Shown here piece after piece: positions 1 to 64,000 of a DNA stretch of 64,000 nt. The notes under the pieces were generated by a model that had not been told where the DNA came from, did no database searches, and worked only from the letters and a program-made list of their open reading frames with translations. The stretch is from the NCBI RefSeq assembly GCF_009761675.1, contig NZ_QUZH01000023.1, positions 1 through 64,000 of the forward strand. Direction: 5' to 3'. The stretch comes from Bhargavaea sp. CC-171006. Its GTDB lineage: Bacteria; Bacillota; Bacilli; Bacillales_A; Planococcaceae. Every line of letters starts with the position of its first letter. Position 1 is the first letter of the stretch. The translations under genes and the position numbers were made by a program.

Positions 1-42
1 AGTCGGGGGCTTCCCCCTGCAAGAGTAGGACGTCGCTGGGCA
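1..42 (+). rRNA. rrf: 5S ribosomal RNA, 3' end only
   Basis: The first bases match the 3' part of Bacillales 5S rRNA: the GGGGGCTTCCCCC helix IV region, then AGAGTAGGACGTCGC and the start of the closing helix. The 5' two thirds lie outside the window, so the rest of an rRNA operon should sit upstream. The exact 3' end is estimated to within a few bases. A strong terminator follows at once. Confidence 0.88.
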
Positions 43-47
43 CAAGG

Positions 48-74
48 CCGTCTCCTTATGGAGACGGTTTTTTT
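48..74 (+). terminator. rRNA operon terminator
   Basis: An 8-bp stem (CCGTCTCC / GGAGACGG) with a TTAT loop is followed by seven T residues. It lies a few bases after the 5S end and should end the rRNA operon. From 75 to about 317 I see no gene; the stretch is AT-rich. Confidence 0.9.
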
Positions 75-317
75 GCGCAATTTTCGGCGATTCAATCACT
101 CTTTCGAGGGAAAAGGACAAATAACTAATAATTAGAGACAATAGCCAAACACAGCTGAAGCCATCATTTTATTGATAAAAGCCCTCGATGTTTTTAAATG
201 ACATTTCACCTGGTTAATTAGGAAAAAAATATGGATATTCCCAACATACTCCTGTCAGTCTTCCACTGTTAATGTTAATATATAGGGAAATAGTATGTAT
301 CCAAGATAGGCGTCGCA

Positions 318-401
318 ATGGGGTATGGCGGAGATGTAGAAGAAGCCGCCGTCGTCTTAGGACGCACCGGTGAGACGTTTGTCGTCAAAAGGGTGGATTA
401 A
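318..401 (+). pseudogene. Remnant of an Mrr-type restriction endonuclease
   Basis: A 27-codon open stretch begins AMGYGG (counting the codon before the ATG) and continues with EEAAVVLGRTGE. This resembles the segment of full-length Mrr endonucleases that reads AMGYGG...GxTGDGGIDG before the catalytic QAKRW motif. The frame is closed upstream by a TAG at 291 and stops soon after the GRTGE part, so the catalytic core is lost. There is no ribosome binding site. The family match is from memory of Mrr sequences, not a search. It sits directly in front of another gene with an Mrr-like catalytic domain. Confidence 0.5.
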
Positions 402-450
402 GACTACTTTTCAAGCAGTGAATAAATCATGGAAGAGGAATCAGGGAATA

Positions 451-1002
451 ATGGCACGGAAAAAGAATGACCAACTGTATAACGGACTGACCGGGCTTCT
501 ATTTGCAGCCGGAGGCTTGACCTACATAAATACACAATCAATTGAAGCAGCTGCGTTTATCTTTTTCGGAGGTTTAATCGGCCTGTTGTTGATTTTCTTT
601 GCCCTTGGATTGCTGAAAGAGCGGAAACTCAATGCATCCGGCATCCGTCAGGTGGACGAGATGAGCGGCAAGGAGTTCGAGCAATTTCTGAAACTGCGAT
701 ATGAGGCAAGAGGCTATAAGGTTCGCCGGACTCCTTATCAGAATGATTTTGGGGCCGATCTCGTCATGGAGCGGGATGGCCGACGGATTGTCGTCCAGGC
801 AAAACGGTGGAAACAGAATGTCGGCATCAAGGCTGTTCAGGAAATCGTTGCAGCCAAAAGTCATTATAGGGCCGAAGATGCTTGGGTGGTGACGAACAGC
901 CAGTATACAAAAGCCGCCAAGGAACTTGCATTAAGTAATGGTGTTCGCCTTGTCGACCGGGCGCAGCTCATTCATATCCTTTTGGAGAAACAGTCTGCTT
1001 GA
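451..1002 (+). CDS. Membrane-anchored Mrr-like (restriction endonuclease fold) protein
   Basis: The 183-residue protein has two hydrophobic segments near residues 11-25 and 34-55, then a soluble Mrr_cat-type domain. The domain shows EMSGKEFEQFLK, GY.VRRTPYQNDFGADL with Asp103, and IVVQAKRW with Gln116 and Lys118, which is the D...QxK nuclease triad. Membrane-tethered proteins of this family are common in Firmicutes and their role (DNA quality control or defence) is not settled. I chose the ATG at 451 because the upstream extension to 370 is not hydrophobic or conserved-looking and AGAGGAA lies in front of 451. A terminator hairpin follows. Fold assignment is firm; biological role is not. Confidence 0.78.
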   Translation: MARKKNDQLYNGLTGLLFAAGGLTYINTQSIEAAAFIFFGGLIGLLLIFFALGLLKERKLNASGIRQVDEMSGKEFEQFLKLRYEARGYKVRRTPYQNDFGADLVMERDGRRIVVQAKRWKQNVGIKAVQEIVAAKSHYRAEDAWVVTNSQYTKAAKELALSNGVRLVDRAQLIHILLEKQSA

Positions 1003-1018
1003 ACCTGATAGAGAAATC

Positions 1019-1058
1019 ATAAGCTGATTCCCTGAAATCGGGTGTCAGCTTATTATTG
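1019..1058 (+). terminator. Terminator after the Mrr-like gene
   Basis: The arms ATAAGCTGA and TCAGCTTAT enclose an inner CCC/GGG pairing. A short T-rich tail (TATTATTGTT) follows. Confidence 0.6.
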
Positions 1059-1168
1059 TTGCCGTCATTGCGGGACACTTTAATGGCACCTTCGAGCCAA
1101 TTTCCTCATAGCCTACAGGATGAAGAAAGGGGGGAGGGCGCCTGTCCGCTTCCGCGTTTGTCCTGACG

Positions 1169-2077
1169 ATGATCCCTCTTTACCTAATGGCATTGATTGG
1201 CTTTGTTGCGAGGAAAATGAACATTCTTAGCCGTCACGCCAACCCGGTAATTATACAACTGATGCTGTACGTCACTTTGCCCGCTCTGATTCTGTTTTCG
1301 CTTGATACCACATTTTCAAAGGAACTATTGATGGATTTCTCTTGGCTCATCGCCATGTCTGTATTTGTCATGACGGTTTCAATCGTTATTGGCGCTTTTC
1401 TAAGGTGGCGGGCTGCACTTCCCGAGGGGCAGAAAAGTGTGTACGAGAGCCTGATTGTTTTCGGCAATCAGGGGTTCATCGGGTTTGCGGTGATTTATAT
1501 GCTGATGGGGGAACAGGGGGTGGTCTACCTGACTCTCTTCAACATCTTATATCTGGTACTGATCTGGTCCTACGGGATTTATCTGTTCACCAGGAATGAT
1601 GCGTCCGTGACTTGGCGGGCACTCTTTCTGAACCCGGGCATCCTCGCCACGCTGGTCGGTCTGGCCATGCTGTTTCTCCCTTTCAACTGGCCGGACATGC
1701 TGTTGAGGACGTTTGAGGATGTCGGGAAGATGACGGTTCCCCTGTCGATGATTCTGATCGGCAGTCTGCTTGCGGACACACGGTTTGAAGACTTTAAGTT
1801 GTACAGCAAAAATCTTTATATCTGGTCTGCTTCCTTAATGAAGTTATGGATCCTCCCGTTGACTCTGCTTGTTTTTCTCTTTCTCCAAGTCCCCGAACAA
1901 CTGCTTCTCATTGCTGTGCTGACAGCCGGTATGCCCAGTGCCACGACCACAACGGTGTATGCACAGAAGTTTGGGGCAGACGCGGTTTTCGCCTCTTATG
2001 GTGTAATTCACTCCACAACTCTTTGCATGTTGACGATTCCTTTGATGTACAGCCTCTTGCAATGGATGATCAAATAG
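1169..2077 (+). CDS. AEC family (auxin efflux carrier-like) transporter
   Basis: The product is about 302 residues with roughly ten hydrophobic segments, the split-in-two architecture of the AEC/BASS-like permeases. The opening MIPLYLMALIGFVARK resembles AEC starts but is truncated relative to the first helix of the family. Family members export or import small organic acids such as malate. The ATG at 1169 has no ribosome binding site. An AGGGGGGAGG lies at 1128-1137, just before an in-frame CTG at 1142 that would add LSASAFVLT and complete the first helix. The real start may therefore be non-ATG, or there may be a sequence change near the start. Substrate cannot be read from the sequence. 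Confidence 0.8.
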   Translation: MIPLYLMALIGFVARKMNILSRHANPVIIQLMLYVTLPALILFSLDTTFSKELLMDFSWLIAMSVFVMTVSIVIGAFLRWRAALPEGQKSVYESLIVFGNQGFIGFAVIYMLMGEQGVVYLTLFNILYLVLIWSYGIYLFTRNDASVTWRALFLNPGILATLVGLAMLFLPFNWPDMLLRTFEDVGKMTVPLSMILIGSLLADTRFEDFKLYSKNLYIWSASLMKLWILPLTLLVFLFLQVPEQLLLIAVLTAGMPSATTTTVYAQKFGADAVFASYGVIHSTTLCMLTIPLMYSLLQWMIK

Positions 2078-2087
2078 GGATGAGTGG

Positions 2088-2138
2088 TTTCGTCATACGC
2101 CCGTTTGATTTCGTCACTAAACACAGGATTTTTCGTCA
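2088..2138 (+). repeat. Short tandem array, core TTTCGTCA, 21-22-base period
   Basis: TTTCGTCA occurs at 2088, 2109 and 2131, right after the AEC gene stop. The flanking bases differ. A reversed partial copy (TGACGAA) lies near 2200, so the end of the region can also pair with the third copy. It is the weakest of the 20-22-base period arrays in this window. Confidence 0.45.
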
Positions 2139-2241
2139 TTTGGCGCCAGAACCTGGCTGAATAGCGAAATTCGGACCGCCAATGCAGGAATATCGAATGA
2201 CGAATCCAGAGTCCGTCTTTGCGTGATATTCCAAGAAAGCT

Positions 2242-2268
2242 GGTACCCGTTTTCGGGTGCCGGTTTTT
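2242..2268 (+). terminator. Terminator downstream of the AEC carrier
   Basis: The stem GGTACCCG / CGGGTGCC (one G-T pair) is followed by GGTTTTTT. Confidence 0.75.
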
Positions 2269-2387
2269 TATTGGCTTTTGTTGCTTCCCACAAATAGCCG
2301 GCAAGATCTTTGGGCTATTTCCCATATCCCCTCACGACTAATTGAGTTAATATTTAAACAATTCATCTATCAAGGGGGATAGTTGTT

Positions 2388-3932
2388 ATGGCTAAACTTG
2401 CAGGCGTAGAAGAACTCGGTCATCCGAAAAAACCGAGCTTTTTCCAAAGAATGCTGAATGGGGTGGAGAAGGCAGGTAACAAACTGCCGGATCCTGTCAC
2501 GCTTTTTGCCATCTTTACTGTTTTGATCCTTATTGCCTCCGCTATTTTTGCAGTACTCGGCACTTCCGCAGTCCATCCGGGTACTGGTGAGACCATTAAG
2601 GTCGTGAACCTGCTGAATGCAGAAGGCATCAGAAGCATTGTCACCACGCTCGTCCCGAACTTTACCGGATTTCCGCCGCTCGGTATGGTGCTTGTTGTCA
2701 TGCTCGGGGTGGGGCTTGCCGAGTCCACTGGTCTGGTGACGTCTTTCATGAAGACGACTATCCTGAATGCACCGGTAAAAATCATTCTGCCGACTATCCT
2801 GCTGATCGCCGTTCTTGGAAATACGGCTGCCGATGCAGCACAGGTCGTTCTTCCACCGATCGCAGCCATGATCTTCGCGGCACTCGGGAGGAACCCGATC
2901 GCTGGTCTCGTAGCCGGTTATGCAACTGTCACTGGAGCTTTCAGTGCCAATCTGATCGTTTCGATGCTGGACCCGCTCCTTTTCGGATTTACACAGTCGA
3001 GTGCCCAGATGATTGACTCCTCTTATGTGGGGAACCCGGCTGTTAACTGGTATTTCATGATTGCGTCAACATTCGTCCTCATTCCGGTAGCTGCATTTGT
3101 TACGACCAAGATTGTAGAGCCAAGGCTGGGAACATTCCAGGGTGAGGTAGAAAAGCTCGAGAAAACAACACCTGAAGAAAAGCGGGGCCTTCTCTGGGCA
3201 GGGATTTCCCTTGCAGCCTACACTGCACTGATCCTATGGCTCGTTGTTCCGGAAAACGGCATCCTCCGTGACCCCGAGACAAACGGCATCATCGTCTCTC
3301 CATTTATGACGGGCATTGTCCCGATCATGCTGTTCGGCTTCCTGATTCCTGCACTCGCCTATGGTTTTGCTTCCGGTTCACTGAAGAACGATAAAGATGT
3401 GGCTGAGCATCTGGGCAAGGCAATGGCCGGAATGGGCGGCTATATCGTGCTTGCGTTTGTGGCTGCCCAGATGATTTCATTTTTCGGAATGAGTAATCTC
3501 GGACCGATCATCGCCATCAAGGGAGCTGCATTCCTGAAAGGGATCGGCTTTGAAGGATTGTCCCTCTTCCTCGGCTTTATCGTGATCGCAGCGCTCATCA
3601 ACCTGCTGATTGCAAGTGCTTCTGCCAAGTGGGCACTGCTTGCGCCGGTATTTGTACCGATGTTCATGCTCATGGGTTATGATCCGGCGGTCACACAGGT
3701 GGCTTACCGCGTGGCCGACTCGATCACGAACCCGATCACGCCTATGCTTGCTTACTTCGCGATTCTCCTGACGTTTGCGAAGAAGTACGACAAAAACATT
3801 GGTATCGGTACACTCATTGCGACGCTGTTGCCGTACTCCATCGCATTTGCGATCTTCTGGATTATTCTGTTCTCAATTTGGTTCCTGCTCGGCTTGCCTC
3901 TCGGACCTGGCGGAGGCATCATGCTGCCATAA
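2388..3932 (+). CDS. AbgT family transporter (p-aminobenzoyl-glutamate type)
   Basis: The 514-residue membrane protein has the AbgT pattern throughout: an amphipathic N-terminus ending VEKAGNKLPDPVTLF, NFTGFPPLGMVLVVMLGVGLAE, GNTAADAAQVVLPPIAAMIF and NPITPMLAYFAILLTFAKKYD. AbgT proteins import p-aminobenzoyl-glutamate or related N-acyl amino acids, and some homologues export sulfonamides. It is the first gene of a run with an amidohydrolase (22 bases downstream) and an M20 hydrolase, which supports uptake coupled to hydrolysis. The ATG follows AAGGGGGAT. The downstream PucR-like gene is a likely regulator of the set. Substrate is inferred, not shown. Confidence 0.9.
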   Translation: MAKLAGVEELGHPKKPSFFQRMLNGVEKAGNKLPDPVTLFAIFTVLILIASAIFAVLGTSAVHPGTGETIKVVNLLNAEGIRSIVTTLVPNFTGFPPLGMVLVVMLGVGLAESTGLVTSFMKTTILNAPVKIILPTILLIAVLGNTAADAAQVVLPPIAAMIFAALGRNPIAGLVAGYATVTGAFSANLIVSMLDPLLFGFTQSSAQMIDSSYVGNPAVNWYFMIASTFVLIPVAAFVTTKIVEPRLGTFQGEVEKLEKTTPEEKRGLLWAGISLAAYTALILWLVVPENGILRDPETNGIIVSPFMTGIVPIMLFGFLIPALAYGFASGSLKNDKDVAEHLGKAMAGMGGYIVLAFVAAQMISFFGMSNLGPIIAIKGAAFLKGIGFEGLSLFLGFIVIAALINLLIASASAKWALLAPVFVPMFMLMGYDPAVTQVAYRVADSITNPITPMLAYFAILLTFAKKYDKNIGIGTLIATLLPYSIAFAIFWIILFSIWFLLGLPLGPGGGIMLP

Positions 3933-3953
3933 CAACTTCTAAGGGGGATTTGG

Positions 3954-5162
3954 ATGGTTTTAAAAATACAGAACGTCACGTTATATACAGGCAATGGGGA
4001 AAAGCAGCTGAACACATCGATCGTGGTTGAGGGAAAGAAGGTTCTTGCCGTGGGCGAGGAGGCAAACCGCCTGCAGGCCGACACTGTCATTGACGGAACC
4101 GGCAAGACGGTCCATCCCGGAATGTTCGACATGCACGTCCATCTCGGGATGGACGGAGTAGGTGACCCATTTGCACAGGTTGCCGGTGATTCGCCTGCAC
4201 GGTCGGCGTATCGACATCACATAAACGCCCAAAAGCAGCTGAAATCGGGTGTCACGAGTGTGCGTAACCTCGGATCCAAGTGGCATATCGACCTGGATTA
4301 CCGCAACTCCGTCGCGGATGGGCTGATGACGGGACCTACCGTATACGGCTCCGGGCAGGCGATCGTCATGACAGGCGGTCACGGTTATCCGTTCTCGACT
4401 GAAGCGGACGGAGAGGACGGCGTCAGAAAGGCAGCGCGGGAGACGCTCAAGGCCGGTGCGGACGTCATCAAGCTGATGGCCACGGGAGGTGTGATGACTC
4501 CGGGCATTGACCCGGGATCCCCTCAATTGTCGGAAAAGGAAATGAAGGCAGCCGTCGAGGAGGCGCTCCATGCCGGCAAGACAACTGCCGCCCATGCGCA
4601 GGGAACGGCAGGCATCCAAAACGCAGTCAGGGCCGGGATAACCACCATCGAACACGGAATCTTCCTGGACGATGAGACGATAGAGCTGATGATCAAACAC
4701 GGGACGGTTCTCGTACCGACGCTTGCCGCTCCTTATTACATCGTGCAGCATGCAGAGTCGGGCGGGATTCCGGCACATGCCGTCAAAAAAGCGGCTGTCT
4801 GCTTTAATGTCCATCAGGAAAGCTTCAAAAAGGCGCTAGCCGCAGGAGTCCGGATTGCAGCCGGCACCGATGCCGGAACGCCGTTCAATGTGCACGGAGA
4901 CTTTGCAAAAGAGCTTGAACTGATGCACGAATATGGCATGGAAGTGAAGGACATCATTTCCGCTGCAACGGTAGAAGCGGCGAAAACGCTGAACGTCGAA
5001 CAATCGGTCGGAACGCTTGAAAAAGGAAAAGTGGCGGACTTTGTCATACTCGACGAAGACCCGGAATCCGATATCCGTGCGTTCCGCAAAATCCATTCCG
5101 TATACAAAGAGGGGGAGTGTGTTCATGAGTCCGCAAACAAACTTGAAGCCGTCGTTGGATGA
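3954..5162 (+). CDS. Metal-dependent amidohydrolase family protein
   Basis: The 402-residue protein has the TIM-barrel amidohydrolase signature. It shows HVH in GMFDMHVHLG (His61, His63), a lysine in DVIKLMATGG (Lys173, the usual carboxylated metal bridge), His214 in TAAHAQG, His234 in TIEHGIFLDD, and Asp306 in AAGTDAGTP. These are the expected ligands of a two-metal site. Such enzymes cleave amide or peptide bonds (prolidase-like, imidazolonepropionase-like). It is translated right after the AbgT transporter, and its 3' end overlaps the next gene by 38 bases. The overlap and the shared direction argue for one operon and one substrate class. Confidence 0.88.
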   Translation: MVLKIQNVTLYTGNGEKQLNTSIVVEGKKVLAVGEEANRLQADTVIDGTGKTVHPGMFDMHVHLGMDGVGDPFAQVAGDSPARSAYRHHINAQKQLKSGVTSVRNLGSKWHIDLDYRNSVADGLMTGPTVYGSGQAIVMTGGHGYPFSTEADGEDGVRKAARETLKAGADVIKLMATGGVMTPGIDPGSPQLSEKEMKAAVEEALHAGKTTAAHAQGTAGIQNAVRAGITTIEHGIFLDDETIELMIKHGTVLVPTLAAPYYIVQHAESGGIPAHAVKKAAVCFNVHQESFKKALAAGVRIAAGTDAGTPFNVHGDFAKELELMHEYGMEVKDIISAATVEAAKTLNVEQSVGTLEKGKVADFVILDEDPESDIRAFRKIHSVYKEGECVHESANKLEAVVG

Positions 5163-6324
5163 AGAACTTCAGGCATGTGTGGCAACGCTTGAGAGCCTGT
5201 TGCCTGAAATGACCGAAATCAGAAGGCATTTGCATCAATATCCGGAACTGTCCCACCAGGAAGTGGAGACCCCGAAGTTCATTGCAGAATATTACCGAAA
5301 ACTTGGATTGGATGTCCGGACGGAAGTAGGCGGGCGGGGCGTCGTGGCCACATTCCGTGCATCAGAACCCGTCAAGACGATTGCGTTCAGGGCCGATTTT
5401 GACGCACTCCCCATCCAGGACGAGAAAGATGTCCCATACAAGTCGAAGAACCATGGCGTATCTCATGCATGCGGACATGACGGGCATACGGCCGCACTTC
5501 TTGGATTTGCCAAAACCTTGGTCGAAAACAAGGACCGGATCCGGAACAACGTCGTGCTGATCCATCAATTCGGTGAGGAGCTTTACCCGGGCGGCGCCAT
5601 GGCGATGATCGAAGACGGCTGCCTTGATGGGGTGGATGCCGTCTACGGCTGCCATCTTCAGAGCATGATGCCTGCCGCCAAGATGTTTTTCCGGGAAGGC
5701 TTTATCCAGGCGGCAGTGGACACATTTGAAATTACGGTCAATGGGAAAGGCGGGCACGGTGCGGTGCCACATGAAGCAATCGACCCGATTGTTGTGGCCT
5801 CCCATATCGTGACGGCCCTGCAGACGATTGTCAGCAGAAGCACGGATCCTCTTGAGCAGCTGGTCGTTTCCGCCGGGTCCATCCATGCAGGGGATGCCAA
5901 CAATGTGATTCCCGGTGAGGCGGTGCTGACTGGAACAATTCGCTCCTATGCTCCGGAAACCAGGAAAATGGCTCGGGAGAAGCTCATAAAAATTGCTTCC
6001 AGCGTTGCGGATGCTTTGGACGCCCGTGCCGAGGTCGAACTGGAAAGCGGATATGATGCGCTGTGGAACCATCCCGAAGAAACGAAGGTTGTGAAAAAAG
6101 CCATGTTGACTCTCTTCTCGGAGGAGGATGTATTGGAAACGCCGCCGGTGATGCCGGGAGAGGACTTTTCCTACTACACACAACATGTTCCCGGTTCCTT
6201 CTTTTTCGCGGGGGCCCGTCCCGAAGGGGAAGCATATCCTCACCACCATGCAAAATTCGACTTTGATGAATCGGCTATGCTGAATACGGCAAAAACATTT
6301 ATGGCAATCCTGCATCAATACTGA
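5125..6324 (+). CDS. M20 family amidohydrolase (hippurate/N-acyl amino acid hydrolase type)
   Basis: The 399-residue protein has the M20D layout: RRHLHQYPELSHQE near residue 33, RADFDALPI (Asp91), SHACGHDGH with Cys116 and His118 as metal ligands, and HQFGEELYPGG with the catalytic glutamates 151-152. Enzymes of this group release amino acids from N-acyl or aryl conjugates. The ATG at 5125 is preceded by AGAGGGGGAG and lies inside the end of the amidohydrolase gene. The longer frame from 5017 would only duplicate upstream coding sequence. With the AbgT transporter it resembles the AbgT-AbgAB logic of E. coli, although this is the AmhX/hippurate-hydrolase branch rather than AbgB itself. Confidence 0.9.
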   Translation: MSPQTNLKPSLDEELQACVATLESLLPEMTEIRRHLHQYPELSHQEVETPKFIAEYYRKLGLDVRTEVGGRGVVATFRASEPVKTIAFRADFDALPIQDEKDVPYKSKNHGVSHACGHDGHTAALLGFAKTLVENKDRIRNNVVLIHQFGEELYPGGAMAMIEDGCLDGVDAVYGCHLQSMMPAAKMFFREGFIQAAVDTFEITVNGKGGHGAVPHEAIDPIVVASHIVTALQTIVSRSTDPLEQLVVSAGSIHAGDANNVIPGEAVLTGTIRSYAPETRKMAREKLIKIASSVADALDARAEVELESGYDALWNHPEETKVVKKAMLTLFSEEDVLETPPVMPGEDFSYYTQHVPGSFFFAGARPEGEAYPHHHAKFDFDESAMLNTAKTFMAILHQY

Positions 6325-6337
6325 AGCGTTTTTCAAA

Positions 6338-6366
6338 AGGCACCCTGTCCAGGGTGTCTTTTTTAT
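6338..6366 (+). terminator. Terminator of the AbgT-hydrolase operon
   Basis: The arms AAGGCACCCTG and CAGGGTGTCTT form an 11-bp stem with a tiny loop, followed by TTTTATT. Confidence 0.85.
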
Positions 6367-6443
6367 TTCGAGAAACACTCAATTTAAATATTCCATCTGT
6401 TTGGAATTATGCTACGATAGTGAGCATATAAGGGGGGGATCGG

Positions 6444-8189
6444 ATGGTGAATAAACCTCAAGAAGAGCGCCATCTCTCGTCAGCCAGAGCCGAAGCTGTG
6501 TTCAATGTGGCCAATGCGGTAAACTCCACATTGGAGTTGGATGAACTATTTGAACTGACCCTTTCTGAAACCATTCGGGCAATTCCAGATGCCGATGGGG
6601 GTGCACTGTTTTTATTTGACCCGGCGTCACGGCTCCTGACATGCCGAGCTTATGTGAATTTCGATGAAAAAGTCGAGCAGATCCGGCTTTTGCCCGGTGA
6701 ATCATTTACAGGAGACTGCTATAAGAAGAGAAAGCCGATCCTCCTTTCGAACAGAAATGAAATCACCGGATACCCCCGCTCAATGAGACCTGAAAACAGG
6801 CAATTGCTGAACCATTCCATGGCCATGCATCCCAGCAATAACTCGTACCGGGCGATGAGTGTCCCGCTGATTACGGCCAAAGAGGAATGCATCGGTGTCG
6901 TGACACTCAACGGCTTTGCCGAGCAAGGCACGTTTACTGTTGCAGATGTTGAGCTCCTTGAAACAATCGCCGGACTCGCGGCAACCGCATTGGAAAGAGC
7001 CAAACTTTACGAAGATATCAAAATTAAAAACCATACATTCAAAACCATGATTGACTATCAGCAGAGCCAACTGGTCAATATGAACTCCGGTAAAGGACTG
7101 GACATCATGCTGGAGCAGTTGTTTGAAGTAGTCGGAAAGCCGCTTTCGCTTTTGACGGTCTATGGAGAGGCTTACAATACCTCTTCAATTCCAGTGGATC
7201 TGAGGCCGGTCAATGAATATATGATCAGGGACGGGCGTCAGCTTCTCGGCAAATTGCTGATCTACTCAAATAGCTCTAATGACCTTAGGCAGACCGATGA
7301 TTATTTTATCCAGCAGAGTCTCTTGTTTTTCGCTCTGGAAATCAATAGGCAGGCAGCGGTCCGACAAGTAGAGGTACGTTATAAAACGGAACTGATGGAT
7401 AAATTGATGAAGGGGATTTTGACTGAAGACTTCCTGGCTAAAGCAGCAAGTCTCGGATTGGATACGGCGGGTGCATTCCTGCCGGTAGCTGTGCGAACCG
7501 GGAACTCAAAACCGGCCCGGCCGATTGATCAGCTGATGAAGCAAAATGAAATAGCAGTGTTTCTGGAGATGGAGATTGGCAGGGTGTTTCCGGGAAGTCT
7601 AGTCGTATTGCATGATCAAATTTATCTCTTGTTGCTGGCGGTCAACCCAAAAGCGAATGACAAAGAGATACAACGACGTCTGTCGGCAATTGCAGAAGAA
7701 ACCGAACGATTTTCAAATGAATACGGGGAAACTGCGAATGCCAGATTCGGTGTGGGAATGTTGGTTCAGCGGATCGAAGAATTGCCGGATTCTCTTCAGT
7801 CTGCGATAGATACACTCAAACTTATGGAAGAATCCAATTGCCGGGAGCGGATCGCAGACAGTTCCAGATTTCTGCTCGAACGACTGATTTCGGGAAGTTC
7901 AGGAAAGGAAGTCGGTCAGTTCATTAATACGTTTCTCGGTCCAATCTACAGATACGACCGGGATAAAGGTACGGAGCTTGTAAAGACATTGCAAGCTTAC
8001 TGCAGAAATCTGCAACGTCCTGGCCATGCTGCAAAAGAACTTCATATCCATACGAATACCCTCCAGTACAGGATCAAGCAAATCTCCCGTCTATTGGATG
8101 CCGATCTGGCTGATCCTGAAATCCTTCTGAATTTACAGCTCGCCTGCCGGCTTGCCGGAGATAATAATATTACAATTGATAATCAGTGA
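6444..8189 (+). CDS. GAF-PucR family transcriptional regulator
   Basis: The 581-residue protein starts with a GAF sensor domain (about residues 15-185, with PDADGGALFLFDPASRLL and GVVTLNGFAEQGTFTVADVELL). A middle region like the degenerate GGDEF segment of CdaR/PucR proteins follows. It ends in the PucR-type helix-turn-helix (about 513-571, with AAKELHIHTNTLQYRIKQIS). Proteins of this class activate adjacent catabolic operons on binding a small molecule. It follows the AbgT operon in the same direction with its own AAGGGGGGGAT binding site, behind a terminator. That suggests separate transcription and control of the upstream genes. Confidence 0.85.
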   Translation: MVNKPQEERHLSSARAEAVFNVANAVNSTLELDELFELTLSETIRAIPDADGGALFLFDPASRLLTCRAYVNFDEKVEQIRLLPGESFTGDCYKKRKPILLSNRNEITGYPRSMRPENRQLLNHSMAMHPSNNSYRAMSVPLITAKEECIGVVTLNGFAEQGTFTVADVELLETIAGLAATALERAKLYEDIKIKNHTFKTMIDYQQSQLVNMNSGKGLDIMLEQLFEVVGKPLSLLTVYGEAYNTSSIPVDLRPVNEYMIRDGRQLLGKLLIYSNSSNDLRQTDDYFIQQSLLFFALEINRQAAVRQVEVRYKTELMDKLMKGILTEDFLAKAASLGLDTAGAFLPVAVRTGNSKPARPIDQLMKQNEIAVFLEMEIGRVFPGSLVVLHDQIYLLLLAVNPKANDKEIQRRLSAIAEETERFSNEYGETANARFGVGMLVQRIEELPDSLQSAIDTLKLMEESNCRERIADSSRFLLERLISGSSGKEVGQFINTFLGPIYRYDRDKGTELVKTLQAYCRNLQRPGHAAKELHIHTNTLQYRIKQISRLLDADLADPEILLNLQLACRLAGDNNITIDNQ

Positions 8190-8195
8190 CTGAAG

Positions 8196-8225
8196 CAAGC
8201 CGTTGCACAAGCAACGGCTTGTTTC
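8196..8225 (+). terminator. Terminator of the PucR-like gene
   Basis: CAAGCCGTTGC / GCAACGGCTTG is a perfect 11-bp stem with an ACAA loop, then TTTCATTT. Confidence 0.88.
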
Positions 8226-8403
8226 ATTTGAACACTATTGGGCAAGCACTTTTGTGAGGTATAGATCTTCTATCCCGAGACATTGTCCTCATTCTTCCAG
8301 ACATTTGCTTTGGTTAGAATTCCAAAACTATTCTTCCTTGGGATATTGCTTGTAGAAAAAAATAAACCGAAAGGCGTAAGATATGGAGTGAGGCTTTATT
8401 CTC

Positions 8404-8482
8404 ATCCTTCTTGCACTTTTGCTTTGGTATGATAGAACAGCAGCAATTATTTTGAAAGTGAATAAAGATATTTTCAAATCAC
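8404..8482 (+). promoter_or_regulatory. Leader and probable promoter region before the first lipoprotein
   Basis: Between the terminator and the lipoprotein start (8226-8500) there is no gene. An extended -10 element, TGGTATGAT, lies at 8426-8434 without a good -35. After it TTTGAAAGTGA and TTTCAAATCACTTT offer two alternative pairings close to the ribosome binding site. This is a candidate only. Confidence 0.3.
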
Positions 8483-8500
8483 TTTATGGAGGGTGTTAAA

Positions 8501-9025
8501 ATGAAAAAAATCCGTCTAAGTATGATGATGATTGTCTTACTGATCATGTCATTAGCGGCATGTAATTCATCCGCTTCAGATCAAATGAGTTTAGATAAAG
8601 AGTTTGAAAAATACCGTGCAGAAGTGATTGAACCTTTAAATGACCGGGCTATCAAAACGGCAGAAATGGGCGGTCGATATACCATGTTGCTCGAAGAGAC
8701 GGAAGAAGCATATAACTATATCAATGATGAATTGATTCCATATGCAACAGAAACTAGGGACTTGGCTTTGGAAGCACAGGATGGGCTGGTTAATCCGGAG
8801 ATTCAAGAGTTAAATGAAATCTTGATTGAAAACCTGGAGCTGACACTAAAATCGTTTGCGAAGACAGCAGCCATGACTGAAATGAATATTCCACCAATCG
8901 AGGACGAGAAGGCTGCTTACGAAAAAACAGAAAAAATCTATGCTGAGCTCATGGAGTTACAAGAAGAGATCGATCGTACATCAGCTGAATATGAAAAGCG
9001 GGTAGATGCGTTAGCGGAAGAATAA
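8501..9025 (+). CDS. Helical lipoprotein, paralogue 1 of a four-member family
   Basis: The protein starts MKKIRLSMMMIVLLIMSLAAC, a lipoprotein signal peptide with lipobox LAAC, and continues as an all-helical, acidic protein of about 174 residues. Family words are EFEKYRAEVIEPLNDRA, AEMGG, YINDELIPYATETRDLA, QDGLVNPEIQELNE and ELMELQEEIDRTSAEYE. They recur in the genes at 9074 and 18217 and, weakly, in 18817. The ATG at 8501 is chosen because GGAGGGTG precedes it and the signal peptide begins there. I do not recognise a named family. Two paralogues belong to the LXG operon 9 kb away, so an immunity-type role is possible but unproven. Confidence 0.82.
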   Translation: MKKIRLSMMMIVLLIMSLAACNSSASDQMSLDKEFEKYRAEVIEPLNDRAIKTAEMGGRYTMLLEETEEAYNYINDELIPYATETRDLALEAQDGLVNPEIQELNEILIENLELTLKSFAKTAAMTEMNIPPIEDEKAAYEKTEKIYAELMELQEEIDRTSAEYEKRVDALAEE

Positions 9026-9073
9026 AGGTTCTCAATAAAAGATAAGTCCAATATTGGAGTGAGGTAGTATGAA

Positions 9074-9604
9074 ATGAACCGAAGAAGCTTTTTGCTCAGT
9101 TTGCTCATGATGGCTTTAATGTTCCTTGCCGCCTGCAGCAGTTCCGGAACTAGCTCCGGCTTGAATCCCGCTGAAGAGTTCGATCAATATCGGACGGAAG
9201 GGATCGAGCCGCTCCATGAGCGGTCTTTGGAACTCGCCGAAATGGGTGGTCATCTCAACGCCATGATTCCGCAGCCGGAAAAGGCCCGTGACTATATCAC
9301 CGACGAGATGATTCCTCATATCAAAGAAACACAAGGGTTGGCCGAAGAGTTGCAGGACGGCCTGATCAATCAGGAAATCAAAGAAGTGAATCAAATTACG
9401 ATTGATCAACTGAATCTGATGGCCGATTCGTTCAATAAGCAGGCGGAGTTCCTTGAGCTGCACATCTCACCGGTAAGCGATGAATCGTATGCAGAGTCTG
9501 AAGCGGTCTATGCGGAGATCATGCAGCTGCAGGAGCAGATTGACGCGAAAACTTCAGAGTACAACACCAGCTTGGATGACCTAGTGCAGAAATACCGAAA
9601 ATGA
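9074..9604 (+). CDS. Helical lipoprotein, paralogue 2 of a four-member family
   Basis: The 176-residue protein has a signal peptide ending LMFLAAC and the same helical body as its neighbour: EFDQYRTEGIEPLHERS, AEMGGHLNAM, YITDEMIPHIKETQ, LQDGLINQEIKEVNQ and EIMQLQEQIDAKTSEYN. It lies 48 bases after paralogue 1 in the same direction, so the two are probably co-transcribed and arose by tandem duplication. The mature protein should sit on the outer face of the membrane. Function is unknown; the link to the LXG operon through paralogy is the only clue. Confidence 0.82.
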   Translation: MNRRSFLLSLLMMALMFLAACSSSGTSSGLNPAEEFDQYRTEGIEPLHERSLELAEMGGHLNAMIPQPEKARDYITDEMIPHIKETQGLAEELQDGLINQEIKEVNQITIDQLNLMADSFNKQAEFLELHISPVSDESYAESEAVYAEIMQLQEQIDAKTSEYNTSLDDLVQKYRK

Positions 9605-9614
9605 TACGCGAAAT

Positions 9615-9647
9615 GAGCTGGTGCCCGGGGGCATCGGCTCTTGTTTT
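9615..9647. terminator. Hairpin between converging genes
   Basis: GAGCTGGTGCC / GGCATCGGCTC pairs with two G-T pairs around a CGGG loop. TTGTTTTA follows on the plus strand. The minus-strand gene stops at its edge, so it could serve both directions. Confidence 0.6.
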
Positions 9648-9819
9648 AGAAGTAGTTGACCATTTTGATGACGACATAAATAAATGTTGCGGCTATGCAT
9701 ATCAGATAAAGGCTGCCGAGCAGGAAAAAGAGAAGGTTGACGAGGCGGGATTGCGTCTGTCTGGATGTCATGCTGGTCATGGTGAAGAGTGCCTCCTGTC
9801 TTTCCGTGTGATTGCTCAT
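9646..9819 (-). CDS. Small membrane protein of unknown function
   Basis: A minus-strand frame of about 57 codons encodes a polar N-terminus (SNHTERQEALFTM) and then a single long hydrophobic helix, LVNLLFFLLGSLYLICIAATF, ending KMVNYF. That composition is unlike a random shadow frame, and the plus-strand frame here looks non-coding. No strong ribosome binding site is visible at any of the three possible ATGs (9876, 9831, 9819), which lowers certainty. It is divergent from the regulator at 9956. Confidence 0.45.
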   Translation of the reverse strand: MSNHTERQEALFTMTSMTSRQTQSRLVNLLFFLLGSLYLICIAATFIYVVIKMVNYF

Positions 9820-9955
9820 AGGACGAAGCATATTCGACGATGGTTCCGGGTCAATCTGACTAAATGAAGTGCACATGGATAAGCGAGTGCGTTTTAAGGA
9901 TTGTGTTATACTTGGACCATATTTTGTTGTTTGTACAGAAGGTAGGAATCAAATC

Positions 9956-11257
9956 ATGTTTCGAATCGGTGTGGTCGGTCCGGCTCCGTCTGTTGAACGG
10001 ATTATCGGGGTCGCCAAGGAAATTGAACAGGAAATCGAACTGATCCCTTATCCGTATCAGGAAACAAGGGAAGTAGCGGACGTCGTGCGAAACTATGACC
10101 GCCAAGTAGATTATTGGCTGTTTTCGGGTTTCATTCCGTATCAGGTAGCCAAGAAAATCATGCCGGCCGCTGACCGCCTCGTTTACATTTACTCCACAGA
10201 ATCCAGCATTTATAAGAGTTTCATGGAACTTGTCTATGCACAGGGAAAACTGTTGGAGCGGATCAGCATCGATATGATTCCAACTACGAATATTGGTGAA
10301 GGAGAAAGCCTTGAAACACTAAAAGCGATCGTGCAGGAACTGTTTGTCCGTACCATCGAGGCTGACACGGAATCCCAAGACCTGCTCCGGTTCCATATAA
10401 ATCTGTGGGAAGAGGGAAAAACGGATGGTGCCCTGACCTGTTATCCGACTGTCCGGGACGCTCTGGAGAAAGCAGGGATTCCAGTTCGGCTGATGTCACC
10501 AACACGGATAGAAATTTTCCAGACTTTGCGCATTTTCTTTGAGAAAGTCAAAACCTCCTACTATAAAGACACCCAGATTGGTGTGGAAAAAATTGAAATC
10601 AAGGATTTTGATGTAATCAAGGAAAAGATGGAAAAAACGTATCAGATACAGTATTTGGAGCTCCGGCTCAAAGAGACACTGATCCAACTCTGCGAAAAGA
10701 TTGATGGTTCCCTGGTCGACGAGGGAAATGGCAAGTATTCCATTTTCAGCTCGCGCGGTGCCATCGAGCGCGAACTCCAGGCACTCAAGGACAAAGCCCG
10801 CTTTTTGTCGGTTGAAGCGGATACCCCCGTCTCTGTAGGAATCGGGTTCGGCACTACGGTTCTGGAGGCGGAAATCCATGCGCACCGAGCACTCCAGACA
10901 TCAAAAAAGGACAACGGTCAGGAGATTGTCATCATTCAGGATGATGGTACCCTCATCGAAGCTGCAGGGGATCAGGAAGAACTCACCTATTCCTACCGGA
11001 CCGATGATCAGGATATTCTGGAGAAGCTGAGGGAAGCCAAAATTAGTGTCAAGTCGTATAAGAAAGTCGAAGCCCTCGTCCAAAAAATGGGCTGGCACCA
11101 GTTTACGACGAAGGATCTGGCAGCCCATCTCCAGATGACGGAGCGGAATGCCCAGCGCATCGTTTCAGATTTATGCGAAGCAAAGCTGGTCGAAAATGTT
11201 GGGGAGGAAGCCCAGTACACACGCGGAAGGCCGATAAAAATTTACCGGTTAAAATAA
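9956..11257 (+). CDS. Transcriptional regulator with a degenerate GGDEF-like domain and C-terminal winged helix
   Basis: The 433-residue protein begins FRIGVVGPAPSVERIIGVA, a receiver-like or ligand-binding N-terminal half. A middle block, GKYSIFSSRGAIERELQALK, then VSVGIGFGTTVLEAEIHAHRAL, looks like the degenerate GGDEF fold of CdaR/YtrP-type sensors. It ends with a winged helix (FTTKDLAAHLQMTERNAQR, then TRGRPIKIYRLK). ATG 9956 is chosen since GAAGGTAGG precedes it; the frame upstream is open but lacks a site. A TTTAAG...TATACT pair near 9892-9915 may be its promoter. It stands directly before the MFS/AbgB-like/glutaminase genes and probably controls them. Confidence 0.75.
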   Translation: MFRIGVVGPAPSVERIIGVAKEIEQEIELIPYPYQETREVADVVRNYDRQVDYWLFSGFIPYQVAKKIMPAADRLVYIYSTESSIYKSFMELVYAQGKLLERISIDMIPTTNIGEGESLETLKAIVQELFVRTIEADTESQDLLRFHINLWEEGKTDGALTCYPTVRDALEKAGIPVRLMSPTRIEIFQTLRIFFEKVKTSYYKDTQIGVEKIEIKDFDVIKEKMEKTYQIQYLELRLKETLIQLCEKIDGSLVDEGNGKYSIFSSRGAIERELQALKDKARFLSVEADTPVSVGIGFGTTVLEAEIHAHRALQTSKKDNGQEIVIIQDDGTLIEAAGDQEELTYSYRTDDQDILEKLREAKISVKSYKKVEALVQKMGWHQFTTKDLAAHLQMTERNAQRIVSDLCEAKLVENVGEEAQYTRGRPIKIYRLK

Positions 11258-11266
11258 AACGGAAAT

Positions 11267-11297
11267 GAGCATCCCAACTGGGGTGCTTGTTTTTTTG
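11267..11297 (+). terminator. Terminator of the regulator gene
   Basis: AGCATCCC / GGGGTGCT pairs around AACT and is followed by TGTTTTTTTG. Confidence 0.8.
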
Positions 11298-11307
11298 AAA
11301 AAATATA

Positions 11308-11336
11308 TTGCGCAACAAAGAAACCTGTTATAAAAT
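11308..11336 (+). promoter_or_regulatory. Sigma-A-type promoter before the MFS/AbgB-like operon
   Basis: TTGCGC at 11308 and TAAAAT at 11331 are separated by exactly 17 bases. The start point would be near 11343, leaving a leader of about 125 bases before the MFS gene. Confidence 0.5.
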
Positions 11337-11380
11337 CAATAACGAAAGTTTCGCTTTATAGTCGCTAATAAACATCTGAA

Positions 11381-11416
11381 ACTTATGTAAACGCTTTTTA
11401 TAAGTTGGAAGCGTTT
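11381..11416 (+). promoter_or_regulatory. Interlocked inverted repeats with a cre-like site in the leader
   Basis: ACTTAT (11381) can pair with ATAAGT (11400), and AAACGCTT (11389) with AAGCGTTT (11409). The two pairs interlock like an H-type pseudoknot. The overlapping ATGTAAACGCTTTTT fits the CcpA site consensus with one mismatch. Either reading (RNA fold or DNA operator) is possible. Confidence 0.4.
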
Positions 11417-11470
11417 CATCTCTAGACCAACCACCAAGATTTGCATCTTAAAGAATAGGAGTTGAAATTC

Positions 11471-12703
11471 ATGCTTCCAAAACGCGAACGCAATCTCATT
11501 CTGATCCTGCTTTTCCTCGGCTGGTGCCTGGGTAACCTGGACCGCTATATCATGAACTACGCTGTCCTTCAGATCACGGAGGATTTGAGCTTGAGCGCAT
11601 CCGCAACAGGGATTATCCTCAGCAGCTTCTTCCTGGGCTATGCGATCATGCAGATGCCGGGCGGCTGGCTTGCTGACCGATTTGGGGCCCGGAAAGTGCT
11701 ATTGGCCTCTGTCATTTTATGGTCCATCTTCACTGGGCTGTCGGGTGCCGCATGGTCTCTTGCTTCCATGGTCATCATCCGCTTCCTGTTCGGAATCGGG
11801 GAGGGCGGTTTCCAGCCGTCCAGCTCCAAAATCATTTCGAACACATTCCCGGTCAAGGAGCGGGGCAGGGCGATGTCCGTCATGCTTTCATCAAGCGGGA
11901 TTGTCGCCCTAATCATCCCTGTATTGTCTGCATTTCTGCTGACTGCAATCGGATGGCGGACGACATTCGTCGTTTTCGGTGTAATCGGCGCCCTGATCGC
12001 TTTCCTTTACTGGAAATTTGTCCGGCTTCCTGAGGATCAGCCGGAAGAAAAGCTGGCGCGTGCCACTAAGCCTTCAGAAAAAGGTCTTGTCGGTTCACTG
12101 ATGAAAACTCCGCTGATTTGGAATATGGTCATTGCGTATTTCTGTATTTATGCAGTGAACTGGGGACTGGCCACCTGGATTCCGACCTATCTTGTACAGG
12201 ACCGAGGCCTTGATCTGATCTCAATCGGCTGGGTTCAGACGATTCCTGGAGTTACCTTGCTGCTGGGCATTTTCCTGAGCGGTTATCTGGTTGATAAACT
12301 TCCTGAAGGCAAGGAAAAGATCGTCGGTGCCATCGCCTGTGCGCTGACCGGGCTGATGCTTTACCTGATGTTCACCGCACCAAGTGTCGCAGCGTTCATC
12401 ACTTACCAGACTATCGTCAATCTCTTCATCGCCTTCGTCATCACCCTTCTTCCGGTCATCATACTTAAACAATTGCCGACTTCGGTTACCGGTACTGCGA
12501 TGGGGATCGCCAATACTGGAGGGCAGCTGGCCGGATTCGCCACACCGATGGCGATCGGATTCATCGTCGATGCATTCGACGGCTCGTTCAATGCAGCATT
12601 CTGGATGCTGATCGTATTCGCGGTCATCTGCATCATCGCCATCCTCACGATGCGCAATAAAGGTGAATTGTTCGACCGTGCCAAAGCAGAAGCATCTGCG
12701 TGA
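11471..12703 (+). CDS. MFS transporter (anion:cation symporter type)
   Basis: The 410-residue protein has twelve predicted membrane segments and the ACS-family signature: NLDRYIMNYAVLQI in helix 1, GGWLADRFGARKVL in loop 2-3, and GIGEGGFQPSSSKIIS in helix 4. ACS members import organic anions such as sugar acids, aromatic acids or acyl amino acids. ATG 11471 lies ten bases after TAGGAG; the alternative TTG at 11462 is too close. It is the first gene of an operon with an AbgB-like hydrolase and a glutaminase, so a glutamate- or glutamine-containing conjugate is a reasonable but inferred substrate. Confidence 0.85.
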   Translation: MLPKRERNLILILLFLGWCLGNLDRYIMNYAVLQITEDLSLSASATGIILSSFFLGYAIMQMPGGWLADRFGARKVLLASVILWSIFTGLSGAAWSLASMVIIRFLFGIGEGGFQPSSSKIISNTFPVKERGRAMSVMLSSSGIVALIIPVLSAFLLTAIGWRTTFVVFGVIGALIAFLYWKFVRLPEDQPEEKLARATKPSEKGLVGSLMKTPLIWNMVIAYFCIYAVNWGLATWIPTYLVQDRGLDLISIGWVQTIPGVTLLLGIFLSGYLVDKLPEGKEKIVGAIACALTGLMLYLMFTAPSVAAFITYQTIVNLFIAFVITLLPVIILKQLPTSVTGTAMGIANTGGQLAGFATPMAIGFIVDAFDGSFNAAFWMLIVFAVICIIAILTMRNKGELFDRAKAEASA

Positions 12704-12726
12704 GCTAACTCAAGGAGGCGCTGAGT

Positions 12727-14142
12727 GTGGAATTACATGAAATCATTTCGAATTTGATAGAAAAGAAAAAAGACAGATATATCGAACTGAGCGATCAAGT
12801 ATGGAGCTGTCCGGAACTTTACTTTGCCGAACATCGCTCTTCGGAAATTCTGGCCGGAGCGCTGGAGGAAGAGGGATTTGAGGTGCAGCGGAAAGTAGCC
12901 GGACTCGAGACCGGGTTTGTTGCGAGCTTCGGCAGCGGCAAGCCGGTCATCGCGGTCCTTGGCGAATTCGACGCATTGGCAGGGCTGAGCCAGAAAAAAG
13001 GGCTCACCGAACATAATCCTGTTGAAGCAGGAGGAAATGGCCACGGCTGTGGTCATAACCTTCTCGGTACCGGTTCACTGGCCGCTGCGATTGCAGTCAA
13101 GGAGTACATGCAGGAAACCGGATTACAGGGAACCATCCGTTATTACGGCTGTCCTGCAGAGGAAAATGGGTCGGGAAAAGCCTATATGGTACGCGCGGGG
13201 CTGTTTGAAGATGTCGATCTCGCCTTTTCATGGCACCCGATGACCAAACCGAGCGTCTGGCATGTCAGCACACTTGCCAATTACTCCGTCAGGTTCAAGT
13301 TCAAAGGGAAAAGCGCCCATGCGGCCGCTGCTCCTCATCTGGGAAGGAGCGCCCTTGACGCGGTTGAGCTGATGAATGTTGGTGTGAACTATATGAGGGA
13401 ACATATGGTGCCGGAAGCCCGAATTCATTATGCGATAACCGATTCCGGAGGCGCATCCCCGAATGTGGTCCAGGCTAATGCGGAGGTCCTCTACCTGATC
13501 CGTGCTCCGAAAATGCAACAGGTTCAGGAGCTCACCGAACGTGTAAACAATATCGCGGAAGGGGCTGCCCTCATGACCGGAACATCGGTTGAGGCAGTGT
13601 TTGAAGGAGCGGCTTCGGACCTGCTGCCGAACACTGTCCTTGCGGAGACCATGTACCAGCACCTTACCGCAATCGGTGTCCCTGCGTATGACGAACAGGA
13701 CTACCGGTTCGCAGAAGAAATCCAGGCCACGCTTTCTCGAGAAGATATCGAGGCTGACCTGAGTGGCCCTGACCGGGAAACAGTCAGGAAGCTGAAAAAT
13801 AAGGCCATCGCGGACTTTATCGCACCGTTTGCAGAGGAAGCAGCAATGGCCGGATCTACTGACGTTGGTGATGTCAGCTGGGTCGTACCGACGACACAAT
13901 GCCTGACTGCCTGCTTTGCGCTTGGCACGCCGCTGCACACCTGGCAGGTGGTTTCGCAGGGCGCCATGCCGATTGCCCATAAAGGCATGCTGCAGGCAGC
14001 CAAGATCATCGCCTGCACCGCGGTTGATGCAATGAAAAACCGGAAAATCATCGACAGGGCGACTGCTGAATGGAAAGAACGTCTGGACGGCGAGTCTTAT
14101 GTCTCCCTGATTCCTAAAGACAAAATGCCGCCGAAGAGATAA
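12727..14142 (+). CDS. M20 peptidase family, AbgB-like aminobenzoyl-glutamate hydrolase subunit
   Basis: The 471-residue protein carries the AbgB layout: VWSCPELYFAEHRSSE at the N-terminus, VLGEFDALAGLSQKKG, NGHGCGHNLLG with Cys108 and His110, GCPAEENGSGKAYMVRAG with the catalytic glutamate pair, and GKSAHAAAAPHLGRSALDA. Its length is close to E. coli AbgB (481). AbgB-type subunits split p-aminobenzoyl-glutamate or similar amides to glutamate. The GTG start follows AAGGAGG at ideal spacing. It is the second gene of the operon, 24 bases after the MFS gene. No AbgA partner is next to it. Confidence 0.88.
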   Translation: MELHEIISNLIEKKKDRYIELSDQVWSCPELYFAEHRSSEILAGALEEEGFEVQRKVAGLETGFVASFGSGKPVIAVLGEFDALAGLSQKKGLTEHNPVEAGGNGHGCGHNLLGTGSLAAAIAVKEYMQETGLQGTIRYYGCPAEENGSGKAYMVRAGLFEDVDLAFSWHPMTKPSVWHVSTLANYSVRFKFKGKSAHAAAAPHLGRSALDAVELMNVGVNYMREHMVPEARIHYAITDSGGASPNVVQANAEVLYLIRAPKMQQVQELTERVNNIAEGAALMTGTSVEAVFEGAASDLLPNTVLAETMYQHLTAIGVPAYDEQDYRFAEEIQATLSREDIEADLSGPDRETVRKLKNKAIADFIAPFAEEAAMAGSTDVGDVSWVVPTTQCLTACFALGTPLHTWQVVSQGAMPIAHKGMLQAAKIIACTAVDAMKNRKIIDRATAEWKERLDGESYVSLIPKDKMPPKR

Positions 14143-14216
14143 ATAAAACTGGAAGAACTGGTGAGAATCATCGCATTCTCATCATTTCTTTTGCCTGAAA
14201 GGAAGGAGAATCCGGC

Positions 14217-15224
14217 ATGTCAATGGTGAAAGAAACGCTGCCGAATCATCACGAAACCACTCATGACCTGCAACGATTTGCCGCGCAGCTGGACAAGTGG
14301 GTGGAGAATGACCGTTTCTATACAGCTGAAGGAGCGTGTGCTTCCTATATCCCAGCCCTGCAAAAAGCCGATCCTGCGCAGCTTGGTGTGGTCATGGTCG
14401 GATCGGATGGAACGGTCCTCCAATCCGGAGACAGCGAAGCCTCGTTTACCCTGCAAAGCATTTCGAAAGTGATCAGCTTCATGGCCGCCTGCATCGACTT
14501 TGGAACGTCGTATGTCTTGGACCGTGTGGATGTTGAGCCGACAGGCGATGCGTTCAACTCGATTGTCCGCCTAGAACTTCACAAGCCGGGCAAGCCGTTC
14601 AATCCAATGATCAATGCAGGTGCGCTGACCGTGGCATCAATGCTCGGAAAGCGGACCCCACAGGAAAAAGTGGAATCGTTCGTTTCGCTGATCAACAGAA
14701 TGACCGGTAGACGCCCGGCGATCAATGAGGAAGTCTTCCAGTCTGAATGGATCACTGCCCACCGCAACCGCGCACTCGCTTATTACCTGCAGGAAAACGG
14801 CTATCTGGAAGCAGATGTGGAAGATGCACTTGAAGTGTACCTGAAGCAGTGTTCGGTGGAGATCAATGCCACGAACATAGCCATGATCGGCCTGGTCCTG
14901 GCACACGATGGCTATCATCCGATTCTAAAAGAACAGATTCTCCCGGTGCAGGTCGCCCGCATTACCAAAGCACTGATGGTGACATGCGGCATGTACAATG
15001 CCTCCGGGAAGTTTGCGGCGTTTATCGGCTTGCCGGCAAAAAGCGGCGTATCCGGAGGCATCATGGCGGTTGTTCCGTCACACGCAGGCTCCCCGCAGTC
15101 CCCGTTCCCGAATGGATGCGGAATCGGAATCTATGGGCCGGCCATCGATGACGTCGGTAACAGTGTCGCTGGCAGCAAGTTGCTGAAGCAGATTGCAAGG
15201 GAATGGAACATGAGCATCTTCTGA
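14217..15224 (+). CDS. glsA: Glutaminase A
   Basis: The 335-residue serine-dependent glutaminase shows the beta-lactamase-like SxxK motif in SFTLQSISKVISF (Ser81, Lys84), then KPFNPMINAGAL, RNRALAYYLQENG and GVSGGIMAVVPSHAG. It hydrolyses glutamine to glutamate and ammonia in the cytoplasm. It sits 74 bases after the AbgB-like hydrolase, with AAGGAAGGAG before the ATG. A weak hairpin (TGAGAAT/ATTCTCA, 14162-14181) lies between them but has no T-run. Placement suggests that the upstream hydrolase can release glutamine or glutamate for central metabolism. Confidence 0.92.
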   Translation: MSMVKETLPNHHETTHDLQRFAAQLDKWVENDRFYTAEGACASYIPALQKADPAQLGVVMVGSDGTVLQSGDSEASFTLQSISKVISFMAACIDFGTSYVLDRVDVEPTGDAFNSIVRLELHKPGKPFNPMINAGALTVASMLGKRTPQEKVESFVSLINRMTGRRPAINEEVFQSEWITAHRNRALAYYLQENGYLEADVEDALEVYLKQCSVEINATNIAMIGLVLAHDGYHPILKEQILPVQVARITKALMVTCGMYNASGKFAAFIGLPAKSGVSGGIMAVVPSHAGSPQSPFPNGCGIGIYGPAIDDVGNSVAGSKLLKQIAREWNMSIF

Positions 15225-15267
15225 TGAGTTCATATATTAAGACATAATTTGTTAATTTTCCGGGTAC

Positions 15268-15306
15268 AAAGAGAAGGGAGACATTGTTTCCTTTCTCTTT
15301 TTTATT
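15268..15306 (+). terminator. Terminator of the MFS-hydrolase-glutaminase operon
   Basis: AAAGAGAAGGGA pairs with TTCCTTTCTCTTT (one bulge) and is followed by a T-run. The gap from here to 15437 holds TATGAT near 15397 but no clear promoter. Confidence 0.75.
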
Positions 15307-15437
15307 TCTTTCGACCGTTTAGGCATCATTGCAGCTCTCAAAAGGAGCCTTTCGGCACCTGCCGTTAATCCTATACTTACAGTCCTTTCACTTTGCTATG
15401 ATAAAAGTAACTGAATTGGAAAAGGAGATTTCGCGCG

Positions 15438-15797
15438 ATGGCCTTATTAACTGCTTTGATCGCACAATTCCAACTGAAGAAAGAACAGTTGAGAAGACTG
15501 ACTGTCTGTGCGGTGAATCTGGGTAATTTGGACGGAGACTTCTCGCAAAACAGAAGTCTTTTGGAGGAGCCGGAGCTAACGGTAAAAACATGGAAAGGAA
15601 TGCTTTCGGATAAGTTTCTTGAATATCGTGACGTAATGGCTGTGCAATACGACGATATTTCCAGTGTCCAGCTCACCCTTTCCAGACAGATGCTCAGTGA
15701 AAAGATTGCCCAAATCAAACTGGAAATCATGGCGCTTGAAGCCAGCATCGCAGCGGAGCGGACAAGGCTGGCTGCTATTCGTGCAGGAAAGGACTGA
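15438..15797 (+). CDS. LXG-operon helper protein, DUF5082/YwqH-like
   Basis: The 119-residue protein is almost entirely alpha-helical. A first helix, LLTALIAQFQLKKEQLRRL, is followed by a conserved-looking WKGMLSDKFLEYRD turn and a long C-terminal coiled coil (LSEKIAQIKLEIMALEASI). This is the layout of the YwqH-type proteins encoded first in LXG toxin operons. There they pair with a second small protein and the LXG domain to form the type VII secretion substrate complex. It has AAAGGAGAT before the ATG, and its stop codon overlaps the next start (TGATG). The family match rests on layout and context. Confidence 0.72.
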   Translation: MALLTALIAQFQLKKEQLRRLTVCAVNLGNLDGDFSQNRSLLEEPELTVKTWKGMLSDKFLEYRDVMAVQYDDISSVQLTLSRQMLSEKIAQIKLEIMALEASIAAERTRLAAIRAGKD

Positions 15798-16081
15798 TGT
15801 CATTGACTAATCAGATCAAGGTCGAATTTGAAACCGTCAGGCAGTCGGTTTCAAACATGGAAAGCATGACCGAATCTCTGGACCCCGCTCTTCCCAAGGA
15901 TCTTGCGGGAAGCAATGTGCTGGATCTTATTAAGAAGATCAACCAGCTCAACCTTATCCTTGAACAGCAGGGGGAGGAATTCAAGAGGATCCTGAGGCTT
16001 AATCACGAGTCGGTCAGGGAATCAGCGGATATGCTTGATGAAACAGATCATCAGCTGTCCATTTCAATGGATGCGAATTAA
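15797..16081 (+). CDS. LXG-operon helper protein, DUF5344/YwqI-like
   Basis: This is a 94-residue helical hairpin of WXG100-like size. It starts SLTNQIKVEFETVRQSVSNM, has a central turn around LDPALPKDLAG, and ends ESADMLDETDHQLSISM. The ETD near the end is typical of small type VII partner proteins. It is translationally coupled to the gene before it and 12 bases from the LXG gene after it. Known systems use such proteins as targeting factors that bind the LXG domain. Identity is inferred from size, helical pattern and order. Confidence 0.72.
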   Translation: MSLTNQIKVEFETVRQSVSNMESMTESLDPALPKDLAGSNVLDLIKKINQLNLILEQQGEEFKRILRLNHESVRESADMLDETDHQLSISMDAN

Positions 16082-16093
16082 GGGGGTGAAGAC

Positions 16094-18175
16094 ATGAAAA
16101 CGCTGGAGGTAAGCTCGCTGCTGGAAGGAATCGATGCGGTTGTCCGACAGATCGAGTCTCAGACGGCACAATTAAAGGAGCTTGAAAGAGCGGTTGCGTC
16201 ATTCACCGATCTCGGAGATTCGTTCACGGGAGAAGGCGGGAACGCCATACGCCGTTTTTATCGGGAATGGCATCTTCCTCTGATTGCCTACAGGTCACTG
16301 ACACTGGAAAAGTATGAAGGACTTTTGCAAAACCTGAAACAGGCGACATCAGCCCTTGAGCCTGCTTCTGACGGATATATTCTGGAATCGTTTCTTGAGG
16401 GGCCGCTGATGAATGGAGTAACAAAGTCGGAAAGTGTAACGGCAGCTCTGGTCGACGAAGGGAACAGCTACATGGATGCGGTGAGCGACATCATCAGCTT
16501 GCCGAGGCTAAAGGACGATGCATTTCGGGAGGGTGTCCGTGACGCAAAACGGCATATCCTTCAAACCAGCCAAGATCTAAATACATATAATCATAGCCAG
16601 ACCGGGGAACTGTCCGCACTTGACGCTGATTTAGATCTGATGGACGGCTACTTGAAAGACTTGTCCGGTATCTTTGGAGATTCGTCATTCCGGATTGAGA
16701 CATATGATCTCCAGGTTCAGGATTTCAGCGGATATCAAAAGCTGCGCGTAAATCTGGCGATGGAGCACTTCAAAGAGTTCTCCGTTAGATTTTCAATGTT
16801 CTTCTCAAGTTTCTGGGCGATATTTGGCCCACACCTCATCCAGAGCGGAAAATCCGATGAATTCGTTTATGAGATGCTCCGTGGTTACGAGCGACGTTAT
16901 GAAGAGCTAGAAAGGATAATTGAGTCTGATTTGGAATCCCGGGGGGAGGAGTTTATCCGAGGTCCTCACCAGGTGGCACGAGGGAAAGAGATCGACCTGG
17001 CCGCTATTGATGCAATGGACGGTATTTCAATTGAAACATACAATTTGAGGGGCGTTCCCCTGCACTATGCCATCATTAATGAAAAGTTGGTCATATTTAG
17101 GGATAATCCGAACCTTTGGTACTCGATTCAGAATGCAGAAGTCACGCTCCTCGAGGAAGCTATGGCAACCACCGCGAAAAACGTTGCTATGGAAGCTGGG
17201 GATAGGTTTCTCGGCAAGTTAGGCAGTAAACTGCCTGGCTCAACTACAGTCACAGGGAAAATTGAGGGGTCTCCGGAAATTCCATTCACAGGGAAAAAGT
17301 CAGGAGAAATCGTCAAAGAAGAGATTTCAGAAAACATCCAGAAGAAGATCCCGCTTTGGGGTGAAATCATTTCTGCCGATGTTCCTAAAGCGGGAACCAA
17401 ACAGGTCATTGTTTATCTGTCCGGTGATGGTGTCCAGTATGATCGCCGGGTGAGCATGACACTTGGAAAGGACGGGGTACTCTCCATCAAGGAGTGGTAT
17501 ACCGGTGAGCTGAACACTCTTAAGCAAAAAGATCACGATGAAGTTACTTTCAGCGATCTCTGGAATTGGACACAGAATAATACAGACCCGAACTTCAGTA
17601 AAGATTCGCCGGAAGAAGCGAAACAGGCAGTGAATGATTTTGCGCTCAAGGGAAATCAGCCGGAAGGATCTGTGAAGGGAATGGGCTTGGACCTCAACAA
17701 ACTTGAATTTACAGATGGAGTGGATATCAACACAACAACGGTAAACGAAGTCCCAATCAATTACAGTGTGGTCGGTCAGGAACTCGTGATATTCCCGGAT
17801 AATCCCGATGTTCATTACTCAATTCAAAACGTAGAGCACGGCAAACTCAATGAGGTGCTCGGAAGTCTTGCCAAGCGGACGCTGGAGAGTGCCGTCGATG
17901 AGCAAATCGGGAGTGGCATCGGAAAAATCAAGGGTATGGACGGTTTTGACGAGTATCTGAAACGGCTGCCTGGACAGGACACGTCTGAAGTGATCAAAAG
18001 CTCAGCCTCTCAGTTTGCGCAAAACCAGATTCCCGGATGGGAAAAAATCAAAAGTGCACCAGGTCCGTCAGCAGGTGAAAAGGAAGTTCTCCTGACCATC
18101 AGCGAAGACGGTAAAAAACCGTCGGGCGTCAAACTGTTCCGGCTCAATACGGACGGAACCATCACACTGTATTAA
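16094..18175 (+). CDS. LXG-domain polymorphic effector with a duplicated C-terminal module
   Basis: The 693-residue protein starts with an LXG-type helical domain (about 1-215: LEVSSLLEGIDAVVRQIESQ, then FTGEGGNAIRRFYREWH). This is the type VII secretion targeting domain of Bacillota toxins. A helical linker (215-300) follows. Residues 311-467 and 543-693 are two copies of one module: VPLHYAI..KLVIFRDNPN and YSIQN in the first, VPINYSV..ELVIFPDNPD and YSIQN in the second. Each ends in an IPxWxxI segment and a beta-rich tail (GKDGVLSI / NTDGTITL). I recognise no nuclease, NADase or lipase motif. The activity should lie in the C-terminal module and is unknown. No secretion-machine gene is in the window. 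Confidence 0.82.
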   Translation: MKTLEVSSLLEGIDAVVRQIESQTAQLKELERAVASFTDLGDSFTGEGGNAIRRFYREWHLPLIAYRSLTLEKYEGLLQNLKQATSALEPASDGYILESFLEGPLMNGVTKSESVTAALVDEGNSYMDAVSDIISLPRLKDDAFREGVRDAKRHILQTSQDLNTYNHSQTGELSALDADLDLMDGYLKDLSGIFGDSSFRIETYDLQVQDFSGYQKLRVNLAMEHFKEFSVRFSMFFSSFWAIFGPHLIQSGKSDEFVYEMLRGYERRYEELERIIESDLESRGEEFIRGPHQVARGKEIDLAAIDAMDGISIETYNLRGVPLHYAIINEKLVIFRDNPNLWYSIQNAEVTLLEEAMATTAKNVAMEAGDRFLGKLGSKLPGSTTVTGKIEGSPEIPFTGKKSGEIVKEEISENIQKKIPLWGEIISADVPKAGTKQVIVYLSGDGVQYDRRVSMTLGKDGVLSIKEWYTGELNTLKQKDHDEVTFSDLWNWTQNNTDPNFSKDSPEEAKQAVNDFALKGNQPEGSVKGMGLDLNKLEFTDGVDINTTTVNEVPINYSVVGQELVIFPDNPDVHYSIQNVEHGKLNEVLGSLAKRTLESAVDEQIGSGIGKIKGMDGFDEYLKRLPGQDTSEVIKSSASQFAQNQIPGWEKIKSAPGPSAGEKEVLLTISEDGKKPSGVKLFRLNTDGTITLY

Positions 18176-18216
18176 GATATACGGGATGAAATCGCCGAAG
18201 TTTAGGAGTAAAAGTA

Positions 18217-18762
18217 ATGAAACGATCTATATTTATGTTTTTCCTGGTGTTACTGTTGGCGTTATTCCTCGCTGCCTGCAACAGTGGCAATGGAGCAGAA
18301 TCACAGAATATCAGTGTCGAAAAAGAATTTGAAGAATATCGGAAGAATGTCCTCGAACCACTGGATGAGCGATCCTTCGAGTTCGCGGAAATGTTCAACC
18401 ACTCTGCTTCCATCATCGAACAACCCGAGGAATCTCACCGCTATATGGAGGAAGAAGTGATTCCCTTTATGGAAGAGACCCGAAAAATTGCAACTGATGC
18501 CCATGATGGACTGGTAAATGAAGAAATCAAGAAACTGAATGAGACTACGATCAAGTATTTGGATCTGACGGTCGATTCCCTTCAGAAGAGCGCTGAGTTA
18601 TCGGCAATCGAAGTTGCTACGGCGGATGTTGATACGGTGACCGAAGAAACGTACCAGAAGGCTGTTAAGATCCATGAGGAGAACATGGAGCTGCAAGAAA
18701 AAATAGAACGAACCGGAGCGGAAATGGACCGGCAAATCGATGCACTCGTCAATGAACAATGA
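18217..18762 (+). CDS. Helical lipoprotein, paralogue 3, in the LXG operon
   Basis: The 181-residue lipoprotein (signal peptide ending LALFLAAC) lies 41 bases after the LXG gene with TAGGAG before its ATG. It repeats the family words EFEEYRKNVLEPLDERSFEFAEM, YMEEEVIPFMEETRKIA, DGLVNEEIKKLNE and ENMELQEKIERTGAEMD. Position directly after the effector is where immunity genes sit in LXG loci. A lipoprotein would fit a toxin that acts at the outer membrane face or cell wall. That role is an inference; no experiment or known immunity family is recognised. Confidence 0.82.
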   Translation: MKRSIFMFFLVLLLALFLAACNSGNGAESQNISVEKEFEEYRKNVLEPLDERSFEFAEMFNHSASIIEQPEESHRYMEEEVIPFMEETRKIATDAHDGLVNEEIKKLNETTIKYLDLTVDSLQKSAELSAIEVATADVDTVTEETYQKAVKIHEENMELQEKIERTGAEMDRQIDALVNEQ

Positions 18763-18816
18763 TTCGGGCCGTATGGCCGGAACGCCATTAAGAGACCGGT
18801 GAATTGGAGGTGCATC

Positions 18817-19323
18817 ATGAAAAGATTGATCCGGCTGATGGGGCTGTTGCTGGTGTTCGCGCTGGCGGCTTGCAGTGGTCCGGGAATTGCAGCCGAATAT
18901 AAGGAATACAAAGAAGAGGGCAGCACTCCGATCTACCAGAATTCCATGGAACTGATTATGATGAGCACTCAGTTGAATGCCATTCTGGACAGTCCGGAGC
19001 AGGCCAATCAGTACCTGAAAACAGAAATGCTCCCGCTGGTTGAAGAATCCAAGGCATTGTCGGAAGATTGGCAGGGCCGTCTGACCCACGAAGAGCTCAA
19101 GGAGCTGAACGGGCTGAAAGGTCAGGAACTGGCCTTGCAGATTGAGTACCTCGGAAAGCTTTCCGAAGTACTTGAACTGACCGCAGAGCCAGGGGAAGAC
19201 TTTGAACAAAAGATAGCTGAACTGTCCAGAGGAATTTCTGATAAACAGGAGCAGCTCGATAAGGTTACAGATGATTATGCAGCGAAGTATGAGGAACTGG
19301 ATGGGAAGTACGGATCTGAATAA
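18817..19323 (+). CDS. Helical lipoprotein, divergent paralogue 4, in the LXG operon
   Basis: The 168-residue lipoprotein starts MKRLIRLMGLLLVFALAAC and keeps the family plan in diverged form: EYKEYKEEGSTPIYQNSMEL, QLNAILDSPEQANQYLKTEMLP, THEELKELNGLKG and a C-terminal coiled coil with ELDGKYGSE. ATG 18817 is preceded by TTGGAGGTG; the GTG frame from 18799 only adds polar residues before the signal peptide. It is 54 bases after paralogue 3, and a terminator follows, so it is the last gene of the LXG operon. Confidence 0.8.
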   Translation: MKRLIRLMGLLLVFALAACSGPGIAAEYKEYKEEGSTPIYQNSMELIMMSTQLNAILDSPEQANQYLKTEMLPLVEESKALSEDWQGRLTHEELKELNGLKGQELALQIEYLGKLSEVLELTAEPGEDFEQKIAELSRGISDKQEQLDKVTDDYAAKYEELDGKYGSE

Positions 19324-19334
19324 CATGAAAATTT

Positions 19335-19366
19335 CCCGGGAATGCACGCTTCCCGGGTATTTTTTA
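19335..19366 (+). terminator. Terminator of the LXG-lipoprotein operon
   Basis: CCCGGGAA / TTCCCGGG with a TGCACGC loop, then TATTTTTTATT. Confidence 0.9.
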
Positions 19367-19481
19367 TTCAGGCGAAATAACGGTAAATCTTGTTGTTGTT
19401 TTGCACACTTCAAAGAAGGGGATGATTTAGGAAGGGATACATAACCGGTACATCCGGAAGAAGATGAAGGGAGGTTTATAA

Positions 19482-20723
19482 ATGGGGGCAATCTGGAGAT
19501 TTTATCGGGACCAGTCATTCATGCTCAAAATGTCCGTCGGTTTTCTGTTGGGCATCGTTGTCGGACTCATTTTTGGGGAATCGGCAGGCGTGCTGTCGCC
19601 GCTCGGGGATCTGCTGCTGCGACTGTTGAATCTCATTGTGATCCCGCTCATTGTCTTTACGCTGATTGCAGCGGTGGATCAGCTGAATCCCGCGAAACTT
19701 GGAAGAATCGGCGGGAAAGTGTTTGTCTTCTATTTTATCACCACAGGAGTTGCCATTGTTTTTGGCATTCTGCTTGCGCTTCTGATCAGGCCGGGTGTGG
19801 GTCTTACACTCCCAAATGCACAGGTGGATGTACCGGAGCGTCCATCCATTGTGGATACCTTGCTGGCAATTGTACCGAATAACTTATTTTCGTCATTGGT
19901 GAATGCTGATATTCTTGCGCTGATCTTTGTTTCGGTCGTTATCGGATTATCCATTTCATCGATGATCCATTCCGGTGAAAAACGGATCAGCAAGATGGGG
20001 CACTTCCTCAATGATCTGACTGCCAGCCTGAGTGAAGTTACATTCCGGGTACTGAATGGCATCCTCCAATATGCGCCTATCGGCATCTTTGCGATTGCGG
20101 CTGCAGCAATCGGCTCTCAAGGACTTCAGACACTGATTTCTCTGGGCAAACTGGCAGCAGTAATTTATGGAGGAATTGCACTCCAGTTTGTACTGGTATA
20201 TTTTGTGATCATGAAGCTCTTTGGAGTGCAAATCAGGGAGTTCTTCAGGAATGTCAAAGATGCAATCGGGACAGCATTTATGACCTCATCCAGTTTGGGA
20301 ACACTTCCTGTCACGCTCAAGGCAGCAAAGCGTGCCGGCATCAGCGAAGATGTTGCCACATTCTCGTTGCCGCTTGGCGCCACAGTCAATATGGATGGGG
20401 CGGCGATCCGGCTCGGTGCGTCGGTAGTGTTCGCTGCTGATATTGTGGGTCTGGAGCTTGGCTTTGCTGCCATCCTCGGCATTATCGTAACCGGCACACT
20501 CGCTTCGGTCGGTACCGCAGGAGTCCCGGGTGCAGGACTGATTGCTCTGTCGATTGTCCTTACACAGGCCGGCCTGCCCATCGAAGTTGTGGCACTGGTC
20601 GCCGGTATCGATGCGATTCTTGGAATGGGCGCAACGGCCACCAATGTGACTGGAGATCTCGTCGGTGCCGCTGTCGTGGACAAGAGTGAAGAAAAACGTA
20701 TGGCAAACCTTCATAGCGCCTGA
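19482..20723 (+). CDS. Dicarboxylate/amino acid:cation symporter (GltP/DctA type)
   Basis: The 413-residue DAACS permease shows the hallmark TSSSLGTLPVT hairpin serine loop and the GATVNMDGAAI motif (NMDGT-like, with Ala for Thr). It has eight helices plus two re-entrant loops, starting FMLKMSVGFLLGIVVGLIFG and RLLNLIVIPLIVFTLI. Members take up glutamate, aspartate or C4-dicarboxylates with protons or sodium. It has its own start region (GAAGGGAGG) after the LXG terminator and its own terminator, so it is a single-gene unit. With the glutaminase and the hydrolase loci it adds to a glutamate-centred neighbourhood. Confidence 0.92.
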   Translation: MGAIWRFYRDQSFMLKMSVGFLLGIVVGLIFGESAGVLSPLGDLLLRLLNLIVIPLIVFTLIAAVDQLNPAKLGRIGGKVFVFYFITTGVAIVFGILLALLIRPGVGLTLPNAQVDVPERPSIVDTLLAIVPNNLFSSLVNADILALIFVSVVIGLSISSMIHSGEKRISKMGHFLNDLTASLSEVTFRVLNGILQYAPIGIFAIAAAAIGSQGLQTLISLGKLAAVIYGGIALQFVLVYFVIMKLFGVQIREFFRNVKDAIGTAFMTSSSLGTLPVTLKAAKRAGISEDVATFSLPLGATVNMDGAAIRLGASVVFAADIVGLELGFAAILGIIVTGTLASVGTAGVPGAGLIALSIVLTQAGLPIEVVALVAGIDAILGMGATATNVTGDLVGAAVVDKSEEKRMANLHSA

Positions 20724-20725
20724 TT

Positions 20726-20760
20726 AAAGCGATTCGTCCAAAAAGGCGGATCGCTTTTTA
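20726..20760 (+). terminator. Terminator of the symporter gene
   Basis: AAAGCGAT...CC pairs with GG...ATCGCTTT around AAAAA and runs into TTTTTA. Confidence 0.85.
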
Positions 20761-20861
20761 TCTTTGATGAATAATTATGTGAAACTTTTCACAGGCAATG
20801 GCCGTAAATAAGATATAAGGAAGTCATACAGATACCATACACAACAAAGTAGGGGATGCAT

Positions 20862-21397
20862 GTGGAAGTAACCATCAGAAAAAGCTTGCCAAGGGACTTT
20901 GAGACAATCAGCCATGTGGTGGAGCAGGCCTTCCGGGATGTTGAAATGAGCGATCAGAATGAACACATTCTGGTCGGCCGGCTTCGTGTATCCGACGCCT
21001 ACGTTCCGGAATTATCAATCGTGGCTGAAAATAAGTCCGGGCAGATTGTCGGTCACATCCTGGTTACCAAGATCCGGATTGTTGAGGGAAAGAACTCTGA
21101 AGGCTCGCTTGCGCTGGCACCGGTATCCGTCCTGCCAATATTTCAGAACCAGGGGATCGGGAGCCGGCTGATCAAAGCGGCACTGGAAAAGCGAGAGAAC
21201 TTGGTTTCCAATCGGTAATTGTTCTCGGACATCCTGACTATTATCCGAAATTCGGCTTCAGAAAAGCAGCTGATTGGGGCATCCATCCACCATTTGATGT
21301 TCCGGAAAATGTGTTTATGGCGCTTGAACTTGTTGCAGGATCGTTAGACCAAGTGAGTGGAGTAGTGGAATACCCAGAGCCTTTCAATAATCAGTAA
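20862..21397 (+). pseudogene. GNAT family N-acetyltransferase, frameshifted
   Basis: The first part reads as a GNAT protein (VTIRKSLPRDFETISHVVEQAF, then LPIFQNQGIGSRLIKAALEK, the acetyl-CoA binding loop). It then runs out at 21218. Restoring one A in the run GAAAAG near 21188 gives AALEKARELGFQSVIVLGH, and the frame continues through PDYYPKFGFRKA to a TAA at 21395. That is the expected C-terminal half of a YhbS-like acetyltransferase. The gene is thus broken by a one-base deletion, either real or a homopolymer error in the assembly. The GTG at 20862 fits the AGGGG site better than the ATG at 20856. Confidence 0.82.
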
Positions 21398-21402
21398 CCA
21401 AG

Positions 21403-21428
21403 CCGATGTGAAATCCGCATCGGTTTTT
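21403..21428 (+). terminator. Terminator of the GNAT pseudogene
   Basis: CCGATGTG / CGCATCGG (one G-T pair), then GTTTTTA. Confidence 0.8.
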
Positions 21429-21444
21429 ATTCGCTAACGAGAAT

Positions 21445-21503
21445 GTTGCATTTGCACTAACTTAAAAGTAAAATCGGGTTAAGTATGATGTTGCAAATGC
21501 AAC
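21445..21503 (+). promoter_or_regulatory. Two operator-like palindromes before the marR-paiA-paiB operon
   Basis: GTTGCAAATGCAAC (21490-21503) is an inverted repeat with 6-base arms. GTTGCATTTGCACT (21445-21458) is an imperfect copy. A promoter-like TTGCAT (21446) and TAAAAT (21469), 17 bases apart, lie between and over them. This suits autoregulation by the MarR protein encoded next. Confidence 0.55.
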
Positions 21504-21526
21504 TATAGGGGAAAGGAGATGACGAA

Positions 21527-21976
21527 ATGGAGCTTCTTCGGGAAATCGGCATGATCGCGAGGTCGCTGGATTCCATCAGCAACATCGAATTCAAGGAAGC
21601 CAATCTCTCAAAGGGCCAGTATCTGTATATGGCAAGAATCTGCGAGAATCCGGGAATCATCCAGGAAAAGCTGGCCGAAATGATTAAGGTGGACCGGACG
21701 ACGGCTGCGAGGGCGATCATGAAGTTGGAAGAGAGAGGGTTCATCGAGAAACGGGATGATGAAACCAATCGGAGAATCAAGAAACTCTTTCCGACTGATA
21801 AGGGCCTATCTGTGTACCCATTCATCGTAAGGGAACATGAGCATTCCAACTCAATTGCACTTGAGGGTTTTTCTGAGGATGAAGCGGACATTCTCCTCCG
21901 CCTGCTTCGGCGGGTCAGGAAAAACGTGGAAAAAGACTGGGAGTACGTGAAGAAAGGAAATAAGCGAAACTATTGA
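21527..21976 (+). CDS. MarR family transcriptional regulator
   Basis: The 149-residue winged-helix protein has the MarR order: a dimer helix (REIGMIARSLDSISNIEFKE), recognition region (PGIIQEKLAEMIKVDRTTA), then MKLEERGFIEKRDDETNRR as the wing, and a C-terminal dimer helix. GGAAAGGAG precedes the ATG. It is 16 bases before the paiA homologue, and two palindromes lie upstream. It probably represses its own operon and responds to a small effector. In B. subtilis paiAB has no MarR gene in front, so this arrangement is a local variant. Confidence 0.88.
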   Translation: MELLREIGMIARSLDSISNIEFKEANLSKGQYLYMARICENPGIIQEKLAEMIKVDRTTAARAIMKLEERGFIEKRDDETNRRIKKLFPTDKGLSVYPFIVREHEHSNSIALEGFSEDEADILLRLLRRVRKNVEKDWEYVKKGNKRNY

Positions 21977-21992
21977 ACAAGGAGGGACAGTC

Positions 21993-22511
21993 ATGGTTGT
22001 CGAAATTAGGCGGTGTACATATGAAGACCTGGAACCACTCCGGAATATCAGCATTGATACGTTTCGGGAGACGTTCGGAGCACAGAACTCACCCGAAAGC
22101 CTAAATGCCTATCTCGAACGGGCGTTTGATCCGGAACGGTTAAAAGGAGAAATAGACCATCCTGAATCTCGATTTTTCTTCATTGAGAAGGATGGGAAAA
22201 CCGCAGGCTATCTGAAGGTCAATACAGGAAAAGCCCAGTCGGAGGAGATGGGCGACAAATCGCTTGAAGTGGAGCGGATCTATATCAGTGGCAGGTTCCA
22301 GAATCAGGGACTTGGGAAAATGCTGTTTGGCCACGCATTGGACCTTGCCAGAGAAGAAGGAAAAACTAAAGTCTGGCTGGGCGTCTGGGAGGAAAATGAG
22401 AAGGCCATCGCATTTTATGAGAAGCTTGGTTTCATCCGCGCAGGCGAACATACATTCTTCATGGGGGATGACGAACAGACCGACTTTATCATGGAAATGA
22501 AATTCGATTAA
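21993..22511 (+). CDS. paiA: PaiA-like polyamine N-acetyltransferase
   Basis: The 172-residue GNAT protein follows the PaiA pattern closely: REDL-like start (CTYEDLEPLRNISIDTFRET), GAQNSPESLNAYLERAF, LEVERIYISGRFQNQGLGK (acetyl-CoA loop), then KVWLGVWEENEKAIAFYEKLGF and EHTFFMGDDEQTDFIM. B. subtilis PaiA acetylates spermidine and spermine. The next gene is a paiB homologue, which confirms the pair. The ribosome binding site is AAGGAGGGAC. The partner paiB is interrupted by a stop codon, but paiA itself looks intact. Confidence 0.9.
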   Translation: MVVEIRRCTYEDLEPLRNISIDTFRETFGAQNSPESLNAYLERAFDPERLKGEIDHPESRFFFIEKDGKTAGYLKVNTGKAQSEEMGDKSLEVERIYISGRFQNQGLGKMLFGHALDLAREEGKTKVWLGVWEENEKAIAFYEKLGFIRAGEHTFFMGDDEQTDFIMEMKFD

Positions 22512-22523
22512 GGGGGGATTCCG

Positions 22524-23135
22524 ATGTTCATACCGAAGCTGTTCAAGGTCACGGACTTTGAAGAAATCAGGAGCTTTGTTGAGTAGCACGCTTTTGGTTC
22601 GGTGGTGACCGTACATAACGGAAGGCCGGTCGCGACCCATCTGCCTTTCCAGTTTAGGAGGATCGGAGAAGAATGGTTTGTCACGGGGCATTTCGCCAAG
22701 GCGAACCCTCAGTGGAAGACGATCGATGAGCAGGAAGTGCTTATCATGATACAAGGCCCGCATGCCTATGTCTCGGCATCCTGGTATACCCATGAAAATG
22801 TTTCCACCTGGAACTACCAGGCAGTCCATCTGTACGGGCAAGCAAAGCTGATGGATGAAAACGAGCTCGAGGAAGAACTCGCGTTGCTGATGAGGAAATA
22901 TGAACAGCATCGGGAAAATCCGGTACTGTGGGAAAACCTGTCCGAGGATACGAAAAAGCAGATAAATGGCGTTGTCGGCTTTAAGGTCAGAGTGGATGAA
23001 ATCCAGGCTGCATACAAACTTAGCCAGAACCGGAACAGCACCGATTACAAAAACATCATTGACGGGTTGCGCGGAGAAGGCGGTGCCGAGTCAGACAGGA
23101 TGGCGGCACTGATGGAGGCAAAAAGAACTGATTAA
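22524..23135 (+). pseudogene. paiB: PaiB-like FMN-binding negative regulator, interrupted by an amber codon
   Basis: The frame starts FIPKLFKVTDFEEIRSFVE after AAGGGGGGAT and meets TAG at 22584-22586 (codon 21). It then continues in the same frame with HAFGSVVTVHNGRPVATHLPF to the natural stop at 23135. Apart from the TAG, all of the PaiB-type flavin-reductase-like barrel is present (GPHAYVSASWY, QAVHLYGQAKL). A single C-to-T change of CAG would explain it. The part after the stop could restart at GTG 22602 but lacks a binding site. It is probably inactive, unless the base is a sequence error. Confidence 0.85.
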
Positions 23136-23140
23136 TGAGA

Positions 23141-23176
23141 GAAGCCGATGCGTCAGTCCGCATCGGCTTCTTGTTC
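23141..23176 (+). terminator. Terminator after paiB, overlapping the end of the opposing gene
   Basis: GAAGCCGATGCG / CGCATCGGCTTC is a perfect 12-bp stem, followed by TTGTTCATTTTT. Half of the stem also encodes the last codons (EADAD) of the minus-strand DUF488 gene. Confidence 0.75.
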
Positions 23177-23725
23177 ATTTTTATCAGGATAGACCACTTC
23201 GCCGTCGTCCCGCATTACCGGCTCGGCACCCCAGCGACCCGGCTGATGCGGCTCAATAGTAGTCTCTCCATCATTACTGTCAAGAATATGAAACACCTCA
23301 ACTCCGTGAAGGGCGATGTAATTACTGATGAGCATGCGGTGGCAGCGAGCAGGGTGGCGTTCTGAACAGCAAACTGCCGCACGCTTTCCTGCTGCCGCAT
23401 CCTGCAGTTTTTGTAGTCCTTCCTTGAACTCCTTTTCCTGCGTATAGTCCGCGTAGTTGTGGAAGGAGCGGTTGTTCCAGCCTGCATTCACCTCCTCGCT
23501 GACAACCTTGGATTTCCTGCGCCGTCCTCCAAGCTCACGGATATGCAAGTAGCCGACCCCGTTTTCCGGAAGCCACTCCTTCATCCGATCCGTATGGAAC
23601 CAAGGGAATTTCCGGCTCCCCGGAAAAGCACGCACATCGACAAGCAGTTCAACACCCGCATCATGGAGCAGCTTGAGGAATTCCTCTTCATCATGCGTGG
23701 AGTGCCCGATCGTATAGAGTTCCAT
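23153..23725 (-). CDS. DUF488 family protein
   Basis: The 190-residue protein shows the DUF488 pattern: LYTIGHSTHDEEEFLKLLHDAG, LVDVRAFPGSRKFPWF, YLHIRELGGRR, and a cysteine-histidine block CCSERHPARCHRMLIS. The CCSE...CHR motif is the conserved signature of the family. Its molecular role is unknown; some members sit near nucleic acid repair genes. GAAGGTGAAG precedes the ATG at 23725. It converges on paiB, and the two share a hairpin. Confidence 0.88.
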   Translation of the reverse strand: MELYTIGHSTHDEEEFLKLLHDAGVELLVDVRAFPGSRKFPWFHTDRMKEWLPENGVGYLHIRELGGRRRKSKVVSEEVNAGWNNRSFHNYADYTQEKEFKEGLQKLQDAAAGKRAAVCCSERHPARCHRMLISNYIALHGVEVFHILDSNDGETTIEPHQPGRWGAEPVMRDDGEVVYPDKNEQEADAD

Positions 23726-23818
23726 TTCTTCACCTTCTCTGTCTGACTGTTATTGATTTCGTTCCCTCAATTCGCCGATGGCAATCTGGTCGATAAAATA
23801 ATCTGCGTATGCAGACCA

Positions 23819-23849
23819 TGAAAAAAAGCAAAGGCGATTCCTTTGCTTT
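23819..23849 (-). terminator. Terminator of the YdhK-like gene
   Basis: Read on the minus strand, AAAGCAAAGG / CCTTTGCTTT forms a 10-bp stem followed by a T-run. Confidence 0.8.
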
Positions 23850-23854
23850 AAATC

Positions 23855-24484
23855 TTATTCAGGTTCCGACAATTCATCTTCAGTGACCCATTTATGATTC
23901 TTCACTTCTTCGCCGCTTTCAGCTGATACGAAATCAACCATATAGACGGTTGTCTGCTTGGCAGACTCGATAATGGCTTCCGCGTCATCCATTCCCGGCA
24001 TATGATCCGCTTCCAGAGTGACGGTTGTGCCTTCTTCAAGCGGGGCATCACCTGGGTTTTGGAGTTCTTCGTGGACGATCCACTTATGGTCTTCTACCGG
24101 TTTGCCCCCGTCAGTTGGAGTGTACGTCACCGAGTAGGCGGTTGTGTCATACGCGCCAGTGACCGTTGCCTTCACGCCGTCCATGCCCGGCATATGATCG
24201 GCATGCATGACCACTTCGGAACCGACGGGGAATTCAGGGTTTTCTGCCGCTTTCAGGCTTTCCGGAACTTCTCCTGAACCGCCACCATGCATGTTGTGCA
24301 TATCCGAACGGTCGTCGGAGTCATGCATCTCGTACGGGTCATTGGATTCGTCCCGGTCATATTGCTGTTCCTCGCCTGTCGGGTTTTCTTCCGGCTGTGC
24401 ATCATCCTGTCCGTCATTTGCCCCACAGGCAGATAAAAGCAAGATCAGTGTGCTTAAAGGGATCAGTGTTTTCCTAAAGGTCAT
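23855..24484 (-). CDS. YdhK family lipoprotein (DUF1541), two tandem domains
   Basis: The 209-residue lipoprotein (signal peptide ending LILLLSAC) has a long acidic, His/Met-rich linker (MHDSDDRSDMHNMHGGGSG). Two DUF1541 repeats follow, each with a DHMPGMD motif and a KPVEDHKWIVHEEL / EEVKNHKWVTEDEL ending. Members sit near copper genes in Bacillales. The Met/His residues suggest metal binding outside the cell, though the function is not established. CACGGGAGGAAAG precedes its ATG. Its neighbour is a cysteine-rich copper-type protein. Confidence 0.88.
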   Translation of the reverse strand: MTFRKTLIPLSTLILLLSACGANDGQDDAQPEENPTGEEQQYDRDESNDPYEMHDSDDRSDMHNMHGGGSGEVPESLKAAENPEFPVGSEVVMHADHMPGMDGVKATVTGAYDTTAYSVTYTPTDGGKPVEDHKWIVHEELQNPGDAPLEEGTTVTLEADHMPGMDDAEAIIESAKQTTVYMVDFVSAESGEEVKNHKWVTEDELSEPE

Positions 24485-24618
24485 GTTCTTTCCTCCCGTG
24501 TTGGTGAATTAATAATCACTTACCCGTTTACCGGGAATGGTATGTAAAATGAGGAACAGGCAGGAAACCGGGTTCCCCGCCTGCAGTCGCTCCTCAACAT
24601 GTCGGTTTGTCCTTTGGC

Positions 24619-24945
24619 TTATGCGGCATTGCGGCATGCTTCCGCGCACTTCATGCACGCTTCTGCACACTTCTGGCAGTGCTCATGGTCGTGCTTCCTG
24701 CACTCTTCACCGCAAGCTTCGCAGATGTCCGCGCAAACTTGGGCGAGTTGCCTGACAAATGGTGAATTTCGGCTGATCGCCGCTTCCAGGAATCCGCACA
24801 TGTCCGCGCATTCCCGGTCGAGCCGGATACACTCTGCCATCATCTTCACATTTTCTTCCTTCAGGCATGCATCAAAGCAGTGGTTGCAGGCTTCCATGCA
24901 CTCGCGCAGCGTCTTCAAAAGCTCCTGATGCTGTTCATGAGCCAT
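24619..24945 (-). CDS. Four-helix-bundle cysteine-rich copper-binding protein (Csp/YhjQ type)
   Basis: The 108-residue protein is built of helices lined with cysteines (LRECMEACNHCFDAC, ECIRLDRECADMCGF, VCADICEACGEECRKHDHEHC, KCAEACMKCAEAC). This is the hallmark of the copper-storage protein family. Such proteins bind many Cu(I) ions in the core of the bundle. I start at ATG 24945, which has AGGAGGGATT in front; the longer frame from 24987 adds a non-conserved tail. It lies upstream of the YdhK-like lipoprotein on the same strand, so a small copper-handling unit is likely. Confidence 0.9.
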   Translation of the reverse strand: MAHEQHQELLKTLRECMEACNHCFDACLKEENVKMMAECIRLDRECADMCGFLEAAISRNSPFVRQLAQVCADICEACGEECRKHDHEHCQKCAEACMKCAEACRNAA

Positions 24946-25097
24946 CTTGGAATCCCTCCTGTTTGACCGAAATCTTTGTACAATCATGTTGTTCCCGTTT
25001 CAGACGTGACGAAACAGGAGAAATTTCGACAAGTTCATGTTTTCGGGAGCGAAAGCGCGGGAAATATGGTAACTTGAATAGGTAAGGAGTGATGAAG

Positions 25098-25337
25098 ATG
25101 ACACACGTGATTACGGCACCGTGCATCGGCGAAAAAGCCGGTGAATGTGTGGACGTATGTCCGGTAGATTGCATCATCGAAGGAGAAGACCAATTCTTTA
25201 TCGATCCGGATCTCTGCATCGACTGCGGCGCATGCACAGCAGTCTGCCCGGTGGATGCAATCTTTTATGAAGACGATCTGCTTCCGGAAGACCAGCCGTT
25301 CATCGAAAAGGCTAAACAGTTCTTTATGGAAGCTTAA
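25098..25337 (+). CDS. 7Fe-type ferredoxin
   Basis: The 79-residue protein has Cys9, Cys17, Cys21 in CIGEKAGECVDVCPVDC and Cys40, Cys43, Cys46, Cys50 in CIDCGACTAVCPVDAI. The C-x7-C-x3-CP plus CxxCxxCxxxCP spacing is that of ferredoxins with one [3Fe-4S] and one [4Fe-4S] cluster. It carries electrons in the cytoplasm. ATG 25098 has the best spacing from AAGGAG; ATG 25092 and GTG 25089 are alternatives. It is a single-gene unit with its own terminator. Confidence 0.92.
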   Translation: MTHVITAPCIGEKAGECVDVCPVDCIIEGEDQFFIDPDLCIDCGACTAVCPVDAIFYEDDLLPEDQPFIEKAKQFFMEA

Positions 25338-25370
25338 ACCGGAGCCGAAAAGGCTCCGGTTTTCTTTTTT
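25337..25370 (+). terminator. Ferredoxin terminator
   Basis: AACCGGAGCC / GGCTCCGGTT with a GAAAA loop, then TTCTTTTTT. Confidence 0.88.
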
Positions 25371-25447
25371 TGTCCGTTTTTCATCATCCCATCCTGGGAA
25401 TGATAGCAGGTAGCACTGCCGATCATTTTCGGCACGGAGAGGATGAG

Positions 25448-26234
25448 ATGATGACGAACCGATTTGAAGGAAAAGTGGTTTTGATGACGGGTGCGGGTTC
25501 CGGACTGGCAGGGCGGCTGCGCTGCAGGTTGCCAAGGAAGGGGCCAAACTGACTCTGGTCGATTTGACTGCACAAGGTCTTGAAGAGACCAAACAGGCGA
25601 TCATGGAGGCGGCCCCGGAAGCAGAAGTTCTTCTCCTGACAGCAAACGTGGCAGAGGAGGAGCAGGTCAAGAAGTATGTCGATGACACCATGGCACACTT
25701 TGGCCGGATAGACGCATTCTTCAACAATGCCGGCATCGAGGGCAAACAGAATCTCACAGAAGACTTTGGCATCGATGAATTCCAGAAAGTCGTCAGCATC
25801 AACCTGAACGGTGTTTTCTATGGCATGAAGTATGTGCTGGCGGTCATGAAAAAACAGGGTTCCGGCTCCGTCGTCAACACAGCGTCAGTCGGAGGCATCC
25901 GGGGCGTCGGGAACCAGTCGGCTATGCGGCCAGCAAGCACGGCGTTGTCGGCCTGACCCGCAACTCCGCGATCGAATACGGACAATACGGTGTCAGCATT
26001 AAAGCCATTGCTCCGGGAGCGATCATGACGCCGATGGTCGAAGGCTCACTCCGCCAGATGGCCGGCGACAATTGGGAAGAAGTCGGAAAGGAATTCGTCC
26101 AGCCGAACCCGATGAAGCGATTCGGCAAGCCGGAGGAAGTGGGCTATCTGGTAGCTTTCCTCCTTTCCGATCAGGCCGGCTTCATCAATGCGGCGGTCAT
26201 CCCGATTGATGGCGGTCAGTCTTATAAGTATTAA
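25448..26234 (+). pseudogene. Short-chain dehydrogenase (SDR), broken by two frameshifts
   Basis: The start reads TNRFEGKVVLMTGAGSGL, but the frame shifts near 25508, where one G is missing from an expected GGG. The next part (GAKLTLVDLTAQGLEETK, NNAGIEGKQN, SVVNTASVGGIRGVGNQS) shifts again near 25920, where another G is missing. It then continues as GYAASKHGVVGLTRNSAIEYG to IPIDGGQSYKY and TAA at 26234. With both bases restored the gene is a full SDR of about 262 residues with TGxxxGxG, NNAG and YAASK. Both changes are one-base losses in G runs. Confidence 0.85.
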
Positions 26235-26249
26235 ATAGGAAAGGTCAGG

Positions 26250-26282
26250 AGGATCCCGAAAGTCGGGGGTCCTCATTTTTTT
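26250..26282 (+). terminator. Terminator of the SDR pseudogene
   Basis: AGGATCCCGA pairs with TCGGGGGTCCT (one bulge), then CATTTTTTT. Confidence 0.7.
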
Positions 26283-26468
26283 GCTTCCAACCGGGCTTTA
26301 CGAACAATTAATAATATATTTTAGTGCTAGGTAAGTAGTATTTCAGAATATCATTTCCAGCTAATATCAGATTGAGAGTATGCGTTTCAGGGATGAATAA
26401 CTGTATCGTCTGAAAATATCCCGTTGAAATAAAAGGAGTATATACAAATGGTTAATATTGATAAGAGA

Positions 26469-26528
26469 TTGACAGACCGGGGTTTGTTCAATATATTTTA
26501 TTCATTCAGACAATTGAAAACGCTTTCT
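26469..26528 (+). promoter_or_regulatory. Sigma-A promoter followed by a perfect CcpA cre site
   Basis: TTGACA (26469) and TATATT (26492) are 17 bases apart, a near-consensus promoter. At 26514-26528 TTGAAAACGCTTTCT fits the cre consensus WTGNAANCGNWNNCW at every position. The cre lies about 10 bases after the expected start, a place where CcpA would block transcription. A small hairpin (GGCGG/CCGCC, 26543-26556) lies between it and the first gene. The rest of 26283-26581 holds no gene. Confidence 0.75.
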
Positions 26529-26581
26529 GTAGGTTTTAACGGCGGTTCACCGCCGACACATAATCAAAGGAGGTTGTCAGC

Positions 26582-26995
26582 TTGTACGTTTCGGACCGGA
26601 TCATGTACTTATTTTCAGGACTCATTGTACTGTCTTTGGTCGGCATGTTCTTGGAATCTTGGAGACTCATTCTGTATCCGTATCTGGTTGTCATCGGTGT
26701 GGCCATTACGGTCGGGATGTGGAACGCGGTCAAGAAAAAGCGAGGATTGCTTTGGGTCCCGCTCGTAATTGCCGGAGGTTATCTGACACTGTTTATCATT
26801 CTTGACGTGATTACGCGGAGTGATCCGGCTGGAGGAAGTTCCTACATTCTGGGGATGACTCCGAGCCTTGCGATTTATCTGCTCGGTATCCTCCCGCTGG
26901 CCGTCATTGCCTCTCTCATCTATGCTCTGATATTTGATCCGGGCGATACCGAGGAGATGGAGAAAGAATTCAGGACGGGGGAGGTTGCTGAATGA
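26582..26995 (+). CDS. Small membrane protein, likely partner of the sodium:solute symporter
   Basis: The 137-residue protein has about four hydrophobic segments (MYLFSGLIVLSLVGMFL, LILYPYLVVIGVAITVGMW, WVPLVIAGGYLTLFIILDV, SLAIYLLGILPLAVIASLIY) and an acidic C-terminus. It begins with TTG, eight bases after AAAGGAGG. Its stop overlaps the start of the next gene (ATGA). Short membrane proteins before SSS-type symporters are common and are thought to be accessory subunits. I do not recognise its family. Confidence 0.8.
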   Translation: MYVSDRIMYLFSGLIVLSLVGMFLESWRLILYPYLVVIGVAITVGMWNAVKKKRGLLWVPLVIAGGYLTLFIILDVITRSDPAGGSSYILGMTPSLAIYLLGILPLAVIASLIYALIFDPGDTEEMEKEFRTGEVAE

Positions 26996-28461
26996 ACGTC
27001 ACGATTATCAGCATCGTTGCGATCTATCTGGTTATCTGTATCCTGATCGGCGTCTGGGCTACAAGAAGGACAAAGTCAGCCAGTGATTTTCTGGTTGCAG
27101 GCAGAAGCCTCGGCATGTTTGTCATGGCCATTGCGGCGTTCACGTCCATACAAAGCGGTTTCGGACTTCTTGGAGGGGCCGGGCAGACCTTTACAGGGGG
27201 AATGGGCTTTGCCGCAGGCGTCCTGATTGCGGCTCCGCTTGGATTTGCTCTGACCTGGTTCCTGGTCGGCAAGCGAATCTGGATGATGGGTGAGCACGGG
27301 GACGTTTTCACACTTGGAGACGTGGTGGAGAAGCGGTACAACAGCCGATCCGTCCGCGGATGGCTCGGACTTGCCATTACGCTTGGCGTCATCGGGTATC
27401 TGGGCACACAGGTACAGGCGATGGGTGTCATCATGCACTCCATTTTCGGCGTTTCCCCTGCCGTTGGGGCACTGATCGGCCTTGGAATTTTGGCCTTCTA
27501 CTCCGTCGGCGGAGGAATCATTGCATCGGTCTATACCGATTTGTTCCAGGGCGTCATCATGATCGCTGTTTCAATCGTGATCTTCTTCTTTGCATTGAAT
27601 GTCGGCGGCGGCATGCAGAACATTACGGAAACGCTGCAGTCATCCGATCCGTTGCTGGCATCGCCTTTCGGGAACTTCTCTCTGATTACCATTGCGTGCT
27701 GGTTCCTGCTGTTCAGCCTCGGAGCCGCGGGACAGCCTCATTTCATCAATAAATTCCTGATGATCAAGAGTGCCAAGGAACTGCGCTGGGGCGCGTTCAC
27801 TGCAGGACTTGCTTATGCAATCACCGTACTTCTTGTTGTCAGCATCGGACTGACTGCACGCACACTTCAGATTCAGGGCAGATTCCCGGAAGTCGCCTCT
27901 GCCGACGATTCACTCGTCGTGTTTGTCACGGCATTCACCCCATCCGTCATCAGTGGATTGGTCCTTGCCGGCCTCCTTGCTGCCATCATGTCAACGGGAT
28001 CCGGTTTCGTGACGCTCGGTGCAGCAAGTCTCGTTCGGGATATTCCGCGTGCATTTGGGAAGGAAGTCAAAAACGAGCTTCTCTGGAACCGGATCGTCGT
28101 ATTCGGACTGCTCGTCGTTTCTACCTTGTTCTCATTCTATATGGATACACTTGTTGCGCTACTCGGTGTATTTGGATGGGGGACATTCGCAGCCGCCGTT
28201 TTCCCGGCAGTTGTGCTCGGGCTGGTATGGAAGCGGGCTACCAAGCAGGGGGCGGTCACCAGCATCATTCTCGGGGTATTCCTGAACTTTACTTTTGAAA
28301 TCCTTAAAAAGTATGGAATCACCATTCTCCCTGAAGGCGTCGTGGTCGGGGCGATCTCGCTCGTCATTTCGATTCTCGCCTTTGTGGTGGTCTCCCTGAT
28401 GACACAGCCTCAGGAAACAGCGGAAATGGAACAGCCTCCTCTCGAAGTGATGGAAGGCTGA
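26992..28461 (+). CDS. Sodium:solute symporter (SSS family)
   Basis: The 489-residue protein has about 13 membrane helices with SSS features: a start like IYLVICILIGVWATRRTKSA, SDFLVAGRSLG, GVIGYLGTQVQAMG, and LVLAGLLAAIMSTGSGFVTLGA near residue 320 (the sodium-site region). Members move monocarboxylates, proline or pantothenate. Two genes downstream in the same operon are an acyl-CoA ligase and a MaoC hydratase. The natural reading is uptake of a carboxylic acid followed by CoA activation. Promoter and cre lie before the operon. Confidence 0.9.
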   Translation: MNVTIISIVAIYLVICILIGVWATRRTKSASDFLVAGRSLGMFVMAIAAFTSIQSGFGLLGGAGQTFTGGMGFAAGVLIAAPLGFALTWFLVGKRIWMMGEHGDVFTLGDVVEKRYNSRSVRGWLGLAITLGVIGYLGTQVQAMGVIMHSIFGVSPAVGALIGLGILAFYSVGGGIIASVYTDLFQGVIMIAVSIVIFFFALNVGGGMQNITETLQSSDPLLASPFGNFSLITIACWFLLFSLGAAGQPHFINKFLMIKSAKELRWGAFTAGLAYAITVLLVVSIGLTARTLQIQGRFPEVASADDSLVVFVTAFTPSVISGLVLAGLLAAIMSTGSGFVTLGAASLVRDIPRAFGKEVKNELLWNRIVVFGLLVVSTLFSFYMDTLVALLGVFGWGTFAAAVFPAVVLGLVWKRATKQGAVTSIILGVFLNFTFEILKKYGITILPEGVVVGAISLVISILAFVVVSLMTQPQETAEMEQPPLEVMEG

Positions 28462-28487
28462 TGATCAACTGACAGGAGGGGCCGCAC

Positions 28488-30059
28488 ATGGAAGTCGGAT
28501 ACTTGCTGGACCGGGTGGAACCCCGTCTGCAGACACTAAGATCTGATAAGGAAGCACTGGCACTGGAAACAGGGGAAACCTGGACGTATGGGAAGCTCAA
28601 TGAGAAAGCCAACCGGTACGCCAATGCCCTTCTGGACAAGGGCGTCCGGAAAGGGGATCGCGTAGGCATTCTGATGTTCAACTCGCTAGAGTATTTTGCC
28701 GTTTACTTTGCGATCGCCAAAATCGGCGGAATTGCAGTCAGGATCAATTTTAGGCTGGAGACGGAGGAACTGGACTACATCCTCAATGATTCCGGTTCAA
28801 AAGTGCTTTGCTTTGACTCGGCACTGGCGGAGCGTCTTGACCCGATCAATGACCGCACACCTGTGGAATCTTTCATCTGCTATGACAGGGACGGTGGTCA
28901 AACGCCGGCTTGGGCCGAAAAGTGGGAAACTCTTGAAAAAGGGAATCAGCTGCTGGACCGCCGGCCGAAGATAGAAGAGACAGATCCGATCATGCTGATG
29001 TACACATCCGGCACGACAGGCCGTCCGAAGGGCGCGCTCTGGACGCACCGGAACACGATCTGGTTCGCCGCGATGCAGTCGCTGAAATGGAATTTTGACG
29101 GCAACACGGTCGGCATGACCACGGGGCCCCTTTATCATGTAGGGGCCATGGAAGATGTGGCGCTTGCCGTCCTCCTGTCCGGGGGCACTGTCGTGATATC
29201 GGGAAGCGGTAACTTTGAAATCAGGCGGACGCTTGAGGTGATCGAAGAAAAGCAAGTGTCGGATATATTCCTTTTCCCATTCATGATCTACGAAATGCTG
29301 AAGCTGAACGATATCGAATCGTATCAATTGGGTTCACTGAAGACGATTTACTCTGGAGGCGACCCGATCATTTCCTGGGCAATTGACCGCCTGCATGAGC
29401 TGTTCCCGCATATCGGCCTTGTGCAGGTGTATGGCCTGACGGAAGGAACGCCGATTGCCGTCTCCCTCGACCCGGCGGATGCAAAAAGCAAAGGCTACAC
29501 CGCCGGGAAGCCGATGCCGTTCACTGAAGTGAAGGTGGTCGATGACCAGGGGGAACCGGTCGCTGCAGGGGAGATCGGGGAAATCTGCACGAAGGGTCCC
29601 GCAGTCGTTTCGGAATACTGGAACAAACCGGAGGCAACCGCCAAGACATTCATTGACGGCTGGTGCCATACGGGAGACCTTGGTATTCTGGATGCGGAAG
29701 GGTTCCTGACGATATCCGGACGCAAAAAAGACATGATCCGAAGCGGCGGAGAAAACATCTACCCTGTGGAAGTGGAAGATGTGCTGATCCGGCACGATGC
29801 CATCCAGGATGTCGCCGTCATCGGCATTCCGGACCCGAAATTCATCGAGACGGTCTGCGCTGTCATCGTATCCAAGCCCGGCCGGTCCGTCACGGAAGAA
29901 GAGATTCTGGAGTTCATCGATGGCAAACTGGCACGGTATAAAAAACCGCGTTCATTTGTTTTCCTGGATGAACTGCCGAGGACTGCATCCGGTAAGGTAC
30001 AAAAGTTCCGGCTTCGGGACGAATACAAGCATTTGAGAGAACAGCAAGTGAATTACTGA
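28488..30059 (+). CDS. Acyl-CoA synthetase (AMP-binding family)
   Basis: The 523-residue enzyme has the P-loop-like motif LMYTSGTTGRPKGALWTHRN, the YGLTEG motif, DGWCHTGDLG, and the C-terminal lysine in ELPRTASGKVQKFRLRDE. These are the canonical ANL-superfamily motifs for adenylation and thioester formation. It activates an acid to its CoA ester with ATP. GGAGGGG precedes the ATG. Its position between the symporter and the MaoC protein suggests that it acts on the imported acid. Chain length or aromatic specificity cannot be read here. Confidence 0.92.
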   Translation: MEVGYLLDRVEPRLQTLRSDKEALALETGETWTYGKLNEKANRYANALLDKGVRKGDRVGILMFNSLEYFAVYFAIAKIGGIAVRINFRLETEELDYILNDSGSKVLCFDSALAERLDPINDRTPVESFICYDRDGGQTPAWAEKWETLEKGNQLLDRRPKIEETDPIMLMYTSGTTGRPKGALWTHRNTIWFAAMQSLKWNFDGNTVGMTTGPLYHVGAMEDVALAVLLSGGTVVISGSGNFEIRRTLEVIEEKQVSDIFLFPFMIYEMLKLNDIESYQLGSLKTIYSGGDPIISWAIDRLHELFPHIGLVQVYGLTEGTPIAVSLDPADAKSKGYTAGKPMPFTEVKVVDDQGEPVAAGEIGEICTKGPAVVSEYWNKPEATAKTFIDGWCHTGDLGILDAEGFLTISGRKKDMIRSGGENIYPVEVEDVLIRHDAIQDVAVIGIPDPKFIETVCAVIVSKPGRSVTEEEILEFIDGKLARYKKPRSFVFLDELPRTASGKVQKFRLRDEYKHLREQQVNY

Positions 30060-30073
30060 AGGGGGAGATTGGG

Positions 30074-30523
30074 ATGTTCAACAAATATTACGAGGAAGTC
30101 GAAGTCGGAGAGGAATGGGTATCGGGCGGCCGTACAATCACTGAAGCGGACATTGTTAATTTTGCAGGGGTGAGCGGAGACTTCTATCCGCTGCATCTGG
30201 ACCGGGAATATGCGAAGAATACACCGTTCGGCGAACCGATTGCCCACGGCATGCTCGTATTATCGATAGCGACCGGTCTGATGAATTTCACGCCGGGAGT
30301 CATTGCTGCTTTTTATGGGATGGATCATATCCGATTTGTCCGGCCGACGCTGATTGGAGACACCATTAAGGTCAGAATGAAAGCGGCTGAGAAAATGGAG
30401 CGGAAAAACGGAACCGGGGTCATCGCCTATAAGACGGAAATCGTCAACCAGCACGGTGATGCAGTGATTGCGGGAAAACTCAGATTGCTGCTCAATCAGG
30501 CACCAGTCACAGCGGAAGTCTAA
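30074..30523 (+). CDS. MaoC-type hot-dog hydratase
   Basis: The 149-residue protein has the MaoC core: ITEADIVNFAGVSGDFYPLHLD with the catalytic Asp/His, then FGEPIAHGMLVLSIATGLM and the central helix. Enzymes of this fold hydrate enoyl-CoA esters or dehydrate hydroxyacyl-CoA. It is 14 bases after the ligase gene with GAAGGGGGAG before its ATG, so it should act on the CoA ester made by that enzyme. It is the last gene of the operon. Confidence 0.9.
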   Translation: MFNKYYEEVEVGEEWVSGGRTITEADIVNFAGVSGDFYPLHLDREYAKNTPFGEPIAHGMLVLSIATGLMNFTPGVIAAFYGMDHIRFVRPTLIGDTIKVRMKAAEKMERKNGTGVIAYKTEIVNQHGDAVIAGKLRLLLNQAPVTAEV

Positions 30524-30530
30524 ATCGTTC

Positions 30531-30560
30531 AGGGCCATCTGACAGATGGTCCTTTTCTTT
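30531..30560 (+). terminator. Terminator of the SSS-ligase-MaoC operon
   Basis: AGGGCCATCT / AGATGGTCCT with a GAC loop, then TTTCTTT. Confidence 0.8.
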
Positions 30561-30684
30561 GGTATGGAGACCGTTTGCCTGGCTGGCAGGAAACTTTCAA
30601 ATCTAACAACTTTTCTAATTTCCGCTTTTATCGGTTTTTTGTCTGGTTTAATGGGAATATTGTATGAAACGGGAGGGGATGTGG

Positions 30685-31020
30685 TTGAAAACCTTGAAAA
30701 CCATCGATGAATTTGTTGAGGCGGCGATGGGATTCGATGCGGAGGCGCATCCGGGGAACCTGTTCGTGAGCCAGGCGCCTGAAAACGGGTTCGGGGCGGA
30801 TGAAGTACTGATGGGTGATGAGGACTCGGTCAGGAAACAGGTCATGCAGGTATTCGAAGTCTTGCTCGAAACCGAGCGCGGTTCGTACTACTTCCATTAC
30901 CCGTTCAGTGATCCGGCAGAGATAGAAGAGATTGTGGCGAAGCTTGAACCGGTCTACGAACGCTTCCCAAAACTTGTTTTGCAGAGTGAAGAGATGGCTG
31001 AAAAGGTAGCTGTCGCATAA
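30685..31020 (+). CDS. Hypothetical protein, about 111 residues
   Basis: A soluble, acidic protein (LKTIDEFVEAAMGFDAEAHP, NGFGADEVLMGDEDSVRKQVMQ, YYFHYPFSDPAEIEEIVAKL) with predicted mixed alpha/beta structure and no membrane segment. I do not recognise it. The ribosome binding site GGGAGGGG (30671-30678) lies just before TTG 30685. The ATG at 30664 is in frame but upstream of that site. It is a single-gene unit with a terminator after it. Confidence 0.7.
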   Translation: MKTLKTIDEFVEAAMGFDAEAHPGNLFVSQAPENGFGADEVLMGDEDSVRKQVMQVFEVLLETERGSYYFHYPFSDPAEIEEIVAKLEPVYERFPKLVLQSEEMAEKVAVA

Positions 31021-31031
31021 TGGAGTCTAAG

Positions 31032-31059
31032 CCGGTGCCGATATGGGCGCCGGTTTTTT
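31032..31059 (+). terminator. Terminator of the hypothetical gene
   Basis: CCGGTGCC / GGCGCCGG (one G-T pair), then TTTTTT. Confidence 0.85.
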
Positions 31060-31224
31060 GTGTATTCTCGTCTTGAGATCATCTGTGCAATAAATTGCGT
31101 TATTACCAATTCTGCTGTGCAAAAAAGCACCCAATCCCCTTGAAACAGCTAAAATCGCCGTGATTTAGAACTGTGTTCCCCATTGCTGTTCAGTGAAATA
31201 ATTAATTTGTGTAAAAGTATTTAA

Positions 31225-31247
31225 ATCTGTCTGAAAATATGTATAAT
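31225..31247 (+). promoter_or_regulatory. ilvE promoter with a CodY-like box
   Basis: TATAAT lies at 31242-31247 with no good -35. ATCTGTCTGAAAATA (31225-31239) matches the CodY consensus AATTTTCWGAAAATT at 11 of 15 positions. It lies just upstream of the -10, as expected for a repressor of branched-chain amino acid genes. Confidence 0.45.
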
Positions 31248-31318
31248 AAGGTCATTATTTCTTTTTCATGAGTATACGATATATCGCGTACCTTGAATAT
31301 CAAGGAGGAAGATGTGTG

Positions 31319-32413
31319 ATGGGGAATATGAAGATCAGCATCAATGAGAGCCAGGAGCGTAAAACGAAGCCATCAACTGACGGCATCGCTTTTGGACGCA
31401 ACTTCACAGACCATATGTTCATCGCTGACTATACGGAAGGGATTGGCTGGCACGATCATCGCATTGTGCCGTACGAGCCGATTACGCTTGATCCGTCCGC
31501 GATCATCTTCCATTATGGACAGACGGTATTTGAAGGCCTGAAAGCATACAGGGCAAAAGACGGAGCGATCCGCCTTTTCCGTCCGGAAGAAAACTTCCGG
31601 AGGATGAATGAGTCCTGCGACCGTCTCTGCATGCCTCAGATTGATGAAGAGGATGCGCTCGAAGCGCTGAAAACACTGATCAAGGTTGATAAGGATTGGG
31701 TACCGGAAGCAGAGGGCACTTCGCTTTATATCCGTCCCTATATGATTGCGACCGAGCCTCACCTCGGTGTTGCACCATCTCTTACGTATAAGTTCATCGT
31801 GATTCTGTCTCCGGTCGGGATGTACTACAAGGAAGGGATCGCTCCCGTCAAAATCCTTGTCGAGAATGAATATGTACGCGCAGTAGCGGGGGGCACAGGT
31901 GCAGCGAAGACTGCAGGCAACTACGCGGCATCTCTGAAAGCACAGGCGGTCGCCGAGAAGATGGGATATTCCCAGGTGCTCTGGCTCGACGGCGTTGAGA
32001 AGAAGTACGTCGAGGAAGTCGGCAGCATGAACGTCTTCTTCAAGATCGACGGGGAAGTCATCACACCTGCACTTAACGGCAGCATCCTCGGCGGCATCAC
32101 GCGCAAGTCAATTATTGAAATGCTAAAAGCCTGGGGTGTCCCGGTGACAGAGCGCCGCATTTCCATGGAGGAAGTCAAAACCGCCCAGCAGGAAGGCCGT
32201 CTAGAGGAGGCATTTGGCACCGGCACCGCGGCTGTCATCTCCCCGATCGGCGAGTTCAGCTGGAAAGGTGAAGCTTTCACCATCAACGGCGGCCAGGCCG
32301 GCGAACTGTCGACTAAACTCTATGAAGAATTGACTGGACTGCAGAGCGGCGAAAAAGAGGATCCGTTCGGCTGGGTCACTGAAATCCGTGAAGAAGCGGC
32401 TGTCCGCAACTGA
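31319..32413 (+). CDS. ilvE: Branched-chain amino acid aminotransferase
   Basis: The 364-residue PLP enzyme of the large BCAT type shows FHYGQTVFEGLKAYR, RLCMPQIDEEDAL, GTGAAKTAGNYAAS with the PLP lysine, and VEEVGSMNVFF...LNGSILGGITRKS. It transfers amino groups between leucine, isoleucine or valine and 2-oxoglutarate. ATG 31319 is used because AAGGAGGAAG lies eight bases before it; the frame from 31268 is upstream of that site. It is a lone gene, with a promoter and CodY-like box upstream and a strong terminator downstream. Confidence 0.93.
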   Translation: MGNMKISINESQERKTKPSTDGIAFGRNFTDHMFIADYTEGIGWHDHRIVPYEPITLDPSAIIFHYGQTVFEGLKAYRAKDGAIRLFRPEENFRRMNESCDRLCMPQIDEEDALEALKTLIKVDKDWVPEAEGTSLYIRPYMIATEPHLGVAPSLTYKFIVILSPVGMYYKEGIAPVKILVENEYVRAVAGGTGAAKTAGNYAASLKAQAVAEKMGYSQVLWLDGVEKKYVEEVGSMNVFFKIDGEVITPALNGSILGGITRKSIIEMLKAWGVPVTERRISMEEVKTAQQEGRLEEAFGTGTAAVISPIGEFSWKGEAFTINGGQAGELSTKLYEELTGLQSGEKEDPFGWVTEIREEAAVRN

Positions 32414-32420
32414 ACATTCA

Positions 32421-32448
32421 AAAAGCTCCCGTCTGCGGGAGCTTTTTT
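32421..32448 (+). terminator. ilvE terminator
   Basis: AAGCTCCC / GGGAGCTT with a GTCTGC loop and a T-run. Confidence 0.9.
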
Positions 32449-32513
32449 ATTGCCGTCGTTTTGAGGGATGACAGGTGGGTAGTGCTTAGCATTTTGACAG
32501 GCTGGCTGAACAT

Positions 32514-33011
32514 TCACCAGAAGATGTCCGACGCTTTACTAGTGGCCTGCCCGTTCGGATGAGATTCTCTGCTTAATAGCGGCAAGTAGATCTCAACGTC
32601 TTCACCGTGGTCCGCAGGAAAATAGATTTCGACGATATATTCATTTTGGTCGATCTTGTATCCATGGCAGGCTGCCCATTTGAGCAAATCGGCGTGAAGA
32701 TCCTTCAAGCCAGTGGTATTTCCCCTTGCCGTTGCGAACTTGCCTTCAATTTCAATGTACGTCATGCCGACGGGGACGTCGCGCATGGGCTGTTCCACCA
32801 ACAATCCGGCAATAAACTCACCTTGGAGATGGTCATCGCTTCTCTTAGGCTCGAAGACAGCGATTTCCGTGCCTGACGACGATTTGATCTCACATGACCG
32901 CGCCATGACTTCCCGGGCGACATCCGGAACGATTGTCCCGAACTCCGCGAAGGGCCCATTGCTCCTGATGCCAACCAACCGGAACTTTCTTCTTCCTATC
33001 AACTCTTTCAT
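32514..33011 (-). CDS. GyrI/AraC-type effector-binding domain protein
   Basis: The 165-residue protein fits the GyrI-like small-molecule-binding fold: FRLVGIRSNGPFAEFGTIVP, GTEIAVFEPKRSDD, FIAGLLVEQPMRDVPVGMTYIEI and a C-terminal YIVEIYFPADHGEDVEIYLPL. The paired YVEIYFP-like ending is typical. It has no DNA-binding part, so it is a stand-alone binding domain. AGGAGGCGGC precedes the ATG at 33011. It is divergent from the YqcI-like gene, with a 14-base palindrome between them. Confidence 0.8.
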   Translation of the reverse strand: MKELIGRRKFRLVGIRSNGPFAEFGTIVPDVAREVMARSCEIKSSSGTEIAVFEPKRSDDHLQGEFIAGLLVEQPMRDVPVGMTYIEIEGKFATARGNTTGLKDLHADLLKWAACHGYKIDQNEYIVEIYFPADHGEDVEIYLPLLSRESHPNGQATSKASDIFW

Positions 33012-33078
33012 TTGCCGCCTCCTTAGCCAATCACTTATAGTAGTTCTGCATAGCTAAATCCCATTCCTCTCAAAAACT

Positions 33079-33092
33079 AAACGAATTCGTTT
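33079..33092. promoter_or_regulatory. Perfect 14-base palindrome between divergent genes
   Basis: AAACGAATTCGTTT reads the same on both strands and lies 67 bases from one start and 54 from the other. It is a candidate operator shared by both promoters. Confidence 0.4.
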
Positions 33093-33146
33093 CTGCCATG
33101 CACGAAAAGGGCATATTGATAATAGAGATCAGACGGAGGGGCTATC

Positions 33147-33881
33147 ATGAACACTTTGGAAAACAAGATGCTAGTAAAAGAAGATTTCAACAAACGGGAC
33201 GATCTTCCCGAATGGCTGTTGCGTGAATACGAGACATTCCGCAAGACTGTGACGAATAAGACCTTCCCCTGCTATTTCGGGATGGCTGCAGAGCTCGGCG
33301 GAGAGTTGCGGTATGCCTACATTGAAAGGGACGACTGGTCCAATCTGCCAAAAGCGCTGATGGAATTTCTGGAGCTATTCGAGAATCCGAAGCACAAGCG
33401 GCATGGCTTTTTCGTATTTGTTGAGCCGTTTGAGGAAGAGGGAGCCCTGGACGATTACCGGAAGGAGTTCTGGGACATCCTCCAGTATCTGCACGAACAG
33501 GATCCGGTTGAATGGCCGGAGGACGCACCGAAGGACCCTGACCATTTTCTCTGGGATTTCCGCTTTGGCGGCGAGCCAATTTTCGTCTTCGGCAATGCGC
33601 CGGCCTACAAGCAGCGAAAAACCCGCGATCTCGGCAACTCGATGGTTCTCGGGTTCCAGCCGCGCAAAATCTTCAAAGGGCTTGAAGGAACCGAGCCGGG
33701 CGGCATCAATTCCCGGGAGAAAGTCCGGGAGCGCGTGGAGAAATGGGATAACCTGCCGAAACATCCTGACATCAGCCACTTCGGCGACCCGACGCATAAT
33801 GAATGGAAACAGTTCTTCATCGGTGACGACACGGTTCCGATTGAGGGGAAATGTCCGTTCAGACATAAGGACATGAGCTGA
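33147..33881 (+). CDS. YqcI/YcgG family protein
   Basis: The 244-residue cytoplasmic protein has the YqcI/YcgG words FPCYFGMAAE, GFFVFVEPF, WDFRFGGEPIFVFGNAPAY, NSMVLGFQPRKIF and a C-terminal GKCPFRHKDM. Family members are found in B. subtilis and many other bacteria, and their function is unknown. GGAGGGG precedes the ATG. The gene is a single unit with a terminator after it. Confidence 0.88.
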   Translation: MNTLENKMLVKEDFNKRDDLPEWLLREYETFRKTVTNKTFPCYFGMAAELGGELRYAYIERDDWSNLPKALMEFLELFENPKHKRHGFFVFVEPFEEEGALDDYRKEFWDILQYLHEQDPVEWPEDAPKDPDHFLWDFRFGGEPIFVFGNAPAYKQRKTRDLGNSMVLGFQPRKIFKGLEGTEPGGINSREKVRERVEKWDNLPKHPDISHFGDPTHNEWKQFFIGDDTVPIEGKCPFRHKDMS

Positions 33882-33895
33882 AAGTCCAAAAGCAG

Positions 33896-33924
33896 AACGC
33901 CTCCTGGTGCCGGGAGGCGTTTTA
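33896..33924 (+). terminator. Terminator of the YqcI-like gene
   Basis: AACGCCTCC / GGAGGCGTT with an 8-base loop and TTT. Nearly the same stem recurs at 34489-34518. Confidence 0.82.
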
Positions 33925-33959
33925 ATGATTGGGCTGCTGTCAGACAGATACTGCTTGTA

Positions 33960-34434
33960 AATCCGGTTGTCCGGGTATATTTTGACGAGGATTACTGGGA
34001 CCGTCTGATGGCGGTCGACTTGAAAGGAGCCGCCCTTTGCATGAAGTACGAGCTGCAGATGATCAAGCAGGGTGTGGGCGGCTCCATCATCAACATCTCT
34101 TCTGTCAGCGGATTCCGCCCACAACCAGATAACATCGCTTACGTTGCTGCAAAACATGGAGTGGTCGGCATGACTAAAGTTGCTGCTCTTGAAAACGGCA
34201 AGTACAGCATCCGTGTAAACTCGGTAGCACCGGGTGCAATCGACACGCCGATGCTGCGCGGTGCTCTTGAGCAATTCAACTTAAATGAAGAAGACTACGC
34301 GCCTTAGCTCTGCCTGCTGAACCGTTTCGGACAGCCACGGCAAGTCGCTCAGGCAACACTTTGGTTGGCATCCGATGCATCTTCTAACGTGACTGGCACA
34401 ACTCCATGCGGATGCGGGTTACACCTCCCGCTGA
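33960..34434 (+). pseudogene. 5'-truncated SDR remnant
   Basis: The open part reads FDEDYWDRLMAVDLKGAALC, GGSIINISSVSGFRPQPDN, IAYVAAKHGVVGMTKVAALE and VNSVAPGAIDTPML. That is the C-terminal two thirds of an SDR dehydrogenase (YVAAK active site included). A TAG at 34305 replaces an expected CAG (PQLSLLNRFGQP-like). Near 34400 one extra A shifts the frame before the usual ADAGYTSR ending and a TGA at 34432. The N-terminal Rossmann part (TGxxxGxG) is absent. With truncation, stop and frameshift, it is a decayed gene. Confidence 0.82.
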
Positions 34435-34488
34435 TAATGGAACGCCGCCACCCCATCAGGGAGGCGGCTTAACTTATGGAATAACAGC

Positions 34489-34518
34489 AAAACGCCTCCC
34501 GATAATAGGGAGGCGTTT
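34489..34518. terminator. Two-way terminator between the SDR remnant and the FtsH-like gene
   Basis: AAACGCCTCCC / GGGAGGCGTTT is a perfect 11-bp stem with a GATAATA loop. On the minus strand it follows the FtsH-like stop and runs into TTTTGCTG. Another hairpin (GCCGCC/GGCGGC) lies at 34444-34468. Confidence 0.8.
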
Positions 34519-34528
34519 GCTGTTCATT

Positions 34529-36268
34529 TTATGATTCAAAGGCCACCAGGTCGTCACGGACGACTTTCTTGTATCCGACGATTTCCTGGATTTCATCACC
34601 GTCGATCGTTTCTTTCGACATGAGCGCGTCAACGAGACGGGCGTACTCGGCAGCATAGCGCTTGATGAGCAGCTCAGCCATCTCGAGGGCTTCATCAAAC
34701 AGTTCCTGCATGCGGGCTTCTTTTTCATTATTGTTGAATGTCAGTTTGAAGCCTTCCTGAAGAAGACCGGTGTCGACCATTTCCTCAAGCAGATGTTTGG
34801 CCTGTTTGACGTCACCGCCCACACCAAGGCTGTGCTCGCCGAGATGAAGCCGCTCGGCGACGCCGCCTGCAAGAATCATCGCGACACGGTCAAGCTGCTC
34901 GCTCACGGTCGACAGATGCAATTCCTTTTGGAGAGGGGCCACATATCCGAGCGCCATGCCGCGCGGGATGATGGTCGCCTTCCGTACTGATCCCGGATTC
35001 GTGAGCGCCTGAACAAGTGCGTGTCCGGCTTCATGGATGGCGACACGGTACTTTGTTGCAGGGTCGTTCAGGGAGCGGGCCGTACTGCCGAGAATAGTCC
35101 GGTCGATCGCAAAGTCAAGGTCGCGCTTGGCGATTTCGGTACGGCCGTCCCTGAGTGCCCGACGGCTTGCCATTTCAAACAGGGAGCTTAGTTCGGCGCC
35201 GGAGAAGCCTGAGGTGCTTTCCGCCAGTGCATCAAACGACGCGGCGACTTCCGGCGCAAAGACCTTGCCTTTTGTATGGATATCGATGATCTCACGGCGT
35301 CCCTGGGTATCCGGAAGAGGAACCTGGAACTCGAAATCAATCCGGCCGGGACGGACGAATGCGTCGTCCAGCATGTCCTTCCGGTTCGTAGCCGCGATAA
35401 AGAGAATACCATCATTATCGTTACCGCCATCCAGCTGTACAAGAAGTTCAGTGAGGGTTTTTTCGGATTCTTCGCCGCCATGCTGCTTCCGCTTTCCGGC
35501 AAGTGCATCGACCTCATCGATAAAGATGACTGCAGGCTTCTGTTTGCGGGCGTTCTGGAAAAGGGTGCGCACGCGGGAAGCGCCGACCCCGACAAACATT
35601 TCGGTGAAGGCGGCACCGCTTGAAGAAAAGAACGTTGCGCCGATTTCCCGGGCAATAGCCTGTGCAAGCAGGGTTTTCCCGGTACCCGGAGGTCCGTATA
35701 GGAGGATGCCCCGGGGCGGCGTCAGGCCGACTTCCTCGGCGGCTTTGGGATCTTTCAGGACGGCAAGCGCCTGTCCGATCTCATCCTTCATCTCATCCGG
35801 AATGCCCCCGATGTCGTCAAGTGTGACATCCGGAAGCGGCGCGGATTTTGCTGCGCTTTGCTTCATCGAAGAAGCTGTGCCCAGCTTGCCCTTCCGGTAG
35901 AGAATGAAAAAAGTCACCGCGATGGCACCGAGAATCCCTGCAAGAAGGAGCCGGTCGCCGGTGCTCTGTTTGGAGTACTCATAGTTAACCGCGTGATTTA
36001 CTACCAACTGCTCGACACTCTGGCTGTTCGGAGGCACGTTGGTGCGGTATGTTCCGTCCGGTGTCTTGAGGGTCAGTGTTCCGGAAGCCGATTCGGTGAG
36101 CGTCATCATATGGCCGGTATCAGATCGGATCAGTTCCTGCATCTGTGCGAACGGAACCTCTGCCGGCCGGGTGCTGTCATACCAGAACCACCCTGCGCCA
36201 CCGACTGCCGCGACAAGAAGCAATGCGACAAGAAACACTTTGGAAGATAGTTTGGAAATCGGCTTCAA
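34529..36268 (-). CDS. FtsH-like ATP-dependent zinc metalloprotease (paralogue)
   Basis: The protein of about 579 residues has two membrane segments (near 11-28 and 106-122) with a small external domain between. The AAA domain follows: GPPGTGKT (192-199), FIDEVDALAGK, ATNRKDMLDDAFVRPGRID. The protease domain has HEAGH (412-416) and a probable third zinc ligand in GVGGDVKQA. FtsH degrades membrane and regulatory proteins. The main ftsH gene of Bacillales sits next to tilS-hpt and encodes about 640-680 residues. This one is shorter, lies elsewhere, and diverges in the SRH and zinc region, so it is probably a second FtsH. TTG 36268 fits AGGAG better than TTG 36277. Confidence 0.88.
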   Translation of the reverse strand: MKPISKLSSKVFLVALLLVAAVGGAGWFWYDSTRPAEVPFAQMQELIRSDTGHMMTLTESASGTLTLKTPDGTYRTNVPPNSQSVEQLVVNHAVNYEYSKQSTGDRLLLAGILGAIAVTFFILYRKGKLGTASSMKQSAAKSAPLPDVTLDDIGGIPDEMKDEIGQALAVLKDPKAAEEVGLTPPRGILLYGPPGTGKTLLAQAIAREIGATFFSSSGAAFTEMFVGVGASRVRTLFQNARKQKPAVIFIDEVDALAGKRKQHGGEESEKTLTELLVQLDGGNDNDGILFIAATNRKDMLDDAFVRPGRIDFEFQVPLPDTQGRREIIDIHTKGKVFAPEVAASFDALAESTSGFSGAELSSLFEMASRRALRDGRTEIAKRDLDFAIDRTILGSTARSLNDPATKYRVAIHEAGHALVQALTNPGSVRKATIIPRGMALGYVAPLQKELHLSTVSEQLDRVAMILAGGVAERLHLGEHSLGVGGDVKQAKHLLEEMVDTGLLQEGFKLTFNNNEKEARMQELFDEALEMAELLIKRYAAEYARLVDALMSKETIDGDEIQEIVGYKKVVRDDLVAFES

Positions 36269-36393
36269 GACCGTCAACTCCTAAGTCAGAATAAGCCCAT
36301 TATAGCGGATTTCTGAGTTTCTTTGTAGGGAAATGTGTTGAGTGATATCTTACAATTTATTGTCGGTGGAAGTAGTAGAGGAGTTCTTGAGTT

Positions 36394-36443
36394 ATGAATG
36401 GCCATTCATTTTCGCTTGACAGGCGTTGTGCAGGAGTTGAGAA
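36394..36443 (+). promoter_or_regulatory. Perfect 16-base palindrome and promoter before the nitronate monooxygenase
   Basis: ATGAATGGCCATTCAT (36394-36409) is a perfect palindrome of the kind bound by TetR-type repressors. Six bases later TTGACA (36416-36421) begins, and GAGAAT follows after 17 bases. The palindrome therefore abuts the -35 element. Confidence 0.55.
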
Positions 36444-36494
36444 TAAAGGTGAAAGAGTCTTTCTATTCTAACGATTTAAAAGGGGCGTGGGGGT

Positions 36495-37415
36495 ATGCAA
36501 AAGTTGCCGGTGATCGTAGCACCGATGTTTTTGGTGTCCAATCCGGAGATGGTCATCGAATCCGGTAAAGCGGGCGTGATCGGGACGTTTCCGCTGCTGA
36601 ATGCGCGGCCGGTCGAGGTATGCGCGGAATGGCTGCAGCAGGTGAAGGATGGACTGGGCGATACGCCCTGGGGGGTCAACTTCATCTGTCATAAAAAAGC
36701 GAATCAGAGGTACAGTGACGACCTGGCATTGATCAGGGAATATAAACCGCCGATCGTCATTACATCTCTCGGTCATCCGGGTGAAGTAGTGGAAGTGGTT
36801 CACGCATATGGAGGGAAAGTTTACTCGGATGTAGCGAATGTCAAACATGCAAAAAAAGCGGCTCAGACCGGAGTGGACGGCCTGATTCTCGTCTGCGCAG
36901 GCGCAGGCGGACACGGAGGCCTGTTGAATCCTTTCGCCTTCATCTCGGCGGTAAAGACATTTTACGATGGGACGATCATACTCTCAGGCGCGATGTCCAG
37001 CGGAGCGGACGTGGCCGCGGCCCGTGCAATGGGCGCTGATTACGCCTATCTGGGCACCCGTTTTCTCGCCGCGGAAGAAAGCGGGGCATTCGAAGACTAC
37101 AAGCAGATGGTCATCGACTCGACGGTGGAAGACATCATTTACACCGATGCCATCAGCGGGGTGCCGGCGAACTTCCTGACGCCGTCTCTTGTGCGGCAGG
37201 GATTGGATCTTGAAAATCTGAAGGGGACGACGGGCAAGCTGGATTTCTCCGGTGAAGATGAAATCAAAGCATGGCGGGATGCCTGGTCTGCCGGACAGGG
37301 TGTCACCAACATCACAGAGCGTGGAACCGTGGCTGAAATTGTGGAAAAGCTGTCAGAGGAATACGAGGCAACCATAGCCAGGCTCGCGGAAGACCGGAGC
37401 GGGATTGTTCATTAA
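36495..37415 (+). CDS. Nitronate monooxygenase (2-nitropropane dioxygenase family)
   Basis: The 306-residue FMN TIM-barrel enzyme has APMFLVSNPEMVIESGKAGV, DGLILVCAGAGGHGGLLNP (phosphate-binding loop with the catalytic-type histidine), ILSGAMSSGADVAAARAMGADYAYLGTRF and GVPANFLTPSL. It oxidises alkyl nitronates, toxic nitro compounds, with oxygen. AAAAGGGGCG precedes the ATG. No TetR gene is adjacent, although a TetR-like palindrome lies upstream. It is a single-gene unit. Confidence 0.9.
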   Translation: MQKLPVIVAPMFLVSNPEMVIESGKAGVIGTFPLLNARPVEVCAEWLQQVKDGLGDTPWGVNFICHKKANQRYSDDLALIREYKPPIVITSLGHPGEVVEVVHAYGGKVYSDVANVKHAKKAAQTGVDGLILVCAGAGGHGGLLNPFAFISAVKTFYDGTIILSGAMSSGADVAAARAMGADYAYLGTRFLAAEESGAFEDYKQMVIDSTVEDIIYTDAISGVPANFLTPSLVRQGLDLENLKGTTGKLDFSGEDEIKAWRDAWSAGQGVTNITERGTVAEIVEKLSEEYEATIARLAEDRSGIVH

Positions 37416-37424
37416 TAAGTGAGG

Positions 37425-37449
37425 CACCGGCTGATGCCGGTGTTTTTTT
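37425..37449 (+). terminator. Terminator of the nitronate monooxygenase
   Basis: CACCGGC / GCCGGTG with a TGAT loop, then TTTTTTTA. Confidence 0.9.
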
Positions 37450-37480
37450 ATGGGTCCGAAAAGTGACGTGAAACACGTCC

Positions 37481-37701
37481 GTTTGCGGACGCGAAAAGGT
37501 GAGTTGCCGTCGCGAAAATTAAGGTTGCGGACGCGAATTGCCGGTTTGCCGCCGCGAATTCCGAGGTTGCGGCCGCGAAACGGCATGCTGCAGTCGTGAA
37601 TTTAAGTGTTGCGGTAGCTAATTTTTTACGGCCGCGAACCCACACTTGGCGGTCGCGACATCTTAGCTTGCGTCCCGAATCCACTCGTTGCCGTCGTGAA
37701 T
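37481..37701. repeat. Intergenic tandem array A, 11 copies, 21-base period
   Basis: The unit is GTTGCGGNCGCGAA plus seven variable bases. The word GCGAA (or a one-base variant) occurs at 37491, 37512, 37533, 37554, 37575, 37596, 37617, 37634, 37655, 37675 and 37696. Most steps are exactly 21 bases, with one of 17 and one of 20. It starts just after the terminator of the preceding gene and ends about 100 bases before the next. Because 21 is a multiple of 3, minus-strand frames show a heptapeptide pattern (F-A-A-A-T/N-x-x), but no binding site supports translation. Confidence 0.85.
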
Positions 37702-37804
37702 CGAATCACCACGCCCCCAAATCTCTCACATCCAAATAGGGGATTGGGAACCTGTCGGCTGATGCGCTATAATGAGAGTCACAATGAAGGATCGGGGGAT
37801 CGTC

Positions 37805-38323
37805 ATGGACCGGATCATGCTGATCGGGCCGGGCGGGGCAGGAAAGTCGACGCTCGCCCGACAACTGGGGGAACGGCTCGGCATCACCGTCCATCATCTG
37901 GATGCGCTTCTGTGGAAGCCGGGATGGACGCTCACGACACGGGATGAACAAAAGGAAATTCAGCGGGGCCTCTTTGACGGGGAACGCTGGATTGTTGACG
38001 GCAACTACGGGGCGACGATGGATCTCCGGCTGCAGGCGGCCGATACGGTCATTTTCATGGATATGCCCAGGCGTGTCTGTATGTACGGAATTCTAAAGCG
38101 ACGGATCCGGTATCACGGAAAAACGAGACCGGACATGCAGAAAGACTGCCCGGAACGACTCGATTTTGATTTCGTCAAATGGGTCTGGAATTATCGAAAA
38201 AACAAAAGGCCGGGGATTCTCAGAAAACTGGAGAGCCTCGGTCCGGACAAACAAGTGATCATATTGAAAAGCAGAAAGGACGTCCGCCGGTTTCTTGAAG
38301 AAATCGGACGGCGTCCTTCATGA
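37805..38323 (+). CDS. P-loop kinase, DNA topology modulation protein-like (FlaR/AAA_17 type)
   Basis: The 172-residue protein has the P-loop [18 protein letters not shown] (residues 7-24), [28 protein letters not shown] and [19 protein letters not shown]. This is the pattern of small adenylate-kinase-like proteins called topology modulation protein or FlaR. The true substrate is unknown. I start at ATG 37805, behind GGGGGATC. It overlaps the recQ frame by 4 bases and is probably co-transcribed with it. Confidence 0.85.
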
Positions 38324-38337
38324 TTGGAGTGTCAACC

Positions 38338-40113
38338 ATGCTCGAGCAGGCGCATGAACAACTAAAAACATATTTCGGCTATCCGTCTTTCCGTCCGGGA
38401 CAGGAGCGGGTGATCGGCCAGGTGCTGACCGCCGAGGACACCCTATGTGTCATGCCGACCGGCGGCGGGAAGTCGGTGTGCTATCAGATTCCTGCGCTCG
38501 TCAGGGAAGGCACGACGCTCGTGATCTCCCCGCTTATTTCGCTGATGAAAGACCAGGTCGATGCACTGAATGAAATCGGCATTCCAGCGGCCTACATCAA
38601 CAGCACGCTGTCACTGGATGAATTCCGATATACGATGGAGCGGGCAAGGGCGGGCGCCTATAAACTTCTATATGTCGCGCCGGAGCGATTCGAATCAAAT
38701 TTCTTTCTCCAGGACCTGGTTCGGATGGATATCCCGATGGTGGCGGTAGACGAGGCGCACTGCATCTCACAGTGGGGCCATGACTTCCGTCCAAGCTATC
38801 GTCTGATCGGCAGTGTCGTCGAAGCGCTGCCCGAACGGCCGGTGATCCTCGCGCTGACCGCCACCGCAACTCCAGAGGTGCGTGCGGATATCTGCCGGCA
38901 GCTGGGCATTCCTCAGGGAAATACGGTTCTGACCGGATTTGAACGGGAAAACCTGTCCTTCTCGGTTGTCAGGGGGCAGGATCGCGGCAAATTCGTAAAG
39001 GACTTCCTGAAGAAAAACCGGGAGGAAGCCGGAATCATTTATGCGGCAACACGGAAAACGGTCGATTCCCTATATGAAAACATGAAAAAGGCCGGACTGC
39101 CGGTTGCCCGTTATCATGCAGGGCTTCCAGAAGAGGAGCGGCGTGATGCGCAGGATGCGTTCCTGAATGACGAAGCGCGTATCATGGTGGCGACGAATGC
39201 ATTCGGCATGGGCATCGACAAGTCGAATATCCGCTATTGCATCCACTATCAGCTTCCGAAAAATATGGAAAGCTATTATCAGGAAGCAGGGCGTGCAGGC
39301 CGTGACGGGCTGCCAAGCGAGTGCATCCTTCTATATTCTCCACAGGATGTCCAGACACAGCGTTTCCTGATCGACCAGACGGATGACCGTGACGGCATCC
39401 CGCGCGAGCTTGAAAAGTTGCAGTCAATGGTGGACTACTGCCATACCGAAGACTGCCTCCAGCAGTACATCGTGCGTCACTTCGGAGATTCAGATACTGA
39501 CAAATGCGGTCGCTGCGGCAATTGTACCGATGACCGGGAAGATATTGATGTGACGGAAGATGCTCAAAAAGTGCTTTCCTGCATCATCCGGATGGGCCAG
39601 CGGTGGGGCAAGGCAATCACTGCCAAAGTGCTCTGCGGATCTGCAGATAAGGCGGTGAAGGATCGCGGCTTCGAAGAATTGTCGACCTATGGTATCCTGA
39701 AGGGCGCCTACAGCATGAAGGAAGCGACGAACCTGATCGACTTCATGATTTCGCGGGACCTGATCGGAGTGAGCCAGGGAGAGTTTCCGACCATCTTCGT
39801 CACTGAAAAGGGCAAAGAAGTCCTGACTGGAGGCGAACGAGTCACGCGCAAGCAGGCGGTCGTCACCGTTGCAATTGGCGATGCCGATCCTCTTTTCGAA
39901 AAGCTGCGTGATTTGCGGAAGTCTCTTGCTGATGAGGCGGGTGTTCCGCCGTATGTCATTTTCTCGGACAAGTCGCTCAAGGACATGTGCGCCCGCAAGC
40001 CAATGGACGAGGAAAGTTTTCTCGAAGTCCACGGTGTCGGGGAAAACAAACTGGCGAAGTACGGGGAGCCGTTCTTGGAAGCGATCCGCGAGTTTCAAAG
40101 CGCGGAAGTATAA
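38338..40113 (+). CDS. recQ: ATP-dependent DNA helicase RecQ
   Basis: The 591-residue helicase has motif [40 protein letters not shown], and the motif V/VI region [19 protein letters not shown]...[11 protein letters not shown] zinc-binding RQC part (CHTEDCLQQ...CGRCGNC) and a C-terminal HRDC domain (about 515-591) complete it. It unwinds DNA 3' to 5' in repair and restart. Length matches Bacillus RecQ. ATG 38338 follows TTGGAGTG; the ATG at 38320 overlapping the kinase stop is an alternative. Confidence 0.95.
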
Positions 40114-40123
40114 AGTCATAATC

Positions 40124-40163
40124 AGCGTCACTGGGTCATTGGATGACCTGTGACGCTTTTTTC
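40124..40163 (+). terminator. recQ terminator
   Basis: AGCGTCAC...GGTCAT pairs with ATGACC...GTGACGCT, then TTTTTTCTT. Confidence 0.88.
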
Positions 40164-40232
40164 TTAACACCAAAAGGGAATATTTATCTCACATAAGATA
40201 TTATTATTATGTAAACCACAAGCGTAACAAAC

Positions 40233-40268
40233 AACACCCCGTACAGAAATAAAGCTGTACGGGGTGTT
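40233..40268 (-). terminator. Terminator of the TraB-like gene
   Basis: AACACCCCGTACAG / CTGTACGGGGTGTT is a perfect 14-bp stem right after the minus-strand stop, followed on that strand by TGTTTGTTACG. Confidence 0.82.
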
Positions 40269-40272
40269 CGTC

Positions 40273-41484
40273 TTAAAATATATGCTGGAAAAACGACCGG
40301 ATCACATCAGCGCCCCCAATGAAAGTGCCGAGCGAGCTGCCGATGTTGCCGAGGACAACGACGAGCAGCACACGTGTCGCTTTGTTTTGCCAGAAGCCCT
40401 TTACACTAAGGACATCCTCCGTAAGTCTTTGGAAATCCTTGACGCTCGGGCGGGTAAAGTAGGCCTGAACGAGTCCGGAAAACCAACCGACAGCCAAAAG
40501 CGGATTCAGGGAAGTGAACGGTGCTGCGATAAAGGCGGTCAGGACGGCAAGCGGGTGCCCCTTGGCAAGGATGGTTCCGAGTGCCGCAAGGGAACCATTC
40601 CAGAGCAGCCAGCTGAGCATCTGGCTCGTGGCGACATCGCTGTTCTGCATGAATGTATAGGCGATGATCCCGATGATCAGGAGAGGGATCGTCCAACCGA
40701 CGATTTTTGGCCAAACCGGTTTTGGCGGTCTTTCAGTCAGTTTCTTCAGATCATGTTTCCGGTGGATTTCCTTTGTGATGCCGGGAACATGAGCTGCGCC
40801 GAGCACCGCAACGACTTTCTTGCCCGGAGCGGTGCGGATCTTTTCGGCCAGATACTGGTCACGTTCGTCAATGAGCGGAGTTTTCAGCCGCGGGAATGCT
40901 TCCGTGAACTCAGCCAGCACAGCGTTCAGCGTATCCTGTGACTTCATCTTCTCCATCTCTTCTTCAGTGATGTCTTCCCTGCTGAAAATACTGGCGACTA
41001 CAGAAGTGAGCAGCTGTGATTTCCCGCCGATGCCAAGATTGCCCCAGATACGGGAAAACGTAGTCTGGATATTCCGGTCGGCAAGGACGAGCTTGGCATC
41101 GATTTCTTTAGCCGACTCGATTCCCTGGATCATCTCGGCGCCCGGCTTGACGTCGAATTGTTTGGCCATCCTGTTCTGGAACGATGAGATGGCCAGGTTC
41201 ATCAGAAGAAGAGAAGCTTTCTTTTCTTTAATGATCTTGAAGATGTCCATTTCTTCCCAGCGATTTCCGTTCGTGATGGCATCGAAACGCTGCTTGTCCA
41301 GCTCAACTGCGACGGTATCAGGCTGTTCGCGGTCGATGACTTCCTTTACCTGCTGTGCACTCAGTTTAGAAACGTGTGCAGTGCCAATTAGGATGATTTC
41401 CTTATCTTCCAGCTGGATTCGGGTGACGTTCTCCTCCTCCAGGGCAGATGCCTCTTCGGGCAGTGTGAATTGATTTTCTTCCAT
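40273..41484 (-). CDS. TraB/PrgY family membrane protein
   Basis: The protein of about 403 residues has an N-terminal TraB domain (IILIGTAHVSKLSAQQV, with the GTAH motif, VAVELDKQRFDAI, and LAEKIRTAPGKKVVAVLGAAHVPGI). A C-terminal membrane region with about four helices follows (WPKIVGWTIPLLIIGIIAY, LLWNGSLAALGTILA, and others). TraB/PrgY proteins bind or shed peptide pheromones in enterococci, but most homologues have unknown function; the fold is related to metalloproteases. ATG 41484 has AAGGA upstream. The frame to 41565 is open, but its start is too close to the mhqO promoter region. Confidence 0.82.
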   Translation of the reverse strand: MEENQFTLPEEASALEEENVTRIQLEDKEIILIGTAHVSKLSAQQVKEVIDREQPDTVAVELDKQRFDAITNGNRWEEMDIFKIIKEKKASLLLMNLAISSFQNRMAKQFDVKPGAEMIQGIESAKEIDAKLVLADRNIQTTFSRIWGNLGIGGKSQLLTSVVASIFSREDITEEEMEKMKSQDTLNAVLAEFTEAFPRLKTPLIDERDQYLAEKIRTAPGKKVVAVLGAAHVPGITKEIHRKHDLKKLTERPPKPVWPKIVGWTIPLLIIGIIAYTFMQNSDVATSQMLSWLLWNGSLAALGTILAKGHPLAVLTAFIAAPFTSLNPLLAVGWFSGLVQAYFTRPSVKDFQRLTEDVLSVKGFWQNKATRVLLVVVLGNIGSSLGTFIGGADVIRSFFQHIF

Positions 41485-41570
41485 ATTATTATATTCCTTC
41501 GTTTCTATAGTGGTCATACCGTTAATGATGACGGAAGAACGGTTAAAGTTCAATATTTTGGGCAAAAGAA

Positions 41571-41617
41571 TTGATTAGATGGATGAAACGGCGTATACTT
41601 ATCTCGAATTCAAGATA
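41571..41617 (+). promoter_or_regulatory. Promoter with an MhqR box
   Basis: TTGATT (41571) and TATACT (41594) are 17 bases apart. TATCTCGAATTCAAGATA (41600-41617) matches the known MhqR operator of B. subtilis quinone-stress genes almost base for base and covers the start point. Confidence 0.85.
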
Positions 41618-41637
41618 TAAAATTTGGAGGCGACATC

Positions 41638-42621
41638 ATGCAAAGTTTGAAAGGGATGCACCACGTGACCGCAATCACGAGTTCGGCGGAAAAGAACTAT
41701 GAGTTCTTCACGTATGTACTTGGGATGCGGCTTGTCAAAAAAACGGTTAATCAGGACGACATCAGCACTTACCACCTGTTTTTCGCAGATGATCGGGGCA
41801 GCGCAGGTACAGACATGACATTCTTTGACTTCCAGGGGATTCCGAAAGGGACTCACGGTACTGATGAGATCCACAGAACCTCATTCCGTGTACCGGATGA
41901 TTCGGCACTGGACTACTGGGTGAAGCGATTTGACCGCCTGGAAGTGAAACATGATGGCATCAGGCAACAATTCGACCGCAAAGTCCTTCCGTTCACCGAT
42001 TTTGATGGCCAGCTGTATCAGCTCATCTCTGATGAAGGGGATACGGGTGTCGCAGCAGGCATTCCATGGCAGAATGGGCCAATTCCGCTTGAGTACGCCA
42101 TCACCGGACTTGGACCGATCATCTTGCGTGTCAGCAACATCGACTATATGAAGCAGGTCATGGAAAAAGCGCTCGGCTTCAGTGAAGTCAATAAGGATGG
42201 ATCGGTCTACCTGTTCGAAGTCGGAGAAGGCGGCAACGGCGCCCGTGTCATCATTGAACACAATGCCGTTCTTCCGCGCGGCATGCAGGGCTTCGGTACG
42301 ATCCACCACAGCGCGTTCCGCGTTGAAGACCGCTCCGTACTCGAAGACTGGATCAAACATATGGAAGGCATGGGCTTCAATACTTCCGGATATGTGGACC
42401 GCTTCTACTTTGAGTCCCTGTACGCACGAGTAGCACCGGGAATCCTGTTCGAATTCGCGACTGACGGCCCGGGCTTCATGGATGACGAGCCGTACGAAAC
42501 ACTCGGTGAGAAACTTGCCCTGCCTCCGTTCCTCGAACCGAAGCGGGAACAGATTGAATCTTACGTGCGTCACATCGATACGATGCGCAGTGACAAGGAA
42601 ATTGAAAAAGAATACGAGTAA
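41638..42621 (+). CDS. mhqO: Ring-cleaving dioxygenase of the MhqO/MhqA type (VOC superfamily)
   Basis: The 327-residue protein has two tandem glyoxalase/VOC domains, one starting LKGMHHVTAITSSAEKNYEF and another with LGPIILRVSNIDYMKQVM and GTIHHSAFRVEDRSVLEDW. Metal-ligand histidines are in HHVTAI and HHSAFRV, and the final glutamate in PGILFEFATDGPGF. MhqO/MhqA open hydroquinone rings and detoxify quinones. The MhqR box upstream fits this and suggests induction by quinones. The symbol follows family and operator; mhqA is equally possible. Confidence 0.88.
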   Translation: MQSLKGMHHVTAITSSAEKNYEFFTYVLGMRLVKKTVNQDDISTYHLFFADDRGSAGTDMTFFDFQGIPKGTHGTDEIHRTSFRVPDDSALDYWVKRFDRLEVKHDGIRQQFDRKVLPFTDFDGQLYQLISDEGDTGVAAGIPWQNGPIPLEYAITGLGPIILRVSNIDYMKQVMEKALGFSEVNKDGSVYLFEVGEGGNGARVIIEHNAVLPRGMQGFGTIHHSAFRVEDRSVLEDWIKHMEGMGFNTSGYVDRFYFESLYARVAPGILFEFATDGPGFMDDEPYETLGEKLALPPFLEPKREQIESYVRHIDTMRSDKEIEKEYE

Positions 42622-42750
42622 TCAACCGAAAGCGCAGATCGGACCCGGAAGATATTTCCAGGTTCGATTTTCATTTAAGCAGATTCGATTAAGTACATCC
42701 CATAGTAAAGCCGCATACGCGTCCAGGGTTTGCGTATAAACACAAAATGA

Positions 42751-42790
42751 GGGCCACCGGGTGAATCCCTACCAACCAGTGGCCCAGTTT
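42751..42790 (+). terminator. Hairpin downstream of mhqO
   Basis: GGGCCAC / GTGGCCC pairs around a 21-base loop, with only a short CAGTTT tail. Another weak hairpin (GGACC..GGTTC, 42641-42665) is closer to the stop. Either could end mhqO. Confidence 0.45.
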
Positions 42791-42803
42791 CTACGAAGTC
42801 TCT

Positions 42804-43000
42804 CTGAATCACTACATCACACCCCTTGAGTTACAACCCGCCCTCATTGAATCACTACCTCCCGGTTATCCTCCAAATGAGCCATCGTTACTCCAAATCG
42901 GACAGCCATGCTCCAAATGAGCCATCATTACTCCAAACCGGCTGGCCATACTCCAAATGAGCCGCTGTTACTCCAAACCAAATAGCCATACTCCAAATGG
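42804..43000. repeat. Intergenic tandem array B, strict 20-base period with a 40-base super-unit
   Basis: CTCCAAA occurs at 42871, 42891, 42911, 42931, 42951, 42971 and 42991, each exactly 20 bases apart. Odd copies are followed by TGAGCC and even copies by CCGG/TCGG-type bases with GCCAT, so the true unit is a 40-base dimer. Just before it, T(T)GAATCACTAC-like words recur at 42804, 42826 and 42847 (21-22-base steps), a second small array. The array lies between mhqO and prkA and contains no gene. Confidence 0.88.
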
Positions 43001-43136
43001 TACCCCCGAAGCGAAAAGGTATTTCCGAAAAAGAAATGTTGGCTAGACAAATCGGCTGCAGCAAGCCGGTCAGCCGAACCATCACACGTCTTCACGGACA
43101 CCCGCTTACTTCTCCGTATCAATAGCCCGTCCGGCG

Positions 43137-43144
43137 CATACGTT
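43137..43144 (+). promoter_or_regulatory. Candidate sigma-E -10 element before prkA
   Basis: CATACGTT fits the sigma-E -10 pattern CATANNNT and lies 33 bases before the prkA start. The -35 (GTATCAAT, 14 bases upstream) is a weak match. B. subtilis prkA belongs to the sigma-E regulon. Confidence 0.35.
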
Positions 43145-43177
43145 GTAAGAAACACAGCACTGACTGGAGGCGAGCAA

Positions 43178-45073
43178 GTGGACATCCTGGAGAAGGCTAA
43201 ACGGCATCGTGAAGAAGAGGACCGGCTAAAGTGGGAAGGGACATTCGCTGATTATCTGGAGATTGTGAAGGAACGGCCGGAAGTGGCGCAGAATGCACAC
43301 TCGCGTGTTTACAATATGATCAAGAGTCATGGAATTACGGAAGTTGACGGGATCCGAAGATACGGCTTTTTTGGTGAGCAGATATTCGGCCTGGAAGAAG
43401 CGGTGGAGCGGCTCGTCGAGGAATATTTCCATCCTGCCGCAAAGCGCCTGGACGTGCGCAAACGTATCCTGCTGCTGATGGGCCCGGTCAGCGGGGGTAA
43501 GTCGACGATTGTCACACTTCTGAAACGGGGGCTCGAGTCTTATGCTCGGACGGATGAAGGGGCGGTGTATGCCATCAAGGGCTGCCCGATGCACGAGGAC
43601 CCGCTTCATCTGATCCCGATTCATCTGCGGGAAGATTTCCGTCGGGCATACGGAATCCGTATCGAAGGAACACTCTCGCCGCTGAATTCGATGCGGCTGG
43701 AGCGGGAGTATGGCGGACGGATCGAAGACATGCCGGTAGAGCGCATCTTCCTTTCCGAAGATAAGCGGGTCGGCATCGGTACATTCACGCCGTCCGATCC
43801 GAAATCCCAGGACATCGCAGATCTTACAGGAAGCATCGATTTTTCGACCATTGCGGAATTCGGTTCAGAATCGGACCCGCGAGCTTACCGCTTTGACGGC
43901 GAACTGAACAAGGCAAACCGCGGGCTGATGGAATTCCAGGAGATGCTGAAGCTTGACGAAAAATTCCTCTGGCATCTGCTGTCTCTCACACAGGAAGGAA
44001 ACTTCAAGGCGGGAAGGTTTGCGCTCATCAGTGCAGATGAGCTGATTGTGGCCCATACGAACGAGACCGAGTATCGCTCGTTTATAGCGGACAAGAAAAA
44101 CGAAGCGCTGCATTCCCGCATCATTGTCATGCCGGTGCCATACAACCTGAAGGTATCGGAGGAAGAACGGATCTACAGGAAAATGATCTCCGACAGCGAC
44201 ATGTCACATGTTCATATAGCACCGCATGCACTGCGTGTCGCAGCCATCTTCTCCGTACTGACCCGTCTGAAGCCGTCGAGGAAACAGGGTGCGGACATCG
44301 TGAAGAAAATGCGCCTGTATGATGGCGAAAATGTCGAGGGCTTCAGCACTGTGGATGTAAATGAACTGAAAAAGGAGTTCCCGGACGAGGGAATGAGCGG
44401 GATCGATCCGCGGTATGTCATCAACCGGATCTCATCTGCCATCATCCGGAAAGAAGTTCCGGCCATCAATGCGCTTGATGTCTTGAGATCTCTCAAGGAC
44501 GGTTTATCCGATCATGCATCAATCAGTGCCGAAGACCGTGCAAGGTACATGGAATATATCGGGATTGCACGAAGGGAATATGATGATATTGCGAAGAAGG
44601 AAGTCCAAAAGGCTTTTGTCTATTCCTATGAAGAGTCTGCGAAAACGCTGATGGATAATTATCTGGATCATGTCGAAGCGTTCTGCAACAAAAACAAGCT
44701 GCGTGACCCGCTCACGGGCGAGGAGCTGCCGCCGGATGAAAAACTGATGCGCTCGATTGAGGAACAGATCGGCATCTCGGAAAATGCGAAAAAAGCGTTC
44801 CGTGAAGAGATCCTCATCCGCATCTCCGCCTATGCCAGGAAAGGCAAGCGGTTTGATTACAACTCACACGACCGCCTTCGGGAGGCGATCCAGAAAAAGC
44901 TGTTCGCAGACCTGAAGGACGTTGTGAAGATCACCACCTCGTCAGCCACGCCTGACGAATCGCAACTCAAGAAGATCAACGAAGTCGTCGCACGTCTCAT
45001 CGATGAACACGGATACAACAGTACTTCCGCGAATGATCTGCTCCGGTATGTCGGGAGTCTGCTGAACAGGTAA
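43178..45073 (+). CDS. prkA: PrkA serine protein kinase
   Basis: The 631-residue protein equals B. subtilis PrkA in length. It has the AAA-like N-terminal PrkA domain with Walker A GPVSGGKST (102-110), FGEQIFGLEEAVERLVEEYF before it, and GEFQEMLK-type LMEFQEMLKLDEKFLWHLL. The C-terminal eukaryotic-kinase-like domain contains VNELKKEFPDEGMSGIDPRYVINRIS. PrkA is needed for sporulation and acts upstream of sigma-K in B. subtilis. The GTG start follows CTGGAGGCGAG. It begins the prkA-yhbH-spoVR cluster. Confidence 0.93.
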   Translation: MDILEKAKRHREEEDRLKWEGTFADYLEIVKERPEVAQNAHSRVYNMIKSHGITEVDGIRRYGFFGEQIFGLEEAVERLVEEYFHPAAKRLDVRKRILLLMGPVSGGKSTIVTLLKRGLESYARTDEGAVYAIKGCPMHEDPLHLIPIHLREDFRRAYGIRIEGTLSPLNSMRLEREYGGRIEDMPVERIFLSEDKRVGIGTFTPSDPKSQDIADLTGSIDFSTIAEFGSESDPRAYRFDGELNKANRGLMEFQEMLKLDEKFLWHLLSLTQEGNFKAGRFALISADELIVAHTNETEYRSFIADKKNEALHSRIIVMPVPYNLKVSEEERIYRKMISDSDMSHVHIAPHALRVAAIFSVLTRLKPSRKQGADIVKKMRLYDGENVEGFSTVDVNELKKEFPDEGMSGIDPRYVINRISSAIIRKEVPAINALDVLRSLKDGLSDHASISAEDRARYMEYIGIARREYDDIAKKEVQKAFVYSYEESAKTLMDNYLDHVEAFCNKNKLRDPLTGEELPPDEKLMRSIEEQIGISENAKKAFREEILIRISAYARKGKRFDYNSHDRLREAIQKKLFADLKDVVKITTSSATPDESQLKKINEVVARLIDEHGYNSTSANDLLRYVGSLLNR

Positions 45074-45255
45074 GTTGCCGACTAGAGGCAAGATTTGCTG
45101 CGACATGGATGTACAGGACCAAAGTATAAAGCAGGTGACCGCCGGACAATGGAAATCTGGCGTTCCCCTGTTTTTTCAATTGCCCCGGCCAGTGCCCGAA
45201 TTTCCGTTATATTCTTTCATAATTCAGAACATTGTCAAGCGTCCGCTCCGTACTG

Positions 45256-45263
45256 CATAAGAT
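45256..45263 (+). promoter_or_regulatory. Candidate sigma-E -10 element before yhbH
   Basis: CATAAGAT fits CATANNNT and lies 36 bases before the yhbH start, with GTCAAGCG as a weak -35 about 14 bases upstream. The 225-base gap between prkA and yhbH also holds a weak CAGG...CCTG hairpin with a T-run near 45130-45178, so yhbH may have its own promoter. Confidence 0.35.
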
Positions 45264-45298
45264 AATGGAAACTCTAAAAGAGGAGAGGCGGGTGGAGC

Positions 45299-46456
45299 AT
45301 GAACAAATATGGCCGGTTTGTCGTGTCGCAGGATGATTGGAGCCTCCACCGGAAAGGCCACGAGGACCAAAAGCGTCACATGGACAAGGTGAAAAAGGCG
45401 ATCCGGAATAATCTCCCAGACCTGATCAGTGAAGAGAATATCGTGATGTCGGACGGGCGCAAGGTTGTGAAGATCCCGATCCGCTCGCTCGATGAATATA
45501 AAATCCGCTACAACCATTCCAAGTCCGAGCATGTCGGCCAGGGAAAGGGAGATAGTCAGGTCGGCGACGTCATCGCAAAAGATGGCAGCGGACGTCCTGG
45601 ACAGGGTAAGGGCAAGGAAGCAGGGGACGCGCCGGGGGAAGATGTCTACGAAGCGGAAGTGTCGGTGGCAGAGCTGGAGGAAGCGCTATTCTCAGAGATG
45701 GAGCTTCCGAACATGGAGCAAAAGGAACAGGCGGACATTATTACAGATAAAATTACATTTAATGATATCCGGAAAAAAGGCCTTATAGGTAACATCGATA
45801 AAAAACGGACGATCGTTTCTGCGCTAAAGCGCAATGCGATGGAAGGACGAAGCGGGATCATGCCGATATTGGACGACGACCTCCGCTTCAAGACTTGGGA
45901 AGACGAAAAACGGCCTGAGTCCCGTGCCGTAGTTATTGCGATGATGGATACCAGTGCCTCAATGGGCGCGTTCGAGAAGTACATGGCGAGAAGCTTCTTT
46001 TTCTGGCTTACACGCTTCCTCCGCACCAGGTACAGTTCAGTTGACATTGAATTCATCTCCCACCAGACAGAGGCCAAGGTGGTGACTGAGGAAGAATTCT
46101 TCACCAAGGCGGAAAGCGGAGGAACCAGGTGCTCGTCAGCCTATAAGCTGGCCATGGAGCTGATCGGGGAAAAGTACAGCCCGGCCCGTTACAACATTTA
46201 TCCGTTCCATTTCTCTGACGGGGAAAACATGACTTCCGACAACAAAGAAGTGCTCCGGCTCGTTGGAGAACTGCTGGATGTCTCCCGCATGTTCGGATAT
46301 GGGGAAGTTAACGAACACAGTCGCTACTCGACAATGCTGACGGCGCTCCGTACGGTGGACGATCCGAAGTTCAGGCACTATGTCCTGAAAGAAAAGGCGG
46401 ATGTGTACCATGCGCTGAAAAGCTTCTTCCGGAAAGGGGAGGCAATCGGATCATGA
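45299..46456 (+). CDS. yhbH: YhbH family sporulation protein (DUF444)
   Basis: The 385-residue protein has a basic N-terminus ([19 protein letters not shown]), a Gly/Lys-rich linker near 80-110, and a von Willebrand A-like domain with the metal motif [11 protein letters not shown] and [13 protein letters not shown]. In B. subtilis yhbH follows prkA and is made in the mother cell; the E. coli counterpart is YeaH. The stop codon overlaps the start of spoVR (ATGA). Probably transcribed with spoVR. Confidence 0.92.
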
Positions 46457-47850
46457 CTGATGCAAAGGCGCTGGAGCGCGCGATCGCGGAAATCACAGAG
46501 GTGGCGGAAGGATTCGGGCTCGACTTCTATCCGATGCGCTATGAAATCTGTCCGGCTGACATCATCTATACGTTTGGCGCATACGGGATGCCGACCCGGT
46601 TCAGCCACTGGAGCTTCGGCAAGCAATTTCACAAGATGAAGCTGCAGTATGACCTCGGACTCAGTAAAATCTATGAACTCGTCATCAATTCGGATCCCTG
46701 CTTCGCGTTTCTTCTGGACTCGAACTCGCTTGTCCAGAATAAGCTGATCGTCGCACACGTTCTGGCGCACAGTGATTTCTTCAAAAACAATGTACGGTTT
46801 TCCAATACACGGGGCGACATGGTCGAAAGCATGTCTGCGACAGCTGACCGGATCGCCGATTATGAAATCACCTACGGCAAGGACCGAGTGGAGAAGTTCC
46901 TTGATGCGGTGCTTGCCGTCCAGGAACATGTCGATCCGTCACTGATCATTGCGGATTCCGATGGGGAAGGCGGAGAAAGTCCGCAACTCCGGACAACGCC
47001 ATATGATGATCTCTGGGCACTTGATCGGACTCCGGGCAAGGATGCCAGACAGCAGACACCGGCGAGAAAGAAACTACCCGAAAGCCCGGAAAAGGACATC
47101 CTTCATTTTATCCAGGAGAACGGACGCGAACTGGAAGGCTGGCAGCGCGATATCCTCACCATGATGAGGGAAGAGATGCTCTACTTCTGGCCGCAGCTTG
47201 AAACGAAAATCATGAATGAAGGCTGGGCGACATTCTGGCACCAGCGCATTATGAGGGAGCTTGATCTGACACCTGCCGAGACGATCGAATTCTCCAAGCT
47301 GAATGCAGGGGTCATCCAGCCGTCCGCAACATCAATCAATCCGTACACACTTGGTTTGCGGATTTTCGAAGACATTGAGCGAAGATACGATCATCCCGAT
47401 GAAAGAATGAAGCAGAGGGGCATCGAGCCGGGCAGCGGAAGGGAAAAAATGTTTGAAGTCAGGGAAATCGAGTCGGATACATCATTTATCCGCAACTACC
47501 TGACAAAGGAACTGGCGGAACAGGAAGATCTGTATTTGTTCGGCAAACGCGGCCAGGAATACCGGATCACGGAGAAGGATTTCGAGAAAGTGCGCGATAC
47601 GCTCATCTCATCCAGGGTCAACGGCGGTTTCCCGTATATCGTCGTAGAAGACGGGGATTACTTGCGAAACGGTGAGTTGTATCTGGCACACCGATTTGAG
47701 GGAACCGAACTCGACCTGCCTTATCTTGAGCATGTGCTGCCGCATCTGCATGTTCTCTGGGGGCGTACCGTTCATCTGGAAACGATCGTGGAGGGAAGGA
47801 AAATCTGCTTTTCCTGTGACGGTAAGAAAGTAACCCGGCGGGCCTTATAA
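46453..47850 (+). CDS. spoVR: SpoVR family protein
   Basis: The 465-residue protein matches SpoVR in length and words: [36 protein letters not shown]-like start (split here as [17 protein letters not shown]), [31 protein letters not shown], and [14 protein letters not shown] with a histidine pair. SpoVR acts in spore cortex formation; the E. coli homologue is YcgB. In E. coli yeaG-yeaH and ycgB are separate, while here all three are adjacent. A terminator follows. Confidence 0.93.
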
Positions 47851-47861
47851 TAATGACAGTC

Positions 47862-47901
47862 ACAACCCTCCTTCCCTTCATTGGAAGGAGGGTTGTTTAC
47901 A
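47862..47901 (+). terminator. spoVR terminator
   Basis: ACAACCCTCCTTCC / GGAAGGAGGGTTGT is a perfect 14-bp stem, followed by TTAC and a few T residues. Confidence 0.82.
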
Positions 47902-47987
47902 TAATGTAATTATTTGTGCATTAGGCAGTTTCTTGGCATCACGGCGGGGCAGGAAGGTATGATAATTGTGAGAGAAGGAGTGATCCG

Positions 47988-49010
47988 ATGAAGTTGATCC
48001 GAGAAAATGCGAAGAAATTTGAAGGAATTCCGCTGTCAGTCCTCGACCTGGTTCAAGTCAGAGAAGAAGACACACCGGCAGACGCGATAGAAAACAGCGC
48101 AAAGCTGATCCGTCGGGCGGATGAACTAGGTTATAATCGTTACTGGCTTGCGGAACATCATAACTTCGAAGGCATCGCGAGCTCCGCAACAGCCGTGCTG
48201 ATCGGCCGTCTTGCTTCTGAGTCAAAGGAGATCCGCGTCGGGTCCGGCGGTGTGATGCTGCCGAACCACGCTCCATTGATCATCGCCGAGCAGTTCGGTA
48301 CGCTCGATGCGATGTACCCGGACCGCATCGATCTCGGTCTCGGCCGCGCACCCGGCACCGACCAGCAGACGATGTGGGCGCTCCGACGGAATTTAAAGGG
48401 CGGACCGGATGAGTTCCCGCGTGATGTGGCGGAACTGGAAGCTTACTTTGAGGGCGGGGAGGACATGCCTGTACGTGCATTTCCTGGTGACGGCCAGGAT
48501 ATCCCGATCTGGCTCCTCGGTTCCAGCGGTTTCAGTGCGCAGTTGGCAGCAAGGAAAGGCCTGCCGTTCTCTTTCGCCAGCCACTTTGCGCCGGGGTACA
48601 TGGATGCGGCTCTTGAACTATACCGGACAGGCTTCGAGCCTACTGAGAGAATGAAAAAACCTCATGCAATGCCGGGTGTCAATGTCCTGATCGCCGATAC
48701 GCAGGAAGAGGCGGAATACCTGATCACAACGCATATGCAGCAATTCCTCTCCATCATCCGGAACAGCCGGGGCAAGATGCAGCCGCCGGTCGAGGATATC
48801 GAAGCGCTGTGGACACCGTACGAGCGTCAATATGTCATGCAGACGCTTGATCCGAGGACGACGTTGTTCGGTACGAAGGACAAGGTCCGGGAAGGTCTTC
48901 TCCGTCTGATAGACGATACTCAGGCTGACGAACTCATCGTCAACACAGTCGCCTACGATACCGACAAGCGGATCCGTTCCTACGAATTGCTCGCTGAAAT
49001 GATGGAATAA
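47988..49010 (+). CDS. LLM class flavin-dependent oxidoreductase
   Basis: The 340-residue bacterial-luciferase-like TIM barrel has [63 protein letters not shown] and [12 protein letters not shown]. This is the subgroup of luciferase-like monooxygenases often called MsnO8/YceB-like. They use FMNH2, and the substrate is unknown. GAAGGAG precedes the ATG. TATGAT at 47958 may be part of its promoter. It converges on the BASS carrier through a shared hairpin. Confidence 0.9.
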
Positions 49011-49016
49011 TGAATA

Positions 49017-49052
49017 GACCCGCTGCCTGATGGGCAGCGGGTCTGATTTTTA
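49017..49052. terminator. Shared terminator between converging genes
   Basis: GACCCGCTGCC / GGGCAGCGGGTC with a TGAT loop. TGATTTTTAT follows on the plus strand, and the minus gene ends just beyond it. Confidence 0.82.
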
Positions 49053-49055
49053 TGG

Positions 49056-50024
49056 TTATTTGGCAACAGCATCAGCGGGAACAACCTTCCCGGTTTCAGG
49101 GACTCCCTTTTTGGACCAGTAGGTCGCCAGGATTGGCCCTGAAATGTTATGCCAGATGGCACCCCATACACTCGGCAGTGCGGCAAGCGGGCTGAAATGG
49201 GCTGTCGCAAGAGCGACACCGAGGCCCGAGTTCTGCATGCCGACTTCGATCGAGATCGCCCTGCGGTCGTTTTCGCTGAGGCCGAATGCTTTGGCAAGCA
49301 CATAGCCGAACAGCAGGCCAGCACCATTATGCAGGAATACCGCAATGAAGACAACGAATCCGGCCGTCGCGACGTTTCCGGCATTGGCAGCTGTCACTGC
49401 CATGACAATCATCAGGATGGCGATTACCGAGATCAGCGGAACGACAGCAACACTTTTTTGGACAAGCCCGGGAAGAAAACGCTGAACGATAAATCCGAGC
49501 GCAATCGGAATGATGATCACCTGGACAATCGACATGAACATTGCTTTGGCGTCGACAGGTAGCCACTGGCCTGCCAGAAGAAGCAGGATAGCCGGAGTCG
49601 CAAGCGGTGCAAGAAGCGTCGAAATCGACGTCATCGCGACCGACAGAGCGACGTTCCCCCTTGCCAGATAGACCATCACGTTGGAAGCCGTCCCGCCCGG
49701 AACGCAGCCGAGGAGGACAAGGCCTGCAGCGAGTTCTGCAGGCAACTGCAAGAGTGTTGCAATAACGAAAGCTGTAAGCGGCATCACCGTATATTGGAGG
49801 GAAACACCCGCTATCACAGGAATCGGGTTCGTAAAGACAAGCTTAAAGTCAATCGGTTTTAATGTCAGGCCCATGCCGAACATGACGATTCCCAGAAGTA
49901 TGGTGATAAAAGCGCCAAACGGAAGGAACGGATCCGGAATCAGGAAGGCGATGATGGCCGCGGCGATGACGAATACAGCAAAGTTGCGTCCTGCGAAACT
50001 GCTGATGGATTCAAGAACCTTCAT
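49056..50024 (-). CDS. Bile acid:sodium symporter (BASS) family carrier
   Basis: The 322-residue membrane protein has ten helices and the BASS signatures GIVMFGMGLTLKPIDF, LLGCVPGGTASNVMVYLARG, and SIEVGMQNSGLGVALATAHF in the crossover helix that binds sodium. Bacterial BASS proteins take up organic acids such as pantoate or other 2-oxo or 2-hydroxy acids. The start abuts the stop of the oxidase gene before it on the same strand, with AAAGGAGG inside that gene's end, so the two are one operon and may share a hydroxy-acid substrate. Confidence 0.9.
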   Translation of the reverse strand: MKVLESISSFAGRNFAVFVIAAAIIAFLIPDPFLPFGAFITILLGIVMFGMGLTLKPIDFKLVFTNPIPVIAGVSLQYTVMPLTAFVIATLLQLPAELAAGLVLLGCVPGGTASNVMVYLARGNVALSVAMTSISTLLAPLATPAILLLLAGQWLPVDAKAMFMSIVQVIIIPIALGFIVQRFLPGLVQKSVAVVPLISVIAILMIVMAVTAANAGNVATAGFVVFIAVFLHNGAGLLFGYVLAKAFGLSENDRRAISIEVGMQNSGLGVALATAHFSPLAALPSVWGAIWHNISGPILATYWSKKGVPETGKVVPADAVAK

Positions 50025-51422
50025 TTAATTTTCCTCCTTTGATGCGGGGAACAGTTTGCCGGGATTCATCAGGTTGTGCGGGTCAAGAGCACGCTTGATG
50101 GTTTCCATGACTGCCAGGGCAGCACCGTGCTCGCGGGCCTGGTATTTCCGTTTGCCGACGCCGACTCCATGTTCACCGGTACAGGTGCCGTTGCGGTCCA
50201 GGGCATAGCTGACGATGGCTTCATTCAACACCTCTGATTTGCTGACCTCGTCCGGATTGTTCATATCGATCATAAGGATGATATGGAAGTTACCGTCACC
50301 CACATGACCGGTAATTCCGCCGATCAGCCCCATCTTGTCTACGGTTTCCCGAGCATGATGTACCGCTCCGGCGAGCTCGGATATCGGCACGCAGACGTCT
50401 GTGACCATCATTTTACGACCGGGGTGGCTGTGGATATAGGAATAGGCGAGGTGATGCCTTGCTTCCCACAGGCGGTTCATGCCTTCCTGGTCCATTTCGA
50501 ACTCGAGGTTGTCGCACCCGAGATCTGAAACGATTTCTTCCGTAAACTCGATGTCCTGACGGAGCCCCGCCTCGTTGCCGCTGAATTCCAGGAACAGGGT
50601 CGGTTTCACCGGATAATCAGTCCCGGCGTGGCGGTTGACCTGCTGCATCGATGGTTCGTCGACAAGTTCCACACGCGAAATCGGCACACCGGCCTGCTGG
50701 ATCGAAACCACTGCTGTGACCGCATCATCGATTGTCGGGAAAGAAGCTCTCGCAGCAGCAATCTGTTCAGGAATTCCATAAACGCGGAGGGTCAGCTCGG
50801 TGAAGCAGCCGAGCGTTCCCTCAGAACCGACGAACAGCCCATTCAGATGCAGTCCCGAGGCTGATTTTGCTGCAAGGCTCCCGGTTTTGATGATGGACCC
50901 GTCGGCAAGAACCACCTCAAGATCACGCACCTGGTCCCGCATGACACCATATTTGACTGTAGTCGTGCCGCTGGCGTTCGTTGCCGCCATGCCGCCGATT
51001 GTTGCATCCGCACCGGGGTCAACGGAAAAGAAGAGTCCCCGTTTTTTCAATTCTTTGTTTAGCTGGGTTCTCGTGACTCCAGGCTGCACCTTAACGAGAA
51101 AGTCATTTTCACGGACTTCAATGATTTTGTTCATTAAAGAAAAATCGATCGTGATTCCGCCGCCGTAAGGGATCACGTGGCCTTCCAGGCTCGAACCGAG
51201 GCCGAACGGCACAATCGGCATCTTGTGTTTGGCTGCCGCCTTGACGATTTTACTCACTTCATCGCTAGTCTCGGGGAATACAACAATGTCCGCAGGACGG
51301 ACGGTATGATATGACTCATCCCTTCCGTGCAGGTCACGGACGGTATCATTTGCGGTAGCGCGCTCATCGCCCAAAAGCTCCTTTAGTTCCTCCAATATCA
51401 GACCGGTTGATTGTACAGTCAA
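50025..51422 (-). CDS. FAD-linked oxidase of the GlcD/D-lactate dehydrogenase type
   Basis: The 465-residue protein has an FAD-binding PCMH domain (RPADIVVFPETSDEVSKIVKAA, PFGLGSSLEGHVIPYGGGI, DPGADATIGGMAATNASGTT) and the C-terminal oxidase domain with GHVGDGNFHIILMID and GTCTGEHGVGVGKRKY. Members oxidise D-lactate, glycolate or other 2-hydroxy acids. It starts at TTG 51422. It is the first gene of an operon with the BASS carrier, and a cre-like site lies about 105 bases upstream, which fits a carbon-source enzyme. Confidence 0.9.
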   Translation of the reverse strand: MTVQSTGLILEELKELLGDERATANDTVRDLHGRDESYHTVRPADIVVFPETSDEVSKIVKAAAKHKMPIVPFGLGSSLEGHVIPYGGGITIDFSLMNKIIEVRENDFLVKVQPGVTRTQLNKELKKRGLFFSVDPGADATIGGMAATNASGTTTVKYGVMRDQVRDLEVVLADGSIIKTGSLAAKSASGLHLNGLFVGSEGTLGCFTELTLRVYGIPEQIAAARASFPTIDDAVTAVVSIQQAGVPISRVELVDEPSMQQVNRHAGTDYPVKPTLFLEFSGNEAGLRQDIEFTEEIVSDLGCDNLEFEMDQEGMNRLWEARHHLAYSYIHSHPGRKMMVTDVCVPISELAGAVHHARETVDKMGLIGGITGHVGDGNFHIILMIDMNNPDEVSKSEVLNEAIVSYALDRNGTCTGEHGVGVGKRKYQAREHGAALAVMETIKRALDPHNLMNPGKLFPASKEEN

Positions 51423-51525
51423 AATACTCCACTCCTTTTCCTGTTGCAGCTTGCCAAAGATGAATAATACTGAAAATTATACATGTACATTTTTGAATTA
51501 CAAGGCGATTTGAAAAGTAACAATT

Positions 51526-51542
51526 ATTTAAACGCTTTCAAT
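51526..51542. promoter_or_regulatory. cre-like site between the oxidase and the YhcN-like gene
   Basis: ATTTAAACGCTTTCA fits the CcpA consensus with one mismatch on either strand. It lies about 105 bases before the oxidase start and 84 before the lipoprotein ATG. The oxidase-carrier operon is the more likely target. Confidence 0.45.
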
Positions 51543-51625
51543 TAAATGCGTACATTAAAATTAAATCCTTTACATAATTGGAGAGGAAAAAGAACATCAT
51601 AAGCAAAAAGGAAAGGAGGAAAATC

Positions 51626-52165
51626 ATGAACAAGATTTTATTGGGCTTGGCCTCTCTGGCACTTGTTATGGGACTGGCAGCATGCGGTAACAATAACAAC
51701 GATCCGTCCACGACATCGAATGGACATGAGGAGAATGATGTCGGCACCGACACGAACACCAACCAGAACGGCAACAATGCGGACAACGGAGCGATGGATA
51801 ACAACGGGGATAACAATAACGGAGAAGGGGACGCGAACAACCTGGAACATGACAAGGAAGTTGCGGACCGGGTATCCACTGTAGACGGAGTAGAAGGTGC
51901 GACCGTCCTGTTATCTGAGAACAATGCTTATGTCGCCGTTGATCTTGCTGAAGGCACGGATGAGACCGAGGAATTGAAAACGAAGATCCACGATGAAGTA
52001 AAGGCGGCCAAGCCAAATGTAGAAAATGTGTACGTATCGGCCGATCCGGACTTTGTAAAGCAGTTCAAGGATTACGGAAATCAGATCGAGCAGGGGCATC
52101 CTGTAAAAGGATTCTTTAATGAATTCACCGACCTGATAAAACGCACATTCCCTGACGCGAAATAA
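51626..52165 (+). CDS. YhcN/YlaJ family sporulation lipoprotein
   Basis: The 179-residue lipoprotein starts MNKILLGLASLALVMGLAAC and has a low-complexity Asn/Asp/Gly linker (NTNQNGNNADNGAMDNNGD). The YhcN domain follows: KEVADRVSTVDGVEGATVLL, NAYVAVDL, VYVSADPDFVKQFKDYGNQI. In B. subtilis YhcN is a forespore/spore lipoprotein under sigma-G. ATG 51626 follows AAAGGAGG. CATAATT at 51573 is a possible sigma-G -10, but its -35 is poor. Confidence 0.88.
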   Translation: MNKILLGLASLALVMGLAACGNNNNDPSTTSNGHEENDVGTDTNTNQNGNNADNGAMDNNGDNNNGEGDANNLEHDKEVADRVSTVDGVEGATVLLSENNAYVAVDLAEGTDETEELKTKIHDEVKAAKPNVENVYVSADPDFVKQFKDYGNQIEQGHPVKGFFNEFTDLIKRTFPDAK

Positions 52166-52237
52166 CCGGATGATCAGAAGGCTTTTGGGTTTTTCGCTCC
52201 GGCAACCTGATGCCTGTCTTGATCTTGAATTTTAAAG

Positions 52238-52281
52238 CAAAGCCGAAATGGGCCGACAGTCCCGTTTCGGCTTTGTTTTTC
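52238..52281 (+). terminator. Terminator of the YhcN-like gene
   Basis: CAAAGCCGAAATGGG pairs with CCCGTTTCGGCTTTG (one mismatch), then TTTTTC. Confidence 0.88.
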
Positions 52282-52348
52282 TTCGAGAAGATGAATCTTT
52301 CGGGAGGGGAAATGTGAACATTTATCGAATTTCACAAACTTGCTTTTT

Positions 52349-52357
52349 TTCGACAAA
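52349..52357 (-). promoter_or_regulatory. Candidate Spo0A box upstream of the Spo0E-type gene
   Basis: Read on the minus strand, TTTGTCGAA is a perfect match to the 0A-box core. It lies about 75 bases before the Spo0E-type start. A short box is easily met by chance, so this is suggestive only. Confidence 0.3.
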
Positions 52358-52429
52358 CATTGCACAAAACACGTTGTATGATGAACAGGCTGCTTTAAAC
52401 CATCATAAATATACAAATGCGGAGGCAAA

Positions 52430-52603
52430 ATGGACATGTATGTGTCGAAGAAGATTTTGAAGAATCGGATTTACTGCAGGAGAATGTTAATGTACTGGAA
52501 AGCCCGCCAGCATGGACTGACTCATCCGAAAACAGTCGAATGCAGCCAGATGCTGGATGACTTGCTGAACAGGTATCAGAGATACGATCAGCATTGTTCC
52601 TGA
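52430..52603 (+). CDS. Spo0E-like aspartyl-phosphate phosphatase, 57 residues
   Basis: A short frame encodes a two-helix protein with the Spo0E family ending CSQMLDDLLNRYQRY, matching the SxxLDxLLNxY signature (Ser-Gln, Leu-Asp, Leu, Asn, Tyr present). The first helix is KKILKNRIYCRRMLMYWKA. Members remove phosphate from Spo0A~P and delay sporulation. GGAGG at 52421 serves ATG 52430 or ATG 52436; the latter has the better spacing. A two-way terminator follows. It supports an intact sporulation phosphorelay in this organism. Confidence 0.8.
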   Translation: MDMYVSKKILKNRIYCRRMLMYWKARQHGLTHPKTVECSQMLDDLLNRYQRYDQHCS

Positions 52604-52616
52604 TACGTGAAAAATA

Positions 52617-52655
52617 GAAAAGGCGCCGATCCAATAAGAGGATCGGCGCCTTTTA
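52617..52655. terminator. Two-way terminator between the Spo0E-type gene and tRNA-Arg
   Basis: AAAAGGCGCCGATCC / GGATCGGCGCCTTTT is a 15-bp stem that fits both the plus-strand gene and the minus-strand tRNA. Confidence 0.9.
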
Positions 52656-52661
52656 AAATAG

Positions 52662-52735
52662 CGTCCCAGGGGAGATTCGAACTCCCGACCTACAGCTTAG
52701 GAGGCTGTTGCTCTATCCTGCTGAGCTACCAGGAC
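52662..52735 (-). tRNA. trnR-CCU: tRNA-Arg (anticodon CCU)
   Basis: On the minus strand the cloverleaf starts GTCCTGG. It has the D-arm GCTC..GAGC, anticodon arm ACAGC-CTCCTAA-GCTGT (anticodon CCT), T-arm GGGAG-TTCGAAT-CTCCC and acceptor CTGGGAC with discriminator G. CCA is not encoded. It reads AGG. The gap 52736-52980 before the next gene holds no further gene. Confidence 0.95.
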
Positions 52736-52980
52736 ATGAAATAACGACATTTCTTATTATACACCAATCGGACGTCGGGCAAAAGGGCAAAATTCTTTTA
52801 AAGGATTTAAATGACATCAAGCTAATCGGAAGGCGCTTGTCTTATCACTTAAAGCTAGTCAGTAGTCAAAGGTGCAAAATATCCTGACAATTCAACATGA
52901 ATTTTGCCTTTACCTGCAAAAATTATTCGATTATGATCAATACAGCGCTTTCATTTATGCTTTAAGGGGGAAACTGCATT

Positions 52981-54450
52981 ATGAAATCTGTCGATAAAAA
53001 TCAAGATAAAGGAAATAATCAACGGGAGTTTAAGCTTTTATGGGCTCTTCTTCCTTTGATCGTCATGATCGGAGTTATGCTCTACACGGTGGTCAGCCTT
53101 GAACAGGGCCCACATATTCCATTGATCATCGGAACGGTGACGGCAGCGCTTGTCGCACTGAAGGCAGGGTTTAAATGGAAGGAAATTGAGGAGATGATGT
53201 ATAAGGGGATCCGGCTGGCACTTCCGGCAGTCGTCATCATCATCCTCGTCGGAATGATCATCGGTTCCTGGATGGGGGGCGGAATCGTCGCTTCGATGAT
53301 CTTCTACGGCCTTAAGCTGCTCAACCCGTCGTTTTTCCTGGTTGCGATCTGCCTGATCTGTTCAATCGTGTCTCTTGCCATCGGCAGTTCCTGGTCAACG
53401 ATGGGGACGATTGGGGTGGCGGGTATGGGCATCGGGATGGCCATGGGCATTTCTCCGGGCATGGTAGCCGGTGCGGTGATCTCCGGTGCTTATTTCGGCG
53501 ATAAGCTCTCGCCGCTTTCGGATACGACCAACCTTGCATCCGGTCTGACAAACACTGATCTGTTCGACCACATCAAGCATATGTTGTGGACAACCATCCC
53601 CGCGCTGGTCATTGCGCTCGGTATTTACGCATTCCTTGGTCAGAATGTCAGCGGCAATATCGACGCCGCACAAATAGCTGCCACTTCTTCGGTGATGCAG
53701 GATAGTTTCCTTATTTCACCGTGGCTTCTGCTTGTTCCTGTAATCGTCATTGGCATGGTCGCAATGAAGGTCCCTGCCATTCCGGCACTTGTGATTGGCG
53801 CGGTGCTCGGGTTCCTTTCTCAGGTGTTTGTGCAGGGTGACACGATCACAGCTGCCATCGTTTCCTTGCAGGAAGGATACGCCATCGAGACCGGAAATGC
53901 CCTGGTCGACAACCTGTTCAATGGCGGCGGTCTGGACTCGATGATGTACACCGTCAGTATGACGATCGTGGCAATGACATTCGGCGGCATTCTTGAGTAC
54001 TCCGGAATGCTCAAGTCCATCATGAACCAATTGCTGAAGCTGATCCGGAACACCGGCTCGCTCATCGCGTCGACGATCGGTGCCGCTTTCCTCACGAATG
54101 CCTCCTGTGCGGAACAGTATATTTCAATAGTCGTGCCATCCCGGATGTTTGCAAATACATACCGGAAGATGGGACTGGCATCGAAAAACCTTTCTCGGGC
54201 GCTTGAAGACGGAGGGACACTCACGTCGGTATTCATCCCATGGAATACATGTGGCGTGTTTATCCTCGGCACACTCGGTGTTGGTGTAGTAGAATACGGT
54301 CCTTATGCATTGCTTAACCTGCTTTGCCCGGTCATTTCAATCATTTACGCATTCACCGGATTTACGATTGCAAAGATTGATGATGGGGGCGGCGGAGCCG
54401 GCGGAGAGAAAGAGCCTACAGAAGTGAAGACGGAACTGCAGCACGTGTAA
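52981..54450 (+). CDS. NhaC family Na+/H+ antiporter
   Basis: The 489-residue protein has about 12 membrane helices with NhaC words: PAVVIIILVGMIIGSWM, SSWSTMGTIGVAGMGIG, GAYFGDKLSPLSDTTNLASG (ion-pathway region), and FLTNASCAEQYISIVVPSRMF. Members exchange sodium with protons, or malate and lactate. The ATG follows TAAGGGGGAAA. It is a single-gene unit with its own terminator. Substrate choice between Na+/H+ and malate-lactate cannot be settled here. Confidence 0.9.
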   Translation: MKSVDKNQDKGNNQREFKLLWALLPLIVMIGVMLYTVVSLEQGPHIPLIIGTVTAALVALKAGFKWKEIEEMMYKGIRLALPAVVIIILVGMIIGSWMGGGIVASMIFYGLKLLNPSFFLVAICLICSIVSLAIGSSWSTMGTIGVAGMGIGMAMGISPGMVAGAVISGAYFGDKLSPLSDTTNLASGLTNTDLFDHIKHMLWTTIPALVIALGIYAFLGQNVSGNIDAAQIAATSSVMQDSFLISPWLLLVPVIVIGMVAMKVPAIPALVIGAVLGFLSQVFVQGDTITAAIVSLQEGYAIETGNALVDNLFNGGGLDSMMYTVSMTIVAMTFGGILEYSGMLKSIMNQLLKLIRNTGSLIASTIGAAFLTNASCAEQYISIVVPSRMFANTYRKMGLASKNLSRALEDGGTLTSVFIPWNTCGVFILGTLGVGVVEYGPYALLNLLCPVISIIYAFTGFTIAKIDDGGGGAGGEKEPTEVKTELQHV

Positions 54451-54455
54451 TTTTA

Positions 54456-54487
54456 AAAAGAAGCCCTGCCTTGGGGCTTCTTTTTTA
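54456..54487 (+). terminator. nhaC-type gene terminator
   Basis: AAAAGAAGCCC pairs with GGGCTTCTTTT, then TTATG. Confidence 0.9.
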
Positions 54488-54582
54488 TGTTATTTGGCGG
54501 CTCACTATAGCCAGGTTTACTCATTCGAGGATTCATTTTCATCATTCATGAGCCTGATAAAAACATTAAGCCTGCAATCTAA

Positions 54583-55284
54583 TCATCGTTCCTTTTTCTT
54601 TTGGACGGTCAATTTTCCATCCGGAAGGTATTCTGCATAAAACACTTCTGAAACGGAGGTGATGTTTTGCTTTCTCAGTTCACTGATCAGCCACTCCGGC
54701 GATAATCCGAGTTCGTTCATCTCATGGCTGGACATCTGTCCGTCAAGGACGACGGTGGTCGGAAGGTTCCTGTGTGTTTTTTGGGGAACTTGCAAATCTT
54801 CTTTTGTGACAGGAAGTTTTTCCGGTTTCATCAGGACACTGAGCTGGCCATTCGGCTCTAGAATGGCATATTCGACTGAGGAAATTGAGAATGCTTTTTC
54901 CCGCCGCAGCAGCATGCTCAGATCGTCCATGTTCAGCCTGAGCTGCGAGAGTATGTCTTCCTGGACGATTCCCTTGCGGATGAGGATGGAGGGTTCTCCA
55001 TCGATCAGCAATCGGGTTTTCTTGGACTTCAGCCCGGCTATCCCCAGAAGAATGACCAACATGCCCCATACAAAAAGAGCGATCAGATCATGGAAGGAAT
55101 CATTGCCTGCTGGCCTGACCGCAAGATCGGCTGTGATTGAACCGATGGTGATGCCTGCGATGTAATTAAAATAAGTCAACTGGCTCATCTGTTTTTTTCC
55201 CATTAGCCGAGTGAGAAGAAGCAGGGCGAAGAAGGCGAACAGCGAGCGCAAAATGGTGACGAAGTATTCATTCATGCCGTCCAT
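54583..55284 (-). CDS. YetF/DUF421 family membrane protein
   Basis: The 233-residue protein has three N-terminal membrane helices (FVTILRSLFAFFALLLLTRLMGKKQMSQL), then the DUF421 cytoplasmic part (LLIDGEPSILIRKGIVQEDILSQLRLNMDDL-like, here with DGEPSILIRKGIV and LNMDDLSMLLRREK). A last region, LPTTVVLDGQ...LGLSPEWLISEL, ends it. Members affect spore germination or cell-surface charge in Bacillus, but the exact role is unknown. I start at ATG 55284 with GGGAG eight bases before; the frame to 55365 would run into the tRNA terminator. Confidence 0.88.
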   Translation of the reverse strand: MDGMNEYFVTILRSLFAFFALLLLTRLMGKKQMSQLTYFNYIAGITIGSITADLAVRPAGNDSFHDLIALFVWGMLVILLGIAGLKSKKTRLLIDGEPSILIRKGIVQEDILSQLRLNMDDLSMLLRREKAFSISSVEYAILEPNGQLSVLMKPEKLPVTKEDLQVPQKTHRNLPTTVVLDGQMSSHEMNELGLSPEWLISELRKQNITSVSEVFYAEYLPDGKLTVQKKKER

Positions 55285-55344
55285 TTCATACCACTCCCAA
55301 ATATTAATCATCAGTATAGGGTGTGGAAAGTGAATCAGACTATA

Positions 55345-55380
55345 CAAAAAGCACCGATTTTCCAATTGGAAAATCGGTGC
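55345..55380 (-). terminator. tRNA-Ser terminator
   Basis: GCACCGATTTTCC / GGAAAATCGGTGC is a perfect palindromic hairpin, followed on the minus strand by TTTTTG. It lies six bases after the tRNA. Confidence 0.9.
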
Positions 55381-55386
55381 CGTTAG

Positions 55387-55474
55387 CGGAGATGAGAGGA
55401 TTTGAACCCCCGCGGCGCGTGAACGCCCTAACTGATTTCGAGTCAGTCCCCTTCAGCCTCTTGGGTACATCTCC
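55387..55474 (-). tRNA. trnS-CGA: tRNA-Ser (anticodon CGA)
   Basis: The minus strand starts GGAGATG with matching CATCTCC at the 3' end and discriminator G. The anticodon loop is CTCGAAA (anticodon CGA). The long variable arm GGCGTTCACGCGCC and T-arm GGGTTCAAATCC mark a class II serine tRNA. CCA is not encoded. It reads UCG. The stretch 55475-55708 upstream holds no recognised gene. Confidence 0.95.
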
Positions 55475-55708
55475 ATGATTTGATGACAAAAGAAATTATA
55501 GCACCTCAGAAAAAAGGGTGCAACCCTTCTGCCGGTATTTTTTTTTGGAGGGCGTAAAGTCATGTGCGGCTGGTCGTTCCGACCTAACGTGGAAAACGGG
55601 GATAAGTTGAATTCAAGCCAATTGAACCATCCCTTTATTCGGATTTCAAGAGGAGGTGAGCCTGATATGATTAAACTGTCTGAATTATGAAATGGAGGAG
55701 GCTGTTAA

Positions 55709-57109
55709 TTGAAAAAGAAAACCATCGCATTTTCACTCGCGGCAATGCTGGCTGCCGGCGCTGCTTTGCCCACTGCGGTCATTGCCCAGCCGCTGGAAAC
55801 AGGCTACCAGGAAGCGCTTGACCAGTTTGACCAGAAAGCCATCCGGAAAATCGACGTGGACCGGATCTACAATCACATCGCGATTCTTTCTGAGGCACCG
55901 CGTGTGGCCGGGACGGATGTGGAAAACCGGGCTGTGGAATATCTCACAGAAGAGTTCGAGTCGTATGGTTATGACGTGGAAGTCCAGCCGTTCACCTACA
56001 CCGGTTATACAGAGCCGACGCGTATTGAACTCACTGTCGCGGGATATGACCGGGAGCTGAGCCCGGGCAACTTCACATATGGCGTTTCCGGAGATGTTAC
56101 AGCAGGACTCGTTAATGCGGGAATCGGCTCGAAGGCTGATTTTGAACGCATCGAGGCCGAAGGGAAGATTGCAGTCATCCAGCGCGGAGAATTCAGCTTC
56201 GCGGAGAAGGTTATTAACGCCTCGGAAGCCGGGGCTGCAGGCATCATTATTTACAATAATGGACCGGGAGCCCTGAACGGAACGCTTGGCGGACATGACG
56301 ACCGCTATATCCCTGCAGTTTCGCTTTCACAGGAACAGGGCCAGGCACTATTGGAACTTCTGGAAGCAAACGCCGGGGCAGAGGCCCGTGTTCTGGTCGA
56401 AGGAGCGGAAACAGGCGAGCATACCTCACATAACGTGATCGCGACCAAGCATCCGACAAACAAGAAGAAGGACACAGGTGAAGTCATTTTAATCGGCTCC
56501 CATATGGACTCGGTTCCGGAGGCGCCCGGCGCAAATGACAACGCATCCGGTACTGCGGTGACACTGGAGCTTGCACGCGCGATGAAGAACTTGCCGTCCG
56601 ACACTGAAATCCGTTTTGCTTCGTTCGGTGCTGAAGAGCTCGGTCTGATTGGTTCCCACCATTATGTCAGCGAACTCTCAGAATCGGAAAAAGACCGCAT
56701 CATCGCCAATTTCAATCTTGATATGGTCGGAAGCCGCGATGCGGGCGATCTGATCGTCGCATCCGTGGACGGCGAACCGAACCTCGTAACTGAACTGACC
56801 CAGAAAGCGAGTGAAAAACTGAACGGAGAGCCGACCACCCGCGGACGGAGCGGTTCCAGTGACCATGTACCGTTCCACCAGGCCGGAATCCCGGCGGCCC
56901 TCTTTATCCACAGCCCGCTGGAGCCTTGGTACCACACGCCTCAGGATACGCTCGATAAGATCAGCAAGGAAAAGCTTCAGGATGTCGCCGAGATCGTGGC
57001 AGCAGCGGTATATGACCGTGCCCGTTTCGACAACCAAAAACCTAAAGAGAAAAAGCGGACCGAAACATCTATCCCGAAAGAAGCGTACTTCGAACAATCG
57101 ATACGCTAA
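55709..57109 (+). CDS. Secreted M28 family aminopeptidase with PA domain (YwaD-like)
   Basis: The 466-residue protein has a Sec signal peptide (KKKTIAFSLAAMLAAGAALP, cleavage near AIA-QP). An inserted PA domain (about 125-235; GKIAVIQRGEFSFAEKVINA) and the M28 zinc site follow: IGSHMDSV, GANDNASG, FASFGAEELGL, NLDMVG and a final WYHTPQD. It removes amino acids from peptides outside the cell. The TTG start follows GGAGGAGGC. Its closest relative by layout is B. subtilis YwaD (455 residues). A strong terminator and array C follow it. Confidence 0.92.
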   Translation: MKKKTIAFSLAAMLAAGAALPTAVIAQPLETGYQEALDQFDQKAIRKIDVDRIYNHIAILSEAPRVAGTDVENRAVEYLTEEFESYGYDVEVQPFTYTGYTEPTRIELTVAGYDRELSPGNFTYGVSGDVTAGLVNAGIGSKADFERIEAEGKIAVIQRGEFSFAEKVINASEAGAAGIIIYNNGPGALNGTLGGHDDRYIPAVSLSQEQGQALLELLEANAGAEARVLVEGAETGEHTSHNVIATKHPTNKKKDTGEVILIGSHMDSVPEAPGANDNASGTAVTLELARAMKNLPSDTEIRFASFGAEELGLIGSHHYVSELSESEKDRIIANFNLDMVGSRDAGDLIVASVDGEPNLVTELTQKASEKLNGEPTTRGRSGSSDHVPFHQAGIPAALFIHSPLEPWYHTPQDTLDKISKEKLQDVAEIVAAAVYDRARFDNQKPKEKKRTETSIPKEAYFEQSIR

Positions 57110-57148
57110 CTGTTCGGAAAGAACAGAGCGACAAGTCATACTTGAGAG

Positions 57149-57184
57149 CCGTCACCCCGGCAGCCGGGGTGACGGTTTTAATTT
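57149..57184 (+). terminator. M28 peptidase terminator
   Basis: CCGTCACCCCGG / CCGGGGTGACGG is a 12-bp stem with a CAG loop, then TTTTAATTT. Confidence 0.88.
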
Positions 57185-57275
57185 CAAGTGGCGGACCCAT
57201 GTTTCAAGCATCGAGCCCATATTGCAAATGGAGGATCCATGTTGCAAGTTGCACCCCCATGTTTCAAGTTGTAAA
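57181..57275. repeat. Intergenic tandem array C, 20-base period, five copies
   Basis: The word TT(T/G)CAA(G/A) recurs with copies starting at 57181, 57201, 57221, 57241 and 57261, exactly 20 bases apart. Most units end in CCCAT. Middle bases of each unit differ. It starts at the T-run of the preceding terminator, as array A does. No gene or hairpin explains it. Confidence 0.85.
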
Positions 57276-57380
57276 CGAATCCTCCTTTCCAGCCCCCTTA
57301 ATCCAGCCGTTTAGCGATATAGAGGCTTTTTTTCTATTTCCCGTCACTGTATAATCCGGAAATAAGAGGAGGTGAATGCG

Positions 57381-58364
57381 TTGGAGAACCAAGTTACTGC
57401 CCACGAGGTGGCAAAACTTGCGGGGGTTTCGCAATCGTCGGTTTCCCGGGTCTTTACAAAGGGAGCAAGTGTCTCCGGAAAGACCAGGGAAAAAGTTCTG
57501 AAAGCCGCGGAACAGCTGGGCTATCGGCCGAACGAGTATGCCCGGAGTCTGATTATGAGAAAATCAAGCCTGATCGGTCTGGTCATGAAAGGCGTATCCA
57601 ACCCTTATTATCCGCACGCTGTGAAGAAGTTCACTTCGGAACTGAAAAAGCTTGGATATAGCGTACTCCTGATTGATACAGATGATATCGAACTGCAAAT
57701 GCATGATATAGATGCCCTGCTGTCTTACCACGTTGCAGGAGTGGTCATCATGGACGCGACTGCATCTCTCCAAACCGCTGAGATGCTCAAGCGTTTCCGC
57801 ATACCGGCCGTGCTGTTCAATCGTGTCGTTCCGGGTTCCGGGCTACACTCGGTCAGCTGTGAAAACGAAACGGCTGCCAGGGAAATCGCACGTCTTCTTA
57901 TCGACCGGGGATGTAAATCATTTACATACGTTGGAGGACGTGAAGGAGCTTCCACGCATATTGAGCGCCTGAAAGGGTTTACTGAGGAACTGGAGAATCA
58001 TGGTTTTGGATGCCAAGTATTGCCGGGTGACTTCACCTATGGCACCGGGTACCGGAATGGTGCTGAAATGGTCGAGTCCGGCCGCCTCACGGATGCGGTG
58101 TTTGCCGTGACTGATATTATGGCCTATGGGATTTTTGATGCTTTCCGTGACCGGGGGGTCCGTGTTCCGGAACAGGTCAAGCTTATCGGATTCGATGATA
58201 TCGAAATGTCTTCCTGGTCCCCTTATCAGCTTTCTACATATGCGCATCCGGTGGACAGGATGGTCGCACTCTCCATTGAACTGCTTCTCGATCCGGAGCG
58301 TAGCCATGCGGACGGAGAAGTTCATTATCTCCCGGGTGAGATGAAATTGCGGGGGACTACATAA
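57381..58364 (+). CDS. LacI family transcriptional regulator
   Basis: The protein of about 327 residues has an N-terminal LacI helix-turn-helix (VTAHEVAKLAGVSQSSVSRV) and hinge (AAEQLGYRPNEYARSL). A periplasmic-binding-protein-like sensor domain follows, with VAGVVIMDAT, RGCKSFTYVGG, DAVFAVTDIMAYGIFDAF and LIGFDDIEMSSW. TTG 57381 has good spacing from AGAGGAGG; the GTG at 57372 is too close. It lies before a catabolic operon whose leader carries two palindromic sites with a CG centre. It most likely represses that operon until a sugar-like inducer binds. Confidence 0.9.
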   Translation: MENQVTAHEVAKLAGVSQSSVSRVFTKGASVSGKTREKVLKAAEQLGYRPNEYARSLIMRKSSLIGLVMKGVSNPYYPHAVKKFTSELKKLGYSVLLIDTDDIELQMHDIDALLSYHVAGVVIMDATASLQTAEMLKRFRIPAVLFNRVVPGSGLHSVSCENETAAREIARLLIDRGCKSFTYVGGREGASTHIERLKGFTEELENHGFGCQVLPGDFTYGTGYRNGAEMVESGRLTDAVFAVTDIMAYGIFDAFRDRGVRVPEQVKLIGFDDIEMSSWSPYQLSTYAHPVDRMVALSIELLLDPERSHADGEVHYLPGEMKLRGTT

Positions 58365-58374
58365 AAAAACAGTC

Positions 58375-58457
58375 TTGACTGTTTCGATAATTTTAAGTAA
58401 TGTACTTTTTGTAAGCGTTTTTGCATACGTATTCACCCATGTTTGCATACGTATTCA
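58375..58457 (+). promoter_or_regulatory. Promoter and twin LacI-type operators before the HisD-like gene
   Basis: TTGACT (58375) and TAATGT (58398) are 17 bases apart. The same 16 bases TTTGCATACGTATTCA occur at 58420-58435 and 58442-58457, 22 bases apart (two helical turns), each centred on the palindrome ATACGTAT. A partial cre-like TTGTAAGCGTTTTT (58409-58422) overlaps the first. A small lacI-gene terminator (AAACAGTC/GACTGTTT) overlaps the -35. Confidence 0.7.
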
Positions 58458-58489
58458 TTCCAGCAGATCTTGAAAGGGGTCCATCCAAT

Positions 58490-59773
58490 ATGAAATTCAT
58501 CAAACAGGGAAAATCCACTGAAGAAGTTAAACAGAGTGACGCAAAGGTTTCAGAAACGGTAGCTGCGGCACTTTCCGATATCGAAGAAAAAGGCGATGCG
58601 GCAGTACGTGAAATGTCTGCTCGGTTCGATAAGTGGGAGCCGGAATCGTTCCGTCTGAGTGAAGAACAGATTTCCGAAATTGTCGGCCGTGTGCCGGATC
58701 AAGTCATCGAGGACATCAAGTTCGCACAAAAGAATATTCGTGAATTCGCGGAAGCTCAGCTGGCCTCGCTGAGCGATGTTGAAGTAGAAAACATCCCGGG
58801 CGTCATCCTCGGCCACAAAAACATTCCGGTCAACAGCGTCGGATGCTACATCCCGGGCGGCCGTTATCCGATGGTCGCGTCGGCCCACATGAGTGTACTT
58901 ACAGCAAAAGTGGCAGGTGTCAAGCGGGTGATCGCATGCACACCTCCGATTAACGGAGAGATTCCTGAAGCGACGGTTGCAGCGATGCACCTTGCGGGCG
59001 CTGATGAAATCTACCTTCTCGGCGGCATCCAGGCTATGGGCGCCATGGCAATCGGCACGGAAACAATCGAATCGGTCGATATGATTGTCGGACCGGGTAA
59101 TGCGTTTGTCGCGGAAGCGAAGCGTCAACTGTATGGCCGAGTCGGAATCGACCTGTTCGCAGGCCCTACAGAAACACTTGTTGTCGCAGATGAAACAGCC
59201 GATGCAGAAATGATTGCAACCGACCTGCTCGGCCAAGGGGAACACGGCCCGACATCACCGGGTGCTCTCGTCACGACAAGCGAAAAGCTCGCGCATGAGA
59301 CACTCGAAGAAATCGAGCGCCAACTGCAAGTATTGCCGACTGCTGATGTTGCTCGCGTTTCCTGGGACGATTACGGCCAGGTGATTGTGGTTGATTCGAT
59401 CGAGGAAGCAAGGGAAGTGGCGGATGAGATGGCTTATGAGCACGTCGAAATCCTGACCGAAAATCCGGATTACTTCCTCGAAAACATGACTAATTACGGC
59501 TGCCTGTTCCTCGGTCCTGAAACAAACGTCGCATACGGCGATAAAGTGATCGGAACAAACCATACGCTTCCTACAAAAGGAGCAGCCCGTTACACAGGCG
59601 GTCTGTGGGTCGGAAAATTCATCAAGACAGTCACTTACCAGAAAGTGAAGCCAGAAGCAAGCGCCTATATCGGTGAATACGCAGCTCGTCTCTGCCAGCT
59701 TGAAAACTTCGCGGGACATGCCGAGCAGGCCTTGCTCCGTGTCCGCAGATACGGCGACCAGAAGAAAAACTAA
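58490..59773 (+). CDS. HisD-family dehydrogenase, HpsN (sulfopropanediol dehydrogenase)-like
   Basis: The 427-residue protein has the HisD fold and zinc site (Gln and His in [14 protein letters not shown]), [27 protein letters not shown]-like [21 protein letters not shown], and [13 protein letters not shown]. True histidinol dehydrogenases read SQAEHD and GPSEVLV there; the GPTETLV and GQxEHGPTSP version is, as far as I recall, that of HpsN-type catabolic enzymes. No his genes are near. The LacI gene, GntP permease and other dehydrogenases around it point to catabolism of an alcohol or sulfonated diol. The start is ATG 58490 after GAAAGGGG. A GC hairpin follows at 59787-59817. Confidence 0.82.
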
Positions 59774-59842
59774 AAAATCATTTTTTCCGGCCCCGGGTCT
59801 TAGGACTCGGCGGCCGGGATACATAATTAGGGGGATTTGTTC

Positions 59843-61162
59843 ATGCTCGGAATGATAGGGATGATCGGGGGCCTGGTTCTGCTCATTTGGTTGACGATGC
59901 GCGGAATGAACCTTTTGATCGTCGCGCCGCTCTCGGCGCTGTTTGTTGCTTTGATGAACGGCCTGCCCCTCTTCCCGCAGCTTGCGGAAAAGGGCGCAGC
60001 CAACTTCTTGACGGGTTACATGGAAGGGTTCTCAGGGTTCATTATGTCCTGGTATCTGATGTTCCTGGCTGGTGCGATATTCGGTAAAGTCATGGAAGAC
60101 AGTGGTGCTGCGGATGCGGTATCCAAATGGATCGTTGATAAGCTCGGGATGAAACAGGCGGTTCTTGCGGTAGTCGCGGCCTGTGCGGTCCTGACTTACG
60201 GCGGTGTCAGCCTCTTCGTCGTAGCCTTCTCTGTGTACCCGATGGCGGTCAGCCTCTTTAAAGAAGCAGATCTGCCACGCAGGTTCATTCCGGCAGCACT
60301 TGCTTTCGGTTCTACAACGTTCACCATGACATCGGCAGGTTCTCCGGAAATCCAGAACTGGATTCCGATCGAGTTTCTTGGCACATCGCCACTTGCTGGA
60401 TGGGAAGTGAGTCTGATTGTCGCTGTGTTCATGATGGTCTTCGGTTATTGGTGGCTCCGGAAGATGATCCGAAAAGCCGTTTCCAATGGTGAGCATTTCA
60501 TCGAGAGAGAGTCGGATCACAGGGAAGATCGGGACGAGCTTCCACACCCATTCCTCAGCCTGATTCCGCTGCTCGTTGTACTGTTCGTCTCCTTTGGGTT
60601 CCACGACTCCCTGGGTACTTCCGCTCTGATCATTGCGCTTTCGGGCGGGGTGATCGCCACTTACCTTTTGAACCGCAGGTATTTCAGGAACTTCGGGAAC
60701 GCGGTTTCCGAGGGGACACTCGGCGCGATCGTCGCTATTGCAAATACTGCCGCGGTCGTCGGGTTCGGCGGCGTGGTCAAAACGACACCGGCCTTTGCAA
60801 CTGCGGTAGATGCGATTACAAGCATACCGGGAAGCCCGCTGATTGGCGGAGCGGTCGCGGTCGGCATTATCGCCGGTTTGACCGGTTCTTCTTCGGGCGG
60901 ACAGGCCATCGCGTTGCCGCTCCTCGCGCCGCATTATCTGGACATGGGCGTAAATGCGGAAGCCCTTCACCGTACTGTCGCCATTTCCTCCGGATCGCTT
61001 GACTCCCTGCCACACGGCGGTTATACAGTCACGACAATCCGGTCTATTGCCGGCGAGACCCATAAGGATGCTTATCCGGCCATGGGCGCCATGACGGTTA
61101 TCGTACCGCTCGTAGGTGCAGCCCTTGCCGTCATCCTGTTCTCCCTTGGACTGGGTATCTGA
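59843..61162 (+). CDS. GntP family permease
   Basis: The 440-residue membrane protein has 10-12 helices and GntP features: RGMNLLIVAPLSALFVALM, VLTYGGVSLFVVAFSVYPMA, SPEIQNWIPIEFLGT and GLTGSSSGGQAIALPLLAPH. GntP members import gluconate and other hydroxy acids with protons. ATG 59843 has GGGGGA eight bases before. It is 70 bases after the HisD-like gene and is probably in the same operon. It should supply the substrate for that enzyme or its neighbours. Confidence 0.88.
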   Translation: MLGMIGMIGGLVLLIWLTMRGMNLLIVAPLSALFVALMNGLPLFPQLAEKGAANFLTGYMEGFSGFIMSWYLMFLAGAIFGKVMEDSGAADAVSKWIVDKLGMKQAVLAVVAACAVLTYGGVSLFVVAFSVYPMAVSLFKEADLPRRFIPAALAFGSTTFTMTSAGSPEIQNWIPIEFLGTSPLAGWEVSLIVAVFMMVFGYWWLRKMIRKAVSNGEHFIERESDHREDRDELPHPFLSLIPLLVVLFVSFGFHDSLGTSALIIALSGGVIATYLLNRRYFRNFGNAVSEGTLGAIVAIANTAAVVGFGGVVKTTPAFATAVDAITSIPGSPLIGGAVAVGIIAGLTGSSSGGQAIALPLLAPHYLDMGVNAEALHRTVAISSGSLDSLPHGGYTVTTIRSIAGETHKDAYPAMGAMTVIVPLVGAALAVILFSLGLGI

Positions 61163-61167
61163 TCTAT

Positions 61168-61200
61168 CCCCGGCAGCATCCCATGCTGCCGGGTTTTATT
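61168..61200 (+). terminator. Terminator after the GntP permease
   Basis: CCCGGCAGCA / TGCTGCCGGG with a 6-base loop, then TTTTATTT. Some transcription may continue into the next gene, whose start is only 32 bases away. Confidence 0.8.
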
Positions 61201-61231
61201 TGTGAAATAATGAATGGAAAGGGATGGGAAT

Positions 61232-62167
61232 ATGGAAAAGTTGGCAGTGATCGGCAGCGGTACAATGGGACACTCCATTGCGCTCAATGCGGCATGGCGT
61301 GATATGGACGTCAAAATGTATGCAACTAATGAAGAAGACATCAGGAGGGCTGAGCAGGGTATTATCCAAAAGCTGCGCACCATGACTGATAATGGCCTGT
61401 TCAGCAGCGAGGAAGCCAAATCAATCCGGAAGAGAATCATCATCTCGGATAAACTGCAGGAAGTGGTGGACGGAGCGACATTCGTCATCGAAGCCATTCC
61501 GGAAAACCTGGAGCTGAAGCAACAGTTCTACAGCCGTCTGGAAGCGCTGATCGGGCCCGATACGGTCCTTGCCAGCAACACTTCCGGCCTTCAGCCATCT
61601 GATCTGGCTTCCGCCCTCAGTCATCCGGAACGGTTTATCGTTACTCACTTCTGGAATCCGGCCCACCTGATTCCCCTGGTGGAAGTGGTTGGCGGCAAAC
61701 ATACATCCGACAGCACAAGAGACCGTGCCATGGACCTGCTCAATGCGATGCAGAAAAAGCCGATCGTCGTGAAGCAGGAGATACAGGGGTTCATCGGGAA
61801 CCGTCTACAATATGCACTGTTCAGGGAAGCTCAGGCATTGCTCGATGCTGGTGTGGCCGACAAAGAAGACATTGATGCTGCCGTGACATACAGCATAGGC
61901 AGACGTCTTCCTGTGACGGGTCCGCTTATGTCGGCTGATTTCGGCGGACTGGATGTATTTAAGTCCATCTCAGATTATTTGTTCAGGGATTTAAGCACGC
62001 TTCAGGCTTCGGGCGAAACACTGGACTCATTGGTCGGTTCCGGAAAGCTCGGAGTGAAGTCCGGCGAAGGGTTCTACGATTGGGGCGGCAACCACAGCGA
62101 AAAAGTCAGCGCAGAGCGGGAAAATATGCTGATCCGCTTCCTGAAGGATGATGAAAGGAAAGGATGA
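61232..62167 (+). CDS. 3-hydroxyacyl-CoA dehydrogenase family NAD enzyme
   Basis: The 311-residue protein has an N-terminal Rossmann domain (KLAVIGSGTMGHSIALNAA), the VIEAIPENLELKQQFYSRLE segment, SNTSGLQPSDLA, FWNPAHLIPLVEVV, and a C-terminal helical domain ending GEGFYDWGG. This is the small 3HCDH type, close to 3-hydroxybutyryl-CoA, L-gulonate or L-carnitine dehydrogenase. ATG 61232 follows AAAGGGATGG. Its stop overlaps the SDR start (ATGA). Substrate is open; context suggests a hydroxy acid rather than a fatty acyl-CoA. Confidence 0.86.
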   Translation: MEKLAVIGSGTMGHSIALNAAWRDMDVKMYATNEEDIRRAEQGIIQKLRTMTDNGLFSSEEAKSIRKRIIISDKLQEVVDGATFVIEAIPENLELKQQFYSRLEALIGPDTVLASNTSGLQPSDLASALSHPERFIVTHFWNPAHLIPLVEVVGGKHTSDSTRDRAMDLLNAMQKKPIVVKQEIQGFIGNRLQYALFREAQALLDAGVADKEDIDAAVTYSIGRRLPVTGPLMSADFGGLDVFKSISDYLFRDLSTLQASGETLDSLVGSGKLGVKSGEGFYDWGGNHSEKVSAERENMLIRFLKDDERKG

Positions 62168-62937
62168 GTAGAGTGAATAATCATTTTGGGGATTTAGAAG
62201 GGAAGTCGGTCCTCGTCACTGGTGGCAGCAAAGGAATCGGCAAATCGATCGCATTGGCTTTTGCTGATCTGGGGGCAAACGTCACCATTGTCGGCCGGAA
62301 CCCTGATGCCCTTGAGTCGACGCGGCAGGAACTGTTGGTCAGCAGTGCCGGCAGCAGTGCCATCAAGGCGGACCTCTCGGACATTAATGAGACCCGGCGT
62401 GTGGCAGATATGACATACGAACGGTACGGTTCGATTGATGTTCTCGTCAACAACGCCGGCATCAACATCGCGAAGCCGGCCTTTGAAGTGACAGAAAATG
62501 ACTGGGACACGGTACTGGACATAAACCTGAAAAGCGCTTTCTTCATGTGCCAGGCTGCCGGCAGACATATGCAGCGGCAGGGCGGCGGAAAAATCATCAA
62601 TATCGCTTCCCAGATGGCGTTTGTCGGCTATTACAACCGGGCTGCCTACTGCTCGAGCAAAGGAGGGCTTGTCCAGCTGACAAAAGCCCTCGCGGTCGAA
62701 TGGGCTCCTCATAAAGTTAATGTCAATGCGGTGGCCCCGACATTCGTCGAAACAGAGATGACGAGCGGTATGATGGAAGATCCCGCATTTATGGAAGAAA
62801 TCCGCAGCCGAATTCTTTTCGGCCATCCGTCCAAACCGGAAGACGTCAACGGAGCGGTGCTGTTCCTTGCTTCGGCCATGTCCTCATTCGTGACAGGAGA
62901 CACGATTAAAGTCGATGGAGGATGGACAGCCATCTGA
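62164..62937 (+). CDS. Short-chain dehydrogenase/reductase (SDR)
   Basis: The 257-residue classical SDR has TGGSKGIGKSIAL, NNAGINIAKP, IINIASQMAF, YCSSKGG (Tyr and Lys of the active site) and DTIKVDGGWTAI at the end. It is of the FabG/gluconate-5-dehydrogenase type. It is translationally coupled to the dehydrogenase before it, so the two probably act in sequence on one substrate. Confidence 0.9.
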   Translation: MSRVNNHFGDLEGKSVLVTGGSKGIGKSIALAFADLGANVTIVGRNPDALESTRQELLVSSAGSSAIKADLSDINETRRVADMTYERYGSIDVLVNNAGINIAKPAFEVTENDWDTVLDINLKSAFFMCQAAGRHMQRQGGGKIINIASQMAFVGYYNRAAYCSSKGGLVQLTKALAVEWAPHKVNVNAVAPTFVETEMTSGMMEDPAFMEEIRSRILFGHPSKPEDVNGAVLFLASAMSSFVTGDTIKVDGGWTAI

Positions 62938-62990
62938 CCGGACAAAAGATTCATGTAGAGGTACACTTTTTGTGAGAAGGGGTGTTGCTC

Positions 62991-63632
62991 ATGCAAGAAT
63001 CCATTAATGGAAGTGAATTTCATTTTATTCTCCGGCAAGCCCGGAATGTCTTGAACGGCCATATGAATGCGAATGATGAGGATGTCCTTGCCGCTGTCAG
63101 CCAGATGGCCATCGAGCGCGCCGAACATTCTGCGTCAGATCTGCCTGATGAATTGGCGGATTTAATCCGGAGTATCGGAACCATCAGAGAACGCGAAGAC
63201 TATGACCGGTTCAGGGAACAGTTGCTTGCGTTTGTCAGGCCGATGGCGGAAGTGGCGGACAGGGATGTGAAAAAGCTGTTTCCGAAAGTCAAGAACTTGC
63301 GTATGCCGAAGTTTGCAGAAGCTGTGCGCAAAGAACTCACTTTCCTCGGCTGGAATGATCCAGGCACCAACCGGAAGTATATCGTGTTTGAAAATAGACG
63401 GGGATTCACAGGCCTCTACGGACAATTCCGCCCTTCCGGCAAAAAAGGGGTCTGCTCGATCTGCAACGGGATTAACGAGACCGGGCTGTTTCTTACCGAG
63501 ACCCGCCATTCCGGAGGCGAGACGTACACAAAACGGGGCAATTACATCTGCACCGACAGCATGGCCTGCAACAGGCGGCTGGACGACCGGGAACGGTTTG
63601 ATGAATTTATCAGGACAGTAACAAAATCTTAA
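62991..63632 (+). CDS. FusB/FusC-like elongation factor G-binding protein
   Basis: The 213-residue protein has the FusB length. Its N-terminal helical domain (GSEFHFILRQARNVLNG, then MAIERAE) binds EF-G in known members. The C-terminal zinc-binding domain has CSICN and CTDSMACNRRLDDRERF, plus the conserved VFENRRGFTGLYGQF. FusB proteins free EF-G from the ribosome and can give fusidic acid resistance; chromosomal homologues in Bacillales are usually housekeeping. ATG 62991 follows AGAAGGGG. It interrupts the dehydrogenase cluster and is likely unrelated to it. Confidence 0.88.
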   Translation: MQESINGSEFHFILRQARNVLNGHMNANDEDVLAAVSQMAIERAEHSASDLPDELADLIRSIGTIREREDYDRFREQLLAFVRPMAEVADRDVKKLFPKVKNLRMPKFAEAVRKELTFLGWNDPGTNRKYIVFENRRGFTGLYGQFRPSGKKGVCSICNGINETGLFLTETRHSGGETYTKRGNYICTDSMACNRRLDDRERFDEFIRTVTKS

Positions 63633-63646
63633 GGGGGATACAGACA

Positions 63647-64000
63647 ATGGAAGATAAAGTATTACTGATCACTGGAGCTGCAAGGGGGATCGGATTCGAG
63701 ATTGCTAAAGGATTCTCCGAAACAGGGGCGAAAGTGGTCTTGTCGGATATGAACGAGGAAGGCGTCAAACAGGCGGCTGCATCTCTCGGGGAAGGAGCCG
63801 AAGGGATTGCATGCGATGTCACTAAAGAGGAAGATGTCATCCGTGCCATCGAATTTACAGTTGAACGCTTCGGCAAAATCGATATTCTGATCAACAACGC
63901 CGGAATGCAGCATGTTGCGGATCTGGAAGAATTCCCGACCGAAAAATACCGTCAGCTTATTGATATTATGCTGGTCGGACCATTCATGGCGACCAAACAC
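63647..64000 (+). CDS. bdhA: 3-hydroxybutyrate dehydrogenase (SDR), cut by the window end
   Basis: The first 118 codons are present: KVLLITGAARGIGFEIAKGF, CDVTKEEDVIRAIE, ILINNAGMQHVADLEEFPT and IMLVGPFMATKH. The NNAGMQHVA...EEFPTEK...IMLVGPF block is the distinctive signature of BdhA-type enzymes, which interconvert 3-hydroxybutyrate and acetoacetate with NAD. TAAGGGGGAT precedes the ATG. The active-site Tyr and the C-terminus lie beyond the window. Confidence 0.85.
   Translation, partial: MEDKVLLITGAARGIGFEIAKGFSETGAKVVLSDMNEEGVKQAAASLGEGAEGIACDVTKEEDVIRAIEFTVERFGKIDILINNAGMQHVADLEEFPTEKYRQLIDIMLVGPFMATKH

What the first reader, a model, noticed from the sequence alone, without database searches (positions are those of the whole stretch)
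15438..19323. LXG effector operon with lipoprotein genes in the immunity position
Two small helper proteins, an LXG protein and two lipoproteins form one compact operon ended by a terminator. In LXG loci the gene after the effector usually encodes immunity. Lipoproteins there imply that the effector acts outside the cytoplasm, on membrane, lipid II or wall. The effector has no toxin domain that I recognise. Together this is a candidate undescribed effector-immunity pair.
Basis: partly seen in the sequence, partly recalled or inferred. Interest (0 to 1): 0.75.

Follow-up and report, generated by a model that had tools for sequence, protein, structure and literature searches.

The report
Type VII effector with lipoprotein guards
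A Bhargavaea operon encodes a type VII-secreted (LXG) effector whose doubled C-terminal module belongs to an undescribed family of exported bacterial proteins, followed by two surface lipoproteins that probably protect the cell from it; the overall design is known, but the module family and its change of likely protector are new.

Summary
15438-19323 is a compact five-gene operon in Bhargavaea: YwqH-like and DUF5344 helpers, a 693-aa LXG protein, two lipoproteins, and a conserved terminator with one compensated pair change. The genome carries a complete EssC.

The LXG C-terminus is a tandem duplicate of a ~165-aa module that no family library knows. It recurs as a single copy in LXG proteins of Alkalihalophilus plasmids and a prophage, and as Sec-exported ~255-aa proteins. 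In most of those loci the next gene encodes a 52-64-aa two-TM protein, a likely immunity protein. Here lipoproteins (predicted four-helix bundles), found only in Bhargavaea, hold that place.

The lipoproteins occur in all seven genus genomes with EssC and not in the one without. Two genomes carry deletion scars: effector cassette gone, lipoproteins kept. In another species the cassette is ~100% identical on a ~77% background, ending 7 bp past the effector stop.

Best reading: a T7SSb effector acting outside the cytoplasm, probably on the membrane, with lipoprotein immunity. Toxicity and neutralisation are inferred. Lipoprotein immunity has a precedent (TslA/TilA), so this is a new variant, not a new kind.

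The parts
15349..15437 (+). Conserved upstream (promoter-containing) stretch of the operon
   Evidence: Kept upstream of the cassette in G005 and G006, and kept without the cassette in G002 and G007
15438..15797 (+). YwqH-like helper (Lap-like), 119 aa
   Evidence: PF16888 E 7.8e-7, below gathering cut-off
15797..16081 (+). DUF5344 helper (Lap-like), 94 aa
   Evidence: PF17279 E 1.1e-14, above cut-off
16094..18175 (+). LXG effector, 693 aa
   Evidence: PF04740 E 4.6e-53 over residues 2-201
16991..17518 (+). Module copy 1 (undescribed exported module)
   Evidence: Internal repeat and profile matches
17675..18172 (+). Module copy 2
   Evidence: 33% identical to copy 1; reaches the C-terminus
18217..18762 (+). 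Lipoprotein 3 (effector-adjacent), 181 aa; candidate immunity protein
   Evidence: LAAC lipobox; four-helix bundle model, pLDDT 92
18817..19323 (+). Lipoprotein 4, 168 aa; candidate immunity protein
   Evidence: LAAC lipobox; same family
19335..19357 (+). Intrinsic terminator
   Evidence: Hairpin plus T run, conserved in five genomes with a compensated pair change in G001
8501..9025 (+). Lipoprotein 1, distant paralogue of the same family
   Evidence: 42% identity to lipoprotein 3 (alignment)
9074..9604 (+). Lipoprotein 2, distant paralogue of the same family
   Evidence: 39% identity to lipoprotein 3 (alignment)

Best explanation
This is a T7SSb effector-immunity operon. The two helpers and the LXG domain target the 693-aa protein to the T7SS (shown only by family membership and the presence of EssC). 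The effector part is a tandem pair of an undescribed ~165-aa module. The same module is carried elsewhere by single-module LXG proteins and by Sec-exported bacteriocin-like proteins, so it acts outside the producer's cytoplasm (supported). It most likely damages or binds the target cell's membrane from outside, without catalysis (inferred). The two lipoproteins, four-helix bundles anchored on the outer face of the membrane, most likely protect producer and kin by binding the module or shielding its target (inferred). Lipoprotein genes are kept and multiplied when the effector is lost, as orphan immunity genes are (scars shown; protection inferred).
For: LXG, helpers and EssC. Module relatives in LXG proteins of A. 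pseudofirmus plasmids and of a prophage, and in signal-peptide proteins. In L091, L092, L104, L112, L078, L079 and L103 the next gene encodes a small protein with a TM1-Lys-rich turn-TM2 layout, the immunity position. No conserved catalytic set in the module. Lipoproteins restricted to Bhargavaea and present in 7 of 7 EssC-positive and 0 of 1 EssC-negative genomes. Deletion scars: in G001 the effector 3' end is joined to sequence after lipoprotein 2; in G002 the operon's upstream region is joined to the ywqH 3' end; lipoproteins are kept in both. Effector cassette ~100% identical between window and G006 on a 75-80% background. Precedents: immunity lipoprotein TilA from a multi-copy array, TipC orphans and paralogues, EsxX/ExiCD orphans.
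Against: No toxicity or binding data. The transferred cassette ends at the effector stop and leaves the lipoproteins behind, so pairing is not strict. Lipoproteins 1 and 2 sit at a site with no LXG gene. The same module has a different partner (two-TM proteins) elsewhere. No strong TM segment in the module (highest 19-residue hydropathy mean 1.14) and the module's fold is unresolved. Neither helper has the C-terminal F/YxxxD/E signal described for Lap proteins.
Confidence: 0.55

Rival explanations
1. The lipoproteins are not immunity proteins. They are a genus-specific lipoprotein family with its own surface function that happens to flank a recombination-prone LXG cassette; immunity to the effector is encoded elsewhere or not needed.
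For: They also occur at a second site without LXG and remain in genomes without the effector. The cassette was exchanged without them. Other bearers of the module use two-TM proteins in that position.
Against: They share operon, terminator and, in G002 and G007, the LXG operon's upstream region. They are absent from the only genus genome without EssC and LXG genes. No other immunity candidate lies between effector and terminator. Copy number varies from 2 to 5 per genome.
Confidence: 0.25
2. The module is not toxic: it is an exported binding domain (adhesin- or envelope-binding), and LXG and Sec are only its export routes.
For: Tandem duplication and absence of catalytic residues suit a binding domain; no toxin family match.
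Against: The module sits at the extreme C-terminus of polymorphic LXG proteins, where toxins sit. The Sec-exported versions are bacteriocin-sized and are followed by a small two-TM gene in L091, L092, L104 and L112. One LXG version is on a prophage.
Confidence: 0.12
3. The module is an envelope enzyme (lipid II, phospholipid or wall hydrolase, in the manner of TelC or TslA), and the lipoproteins are its extracellular inhibitors.
For: Extracellular action and lipoprotein or membrane-anchored inhibitors match TelC/TipC and TslA/TilA.
Against: Across 11 divergent modules the invariant residues are P, Y, Q, N, I, G and S; only two Asp are nearly invariant and no His, Cys or Glu is. No match to enzyme families or folds, though the fold model was poor.
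Confidence: 0.08

Closest known systems
LXG effectors of the T7SSb with Lap helpers (YwqH/YwqI/YwqJ type of B. subtilis; Tel proteins of S. intermedius)
   Same: Helper-helper-LXG-immunity gene order, LXG domain, EssC in the genome
   Different: C-terminal module not in any library searched, and duplicated
TslA/TilA of S. aureus (PMC10730906)
   Same: T7SS effector next to a variable, multi-copy lipoprotein array; TilA is a demonstrated immunity lipoprotein
   Different: TslA is an N-terminal lipase with reversed layout and TilA is DUF576. Here the effector has normal LXG order and no lipase match, and the lipoproteins match no such family
TelC/TipC (PMC6193138)
   Same: Effector acting outside the membrane, surface-anchored immunity protein, paralogues and orphans
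   Different: TipC is TM-anchored with alpha/beta fold; here four-helix lipoproteins
EsxX/ExiAB/ExiCD (PMC12744356)
   Same: Unrelated immunity families for one LXG toxin, and orphan immunity genes
   Different: EsxX has a glycine zipper; this module shows none and no strong TM segment
Geobacillin 26 / alicyclobacillin 24 (PMC13176240)
   Same: The Sec-exported relatives of the module have the same size and layout; a small two-TM ORF also follows alicyclobacillin 24
   Different: No sequence similarity to the module (hhalign probability 0.1%)
YkyA lipoproteins (PF10368)
   Same: Helical lipoprotein; nearest PDB fold neighbour 2AP3 is a staphylococcal protein that I recall as YkyA-like (family from memory)
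   Different: Profiles align only in the signal peptide; Bhargavaea has a separate true YkyA

Membership tests
LXG effectors of the T7SSb | N-terminal LXG domain | tested here: met
   PF04740 E 4.6e-53, above cut-off
LXG effectors of the T7SSb | Two small helical partner genes upstream | tested here: met
   DUF5344 above cut-off; YwqH-like E 8e-7 but slightly below cut-off
LXG effectors of the T7SSb | T7SSb machinery in the genome | tested here: met
   EssC 1627 bits at C30; large EsaA-like protein beside it, by eye
LXG effectors of the T7SSb | F/YxxxD/E export signal in a helper | tested here: not met
   Motif absent from both helpers. TslA's partners also lack it, so it is not an exclusion criterion
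LXG effectors of the T7SSb | EssC-dependent secretion | not testable with these tools
   Needs a secretion assay
Cognate immunity lipoproteins (TilA-like role) | Lipoprotein encoded next to the effector | tested here: met
   LAAC lipoboxes; 41-nt gap to the effector
Cognate immunity lipoproteins (TilA-like role) | Neutralises or binds the effector | not testable with these tools
   Needs binding or rescue assay
Cognate immunity lipoproteins (TilA-like role) | Orphan copies in strains without the effector | tested here: met
   G001 and G002 with loss scars; G003 and G007 ambiguous
TilA (DUF576) family proper | Sequence membership | tested here: not met
   Pfam scan of all 24 lipoproteins shows no DUF576-type family among the 25 most frequent families listed
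Geobacillin 26 family | Sequence similarity to alicyclobacillin 24 | tested here: not met
   hhalign probability 0.1%; the search with alicyclobacillin 24 returned no module locus
YkyA cell-wall-binding lipoproteins (PF10368) | Match to the YkyA profile outside the signal peptide | tested here: not met
   hhalign aligns 20 signal-peptide columns only; no PF10368 match listed; fold similarity to 2AP3 weak

The most novel reading that the evidence does not exclude
One undescribed antibacterial module is used both as a T7SSb LXG warhead and as a stand-alone Sec-exported bacteriocin, and its immunity partner has been replaced: small two-TM proteins in most lineages, surface lipoproteins in Bhargavaea, where the module was doubled.
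Probability: 0.45. Interest if true: 0.62.

Novelty: new variant of a known kind. Interest (0 to 1): 0.52.

Why it matters
It defines a testable effector family shared by two export routes, with two unrelated candidate immunity families. If confirmed, it would show how an immunity partner is swapped while the toxin domain is kept. It also gives a natural experiment (effector lost, lipoproteins kept) for orphan immunity in a little-studied genus, and a second candidate case of lipoprotein immunity besides TslA/TilA.

Tried and rejected
Geobacillin-26 homology of the Sec-exported relatives: rejected. YkyA membership of the lipoproteins: rejected. Module in phage genomes: none among 50,697 records; one prophage LXG and one Sec-type copy in IMG/VR contigs. 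Module elsewhere in Bacillota: only the query genome among 398 phylum-wide genomes. Hidden small two-TM gene between effector and lipoproteins: none; no convincing homologue in the Bhargavaea loci. Lipoproteins beside other LXG genes of the genus: none. Lipoproteins on plasmids: none. PADLOC gave only a weak AbiZ match to lipoprotein 4 (E 0.019), and PHROGs matched lipoprotein 3 only over its first 45 residues (signal peptide and a little beyond); both taken as chance.

Full report
What is there. Pfam gives a YwqH-like helper (E 8e-7), a DUF5344 helper (E 1e-14) and an LXG domain (E 5e-53) followed by about 490 residues without a family. The last two genes encode related proteins with LAAC lipoboxes. 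The operon ends in a hairpin plus T run. A pattern scan alone would not distinguish it from chance, but it is conserved after the last lipoprotein gene in five genomes, and one of them has a compensated pair change. The genome is Bhargavaea (close relatives B. massiliensis and B. cecembensis). It has a full EssC and three LXG genes in all: this one, one beside the T7SS locus with a glycine-rich C-terminus, and one with an HNH-like C-terminus (those two domain readings are by eye).

The effector part. Residues from about 300 to the end hold two copies of one module, 33% identical. NCBIfam and Pfam scans of the effector and of its relatives gave no credible module family, and neither did PHROGs or PADLOC. 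A profile of the copies found relatives in several Bacilli, and tblastn found it in plasmids of Alkalihalophilus pseudofirmus. They are of two kinds. In A. pseudofirmus OF4 and in an IMG/VR prophage contig the module, in single copy, ends an LXG protein. In other genomes and one IMG/VR contig it ends a protein of about 255 residues with an N-terminal signal peptide. Export by Sec as well as by the T7SS argues that the module works outside the cytoplasm. Invariant residues over 11 sequences are P, Y, Q, N, I, G and S, with two Asp nearly invariant and no conserved His, Cys or Glu. An enzyme is therefore not favoured. No segment looks strongly membrane-spanning and the predicted model is poor, so the mode of action remains inferred.

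The partner position. After the module gene, L091, L092, L104, L112 (Sec type), L078 and L103 (LXG type) have a 52-64-aa open frame with two hydrophobic segments; L078 and L103 have two such genes in a row. L079 keeps one of the A. pseudofirmus pair beside an effector frame that lacks the LXG part. These are probable immunity proteins. The L093-L095 relatives do not show one. A similar small frame follows the class III bacteriocin alicyclobacillin 24, which is not a homologue of the module. The window has no such gene; lipoproteins take the place.

The lipoproteins. Twenty-four genes were found, all in seven Bhargavaea genomes. In the window and its syntenic relatives they lie at two sites: behind the effector, and at a second site that in the window is 8501-9604. 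In 261 genomes of the family every hit outside the genus covered only the signal-peptide end, and in 399 of the class there was no hit outside the genus. They are absent from the one genus genome that lacks EssC and LXG genes; with eight genomes this is suggestive only. None lies beside another LXG gene. The predicted fold is a four-helix bundle at pLDDT 92. The best PDB neighbour is a staphylococcal protein, 2AP3, with a weak E-value; profile comparison with YkyA aligns only the signal peptide.

Gain and loss. Intact effector cassettes are in G000, G005 and G006. G001 keeps only the last 70 codons or so, joined at a clean junction to sequence that follows lipoprotein 2. G002 keeps the operon's upstream region joined directly to the 3' end of the YwqH-like gene, then three lipoprotein genes. 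G007 keeps the upstream region and two lipoproteins; G003 keeps one lipoprotein at this site. G001 and G002 show loss of the effector with retention of lipoproteins; G003 and G007 could be loss or never-gained. Between the window and G006 the DNA is almost identical from 15469 to 18182, while neighbouring genes are 75-80% identical. The tract runs from within the first helper gene to seven bases past the effector's stop and excludes the lipoproteins. A second tract, about 5880-9220, includes lipoprotein 1. Exchange and loss of this kind are typical of polymorphic toxin loci (established knowledge). The transfer without the lipoproteins is the main point against strict pairing; G006 has lipoproteins of about 80% identity, with lipoprotein 3 duplicated.

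Interpretation. Shown here: operon, family membership, duplication, relatives, genomic dynamics. Supported: extracytoplasmic action. Inferred: toxicity, membrane as target, lipoproteins as immunity. Precedents make the inference reasonable: TilA is an immunity lipoprotein from a multi-copy array (PMC10730906), TipC has orphan and non-protective paralogues (PMC6193138), and EsxX is met by unrelated immunity families with orphans (PMC12744356). Because a lipoprotein immunity protein for a T7SS effector is already known, the finding is a new variant. The new content is the module family, its two export routes and the change of the likely immunity partner.

Noticed in passing
window 5880-9220: A second tract 99-100% identical to G006 on a 75-89% background, covering the end of an M20 peptidase gene, part of a PucR-type regulator gene and lipoprotein 1; most of the regulator gene is missing in G006.
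   Followed up: partly
window 9646-9780, minus strand: A 44-aa single-TM open frame (MTSMTSRQTQSRLVNLLFFLLGS...) convergent with lipoprotein 2, conserved across Bhargavaea; in G006 and G001 a further copy lies elsewhere.
   Followed up: partly
L069 3831-5420 and 420-3817, minus strand: LXG protein at the T7SS locus with a glycine-rich hydrophobic C-terminus, followed by paralogous multi-TM proteins; looks like a TelE/EsxX-type membrane toxin with immunity proteins (by eye).
   Followed up: no
L068 4412-6389, minus strand: Solitary LXG gene with an HNH-like C-terminus followed by a SUKH-like immunity gene (by eye).
   Followed up: no
L103 3065-4984: An LXG effector with this module and two small two-TM genes beside the endolysin genes of a prophage contig: a T7SS effector carried by a phage.
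   Followed up: partly
L114 25951-26139, minus strand: A 62-aa two-TM open frame lies just downstream of the class III bacteriocin alicyclobacillin 24; possible immunity gene, not mentioned in the passages of the paper that I read.
   Followed up: no
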